Below the pieces are notes generated by a model. That model saw only the letters and a program-made list of their open reading frames with translations, did not search any database and had not been told where the DNA came from. A stretch of 21,157 bases of DNA from a virus: the IMG/VR virus record IMGVR_UViG_3300025450_000146, positions 1 through 21,157 of that record. One strand, written 5' to 3'. Every line of letters starts with the position of its first letter. Positions within the stretch are counted from its first letter, which is position 1. A program made the position numbers and the translations under genes. Shown in pieces: positions 1 through 21,157 of the stretch.

Positions 1-505
1 AAAGACCTATTGCACTGTTTACCTCGTACGGTCTAAATGTTGGATTCTGATTGGTGATTATTGAGTTACAGGACTCTGCAGAACAGAGAGTGACCGGCGT
101 GAACGTATTTGCAACAGAAACCGCAGCAGTGAACCTAAGCTTTATCTCATTCACGTTGATCACGCTTGCCATTTCTGATCGGGTTCCATTATCATACTCG
201 TATTTTACCTCAAAGTAGTACTTTTCATTCTTTTCAAGAAAGATGCTGCCAGCATCTCCAAGATTTCCAGGAGAGACCTCATACCATAGTGACCAGTCCA
301 GTCTGTTTCTGGAATACCTAAAGTACCTCTTTAAGTAGGTTAAGTCAAGTAGGGAAGGTGAATGTATGATGAGATCTTCTAAGTAGTCGGTAAATTCAGT
401 TATTCCAACCACAGGTTCACTGGTTGAAAATATCCTAAAGTTACCATTAAATGATAGAGAGTTCTTTTGAGGATCGATAAGCAGTTTTACTGTAATTTTT
501 GCCAT
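1..505 (-). CDS. Putative virion structural protein, C-terminus cut by window edge
   Basis: The minus-strand frame opens at ATG 503-505 (MAKITVKLLID) and stays open for 168 residues to the window edge, so the C-terminus is missing. Around residues 60-120 it has a fibronectin-III-like pattern: FRYSRNRLDWSLWYEV, then a break, then KYYFEVKYEYDNGTRSE. Similar folds are common in phage tail and baseplate proteins. There is no signal peptide or membrane segment. Two close cysteines (CSAESC) lie near residues 143-148. The start is preceded by CCAAGG about 8 bases upstream and by two tandem AATAAATA boxes, so late transcription is likely. It diverges from the plus-strand cassette. I do not recognise the exact family; a structural role is inferred from neighbours and the fold-like pattern. 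Confidence 0.72.
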   Translation of the reverse strand, partial: MAKITVKLLIDPQKNSLSFNGNFRIFSTSEPVVGITEFTDYLEDLIIHSPSLLDLTYLKRYFRYSRNRLDWSLWYEVSPGNLGDAGSIFLEKNEKYYFEVKYEYDNGTRSEMASVINVNEIKLRFTAAVSVANTFTPVTLCSAESCNSIITNQNPTFRPYEVNSAIGL

Positions 506-521
506 GTAAACCTTGGGCTAG

Positions 522-539
522 TATTTATTTTATTTATTT
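522..539 (-). promoter_or_regulatory. Tandem T4-type late promoter boxes for the leftward gene
   Basis: Read on the minus strand, this is a perfect direct repeat of the 9-mer AAATAAATA. Each copy contains AATAAATA, which differs from the T4 late promoter box TATAAATA only in its first base. The proximal copy ends 16 bases before the ATG at 505. T4-like late promoters have only this -10 element and are read by gp55. Assignment rests on the motif, position and the gp55-like gene in the same window. AT-richness makes chance occurrence possible. Confidence 0.55.
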
Positions 540-576
540 GAAAGATTGGATTAAACTAGGATCGCTCGCGTAGTAA

Positions 577-584
577 AATAAATA
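577..584 (+). promoter_or_regulatory. T4-type late promoter box for the metalloprotease cassette
   Basis: AATAAATA on the plus strand, 17 bases before the TTG start at 602, in the intergenic space between divergent genes. It matches the T4 late box in seven of eight positions and mirrors the boxes on the other strand. The whole 506-601 gap is therefore best read as a back-to-back late promoter region. Confidence 0.5.
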
Positions 585-590
585 ATAAAA

Positions 591-597
591 AGAAGGA
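591..597 (+). promoter_or_regulatory. Shine-Dalgarno that decides the TTG start at 602
   Basis: AGAAGGA lies 4 bases before TTG at 602. It is the only strong purine-rich ribosome-binding site I see in the window, and it favours the TTG over the ATG at 629, which has no such site upstream. Confidence 0.55.
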
Positions 598-601
598 ACG
601 T

Positions 602-1408
602 TTGAAAAGCAATTTTATTTTAGATCCGATGTGGATAACCCAAGGCAGCTACCTTGACTCTGAGTATTTTACGTATGTCCTACTTGATGCAAGTCAAAAG
701 TATAAAAAGGAGATAGACGATGACAATATTGACAGGTTCTACGAGGTCATGTTTCACAGTCTGAATCTCAACAACCTTGCAGTGAACGGAAAGCTGTTTA
801 CTCCAAAATTCAAATCGGTTTGGGAAGAGCCTAGGATCATGGAAATAAGGAGCGAATTGCAGAAGATCTATTCGATGCCAGTTGATGTTGCTGAAATATT
901 TAAGAATGCCAATTACATGTTCTTGAGCATGATACTTGAGTATATGAAGATTCACATCGACATTCTAAGTAAGGTAAAGATATTTCACCTAAACAAAAGG
1001 ATCCAGGTGGAACCTGAGATATTCCTGGTAATAAACCATTCAGGTAAGGCTACTTATAAGATCTGGAAGTTTGCCGAAGACAAGAAGAGGGATTTTGGAT
1101 ATTCTTTCACCAAGGTAAAGTCGCTTGAAGTGCCTAATCTTAGGGAAAATGTTATTCGAGATGAAATTGAAAAACTCAACGATCCAAAGTTTGCAAGCAT
1201 GAACGGTAAACGTAACGTCATATTTGCAATAATTGAAAACGATGAAGACGAGAGGAAGGTTGCAAAGTCAGTCAAAGACGTTATACTTTTAAACCGAGGA
1301 ATTGCTAAGTCCGACATGGACTTTTCTCCAGAAATAATCACAGAGCTCTATTCTCTGTTGATGATCGAAAAATTAATGCCGTTTACACTAAATGATTGGA
1401 TCACATAA
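602..1408 (+). CDS. Conserved-type phage protein of unknown function, first gene of plus-strand cassette
   Basis: A 268-residue soluble protein with no cysteines, no signal peptide and no membrane segment. It starts at TTG, supported by AGAAGGA just upstream. The N-terminal half is predicted helical by eye (residues about 18-60 and 80-130, rich in K, E, D, L and Y). The middle has a short beta-like section (EIFLVINHSGKATYKIWKF, about residues 138-156), and the end is helical and acidic. I do not recognise a catalytic motif. Its stop overlaps the start of the metalloprotease gene by 17 bases, so the two are translationally linked and probably act together or at the same time. An inhibitor, chaperone or co-packaged partner of the protease are possibilities, but nothing in the sequence selects one. 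Confidence 0.8.
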   Translation: MKSNFILDPMWITQGSYLDSEYFTYVLLDASQKYKKEIDDDNIDRFYEVMFHSLNLNNLAVNGKLFTPKFKSVWEEPRIMEIRSELQKIYSMPVDVAEIFKNANYMFLSMILEYMKIHIDILSKVKIFHLNKRIQVEPEIFLVINHSGKATYKIWKFAEDKKRDFGYSFTKVKSLEVPNLRENVIRDEIEKLNDPKFASMNGKRNVIFAIIENDEDERKVAKSVKDVILLNRGIAKSDMDFSPEIITELYSLLMIEKLMPFTLNDWIT

Positions 1409-2360
1409 TGCACACACAAACTTTAACGAGTTCATAAATGAAGCTAGGGGATTCTCTAGCTCAGCAAATGAGTATGCTCTACTGGTAAAGAAAAAGGTAG
1501 ACGAGACTCTTGACAAATATTTAGCTTTCAATTTTAAAAAGAGGTTTGTAAATTACTCAGAAGACATTGAGATACCTAACGCGGCTTCTCTTGTTTCACC
1601 AGAGGTAGCAGAGTCCTTTCCGATTGATGAGATAATAGTTAAGTTTAGAATCTCAGCGATGAAAAAGGAGCAGTTCATGAGTCACTCTGCATCGTACCAA
1701 AGAAACTACAATAAGTATAATTTGGTTAAGGGCAAAGGAGAGAAGGTGAATCTTAACATTTTGTGTAAGATCGTTGTCCCATATGAAGGTCTCACTTTTA
1801 ATCGTGAGTATGCTGACCAAATAATGAGCGACATATTTCGACACGAGTTTACTCATGCATTCAATGACTATAAGGATCCCAACTTTGCTAAGGGATATCG
1901 ACTTGGTGTAGTACCGAATATCGCAAAAAGGTTTGATGTGTACCAAGAGTCGGCAGCTCTGCGACTCTTTTTTAATTTGCTCTATGTGCTAACTGATGTT
2001 GAGATCGCTGCAATCTCCGGTGAAAGGGAATCCTTTGCTGATCGTAGCGAATTTCAAAAATACCCAGGAACGCAATGGGCAGATACCGGTAAGATATTTG
2101 ATCCGTATGAGTTTCATGAGATGATCATGTCTGACATAGAGGGTAAACCGTATGCTGGGTATATTGACAATAACTTTGGTGAGTTTTTTGTTGACATCTA
2201 TAACCGTGCAGCACACGCTAAGCGAATGCACAAGGATCCCAAAGTCCTACAATTAAAAAAGGGTTCAAGCTTACTTGATACCCTTAAGTTTTTTACCCCA
2301 TACATTCACGAACAAGCAGTAAAGCTGTGGAAAAATTTAGCTAAAAAGATAGCTAATTAA
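1392..2360 (+). CDS. Putative zinc metalloprotease (HEXXH) with capsid-targeting-like N-terminus
   Basis: A 322-residue protein. Residues 151-155 read HEFTH inside a helix-like stretch (IMSDIFRHEFTHAFNDYK), the classical HEXXH zinc site: H151 and H155 as ligands and E152 as general base. A third ligand is probably one of E204, E211 or E213 in DVEIAAISGERESFAD, about 50-60 residues later, as in gluzincin-type peptidases; which one cannot be decided by eye. Residues 9-19 (TNFNEFINEAR) resemble the T4 internal-protein capsid-targeting propeptide and include an I-x-E cleavage site at 15-17. An in-frame stop at 1389-1391 leaves ATG 1392 as the only good start. It overlaps the preceding gene by 17 bases. 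No secretion signal is visible. The substrate is unknown. Confidence 0.82.
   Translation: MIGSHNAHTNFNEFINEARGFSSSANEYALLVKKKVDETLDKYLAFNFKKRFVNYSEDIEIPNAASLVSPEVAESFPIDEIIVKFRISAMKKEQFMSHSASYQRNYNKYNLVKGKGEKVNLNILCKIVVPYEGLTFNREYADQIMSDIFRHEFTHAFNDYKDPNFAKGYRLGVVPNIAKRFDVYQESAALRLFFNLLYVLTDVEIAAISGERESFADRSEFQKYPGTQWADTGKIFDPYEFHEMIMSDIEGKPYAGYIDNNFGEFFVDIYNRAAHAKRMHKDPKVLQLKKGSSLLDTLKFFTPYIHEQAVKLWKNLAKKIAN
1416..1448 (+). other. Candidate capsid-targeting propeptide in the metalloprotease
   Basis: Encodes residues 9-19, TNFNEFINEAR. From memory, the T4 internal proteins begin MKTYQEFIAEA, and T4 gp21 protease cuts after [L/I]-x-E. The shared pattern is aromatic-x-E-F-I-x-E-A, with I15-N16-E17 as the predicted cleavage site. 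In T4 the signal starts at residue 1, whereas here it follows eight residues, which is the main reservation. Confidence 0.4.
2331..2356 (-). terminator. Candidate intrinsic terminator of the leftward structural operon
   Basis: A perfect 7-bp inverted repeat TTAGCTA / TAGCTAA (2337-2343 and 2350-2356) with a 6-base loop. On the minus strand it is followed at once by ATTTTT. It begins immediately after the tail fibre stop codon, within the 3' end of the convergent metalloprotease gene. The stem has only two G-C pairs, so it would be weak. Downstream on the plus strand there is no T-run, so it should act on leftward transcripts only. Confidence 0.4.
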
Positions 2361-5300
2361 AATAAAGCCTGCCAGCCGGTTCCGTTGTAGCAATAGGCTT
2401 TCTTCGTAGCTGAATTATAATATATCATTCCCTCTGATGGAGACGATGGTGCACTTGCAAGTCCATTTAATTGAAGTACAGAATTTATATGCACTATTGC
2501 ATCTGACGGAACTATGTATAGTGCCTTACCTGTACCCGTTTCAATTGCAGAATAGTTTGAAGCTGGATAAGACCTAAGGCGAAGCATTTCATCTGATTCG
2601 TTATATAATGTAATGTTTGAATTACCTGTACCATGACTAACTATATTAAGACTTGTACTTGCACCACCGCTAGGCGCAGTAATAGTAAATCCAGAATTAT
2701 TATTGGATGTAAAAGTTCCAGTCTGAGTTCTAATGCTAAACTCCTCTCCGCTAACGCTCATTCCTCCAGTAACATTAAGTCCTCCTCCGATATTTACATC
2801 ATTATGAACCGTTAGGTGCTCACCGACACTTAGGTTTTTCATCACGGTAATTTCATCACTTCTTAGAGATTCAATGTGTGCTCCACCTGTGTAGATTCCA
2901 TCAAAATCAAGTGCAACTATTCCTCCTGGATAAGAGTGAACCGGTGTAGTTGTAGCAAACTGATTTGCTACTCCATATATATGTTTCCCAACTATTACAA
3001 ATCTTTCAATTTGAATTGAAAGAAATGATTTTGACCAAATTAGAGTAGGATTTGAAGGATCGGATACGTCTACTTTAAATACAGTAGATGAAAGTCCACT
3101 TAAATTTGCAGTATGAGCACAAAGATAGATACTGTTTCCGAGTTGTTTTATTTGAGTACACTCAGTAAATATTGCATTTGTAGATACTGAAAGACTTGCA
3201 AGTTGAGTGATTGTTCCCAGGTCTTCCGAAAGACTATTGCAGCTTAATGTTACTGTCCAGTGAGTTCCATCATAGACTGAGTATGCAGCATAAACGTTTT
3301 TTCGATTTACTGCAATTCCTCCTTTTTTGCTTAGTTTATTATATAACGTTACACCTACTCCTGTGTCACTTAGTAAGTCTGCAGAATTGGTCTTAAATTG
3401 AATTGCAGATTGAGGATTTTGGGTGAGTCCGCTAGTGTCAAATATTGAAATGTAAACCTTAACTGCACATGTTGAAGCAAGAGTCTGCTCCCAAGTTAAA
3501 GTTGCAGCAATATCATCTGATATATCAAGATCCATAAATGAAGTTGAACTTCCTGTGATTTTATGAGGATATACGGATGCCCATAGATAATATGGAGAAG
3601 AAGGATTTACTGCATATATTGGATTTGTTGGATCAGTAATGTCAATTGGTAAGATTCTACCATCATATACTATACCATCCGGCGATCCTCCAAGTTGAGT
3701 TGGTGATGAAGAATGCGGTAATGCATTTGTAATTAATATTGCATAATTTCCCTTTAATTTAACTCTATACAAACAGTCATATGGTCTATACGCATCGCCA
3801 TATATATCAGTTTCGCCAAGTGAACCGACAACTACTGGTAATCCAGTAGATGCATCAAACTCTACTACTTGAAAGTATACAGGAGTTCCAGGAGTACTAA
3901 ATGCGTAAGATTGATTTGTTGCAATGTACCCAAACTTTCCAGAAATTGCAATATCTGATACTCCTGCACCAACAGGTTGACCTGAATATGCTGGAGAATA
4001 CGGTAAATTTATTGATATTACAGAGGATGGATTATTTGGATCCTGTATGCTATATGAATTTAGATCTCCGCTAAACGTTGAAAGATCTCCGGATAAATTA
4101 GAATCTCCTCCTATTACATAAATTGTATTTCCATAAGTCGCTGCACCATAAGTCGCTGCACCATGTGTACCGTAACCCGCATGTGTACTAGTAATTAGAG
4201 ATGTTGCTCTAGGCGTAGTGTTTCCAAGTTGAACAAAGTTTCCGCCAGTCTGATACGTAGTATCGTTAAGATAAATGGCTTTGCTGTTGCCAACTGCGTC
4301 CAACACTAAATATGACTGGTCAGTTGAGTTATCAACGTATCCGGTATTGATTGTTGGAAAATTTGGAATTGTAAATCCACCTGCAATACCTAAGCTTCCT
4401 CCAGCTGAATGAGTTCGGTCAAATGCAAGTATGCCGTCTGCAATATGAGTTCCGGATGTAAAATATTCGTCTAGTCCATATCTTGAACCTATCACAAAAG
4501 TAGAGCGGTCAGATACTGCTGGGCTTGGAAAATATTTAGGCGATCTAAATTCAAAGACTCCGTTATAACGATTTGTTGTAATTCCTCCATCCGGTATGTC
4601 TAATGAAAATACTTCTCTATATCGATGGTCAAGGTGAGCTGTATGTACACTAGTTGAGTCTCTTTCAAATCGCATCTTAAAGGTCTCATTTACGGTAGTT
4701 AGTACTGGATTTCCAGAACCATCTAAATATAAAACTCCCATTTCCATGTGGTTACGACCGACCGTTTTTTGATCTACCACAATTGAAAGTAATGAATTAT
4801 AGAATGAATCTGGCAAAACCGAAGTGATCGCGCTCTCATTGAAGTTAGTTAAGAACAACACGTCATTTGTGGAAGCACTTGGCGTAATTCCACCTTGTGA
4901 ATTATCGTTAGCTGAATCTGTTCTGTGTCCAAACATGATAAACCTAGTATCAGGTGGAGATCCTATATCTAAACCTCTATTAAAAGGTGAAGGCGTGCTT
5001 GCCAAATAATTATCGATTATTGTAGCAATATTAAAAAGTTGATGCCAGATAGGTGTAGGACTTGCATCGATATACTGCCAAACAGCAAGAGTGTTTGAGT
5101 TTAAGTAGAAGTCACCAACCATTTGTCCGGGAAAAGAAGTTGGTGTAGTCACAGTATCAACATACCAGGCATTTCCTCTAATTCCCTGTGGACCAGTTAG
5201 ACCAGTCGGTCCGGCAGGACCGTCCCCTCCAGTATTACCAATAGGTCCGGGCTCGCCTACTCCCAATTCCAATAACTTATTGAAGTTGAAGTTTATTTTG

Positions 5301-5362
5301 TCTACTGTTATTTCCTGAGCGTCTGCTGGAAACAACTCCTTAAGGTTTATCCTGATTGGCAT
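2357..5362 (-). CDS. Tail fibre/adhesin with collagen-like neck and LVIVD-type beta-propeller
   Basis: A 1001-residue protein starting at ATG 5360-5362, 2 bases after the preceding stop. Residues 1-33 (INLKELFPADAQEITVDKIN) look like a virion attachment segment. Residues 36-63 are nine Gly-X-Y triplets, a collagen-like trimer. About residues 400-800 contain repeated blades: three copies of the LVIVD-like DPxNPxxxI/W element near 440, 573 and 764, a kelch-like YVIGG, and IxGKxxYxA/V segments, suggesting a beta-propeller. About 840-870 has shaft-like strands (NLSVGEHLTVHNDVNIGGG). The end, SPSEGMIYYNSATKKAYCYN followed by GTGWQALF, is typical of phage fibre tips. It is the last gene of the leftward run and the likely receptor-binding protein. 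The target is unknown; no chaperone-type S74 peptidase domain is seen. Confidence 0.85.
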   Translation of the reverse strand: MPIRINLKELFPADAQEITVDKINFNFNKLLELGVGEPGPIGNTGGDGPAGPTGLTGPQGIRGNAWYVDTVTTPTSFPGQMVGDFYLNSNTLAVWQYIDASPTPIWHQLFNIATIIDNYLASTPSPFNRGLDIGSPPDTRFIMFGHRTDSANDNSQGGITPSASTNDVLFLTNFNESAITSVLPDSFYNSLLSIVVDQKTVGRNHMEMGVLYLDGSGNPVLTTVNETFKMRFERDSTSVHTAHLDHRYREVFSLDIPDGGITTNRYNGVFEFRSPKYFPSPAVSDRSTFVIGSRYGLDEYFTSGTHIADGILAFDRTHSAGGSLGIAGGFTIPNFPTINTGYVDNSTDQSYLVLDAVGNSKAIYLNDTTYQTGGNFVQLGNTTPRATSLITSTHAGYGTHGAATYGAATYGNTIYVIGGDSNLSGDLSTFSGDLNSYSIQDPNNPSSVISINLPYSPAYSGQPVGAGVSDIAISGKFGYIATNQSYAFSTPGTPVYFQVVEFDASTGLPVVVGSLGETDIYGDAYRPYDCLYRVKLKGNYAILITNALPHSSSPTQLGGSPDGIVYDGRILPIDITDPTNPIYAVNPSSPYYLWASVYPHKITGSSTSFMDLDISDDIAATLTWEQTLASTCAVKVYISIFDTSGLTQNPQSAIQFKTNSADLLSDTGVGVTLYNKLSKKGGIAVNRKNVYAAYSVYDGTHWTVTLSCNSLSEDLGTITQLASLSVSTNAIFTECTQIKQLGNSIYLCAHTANLSGLSSTVFKVDVSDPSNPTLIWSKSFLSIQIERFVIVGKHIYGVANQFATTTPVHSYPGGIVALDFDGIYTGGAHIESLRSDEITVMKNLSVGEHLTVHNDVNIGGGLNVTGGMSVSGEEFSIRTQTGTFTSNNNSGFTITAPSGGASTSLNIVSHGTGNSNITLYNESDEMLRLRSYPASNYSAIETGTGKALYIVPSDAIVHINSVLQLNGLASAPSSPSEGMIYYNSATKKAYCYNGTGWQALF
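4131..4160 (-). repeat. Perfect 15-bp tandem duplication in tail fibre gene
   Basis: Two identical copies of ccataagtcgctgca, followed by a further ccat. The unit is 15 bases, so the frame is kept and the protein shows GAATYGAATYGN at the edge of the propeller region. This looks like a recent slippage event that lengthens a loop. Confidence 0.85.
5174..5257 (-). repeat. Collagen-like Gly-X-Y region of tail fibre
   Basis: Residues 36-63 contain nine uninterrupted Gly-X-Y triplets (beginning GEPGPIGNT and ending GLTGPQGIRG). Such stretches form triple helices in many phage fibre proteins and imply a trimer. Confidence 0.85.
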
Positions 5363-5364
5363 CT

Positions 5365-8300
5365 TTAGATGAATTTAATTTTTATCGAAGGACTTACTAG
5401 TAATCCGGCATTGAGATTTTTCTGTATGCTAAATTTAAGTATTAGTCTGTCTTTTTTATTTATTATGGCTGACTTAGATAGAGTATATCCCTGCTTAAAG
5501 CGTTGATCGTCGTTAAGGAACACAAACTGGATTGAATTTGGATTGCTTGCTCCGTTTGTTGTAGTAACAGTAGCATCACGCTTAGTGTAAAAATCAGCGG
5601 TGTCTAGGTCATACAACTTAAGAAGATTGAGCGCAATATAATCACGCACATATGCCTCAATTGAGTTATAATTTCCAATGAATTGGTTTTGATTCACTAG
5701 GAACTCATTGAATTTTTGGCTAATTCCGTTGTTTATGAAATAAGAGGTAAGAACGTTTGCTAGGTTAATATATCCATCTACAGTTGTTTGGTTTTCAATT
5801 ACCACAAGTTCTTTATCTGTCAAGTCAATTGATTCAAGCTTTTGTCCTGCAGGTACTAAATATTCAACAAAAGAAGTTAGAGCTATTTCGCTAGGAACAG
5901 CAACGATTTTTCCTATAAAGCTTTCGTCCTCTTCTACTCGAGAAGAGCCTGCAGCTGGGACATAATTTGCGCTATTCACATACTTATGGTGAAATCCCCA
6001 GTCCCAGTTACTTCCAAGTAAGAAGTATGGTGCCTGGCCTATCGCAACTTCGCTAACTGCCGGATACTTTGGTAAGTATGAATTATCAGATTCCAAAAGC
6101 AATATTTTCAAATCTGATACTTTGATGTGACTAAAGTTTTGGATAGTCAAGAGATCTGAGATTTGAGTATTTAGCTGAATGTTAGCTAGCTTTATGTCAG
6201 ATATTTTATTGTGACTAAATACAAAGGTTGAATTACAGAAAAGGACATCTTTCGCGATTGGCTCATATTCTCCTTTATATCGATTTAGATCAACTGTGTT
6301 GTTTAGATTCACAGTCTCATAAGTATATCCTATTGTCTGGCTAAATGAGAATTGAGTTGGTTTATCGTTATCGATATTTACAATAGTTTGGTTTTTCTTG
6401 GCAACGATTGATTGATCAGCAATTTCAAAGTAATAGTTTGGAGTTGCAGACTTTACTGGGTTGCCACTAGGGTCTAGCGAATACGACTCAAACTCAATTA
6501 TAGGATTAAGCGAGTTTACATATTCTTTAAACTTAGAGAAAGAGATCTTCTCCAATAATTTCTCAAAATATCTTTCGCCTCCGCCAAAAACAGAGAAAAC
6601 AAATTTATCACGTATCACCTGCTCAAAACTATTTGGAATAAGAGGCAGCGGCTGAATATAGTTTGTGTATGGCGGAGTTGCTGTGAAAGTAGAAAGTCCA
6701 ATAAATCCAGTAGGTGTGAGTGTGTATTGAACGCTCGTCTCACCTACACTAGTTATTGGATTTGAGTTTGTGGAATAAAATCCGTTTATCGTATCAATAA
6801 AAGTGACTTGTGGAGTAGGAAAGCTATAATTTGTTGCCAATATCATCTTGCTTGCACTAGGAAGCAAGATCTCATCAGATAGTATTGATGGATAGTTTGC
6901 AAATTGTGGATTTACGATTTGATCAATTGTTCCTCCGTCTATTCCTATGTGAACTCCGCTTGCAACAAGAGAAAGCTTAGAGGAAAGTCTAACGTTTGAA
7001 TAATTATTTAGGGCGTTATTGAACTTCTTGTGTTTTAGGGAATAGAGAAGCCCATGAGAAATATTGGAAACGTTATCTGAGTCAAACGCTATTCTATAGT
7101 CACCATTTACGGTTGAGTATGCTGGTACTGAGCCAATTGACGTATCGCCAAAGAATATCACAGGCGCTGAGCTTGCAGAAGTTCCAATCGAAGTATAGGT
7201 TTCTCCAGTTGCGCTCCAGTAAGGATCGATCTGGTCCAAATAACCAACTGAGATCTCAATAACTACAAGAATAAACTTAAAGTCCTTGTGTTCTATTACT
7301 CTGTATTTAATAGGTGGAACAGGTCCGTTGTTTTGATTTGTAAAGTCTTCTTTTACTGGTTTTAGTATGCAGCTAAATTTATAATCATTGAATCTTGTAG
7401 TATTCGGGTTTGCGACGGGTTTTCCATCTGCGCCCTTTACAGTAGGATCAGTTACGTCTTTAAATATTGCCTTAAAGCCTTTAAAGAAAGTCTCGTACTG
7501 TCCTGCAACATTCTTAAATATCGTTGAGTACCTAAATTGAGAGTGTCCTACTTCTGTCAGTGTTCCGTTAATTTCAGCAGAAGGAACATAGGTAAAATAA
7601 TCAATAAAGTAATTGGGATCCCTTAGTATAAATGCCGGATCCAATGGTGAATCAAAATAGTAGAAGTTTTGTTTGATAGTCTCCAGGTCATTTGCATAAT
7701 TGAACTTACTCTCTATGTAAAACCACTCGTGAGTAAAGTTAGCTGGATTTTGGGTTCTATCTGTGTGGTCTGGAGAAAAGTTATTTCGGCCAAAGACCAA
7801 CTCGGTATTGAGTCGATATGGGTTACTTCTACTATCTGTGCCGTCCTTAAACCTCCACTTAGTTATGTATGGAATAATCTTAGAACGAGTCGCAAAGTCT
7901 TTAGTTGCATTTTCTTTATAATAATCGTACTCAGTCGTAGAGAGTCCGTTTATATATTTAGTCCTTAATTCATACTCTTCAGTATTTGTTTGAGGAACTA
8001 CAGTTGATGGATCCTTTAATATTGAAAATCCAGTAAAGTCGGTTAGCTCTTTGTTTTGATCATTTATTGGATATAGTAGGCTTGGAGACGTTGCTGAATA
8101 AAGAGAAACTAGAGGATTTCCAAGAACAATTGTGTATTTGGAAAGATCCATTACAGTAAAGGTGCTTCCACTTGCATATTGGCTTCCGTTTACTTCAATT
8201 GTTCCGTTTACAACAGAATATGTTTTTGATGGCTCCAACATTAGGGTATTTGCAGGAACAAAGTAATTTTGATAGAGATCTATCTCTGGAAATCTAGCAT

Positions 8301-10608
8301 AGTCACTATAATAAAAGTCAAAGTCAAGGTCCTTTATTGGAAAAAGCGAGATGAAGCCAAAACCCGGTCTAAATTTCTTTCTTATTGCAAACTCACGGTA
8401 TGAGATAGTTGGCGTATCATTAAGCTCTAACACAAGCGCAATTTTATTCAAATACGAAGTGATTGCAGTTGCTCTAGTCGAGGAAAGAATCTGATTCTCT
8501 GGGGTAACGTCATCGATGTATTGTGTGACCTTTAGGATTTTAGACCAGCCGCTAGCTGTCTTCACTAAAAGGTTTGACTGGTCTGCTAGTATTTTTGAAA
8601 GGTGTGACGAGTCAATAATGAGTCTATTTCCCGAAAAGCTGGATCCTCCTACAAAATTGGTGTAGGCTCCGCTTAATTGAGTTCCTGTGACTCCTCCAAT
8701 CTCAACTCGTGAATAGTCACCAACTTGTGATTCATAATTGATTGAATACTTACTATCGTGATCGCCGTTCACTTGCACCTTAATGAAAACGTAGTCGTCA
8801 TATGCAAAGGCAGTAAAGCTGCGATTTCTTACTTTATTTAAGCAGCCAACAAATGCAGAGACAACTTCAGTAATGAGTCCGCTTGCATTGAAATAGAATG
8901 TGTCATGACCTACTGTTCCAGAATAATCGTTGAAGAAGTAATAGTCGCCGGCGTTTGGAACTAGTGAGTAGCCGACAGTTGCAGTAAATAGGTCGTATTT
9001 ACCGTTTGAGTCAACTCTTGTGCCATGAGGGTGATATAATCTAAATTCATCAAGGTCATTAAGCAGATTCTTGAATTTTATCGCAATGTGTGACCTTCCG
9101 GCAATGAGGCTGGCGTTTCCAATATCCTGTAAAAATATCGAATCACTAGGACCAAAGAATTTTCCCAAGTCAATTGATTTGTCGCTTAGCGTTATTTTAC
9201 CGTAACCTTCCTCCTGTGCGGCAGAGCCAGTAGCAGTCGGTGAGCCTGGTATTGCAGTAACAAGGTAAGTAAAGACAGTATCTGAAATTCGGGTCACAAA
9301 AAAGCTTCCTGAATACTCAGGATCTACACTAGTCACCGTTACGAAATCATCGGTGTTGAATAGGTGTCCTGCAGTAGTTGCAGTGACTAGAGTCCCACTT
9401 GAAGTAAGATCAACTGAGACCGAGTTAAGGAGATCAATTGAATAAGGCGAGCTTAGCTTAGGTAAGTGAAGGTTACCGTCCTTATCACTAAGGTAGTTAA
9501 AGTAGAGAGTCTGCGAGTCTGTGAATATGTTAGAGAACTCAGACAAGTTTATGTCCAGGTTCTTGTGAGGCAGGACAACTCCTGTTGGGTTTGTCTGTTT
9601 CAACACAACACTTTCATACTCATAGTATTTCTTACGAAATCTGGGTTCGTTTGGCCAACTGCCTCTCTCAGCATAAATACGATCAAGATCTATGTCTAAT
9701 TGAGAAAGCTCAACAGTATCGACATAGAGTCCAACGTATCGGTTAAACTCATAAGGGACTGACGTGTCATCGTTAAATACGAACTCAATATTTAATATGT
9801 TTGGCGCAATCACTCCGTTACGGCTAAACCCGTTAGTAATATTCTCCTCAAAGAACTTTAGTGGTGTGGATTCAGTGTATTGCTTGTAAAATAGTTCGCC
9901 TCTGCTTCCAAATACTCCTGCATTTACCAGGATGCCATTCCAGGTAGTGTAGTCAGCTTCGTTAAATGATACAGTTAGCGGACTCACGGGATACCCTGGG
10001 TTGTTCAGGTAAGATCTAAGATATTTTCCAGGAGCACTGTTCTCGCTTAAGTCAAAAGTCTTTATGATCGTCGCGTTCTTGAACATGTCAATCAAGTACT
10101 GATCACGTGCTTCTCCGGCTTCGTAATTTGCCTTAGACACATCGACTTTGTAATTGATCGGATCGTTGATCTTGAAGATCACAAAGTAATTTGGCAGGGT
10201 TTTCTTTAGGTAAAGTGGAGCAAAATATGCAAGTCTCTCTGTGTACTTATTTGAAGGAAAGTACTTTACTCCGCTAAAGTAGTTTGAGAAATCGTATTGG
10301 TCCTTGTAGTTCTTTGAAGTCTTGGTGACATCGACATTCTCAGTAAGGCTAAAAATAATCTCGTTTGGTGTTGTACCGTTCTTAAAGAACTGGTACACGT
10401 TTGCTGGCAAAGACTGGGTAGTATCAATTGGAAACTTTGAATAGTCATCCTTTGATAACTCCTGATTTGCTTTTATTGAGTCTAAGTAGAGTCCACCAGA
10501 TTCATCAATCGTAAGCTTAATGTTTCCAGTAAGCTTTGGATTTGTCCTTACCAATTGAAAACTAGCGTCCTCAGTTAGTACATTAGTATATGAGATTGTA
10601 CGAGCCAT
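5365..10608 (-). CDS. Giant virion structural protein, 1747 residues (tail/baseplate region)
   Basis: Starts at ATG 10606-10608, directly after two TAA stops (TAATAAATG), 3 bases from the preceding gene, and ends 2 bases before the tail fibre. The protein is rich in Y, F, N, S, T and D with short beta-like segments and no long coiled coil, so it looks like a multidomain extracellular-type virion protein and not a tape measure. Residues about 393-465 form a distinct insertion (SGTLVTATTAGHLFNTDDFV ... GSFFVTRISDTVFTYLV) resembling the small beta domain often found in phage tail proteins and sometimes matched to E1 FCCH-like families. The final 150 residues have a helical part (NLLKLYDLDTADFYTKRD) and end KFSIQKNLNAGLLVSPSIKI. 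I do not recognise the family as a whole. Tail or baseplate decoration is inferred from its place between baseplate-type and fibre genes. Confidence 0.82.
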   Translation of the reverse strand: MARTISYTNVLTEDASFQLVRTNPKLTGNIKLTIDESGGLYLDSIKANQELSKDDYSKFPIDTTQSLPANVYQFFKNGTTPNEIIFSLTENVDVTKTSKNYKDQYDFSNYFSGVKYFPSNKYTERLAYFAPLYLKKTLPNYFVIFKINDPINYKVDVSKANYEAGEARDQYLIDMFKNATIIKTFDLSENSAPGKYLRSYLNNPGYPVSPLTVSFNEADYTTWNGILVNAGVFGSRGELFYKQYTESTPLKFFEENITNGFSRNGVIAPNILNIEFVFNDDTSVPYEFNRYVGLYVDTVELSQLDIDLDRIYAERGSWPNEPRFRKKYYEYESVVLKQTNPTGVVLPHKNLDINLSEFSNIFTDSQTLYFNYLSDKDGNLHLPKLSSPYSIDLLNSVSVDLTSSGTLVTATTAGHLFNTDDFVTVTSVDPEYSGSFFVTRISDTVFTYLVTAIPGSPTATGSAAQEEGYGKITLSDKSIDLGKFFGPSDSIFLQDIGNASLIAGRSHIAIKFKNLLNDLDEFRLYHPHGTRVDSNGKYDLFTATVGYSLVPNAGDYYFFNDYSGTVGHDTFYFNASGLITEVVSAFVGCLNKVRNRSFTAFAYDDYVFIKVQVNGDHDSKYSINYESQVGDYSRVEIGGVTGTQLSGAYTNFVGGSSFSGNRLIIDSSHLSKILADQSNLLVKTASGWSKILKVTQYIDDVTPENQILSSTRATAITSYLNKIALVLELNDTPTISYREFAIRKKFRPGFGFISLFPIKDLDFDFYYSDYARFPEIDLYQNYFVPANTLMLEPSKTYSVVNGTIEVNGSQYASGSTFTVMDLSKYTIVLGNPLVSLYSATSPSLLYPINDQNKELTDFTGFSILKDPSTVVPQTNTEEYELRTKYINGLSTTEYDYYKENATKDFATRSKIIPYITKWRFKDGTDSRSNPYRLNTELVFGRNNFSPDHTDRTQNPANFTHEWFYIESKFNYANDLETIKQNFYYFDSPLDPAFILRDPNYFIDYFTYVPSAEINGTLTEVGHSQFRYSTIFKNVAGQYETFFKGFKAIFKDVTDPTVKGADGKPVANPNTTRFNDYKFSCILKPVKEDFTNQNNGPVPPIKYRVIEHKDFKFILVVIEISVGYLDQIDPYWSATGETYTSIGTSASSAPVIFFGDTSIGSVPAYSTVNGDYRIAFDSDNVSNISHGLLYSLKHKKFNNALNNYSNVRLSSKLSLVASGVHIGIDGGTIDQIVNPQFANYPSILSDEILLPSASKMILATNYSFPTPQVTFIDTINGFYSTNSNPITSVGETSVQYTLTPTGFIGLSTFTATPPYTNYIQPLPLIPNSFEQVIRDKFVFSVFGGGERYFEKLLEKISFSKFKEYVNSLNPIIEFESYSLDPSGNPVKSATPNYYFEIADQSIVAKKNQTIVNIDNDKPTQFSFSQTIGYTYETVNLNNTVDLNRYKGEYEPIAKDVLFCNSTFVFSHNKISDIKLANIQLNTQISDLLTIQNFSHIKVSDLKILLLESDNSYLPKYPAVSEVAIGQAPYFLLGSNWDWGFHHKYVNSANYVPAAGSSRVEEDESFIGKIVAVPSEIALTSFVEYLVPAGQKLESIDLTDKELVVIENQTTVDGYINLANVLTSYFINNGISQKFNEFLVNQNQFIGNYNSIEAYVRDYIALNLLKLYDLDTADFYTKRDATVTTTNGASNPNSIQFVFLNDDQRFKQGYTLSKSAIINKKDRLILKFSIQKNLNAGLLVSPSIKIKFI

Positions 10609-10611
10609 TTA

Positions 10612-13600
10612 TTAGAATGTCTTGATCGTTCCTTTGCTTTGGACAAGTGGTGCATCTAGAGAAGTTTCTTTAGTGTACTGGCCGCTGATTTCCAAGTCAA
10701 ATGAGAAAGGCACATCGTTTTTAACGATGATGTCAATCCCGATCTTCTTTTGATATTTTATATTGTTTAGTGTACCGCTGGTTCTATATCCTCCAATATA
10801 TCCCAACTTATCAGAACATCTAAATTGAAATAGAATCGGGATATTGATTGCATTCTCAGTTCCAGTCTTTATAACTGTGCTTGAAATAGCAGGGAAGTTA
10901 CCAGTCACTGAAATTGCTTCATAGTTTACTGGGAACATGTAAAGATATGATCCACAAGAATATTTACCGATTAGGTATTCGTCGTTTGGCGTAAATCCAA
11001 GTTTTATTGGATAGTTGTTTGTTGCTCCAACTGTTGATACCGGAGCCGCAGGTGTCACTCGACTTGCCTGTTTATAATAAGACACTCCAAAATTATCCTT
11101 AGCTTCTGCTACTGACGATTCAAAGTGAAGCGAGTGAGCAAATGGCAGGTATTTTTGGGCAGAAGTTGCGTACGGACTATCAAATGCTGGAAGATAGAAT
11201 ACGGCCGGATCAAAGGAAGCAACAGTTCCTGTGAATGACTTGAGATATGGATGGTCCTTGCTTATACAGAATTCTGAAAGCTTACCTCCAGTATCTGGCG
11301 CTCCGCTCGTGATTGTTCCTGCCCAAACCTTTGCACTTGCTGTTGCTGAAGATGGATAGCTAGGATCGTATGGAAGATAGTGACCCCAATCATAAGGTAC
11401 GATTGCGCTAGCGCCAGAAGGAGTCTGTCCCTGGAAGTTATACGCAGTCGATACGTAATCGTTTGCTGAGCTTACGGCAACGTAAAGTTCCTCGGAGAGT
11501 CCGTAATTCTTGTCTCTAGAATAGATGAACTGGCTCTTTACTTGACCGGATTGTGTGCTAGGTATTTGCTTGAAAAGAGCAGGTGCGATAGCTGTCTGGT
11601 TTTTATTTACTCCAAGCGGAACGACATCGTATCTGCGATTTACGTGATAGTCATCTGTTGGATGAGCAATAGGATCGCTAAGATCGCATAGAGTATCAAT
11701 TCCACCAAAGAGTAGAGAGATAAGTTCAAGCTGAGTTGCCGAAGTATTTTGTATCGTTAGTGAGTATTGTTTAGTTATCACTCGACCCTCATTGTAAACA
11801 GTAGTTCCGCCAGTCGTGTCCTTTATAAGATCACGATAGTAACCGGCAAAGAGGCTAACTGTGTCACCATTAGATATGTCAGATGAGTTTCCATCGGAAT
11901 CTGTGATGCTTACTTTGATCACTCCCTTATCTAGAGCAATCGATTGCTGGATCGCAGTTAGAGTGTTTGAAAGGGTAGTGAGTTGTTGGAAGAGGTCGAT
12001 CACTCCACCGGTAGCGTTATAAAATCCGCTCGCAATGTCCTGTGCTTTGTGCGCATAGAATTTATCGCCAGTCGTAAACTGATTAGCGATGTGAGTGTCA
12101 ACTCCTCTAGAAGTAAGAGTCTTTTCAAAGTCCAATCGGGTCTTATCTGCAAATAGCTTTTGAGAAATGACTGTGCCTTCCTCAGTAGATGAAATGTCAG
12201 CAGGGAAAGGTATTTGAACTGATGTTGACCAGGCAGATGTTGCCGGATTTTCCGGCCAACCTGCTTCAGATAGGGACTGAACTTGTATCTCAACTATCTC
12301 ACCTTTACGAATAGGTATGTCTAGTTGGTTTGTGTTTACCGTGTTAGGGTCAGAAACATTCTCAGTTGCCCAATCATAAAGACCAGTAGTCGTATTTAGA
12401 GTCTTTGATCGAGGCTTAGTTAGGACTTCTACCCATGGAGAAAAAGCAGCTGCTTTTTGAGTTCCATCAGTATCTAGGAAGGTCTGTTGATTTGCGGCAG
12501 GTTGGTTTCCAGCTGCGCTTAAGTAACGATACCTGTATCTAAATTGCACAATATTCTGCATACCATATGCCGTACTTAAAGGAGTTGGTATTTGCCAAAA
12601 TCCTCTAACTGCATACTGTCTATTTGTGATAAACTGTGGAGTCGTTGATATTTGTAGAGTTGCGTTGGTTACAAGAGTCGAAAGGTTAGTTACCTTTTGG
12701 TCCCTTGCAGTGAGCGAGTCAGTAAGTTGTTTTTGTAGACGTTGAGCTTCCTGTGGAGTTTTTGATGTAGTTGTGATTTGTGCCTTAATGTCAGAGATCT
12801 GCTTGTTTAACTCCAATACTTCTTGCTCAACCTGAGCTTTTTCTTGAATTGTGCTAGTGATGTTGGCAATATTCTTGTCGTCCTGTATGTGTTTATCCAC
12901 TTGGACAACTTTGAAATTACCAGCGTCTAGTGTAGGAGCAACTGGTGTAGCTGCAATAATTGCAGGTATCTTCTTCTCCTTTGCCATGTTAAGGAGTATG
13001 AGACCAAAGTCCGATACAAAGTTATTGTAGTAAGTTCCTAGAGTAGTTGTGCTATTGTCTTGTAAAGGAATAGTAAGGTCATTTGAGTAGAATGCTACAC
13101 CATTTGAGTAAACGTCAGCTGTGATATTGTTTGATTTGCTAATTGGCTTAAGGAAGACAATAACTCTCTCATTGAATCCAAGATTCACGTTTATTTCAGG
13201 AGCACGATACGGCACGGGTTTTATTCTAAGCTCTGCTGCACCTATTGTAATTGGATTAATACCAAAGGTTCTTTGAAGAACTACCTCAGTGTCTGTTGCA
13301 TTTACGGAAAGTATGACGTACTCAGAGTCTCCATTAGTTACTAAAGTGTCGCCTACTGCAAGTATCTTTGTGTTTTGGAATCCTGATAAAACATCAGTGT
13401 AATTTAGGGTACTAAGCTTATATCGTATTCTCTCAACTGATACAGTTGTGTTATTGTTTAGAGTTTGATTTCCGGTCTCATTTAAGATCCTTAAAACATC
13501 AAACGTTCCCTTAAACCTGTTGATAGCAGTGTCAATGTCAACTATATTATCGTCTTCAAAATAGTCTATTCCATTTGCATCAAGATCTGATTTTAGAGTA

Positions 13601-14157
13601 GCTAGAGAAATATTATTCTTTCCCTTGTAATTAGTATCAAAGTAAGTAGCAGCAGTCGTGTTATTTACTGCGTTTATAATAATCTTCTTTACTGCAAACT
13701 GATCCATTTCATCTGTGAGTAGACCAGTAAGATCTAAGCTAACATAGAGTAAAGGATTGAGAAATGATTCAAAGAAAGAGTTGTTCTTTACTTTGAAAGT
13801 TGATGGCATTGCAAGTGCTGCATTTGATACTGAGTCTAAATCGCTCAATACTTGGGAAGTCTTTTTAAGTTGAAACTTTCTAACATCTCCATTGGCAGAA
13901 GTAATTCCTATTACATCATTGTTAGTAGAGAGTAGAGTTTCAAATCGAGTATTTATATCCTCAATCTTTCCCTTTAGGTAACCAAATGAAGGTACGTTTA
14001 TTGTGGTCTTGGTTCCAGCTGCATCTGTTTGTGTAACAGACACATTGTCTGATGTTGAATCTAACACATTCTCTAGACTGTAGAGAAATGAGTTCATATT
14101 AGTCACATCAAGTATGAGTCTGTTTAGTACGTCTGATAACGTGTGTTTGGTTTCCAT
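10612..14157 (-). CDS. Large virion structural protein with coiled coil and FN3-like region, 1181 residues
   Basis: Starts at ATG 14155-14157 (METKHTLSDVLNRLILDV), 7 bases after the preceding stop, with no Shine-Dalgarno. The first 120 residues are partly helical and look like an assembly segment. Residues about 420-500 form a coiled coil (QEKAQVEQEVLELNKQISDI, then RLQKQLTDSLTARDQK). It is followed by an FN3-like region at about 510-655: IVQFRYRYRYLSAAG, AFSPWVEVLTKPRS, KGEIVEIQVQSLSEAGWP. The C-terminal 200 residues are beta-rich. The arrangement, a trimer-type stalk between globular domains, suits a baseplate or fibre component. The exact T4 equivalent cannot be named by eye. It is followed 3 bases later by the 1747-residue gene. 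Confidence 0.8.
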   Translation of the reverse strand: METKHTLSDVLNRLILDVTNMNSFLYSLENVLDSTSDNVSVTQTDAAGTKTTINVPSFGYLKGKIEDINTRFETLLSTNNDVIGITSANGDVRKFQLKKTSQVLSDLDSVSNAALAMPSTFKVKNNSFFESFLNPLLYVSLDLTGLLTDEMDQFAVKKIIINAVNNTTAATYFDTNYKGKNNISLATLKSDLDANGIDYFEDDNIVDIDTAINRFKGTFDVLRILNETGNQTLNNNTTVSVERIRYKLSTLNYTDVLSGFQNTKILAVGDTLVTNGDSEYVILSVNATDTEVVLQRTFGINPITIGAAELRIKPVPYRAPEINVNLGFNERVIVFLKPISKSNNITADVYSNGVAFYSNDLTIPLQDNSTTTLGTYYNNFVSDFGLILLNMAKEKKIPAIIAATPVAPTLDAGNFKVVQVDKHIQDDKNIANITSTIQEKAQVEQEVLELNKQISDIKAQITTTSKTPQEAQRLQKQLTDSLTARDQKVTNLSTLVTNATLQISTTPQFITNRQYAVRGFWQIPTPLSTAYGMQNIVQFRYRYRYLSAAGNQPAANQQTFLDTDGTQKAAAFSPWVEVLTKPRSKTLNTTTGLYDWATENVSDPNTVNTNQLDIPIRKGEIVEIQVQSLSEAGWPENPATSAWSTSVQIPFPADISSTEEGTVISQKLFADKTRLDFEKTLTSRGVDTHIANQFTTGDKFYAHKAQDIASGFYNATGGVIDLFQQLTTLSNTLTAIQQSIALDKGVIKVSITDSDGNSSDISNGDTVSLFAGYYRDLIKDTTGGTTVYNEGRVITKQYSLTIQNTSATQLELISLLFGGIDTLCDLSDPIAHPTDDYHVNRRYDVVPLGVNKNQTAIAPALFKQIPSTQSGQVKSQFIYSRDKNYGLSEELYVAVSSANDYVSTAYNFQGQTPSGASAIVPYDWGHYLPYDPSYPSSATASAKVWAGTITSGAPDTGGKLSEFCISKDHPYLKSFTGTVASFDPAVFYLPAFDSPYATSAQKYLPFAHSLHFESSVAEAKDNFGVSYYKQASRVTPAAPVSTVGATNNYPIKLGFTPNDEYLIGKYSCGSYLYMFPVNYEAISVTGNFPAISSTVIKTGTENAINIPILFQFRCSDKLGYIGGYRTSGTLNNIKYQKKIGIDIIVKNDVPFSFDLEISGQYTKETSLDAPLVQSKGTIKTF

Positions 14158-14164
14158 CTAAATA

Positions 14165-16258
14165 TTATCTTATTTTATCGATCTTAAAGCTGAATGTTCT
14201 ACTATCTAGGCAGATTATTTCAAATATTGGCATATTTCCTGATGGCGTAAATTCAAGATCAGTCGCTATTCCAATAAGAACTCCATAAACTCCCAAGTTC
14301 TGTACATTTTTTGCATCTGTATAGAACTTAACATTGTATATTCCTGGAATAATCTCATCATCGAACACAAGTCTTAAAGTTTGGCCTGTCGACCAAGCTA
14401 CGGTTGAATCATCGATTTTAATTATTAGGTCTCTAGACAGAGTAATAGGAGTTCCTCCATTCTGGTGAGCAAAATAGTTTGTGAATGTAGTTAGAGCAAG
14501 AGTATTGCTAGAGAATACATTAGTTATCGAATTTTGAGTTATGTTGTACTCCTGATTCGTATTAATTATCTTTGCTCGGTTTGGAGTCCTACGATCAATC
14601 GAGATTCCGTCTCCAGATTTTATTGCATCAAGGTTGTATGATACTGTGACGCTAGTTCCACCTGAGATTAGTGAATTTATTTGATCGCTATTAGCAGTGA
14701 TCAATTGCATAATTGCGTCTGTGTTATTGAACAGGGCAAGGTTTGCAGTTAACGAAGTTTCAAGATTTGTTAATCTAATATTTAATGAATCAGCGGTCTC
14801 AGTATTAAGTAGAAGAGATTTAACTGCGGTCACATCTTGCGTTAATTGCTCAAGTGACAATAGTTTATCTGTGTATAATTGCTGTAAGTTCTTAAATTGA
14901 GTTAAGACGTCTGTGAATAGCTCAAGTGAGAATGTTGAGTAATCATTAATTGACTTTTCAACTAGAGTGTCCTCAACTGATGAGTCAAGCTTAAGATTCA
15001 TCTTGTGCGAGAACGCGTTACCATTTGTACGGTTTAGCGGATCTTGCTTAAACTTGATTATTGTCGGTATTTGAAACTCCAGACCCTTTTGCTGAACGCT
15101 ATCTAAGAATAGAACACCATACAGGTTTGTAGTGAAACTTAGCGGCATGCCATTTGAATCCACGTTGTGTGGGTCGTATGTATCATAGTATACGAGGATT
15201 GCATTGAACTCAAAATCTCGGTTACCGACGTAATCGTTAAACTGTGCAAAAACCTTAATTGTTGGATCCTCAGTTGCAAGCTTATAGTTTGCAAGATCAA
15301 AATCAATTGAAATTCCATCAAGGTTTGTCCTTACATACTCTATTACATCAGGGCTTTTTGTTTTTCTTATGTAAAGCTCGCTAGAGTGGTTGTATGTTGC
15401 AACTGGGTCAGTGTAATACGAGTTATCGATGTTTTGATTGAACCAGGTGTTAGCTGTATAGGTTCCAGTAGAAGTTGTCTTTGTCTCAGTATAAATTGAA
15501 CCATCATCAAGATCGTAAAATGCACGAAGTGAAAGTCCAAATGGATGCACATCAGTGTAAGATCTTCCTGCCAGATACTTTGAGTTTAGCGGGTCAGCTG
15601 GAGTATTAGTAACAGTAAGCCCTCCGTAATAGTTAACGTCTGATACTGATTTGAATAGAACATATGGTGTAGTACCAACATTTGAAGGGACGTGAATGTA
15701 TGCCTCAACATACGAGTTGTTATTATTTTTAAGAGTGTTAACAACATCAATATCACCAATATATTTTACTACTCGGTTGTATGTTGAGTTGGTCTCTACT
15801 TTTTCTACAAATCTAGGATCGGTTCCTACTGTCGTCACATTCTTTTCTAGTGAGTTTGCATCTTGAAAACGAATTGCTCCAAGTTCCTTAAGCCACTTAA
15901 AAAACACCCTTTCTGAAACAGTTAATGGTTGGTCCTTCTTATAATTATTACGGCTTATTAAGAGAGTCTCTAGGTTAAGCGCGTAATTTTGAAAGCTCTG
16001 TGCCAAGTTTACTGTGTTGTCTGGATTGATTCCATCAATAAGAGGAGTCTCGCCCTGAGCATAAAATTGAATTTTATTGTCAGTTGGCAAGTTAACTGGA
16101 ACTCCTATTTCAGGGATTCTAAGTAGAGCAAACTTTGAAAAACGCACAGCATTTGATGTATTCGCTAGAGTGATATTAATATCTTCAAGCGCGCTCTGAA
16201 AGTTATAAAATATGCCCTTCTTATTTTGAACAGGCTTTATTAATGGTGTTACTGCCAT
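14165..16258 (-). CDS. T4-like baseplate/fibre structural protein with coiled coil, 697 residues
   Basis: Starts at ATG 16256-16258 (MAVTPLIKPVQNKKGIFYNF), 14 bases after the preceding stop. Residues about 35-135 contain RFSKFALLRIPE, NLAQSFQNYALNLETLLI and LTVSERVFFKWLKELGAIRF, a combination I associate with structural proteins of T4-like phages (from memory; gene number not recalled). Residues about 441-533 make a heptad-like coiled coil (LTQFKNLQQLYTDKLLSLEQ, then LNIRLTNLETSLTANLALFN), followed by a beta-rich C-terminal domain. This suggests an elongated oligomer with an N-terminal virion-binding part and a C-terminal head. No enzymatic motif is seen. Confidence 0.82.
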   Translation of the reverse strand: MAVTPLIKPVQNKKGIFYNFQSALEDINITLANTSNAVRFSKFALLRIPEIGVPVNLPTDNKIQFYAQGETPLIDGINPDNTVNLAQSFQNYALNLETLLISRNNYKKDQPLTVSERVFFKWLKELGAIRFQDANSLEKNVTTVGTDPRFVEKVETNSTYNRVVKYIGDIDVVNTLKNNNNSYVEAYIHVPSNVGTTPYVLFKSVSDVNYYGGLTVTNTPADPLNSKYLAGRSYTDVHPFGLSLRAFYDLDDGSIYTETKTTSTGTYTANTWFNQNIDNSYYTDPVATYNHSSELYIRKTKSPDVIEYVRTNLDGISIDFDLANYKLATEDPTIKVFAQFNDYVGNRDFEFNAILVYYDTYDPHNVDSNGMPLSFTTNLYGVLFLDSVQQKGLEFQIPTIIKFKQDPLNRTNGNAFSHKMNLKLDSSVEDTLVEKSINDYSTFSLELFTDVLTQFKNLQQLYTDKLLSLEQLTQDVTAVKSLLLNTETADSLNIRLTNLETSLTANLALFNNTDAIMQLITANSDQINSLISGGTSVTVSYNLDAIKSGDGISIDRRTPNRAKIINTNQEYNITQNSITNVFSSNTLALTTFTNYFAHQNGGTPITLSRDLIIKIDDSTVAWSTGQTLRLVFDDEIIPGIYNVKFYTDAKNVQNLGVYGVLIGIATDLEFTPSGNMPIFEIICLDSRTFSFKIDKIR

Positions 16259-16272
16259 TTAAGCTTTATTTT

Positions 16273-17250
16273 TTATAGGTGGAAGAATTCCAATCCAGTC
16301 ATTCCAGTCACAACCAGACGATCCTTTGACGTGCTATCAAGTATGTAGAACATTGAAAGGTTGCTGTTGTATGGTGAAGGAGTAACGCTATTTAACATAG
16401 TGTTAGTTCCGTTTATGTTGATTCCAATATCATATCCGTTTGGATCTGGTGAGTTATGCAAATAGACAGCATTTGTCGTGTTGTTATTCACGCCGCCTCT
16501 TATCACAAAAGGAATTAGACCTGAGATTACTGCAGGAAAGATTGATGCTCCAGTTGACTGAACGATATCGGCTAGATATATTGTAAATGGTGTGTTTTGT
16601 GCTGGTGGATTGGTTGCATCAAAGTCAATATAGAGAACAATCTTAGTTATCGTAGGATCGATTGCACTAACTCCATCATACACTGGATTTGCAGTAGGTG
16701 CTGTTGTTGCACTTAAAGTAACAAATATGTTTTTAGTTGAAGTCTTAGTCAATGTGATTCTAGCCTCAGCAGTAGTTCCGTTCTTTGCTAAGGTAGTTGT
16801 TATTGCTTGCTTAGACTCAATTAACGATTGTGTGTACTTTATTGAGCTATTAAATGTAGCAGGACCCGCAAAAGTTGCAGCTGTGTTTACTGTCGCTGTG
16901 TTAATTGTGGCAACGTCAACTGTGATTGATTTATTTGCAGTGATTCTATCAACCATAAACACTGATTCGGTGCTACCGTTCTTAGTTAGGGTAGAAAGTA
17001 TTTGGTTTGGAACACCGGTTTGAAAAATAAATCCAGTGTCCTGTAGGATGACTGTATTTGCCTTTACTGATGCTATTGCATTAGTCGTTCCAATTGAAAG
17101 AGCATTAAGATCTATTTCAAAATTGTTGATTAGGTTTTCAATGGTGTCTTGAAAAATCAAGTCGTTTGCATTGGTTATTGTTGCAATGTCAGGGATAAAA
17201 TTGCTTAACAATATTTCCTGGATAGGTAATGAAATTGGTGAAAATGCCAT
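16273..17250 (-). CDS. Putative fibre-like structural protein, 325 residues
   Basis: Starts at ATG 17248-17250 (MAFSPISLPIQEILLSNFIP). Residues about 100-145 are shaft-like short beta repeats (SITVDVATINTATVNTAATF, AGPATFNSSIKY), as in trimeric phage fibres. About 150-175 has LAKNGTTAEARITLTKTSTK, echoing an earlier LTKNGSTES. The C-terminal half is beta-rich, with GYDIGININGTNTML, and ends TGLEFFHL. The 32-base gap upstream is the largest in the operon and holds an AATAAATA box, so this gene may head its own late transcript. Its position between the baseplate-type protein and other structural genes supports a tail role. The family is not recognised. Confidence 0.78.
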   Translation of the reverse strand: MAFSPISLPIQEILLSNFIPDIATITNANDLIFQDTIENLINNFEIDLNALSIGTTNAIASVKANTVILQDTGFIFQTGVPNQILSTLTKNGSTESVFMVDRITANKSITVDVATINTATVNTAATFAGPATFNSSIKYTQSLIESKQAITTTLAKNGTTAEARITLTKTSTKNIFVTLSATTAPTANPVYDGVSAIDPTITKIVLYIDFDATNPPAQNTPFTIYLADIVQSTGASIFPAVISGLIPFVIRGGVNNNTTNAVYLHNSPDPNGYDIGININGTNTMLNSVTPSPYNSNLSMFYILDSTSKDRLVVTGMTGLEFFHL

Positions 17251-17270
17251 TTTCTTAGGTTATTTTAGTT

Positions 17271-17278
17271 TATTTATT
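17271..17278 (-). promoter_or_regulatory. T4-type late promoter box before the 325-residue gene
   Basis: AATAAATA on the minus strand, in TAATAAATAA, 20 bases before the ATG at 17250. It lies in the only sizeable gap (17251-17282) of the leftward operon. It matches the T4 late box in seven of eight positions. Confidence 0.5.
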
Positions 17279-17282
17279 AGCC

Positions 17283-20200
17283 TTATAGCCCGCTCTTAAT
17301 TAAATCTGCTTTTCTTTGATTTAATCTTTGCTCAGTTCCGGCAATATACATTCTTTTATCAAGAACATTGATGTAGTTTTGTACTTCATTTATGTAATGT
17401 GATCCGCTATTGTCTATTACTTCTACTTTTAGTGTGAATGTACCAAGGTCCTTAAACTTCCACACGAAAAAAGGAACAGATTTGGCTCTGACTACTTCCA
17501 GACCAGTCACTGAATCAATTAGCGTCCAAATAAAGTCGTTCTTTCCATCTAAGTTATTTACAACAAAAAACACAATTGATTCCTGTGGTATTGCAAATGA
17601 CTCATTGAACATCTTAATGTCAGCTATATTAAATGCGTTTTGATCTAGGAAAGTTGGCAAGAATCCATTTTGCAAATCATTGCTAAATCTCCAGTAGTTT
17701 TTTTCCACCCAATAGTTTGGATCCTGAACAGCTCCGCTTAATTGGTCTCGAAGAGGCGCGTTTAGGAAGAGCGTCTCAATGTCAAGCATTGGTGCTAGAT
17801 TTGCTAGGTAATCCAACACCGATTGTGAATACACTTTACGCGGTAGAAAATAGGTGTACTTGTCTCCATGCATGGATCCTGGAAAAAATGGACTTCCTCC
17901 TGGACTAGTGTATGGACTGGGCACTGGAGAAAAGTAAGGGCTTCCGCCTGGACTTGCACTACCTGGATAAAAAAGCATTTGGTATTCCTCTTTGCTTATG
18001 TGATTTGCTTGTGCGTGTATTCTATCACCAACGATCGCATAATTAAATCGGTTGATTCCCGGATGGTCGCTTGCATTCATTAATCCAATCAGCTCATCTA
18101 AGGTAGAGTGAGTCGGTACAACATAATCCGAATAGAGAGACATGCGAATTATTGTTCCAGGATGAGGTGGATCAAGATAGAAGCCGGCTTCAAAGTCATC
18201 TAAGTAGATGCAATCAGCCATGCGTAACCAGTAAAGAGAGTCCAGAGTGACTCCATTGAAATCATTAAGAGTCAGAGACATGTCGCCATTGCCTAGTCCC
18301 CAATAGAGTTTCTTAGGGTGTCTTTGTGCTGGATCAGTGTAGGCAACATACTGACCTAAATCTGTATCATATAGCTCAACATCATACAGGTTTTGGCCCA
18401 TTCCATAACGATTCTTATAGAATGCAATCCACTCAAGTAGATTTTTGTATACGTCAAACTTAACGGCAGCATCTTCATTGTTTAAAACATTGACCTTTGG
18501 ATAGTAGAAAGGAGTAGCTCCAAAATCCTGCAGTCTCACGTTGGTTAGGTTTGCAAGTTGGTAATTAAACTTGTCCTCAAGTCGAGTGATACCGATAATT
18601 TGAGGCTTTTGATCGCTTTGTACTGTGACAAATCTACTAAATGTGCTGATGTTTCCGCTAAAGTCATAGAGCTCAGCAATGATTCGATATTTACCAGCAT
18701 AAGGTAATACATGAGGCAGCTCATAAAGGTCTATCAGCTTACCCCTAAGGGAAAATGAGTAGGGATTTGGGGTGTCTTGTACTATTCGCCAATTGACTTC
18801 ATAATAGTTTCCAAAATCAATATTGCCAAGGGTCCAATACGGACTCAATCCTGGAGCAGAGGCTCCTAGCTCACCTATTTGTACTCCTGAAAGGTCAGCT
18901 AGGGTGAATCCTCCAGTCTCTAATGTAAATATCACCGGAGCACCAATGACTCTTTCTGAATCATCGCCAAATTCCCAAGTCAGTTTTTTACCAATATCTG
19001 GGAATCTCTGATCCCTTATTTCATTGTAAAAAGTCTTGAAGTTGTCAATTATTTTGACAACCTCGTCACGAGTTGAATACCTTTGATTAAACTCAAATGG
19101 GTTGTCTGCTCCATTGTTATTGATTCTGCCGACTCCAAAATCTATTCCGCCTGGATCTTGCATCCTAAAAAGTGGATCTAGAGCGCGTAGAGTAATGTCA
19201 TGATTTATGTCTGGGTATATTGCAACGTCTGCATGATCGTTGAAATTAAGGGTTGAGATCCTGTCTGAATCATTCCAGTTAGCTATTCTTATTCTTTGAA
19301 AATAGATGAACTCCCCAATAATGTCCTTGATCTTTACGTTTACCGGTAGAAACTCTAACTTTAGCTTATCGTTTAGTAGATTAAGCTTGTAGAAAATCTC
19401 GTTCACAGTAAAATCGGTGGTCTCAACCACATTGGGAATTCCCTCGTAGTCATAAGTGCCGTCCTCCTTTGTAAACTCATAAACTAGAGCAAGAAACTCA
19501 GTCTTCTTAAATTGCTTACCCTCACGAATCTGCTTGTTCTTATCGACAAGGTCAAGGGTATCAATCACACTAGCATTTAGGTAATCGCTAATGTCTACCA
19601 TGATCAATTTATTGGTGTTGGTCGAACGAGGGTTAACATTTTGCCAATATTCTTTAATCTGTAGAACGTCCTTATAACCAAGCATGTTTACAAAATTAGA
19701 GAGACCTTTATAGGTTCCGATATATGGGTACACCTGTTCTTTATTGACAAGAAGCTCCTTTCTTATTCGATTGAGCTCAGCGTAGTCTGGGATTGCCTCC
19801 TTAATGTCATAGTCCTTTAGGATATTAGCGTCCTCACGTAGGAACCTGATTCCAAAGTTTTGTGCCCACGTCCTATATCTTACGTCCTCCTCAATACCCT
19901 CACCGTAAAAATCGATTTGTGCTATTTGGACCTTTCCTGCAAGGCTTGAATAAAAGATGTTGAGAGTTCTTTGAAAGTTTACTTCATTTGTTGGACTGAA
20001 CGCAATATTTACCTGCAAAGGAAATCCCATATCTAGGGTTCCGCTGGTCGCTGATGAGTAATCTGAAAATGCGACAACTTTAGAGTCTATTTTACTAATG
20101 AACTCAGAATCTAATTGAGTGTCCCTAACTACCTCATAGAGAAAGAACTCGTTAGCCGTTTCATTTGAGCTCCAAGAAAACTCTAAGTACTCTCCGACTC

Positions 20201-20459
20201 CAAGGGTGGGAAACTTCCAAGGAACTCGCCCATATTGAACGTTTTCTAAAATAAACAGGTTCTCATTATCAAAAAGGTAGTTGGATATGCCCTCAAAATA
20301 GATCTTACCTTCCCATATATTTGTACTTGTGTTGTACTTTAAGTTGAGGTTACTTCCGAATTTATTAAAGAAACTTAGGTTTTGAACTACCATCCAGGGA
20401 AAGCTATTTTTATTATTTATTAGTATCCCTAAATTAGATGCTGTAAATTGAACTTTCAC
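17283..20459 (-). CDS. Baseplate-type structural protein with Ig/PKD-like domains, 1058 residues
   Basis: The start is GTG at 20457-20459 (MKVQFTASNLGILI), overlapping the gp55-like gene by 26 bases; no Shine-Dalgarno is visible and the next in-frame ATG is at residue 23. Residues about 190-270 include RYRTWAQNFGIRFLRED, LNRIRKELLVNK and YIGTYKGLSNFVNMLGYKDV followed by QIKEYW. That pattern recalls the R/GT..GL...G core of tail protein I and T4 gp7-type baseplate wedge proteins. T4 gp7 is of similar length (1032 residues, from memory). Residues about 505-620 and 950-1035 look like Ig/PKD-like domains (GKYRIIAELYDFSGNISTFS and LGTFTLKVEVIDNSG). Residues 831-862 form a Gly/Pro/Ser-rich loop. 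A baseplate wedge role is inferred. Confidence 0.8.
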   Translation of the reverse strand: MKVQFTASNLGILINNKNSFPWMVVQNLSFFNKFGSNLNLKYNTSTNIWEGKIYFEGISNYLFDNENLFILENVQYGRVPWKFPTLGVGEYLEFSWSSNETANEFFLYEVVRDTQLDSEFISKIDSKVVAFSDYSSATSGTLDMGFPLQVNIAFSPTNEVNFQRTLNIFYSSLAGKVQIAQIDFYGEGIEEDVRYRTWAQNFGIRFLREDANILKDYDIKEAIPDYAELNRIRKELLVNKEQVYPYIGTYKGLSNFVNMLGYKDVLQIKEYWQNVNPRSTNTNKLIMVDISDYLNASVIDTLDLVDKNKQIREGKQFKKTEFLALVYEFTKEDGTYDYEGIPNVVETTDFTVNEIFYKLNLLNDKLKLEFLPVNVKIKDIIGEFIYFQRIRIANWNDSDRISTLNFNDHADVAIYPDINHDITLRALDPLFRMQDPGGIDFGVGRINNNGADNPFEFNQRYSTRDEVVKIIDNFKTFYNEIRDQRFPDIGKKLTWEFGDDSERVIGAPVIFTLETGGFTLADLSGVQIGELGASAPGLSPYWTLGNIDFGNYYEVNWRIVQDTPNPYSFSLRGKLIDLYELPHVLPYAGKYRIIAELYDFSGNISTFSRFVTVQSDQKPQIIGITRLEDKFNYQLANLTNVRLQDFGATPFYYPKVNVLNNEDAAVKFDVYKNLLEWIAFYKNRYGMGQNLYDVELYDTDLGQYVAYTDPAQRHPKKLYWGLGNGDMSLTLNDFNGVTLDSLYWLRMADCIYLDDFEAGFYLDPPHPGTIIRMSLYSDYVVPTHSTLDELIGLMNASDHPGINRFNYAIVGDRIHAQANHISKEEYQMLFYPGSASPGGSPYFSPVPSPYTSPGGSPFFPGSMHGDKYTYFLPRKVYSQSVLDYLANLAPMLDIETLFLNAPLRDQLSGAVQDPNYWVEKNYWRFSNDLQNGFLPTFLDQNAFNIADIKMFNESFAIPQESIVFFVVNNLDGKNDFIWTLIDSVTGLEVVRAKSVPFFVWKFKDLGTFTLKVEVIDNSGSHYINEVQNYINVLDKRMYIAGTEQRLNQRKADLIKSGL
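17874..17969 (-). repeat. Gly/Pro/Ser-rich repeat loop in baseplate-type protein
   Basis: Encodes residues 831-862 of the 1058-residue protein. SPGGSPYFSPVPSPYTSPGG then SPFFPGS shows a duplicated SPGGSP[YF]F unit. It is a low-complexity, probably exposed loop, unlike the rest of the protein. Confidence 0.75.
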
Positions 20460-20832
20460 CGCTGGTGCTAAGTGATAGGAATTCTAGCGTCTCGTCTTTA
20501 TCCAGTCCGGTCTTCTTGTGGATCTTTTTCCACTCTTTAGCATACCCATTTTTACATAACTGTGTAAAATAGGCAAAGGCATTGGGTTTTGCAGATCTGG
20601 TCTCGTCAAAACTCTGCCAATACTTAATACAATCGAATATTGCAGACTGTACACAATCTTCCCTGTCGCGATCATCCCTAAAGTAGAGACGAACTACTGC
20701 TCTATTTGCAAGAATAATAAAACTGTCAATCGCAGCAGCGCTTAGCTTCCCTGCCTTTTTACACTTTATTATTTCATCGGTGAAATCGTTGTTATTGATG
20801 TAGTCTTTGTCACCACGTTTTTTTCTAGCCAT
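20434..20832 (-). CDS. 55: T4 gp55-like late-transcription sigma factor
   Basis: A 132-residue protein matching the sigma region 2 core: DREDCVQSAIFDCIKYWQSF (residues 56-75), continuing D76, then NAFAYFTQLCKNGYAKEWKK (84-103). This is the D..Q....K....FD....NAF.YFTQ pattern of gp55 in T4 and T4-like cyanophages. In T4, gp55 binds the host RNA polymerase core and, with gp33 and the gp45 sliding clamp, reads late promoters of the TATAAATA type. The N-terminus is basic (MARKKRGDKD). It is shorter than T4 gp55 (185 residues), mainly at the ends. The C-terminus ends LSTSGESSIYSI; whether it includes a clamp-binding tail cannot be told. The gene follows the RuvC-like gene after 9 bases and overlaps the next gene by 26. 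Confidence 0.85.
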   Translation of the reverse strand: MARKKRGDKDYINNNDFTDEIIKCKKAGKLSAAAIDSFIILANRAVVRLYFRDDRDREDCVQSAIFDCIKYWQSFDETRSAKPNAFAYFTQLCKNGYAKEWKKIHKKTGLDKDETLEFLSLSTSGESSIYSI

Positions 20833-20841
20833 CCTTTTGGA

Positions 20842-21157
20842 TTATTTTAGGAGACCATGGATCTTGGTCACACCTAAATAGGCATCTACCATATCGATGA
20901 TCGGTGAAAGGATCTTATCCCCTTCTATTACCCATTGCTCTTTGTTAATAAGCTTAAATAGGTCAGACTCCTTTACAGATTCGATGATTGGGTCACTTTT
21001 AAATTTAGCTAGAATGTCTTGTTTGTTTGCGTTGCCTTTACAGCCAATTGCGTTTTTAAGTTCGCTTGGGCTAAATACAAAAAGCTTGTCGTGATTGAAA
21101 TTAAGTATTCTGGAGATTAGCTGCTGTTTTAGGATCCCAGTGGCCTGAGCAATATCT
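20842..21157 (-). CDS. RuvC-like Holliday junction resolvase, C-terminal part (N-terminus outside window)
   Basis: The frame is open from the window edge to TAA at 20842-20844, giving 105 residues without a start. The visible part follows the C-terminal half of RuvC: a helix (DIAQATGILKQQLISRIL), a strand, then SPSELKNAIGCKGNANKQDI, matching the RuvC pattern P..VK....G.G.A.K..V, and finally SPIIDMVDAYLGV, matching the D..DA motif that supplies catalytic aspartates. The N-terminal catalytic D and E are outside the window. A stretch between the two motifs (KESDLFKLINKEQWVIEGDK) is longer than in E. coli RuvC. T4 itself uses endonuclease VII, so this would be a different resolvase solving the same problem, the branch removal needed before packaging. 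Confidence 0.65.
   Translation of the reverse strand, partial: DIAQATGILKQQLISRILNFNHDKLFVFSPSELKNAIGCKGNANKQDILAKFKSDPIIESVKESDLFKLINKEQWVIEGDKILSPIIDMVDAYLGVTKIHGLLK

Follow-up and report, generated by a model that had tools for sequence, protein, structure and literature searches.

An accessory HExxH protein with a T4-like N-terminal tag in a giant Bacteroidota phage: a candidate head-packaged zinc protease

For the T4 internal protein IPIII, ten residues suffice for targeting to the head, residues 4 and 7 mattering for the targeting itself and residues 8 and 10 for processing, and the gp21 cleavage site lies after [L/I]-x-E (PMC9026906). Propeptides resembling this capsid targeting sequence give T4-like phages the means to package a range of proteins (PMC9026906). 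One of the T4 internal proteins, IPI, is injected and inhibits a restriction enzyme (PMC3012670). Head cargo is also described for giant phages: ejection proteins of SPN3US and phiKZ carry N-terminal propeptides, mostly longer than 100 residues, which are cut by the prohead protease after [A/S]-x-E (PMC5694885). As for metallopeptidases, zincin-like enzymes of SprT-like, ArdC-like and group-1 zincin types are noted in jumbo phages; they are patchily distributed, and either an action against host proteins or a part in maturation has been proposed for them (PMC7824862).

The protein considered here is encoded in a 21,157-base virus record, analysed over its whole length (the window), which covers only part of the genome of a T4-like giant Bacteroidota phage. 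It resembles T4 IPI, IPII, IPIII and Alt in its N-terminal [FY]xx[FY]Ix-E tag, placed at the mapped targeting and gp21 cleavage positions, and in belonging to accessory genes with late expression; T4 Alt is likewise an enzyme. It departs from the T4 internal proteins in that the cargo here contains an HExxH domain and the tag begins at residue 11, as against residue 4 in T4, and whereas gp21 and gp22 are separate in T4, the tags here match tandem repeats of a protease-scaffold fusion. With the SPN3US and phiKZ proteins it would share the character of giant-phage head cargo, but their propeptides differ from the present tag in length and cleavage rule, and no comparable HExxH cargo was found in the passages of PMC5694885 consulted. 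The HExxH type and the patchy distribution recall the jumbo-phage zincins, for which, unlike the protein here, the passages of PMC7824862 consulted yielded no head-targeting tag; nor does the window protein match the SprT or ArdC family in sequence. A literature search, not exhaustive, returned no description of a head-packaged, injected phage metalloprotease and no account of a likeness between tag and scaffold repeat.

Since its first residues copy a T4-like head-loading label, we infer that the putative zinc protease is probably loaded into the head, trimmed and carried with the DNA into the next host cell. Taken whole, the proposal of a head-packaged accessory zinc protease, trimmed by an S77 protease and entering the next host, is one to which we give moderate credence.

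Genomic setting and distribution of the protease gene

The large tail genes of the window match those of Tenacibaculum pT24, Chryseobacterium MA9V-1, Flavobacterium MaF61, Prevotella Lak, Sphingomonas PAU and uncultured giant phages, and closer relatives were found through a neighbouring tail gene. The coordinates of the features discussed are collected in Table 1.

Table 1. Features of the window and of related phages (window positions unless a genome is named)
Feature	Position	Strand	Basis or remark
T4-late-promoter-like element, ATAAATAA	578..585	+	upstream of the two-gene unit formed by the 268-aa gene and the protease gene
268-aa gene, function not assigned, TTG start	602..1408	+	homologous genes occur both in relatives that have the protease gene and in ones that lack it
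Tagged HExxH protein ORF, 322 aa, ATG start	1392..2360	+	orthologues at the equivalent site in relatives
Capsid-targeting-like tag FNEFINE, residues 11-17	1422..1442	+	F11, F14, E17, A18 invariant across aligned orthologues
HEFTH zinc-binding motif, residues 151-155	1842..1856	+	H151, E152, H155 invariant; in predicted helix 138-161
Segment E204 to E211, possible site of the third zinc ligand on a gluzincin-like reading	2001..2024	+	both E invariant; predicted helix 202-211
Tail-fibre-like gene, 1001 aa, convergent to the protease gene	2357..5362	-	synteny comparison; the protease gene is inserted between this gene and the 268-aa gene
Late sigma factor, T4 gp55-like	20434..20832	-	phrog_234, E 3e-14
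S77 prohead protease with scaffold-like repeat region, 659 aa	G007:52877-54856	+	PF03420, E 2.5e-12; phrog_207, E 2.5e-38
S77 ORF of MA9V-1, 1347 aa	OR050627.1 126501-130544		19 scattered [IVLA]NE[SA] sites
Second HExxH family members	G007:94026-94772; L024:18026-18772	- (G007)	
NUDIX hydrolase with N-terminal tag	G007:170051-170542; G003:98647-99153; G001:11936-12445		Pfam, E 2e-12

The 268-aa gene and the protease gene share a 17-base overlap and are probably carried on one transcript. The element upstream of the pair, ATAAATAA, closely resembles the T4 late promoter element, TATAAATA, and is enriched upstream of genes about 19-fold in a 207-kb relative (G007) and 16-fold in another (G003). 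In the window, ATAAATA elements stand before late genes on both strands, at 528-537 (-), 17277 (-) and 20420 (-) in addition to the tabulated copy, with a divergent pair between 505 and 602; copies like ATAAATAA also precede tail genes on the opposite strand.

Orthologues with 43-46% identity occupy the same genomic place in four contigs, and three more contigs were added to these. The window and four relatives have the protease gene flanked by the 268-aa gene on one side and the convergent tail-fibre gene on the other, whereas these two neighbours adjoin directly, without it, in L006, L009, L010, L013, L014 and L015, six other relatives. Judged by this distribution, the gene is accessory. Searches of bacterial genomes returned no orthologue, and there was no tblastn match in the named phages, the sole profile match among which (MA9V-1, E 0.005), weak and with no HExxH in the aligned part, was judged spurious. 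ORF152 of the Flavobacterium phage MaF61, annotated "endopeptidase" and lying beside the tail-gene homologue, is unrelated to the protease.

This distribution bears on the strongest of the competing explanations, a maturation protease, which the earlier note had itself put forward as the alternative to an injected enzyme. According to it, the protein would be a head-targeted accessory enzyme, brought by its tag into the prohead core, where it trims structural or core proteins, any injection being incidental. The argument from the tag applies to it equally, and zincins specific to particular groups of jumbo phages are reported to have a possible role in virion maturation (PMC7824862). Because the gene is missing at the junction in six relatives, unlike core maturation genes, it fits an optional cargo more than an essential maturation enzyme, and G007 already has an S77 prohead protease. 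We regard the maturation role as unlikely.

Predicted fold and zinc site

The HEFTH motif and the segment TNFNEFINEAR (residues 9-19), which the earlier note had read from the letters, are both confirmed in the open reading frame. In an alignment of six orthologue sequences with the window protein, to which they are 44-46% identical across the aligned length, H151, E152 and H155 are unchanged, as are F11, F14, E17, A18, R19, G20, F21 and S22. An AlphaFold2 model built from seven sequences (pLDDT 77.6, pTM 0.54) places the conserved HExxH in a helix spanning residues 138-161, and conservation makes E204 or E211 the likely candidate for the third zinc ligand. The confident part of the model starts at about residue 23, and residues 1-21 have pLDDT below 50; the tag, whose burial in a folded core the earlier note had named as a point against targeting, thus lies outside the confident fold.

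Profile searches against Pfam, NCBIfam, PHROG and PADLOC gave no reliable family assignment for the window protein, and in the PDB, where nothing matched at E 0.001, neither the sequence search nor the fold search did so. Because there was no significant match in Pfam, NCBIfam, PHROG or the PDB, we do not file the protein under a named peptidase family. Foldseek against BFVD did retrieve three uncharacterised phage proteins, A0A6J5L9D6 (E 9e-12), A0A6J5L930 (E 1.5e-9) and A0A8D9CA42 (E 2e-8), which have the same predicted fold (TM 0.61-0.65) at 12-17% identity. Three weak leads, each from a single orthologue, were dropped: a DdrA-like anti-restriction protein (E 0.015), a dGTPase (E 0.0055) and a homing endonuclease. 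The last of these arose from residues 22-89 of the L017 orthologue, which match a PADLOC homing-endonuclease model at E 6.7e-5; the window protein has no such match.

The failure to match any known peptidase family, by sequence or by solved fold, is what one would cite for a second competing explanation, in which the protein is packaged by its tag and the HExxH domain, instead of being a protease, has a structural or zinc-dependent binding role or acts as an inhibitor, for example one that blocks a host enzyme, with T4 IPI as the precedent for an injected inhibitor (PMC3012670). Against it, H151, E152 and H155 are all invariant, and among them is the glutamate that catalysis requires but mere binding of zinc does not. 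We consider this explanation improbable, slightly more so than a maturation role, and think it likely that the protein is an active protease.

The N-terminal tag and the scaffold-like repeats

The tag core of the window protein has the form [FY]xx[FY][IVL]xE, with F11, F14, I15 and E17 in the targeting- and cleavage-type positions; in T4 MKTYQEFIAE, the same four positions are Y4, F7, I8 and E10. The T4 start that the earlier note had given for IPIII, MKTYQEFIAEA, proves true of both IPII and IPIII (T4 ORFs 65416-65718 and 65834-66415). Among the orthologues the N-terminal consensus F-x-x-F-[IV]-x-E-A-R-G-F-S is kept; the tag forms the very start of the protein in three of four contigs (MLKNFNQFINEARGFS and similar) and is offset by some 10 residues in the window protein and the G007 orthologue. 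A cut by the prohead protease after E17 and before A18 is likely on this pattern.

We counted the pattern [FY]xx[FY][IVL]xE in the first residues of predicted genes and in the remaining proteome. The pattern was broadened after the data had been seen, its narrower form, [FY]xEFIxE, having been fixed beforehand in the earlier note; gene calling relied on a simple script that took the longest ORF, which leaves part of the start sites approximate. N-terminal matches number 10 in G007 (p 5.7e-5), 11 in G003 (p 2e-12) and 4 in a third relative, G001 (p 3.8e-5), where shuffled N-termini gave 0.74, 0.45 and 0.27, respectively; one of the G007 matches (60581-61942, tag at position 20) looks like chance. 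As a positive control, the scan of T4 gives exactly two N-terminal matches, IPII and IPIII. Other proteins bearing the motif, which had been named in advance as a test, are thus present in these three relatives of the window, itself a fragment. Apart from the tag the carriers are unrelated: they include a NUDIX hydrolase, another HExxH protein and a member of phrog_7595, besides numerous small proteins without an assigned function. The tagged NUDIX hydrolase is possibly a head-packaged nucleotide hydrolase. In G003, a cluster at 116590-124283 (-) comprises six or more genes that are small or of unassigned function, the majority of them tagged, an arrangement that resembles a cargo island.

The second HExxH family (248 aa) has the tag MxKSFxxFINEx, the motif HETNH, invariant E176, E178 and E182 and an invariant DE[VI]ESMVEGMY segment. 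It is far more widespread than the first, with 36 loci (L114-L149) in many phages of the clade, and its model (pLDDT 83.6, pTM 0.83) is of low confidence at residues 1-11. Homology between the two tagged families is unsupported (hhalign probability 9).

The earlier note had listed the lack of a gp21-like prohead protease among the points that would refute it, and one of the S77 type is indeed found in G007, the window genome itself being incomplete, and in named relatives as well. In G007 the major capsid gene (phrog_138, E 4e-33) lies directly downstream, and the S77 product continues into eleven 14-residue repeats of the form [YF]xxY[LIV]AE, such as YSEYIKENLNNSIK and YQNYLAEEIDKGIQ. Across 12 loci (L150-L161) the commonest residues of the repeat read [YF][STQ][EN]Y[LIV]AE-x-L-N-x-[SG]-I; in LR756500, a distant giant phage, the repeats are degenerate yet recognisable. 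Because these protease-fused repeats match the tag, cargo proteins seem to imitate a repeat of the scaffold. When sequence windows were scored with a matrix trained on these repeats alone, the IPII tag of T4 came first and the IPIII tag second among 50,976, and the tag of the G007 protease fourth among 63,163; the tag of the window protein itself came only 29th of 6,898, and the overall N-terminal enrichment was modest (p about 0.002). The discrimination of the matrix is only moderate.

A related observation can be made for MA9V-1, in which 19 of the 60 [IVLA]NE[SA] sites of the proteome fall within the S77 ORF and N-termini such as MKNFFSFINEAN and MKTFFNFVNES share the form of those sites. 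Since the tags and the S77 ORF of this phage share the altered form, tags and scaffold/protease ORF seem to co-vary between lineages. Eight or so MA9V-1 N-termini begin in a manner like F-x-x-[FI][IV]NE[SA]. The more distant relatives PAU and pT24 show no N-terminal enrichment in the pattern scan, so the tag system, as defined, is confined to the closer relatives, together with the variant form in MA9V-1.

That the N-terminal likeness is coincidental or serves another role, the protein being an ordinary cytoplasmic zinc protease made during infection, might be argued from the shortness of the motif and from PAU and pT24, but it is made very improbable by the strong enrichment of the tag on unrelated proteins of close relatives, by the scaffold-repeat match and by an N-terminus strictly conserved in a protein otherwise only about 45% identical.

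Packaging, delivery and possible targets

The capsid-targeting half of the earlier note's reading has accordingly been strengthened, by the tag on unrelated proteins and by the scaffold-repeat match, and the maturation alternative, which it had left standing, is weakened by the accessory distribution but keeps some probability. Of the refuting points that the note had listed, the three checked (sharing of the motif, a gp21-like protease and the place of the tag in the model) all failed to tell against the idea. Packaging of the protein in the head is well supported by these sequence comparisons, and we think it very probable.

Under the head-cargo proposal, the protease would be made late, and its N-terminal F11, F14, I15 and E17 would dock into the core of the prohead, passing for one of the 14-residue repeats that make up the scaffold-like part of the protease fusion. 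A cut after E17 by the gp21-like S77 protease would follow, and this same cut would release the cargo. The mature enzyme, from A18 onward, would remain with the DNA and enter the next host, most likely to cleave a protein of host regulation or defence. Action in the newly infected host is, in our estimate, reasonably probable. The fullest version, in which a head-delivered zinc protease destroys a host defence or control protein at infection and the tags on this protein and some ten other cargo proteins copy the scaffold repeat, is offered more tentatively, as something short of probable.

If it enters along with the DNA, the protease would be at work ahead of any phage gene expression. The tag, for its part, would be a sequence rule that predicts head cargo, including the NUDIX hydrolase and the second HExxH protein, across a group of uncultured giant phages. 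The match between cargo tag and scaffold repeat suggests a testable mechanism for the binding of the T4 capsid targeting sequence to the core and, if true, the copying of a scaffold repeat would account for both the working and the origin of targeting sequences of the T4 type.
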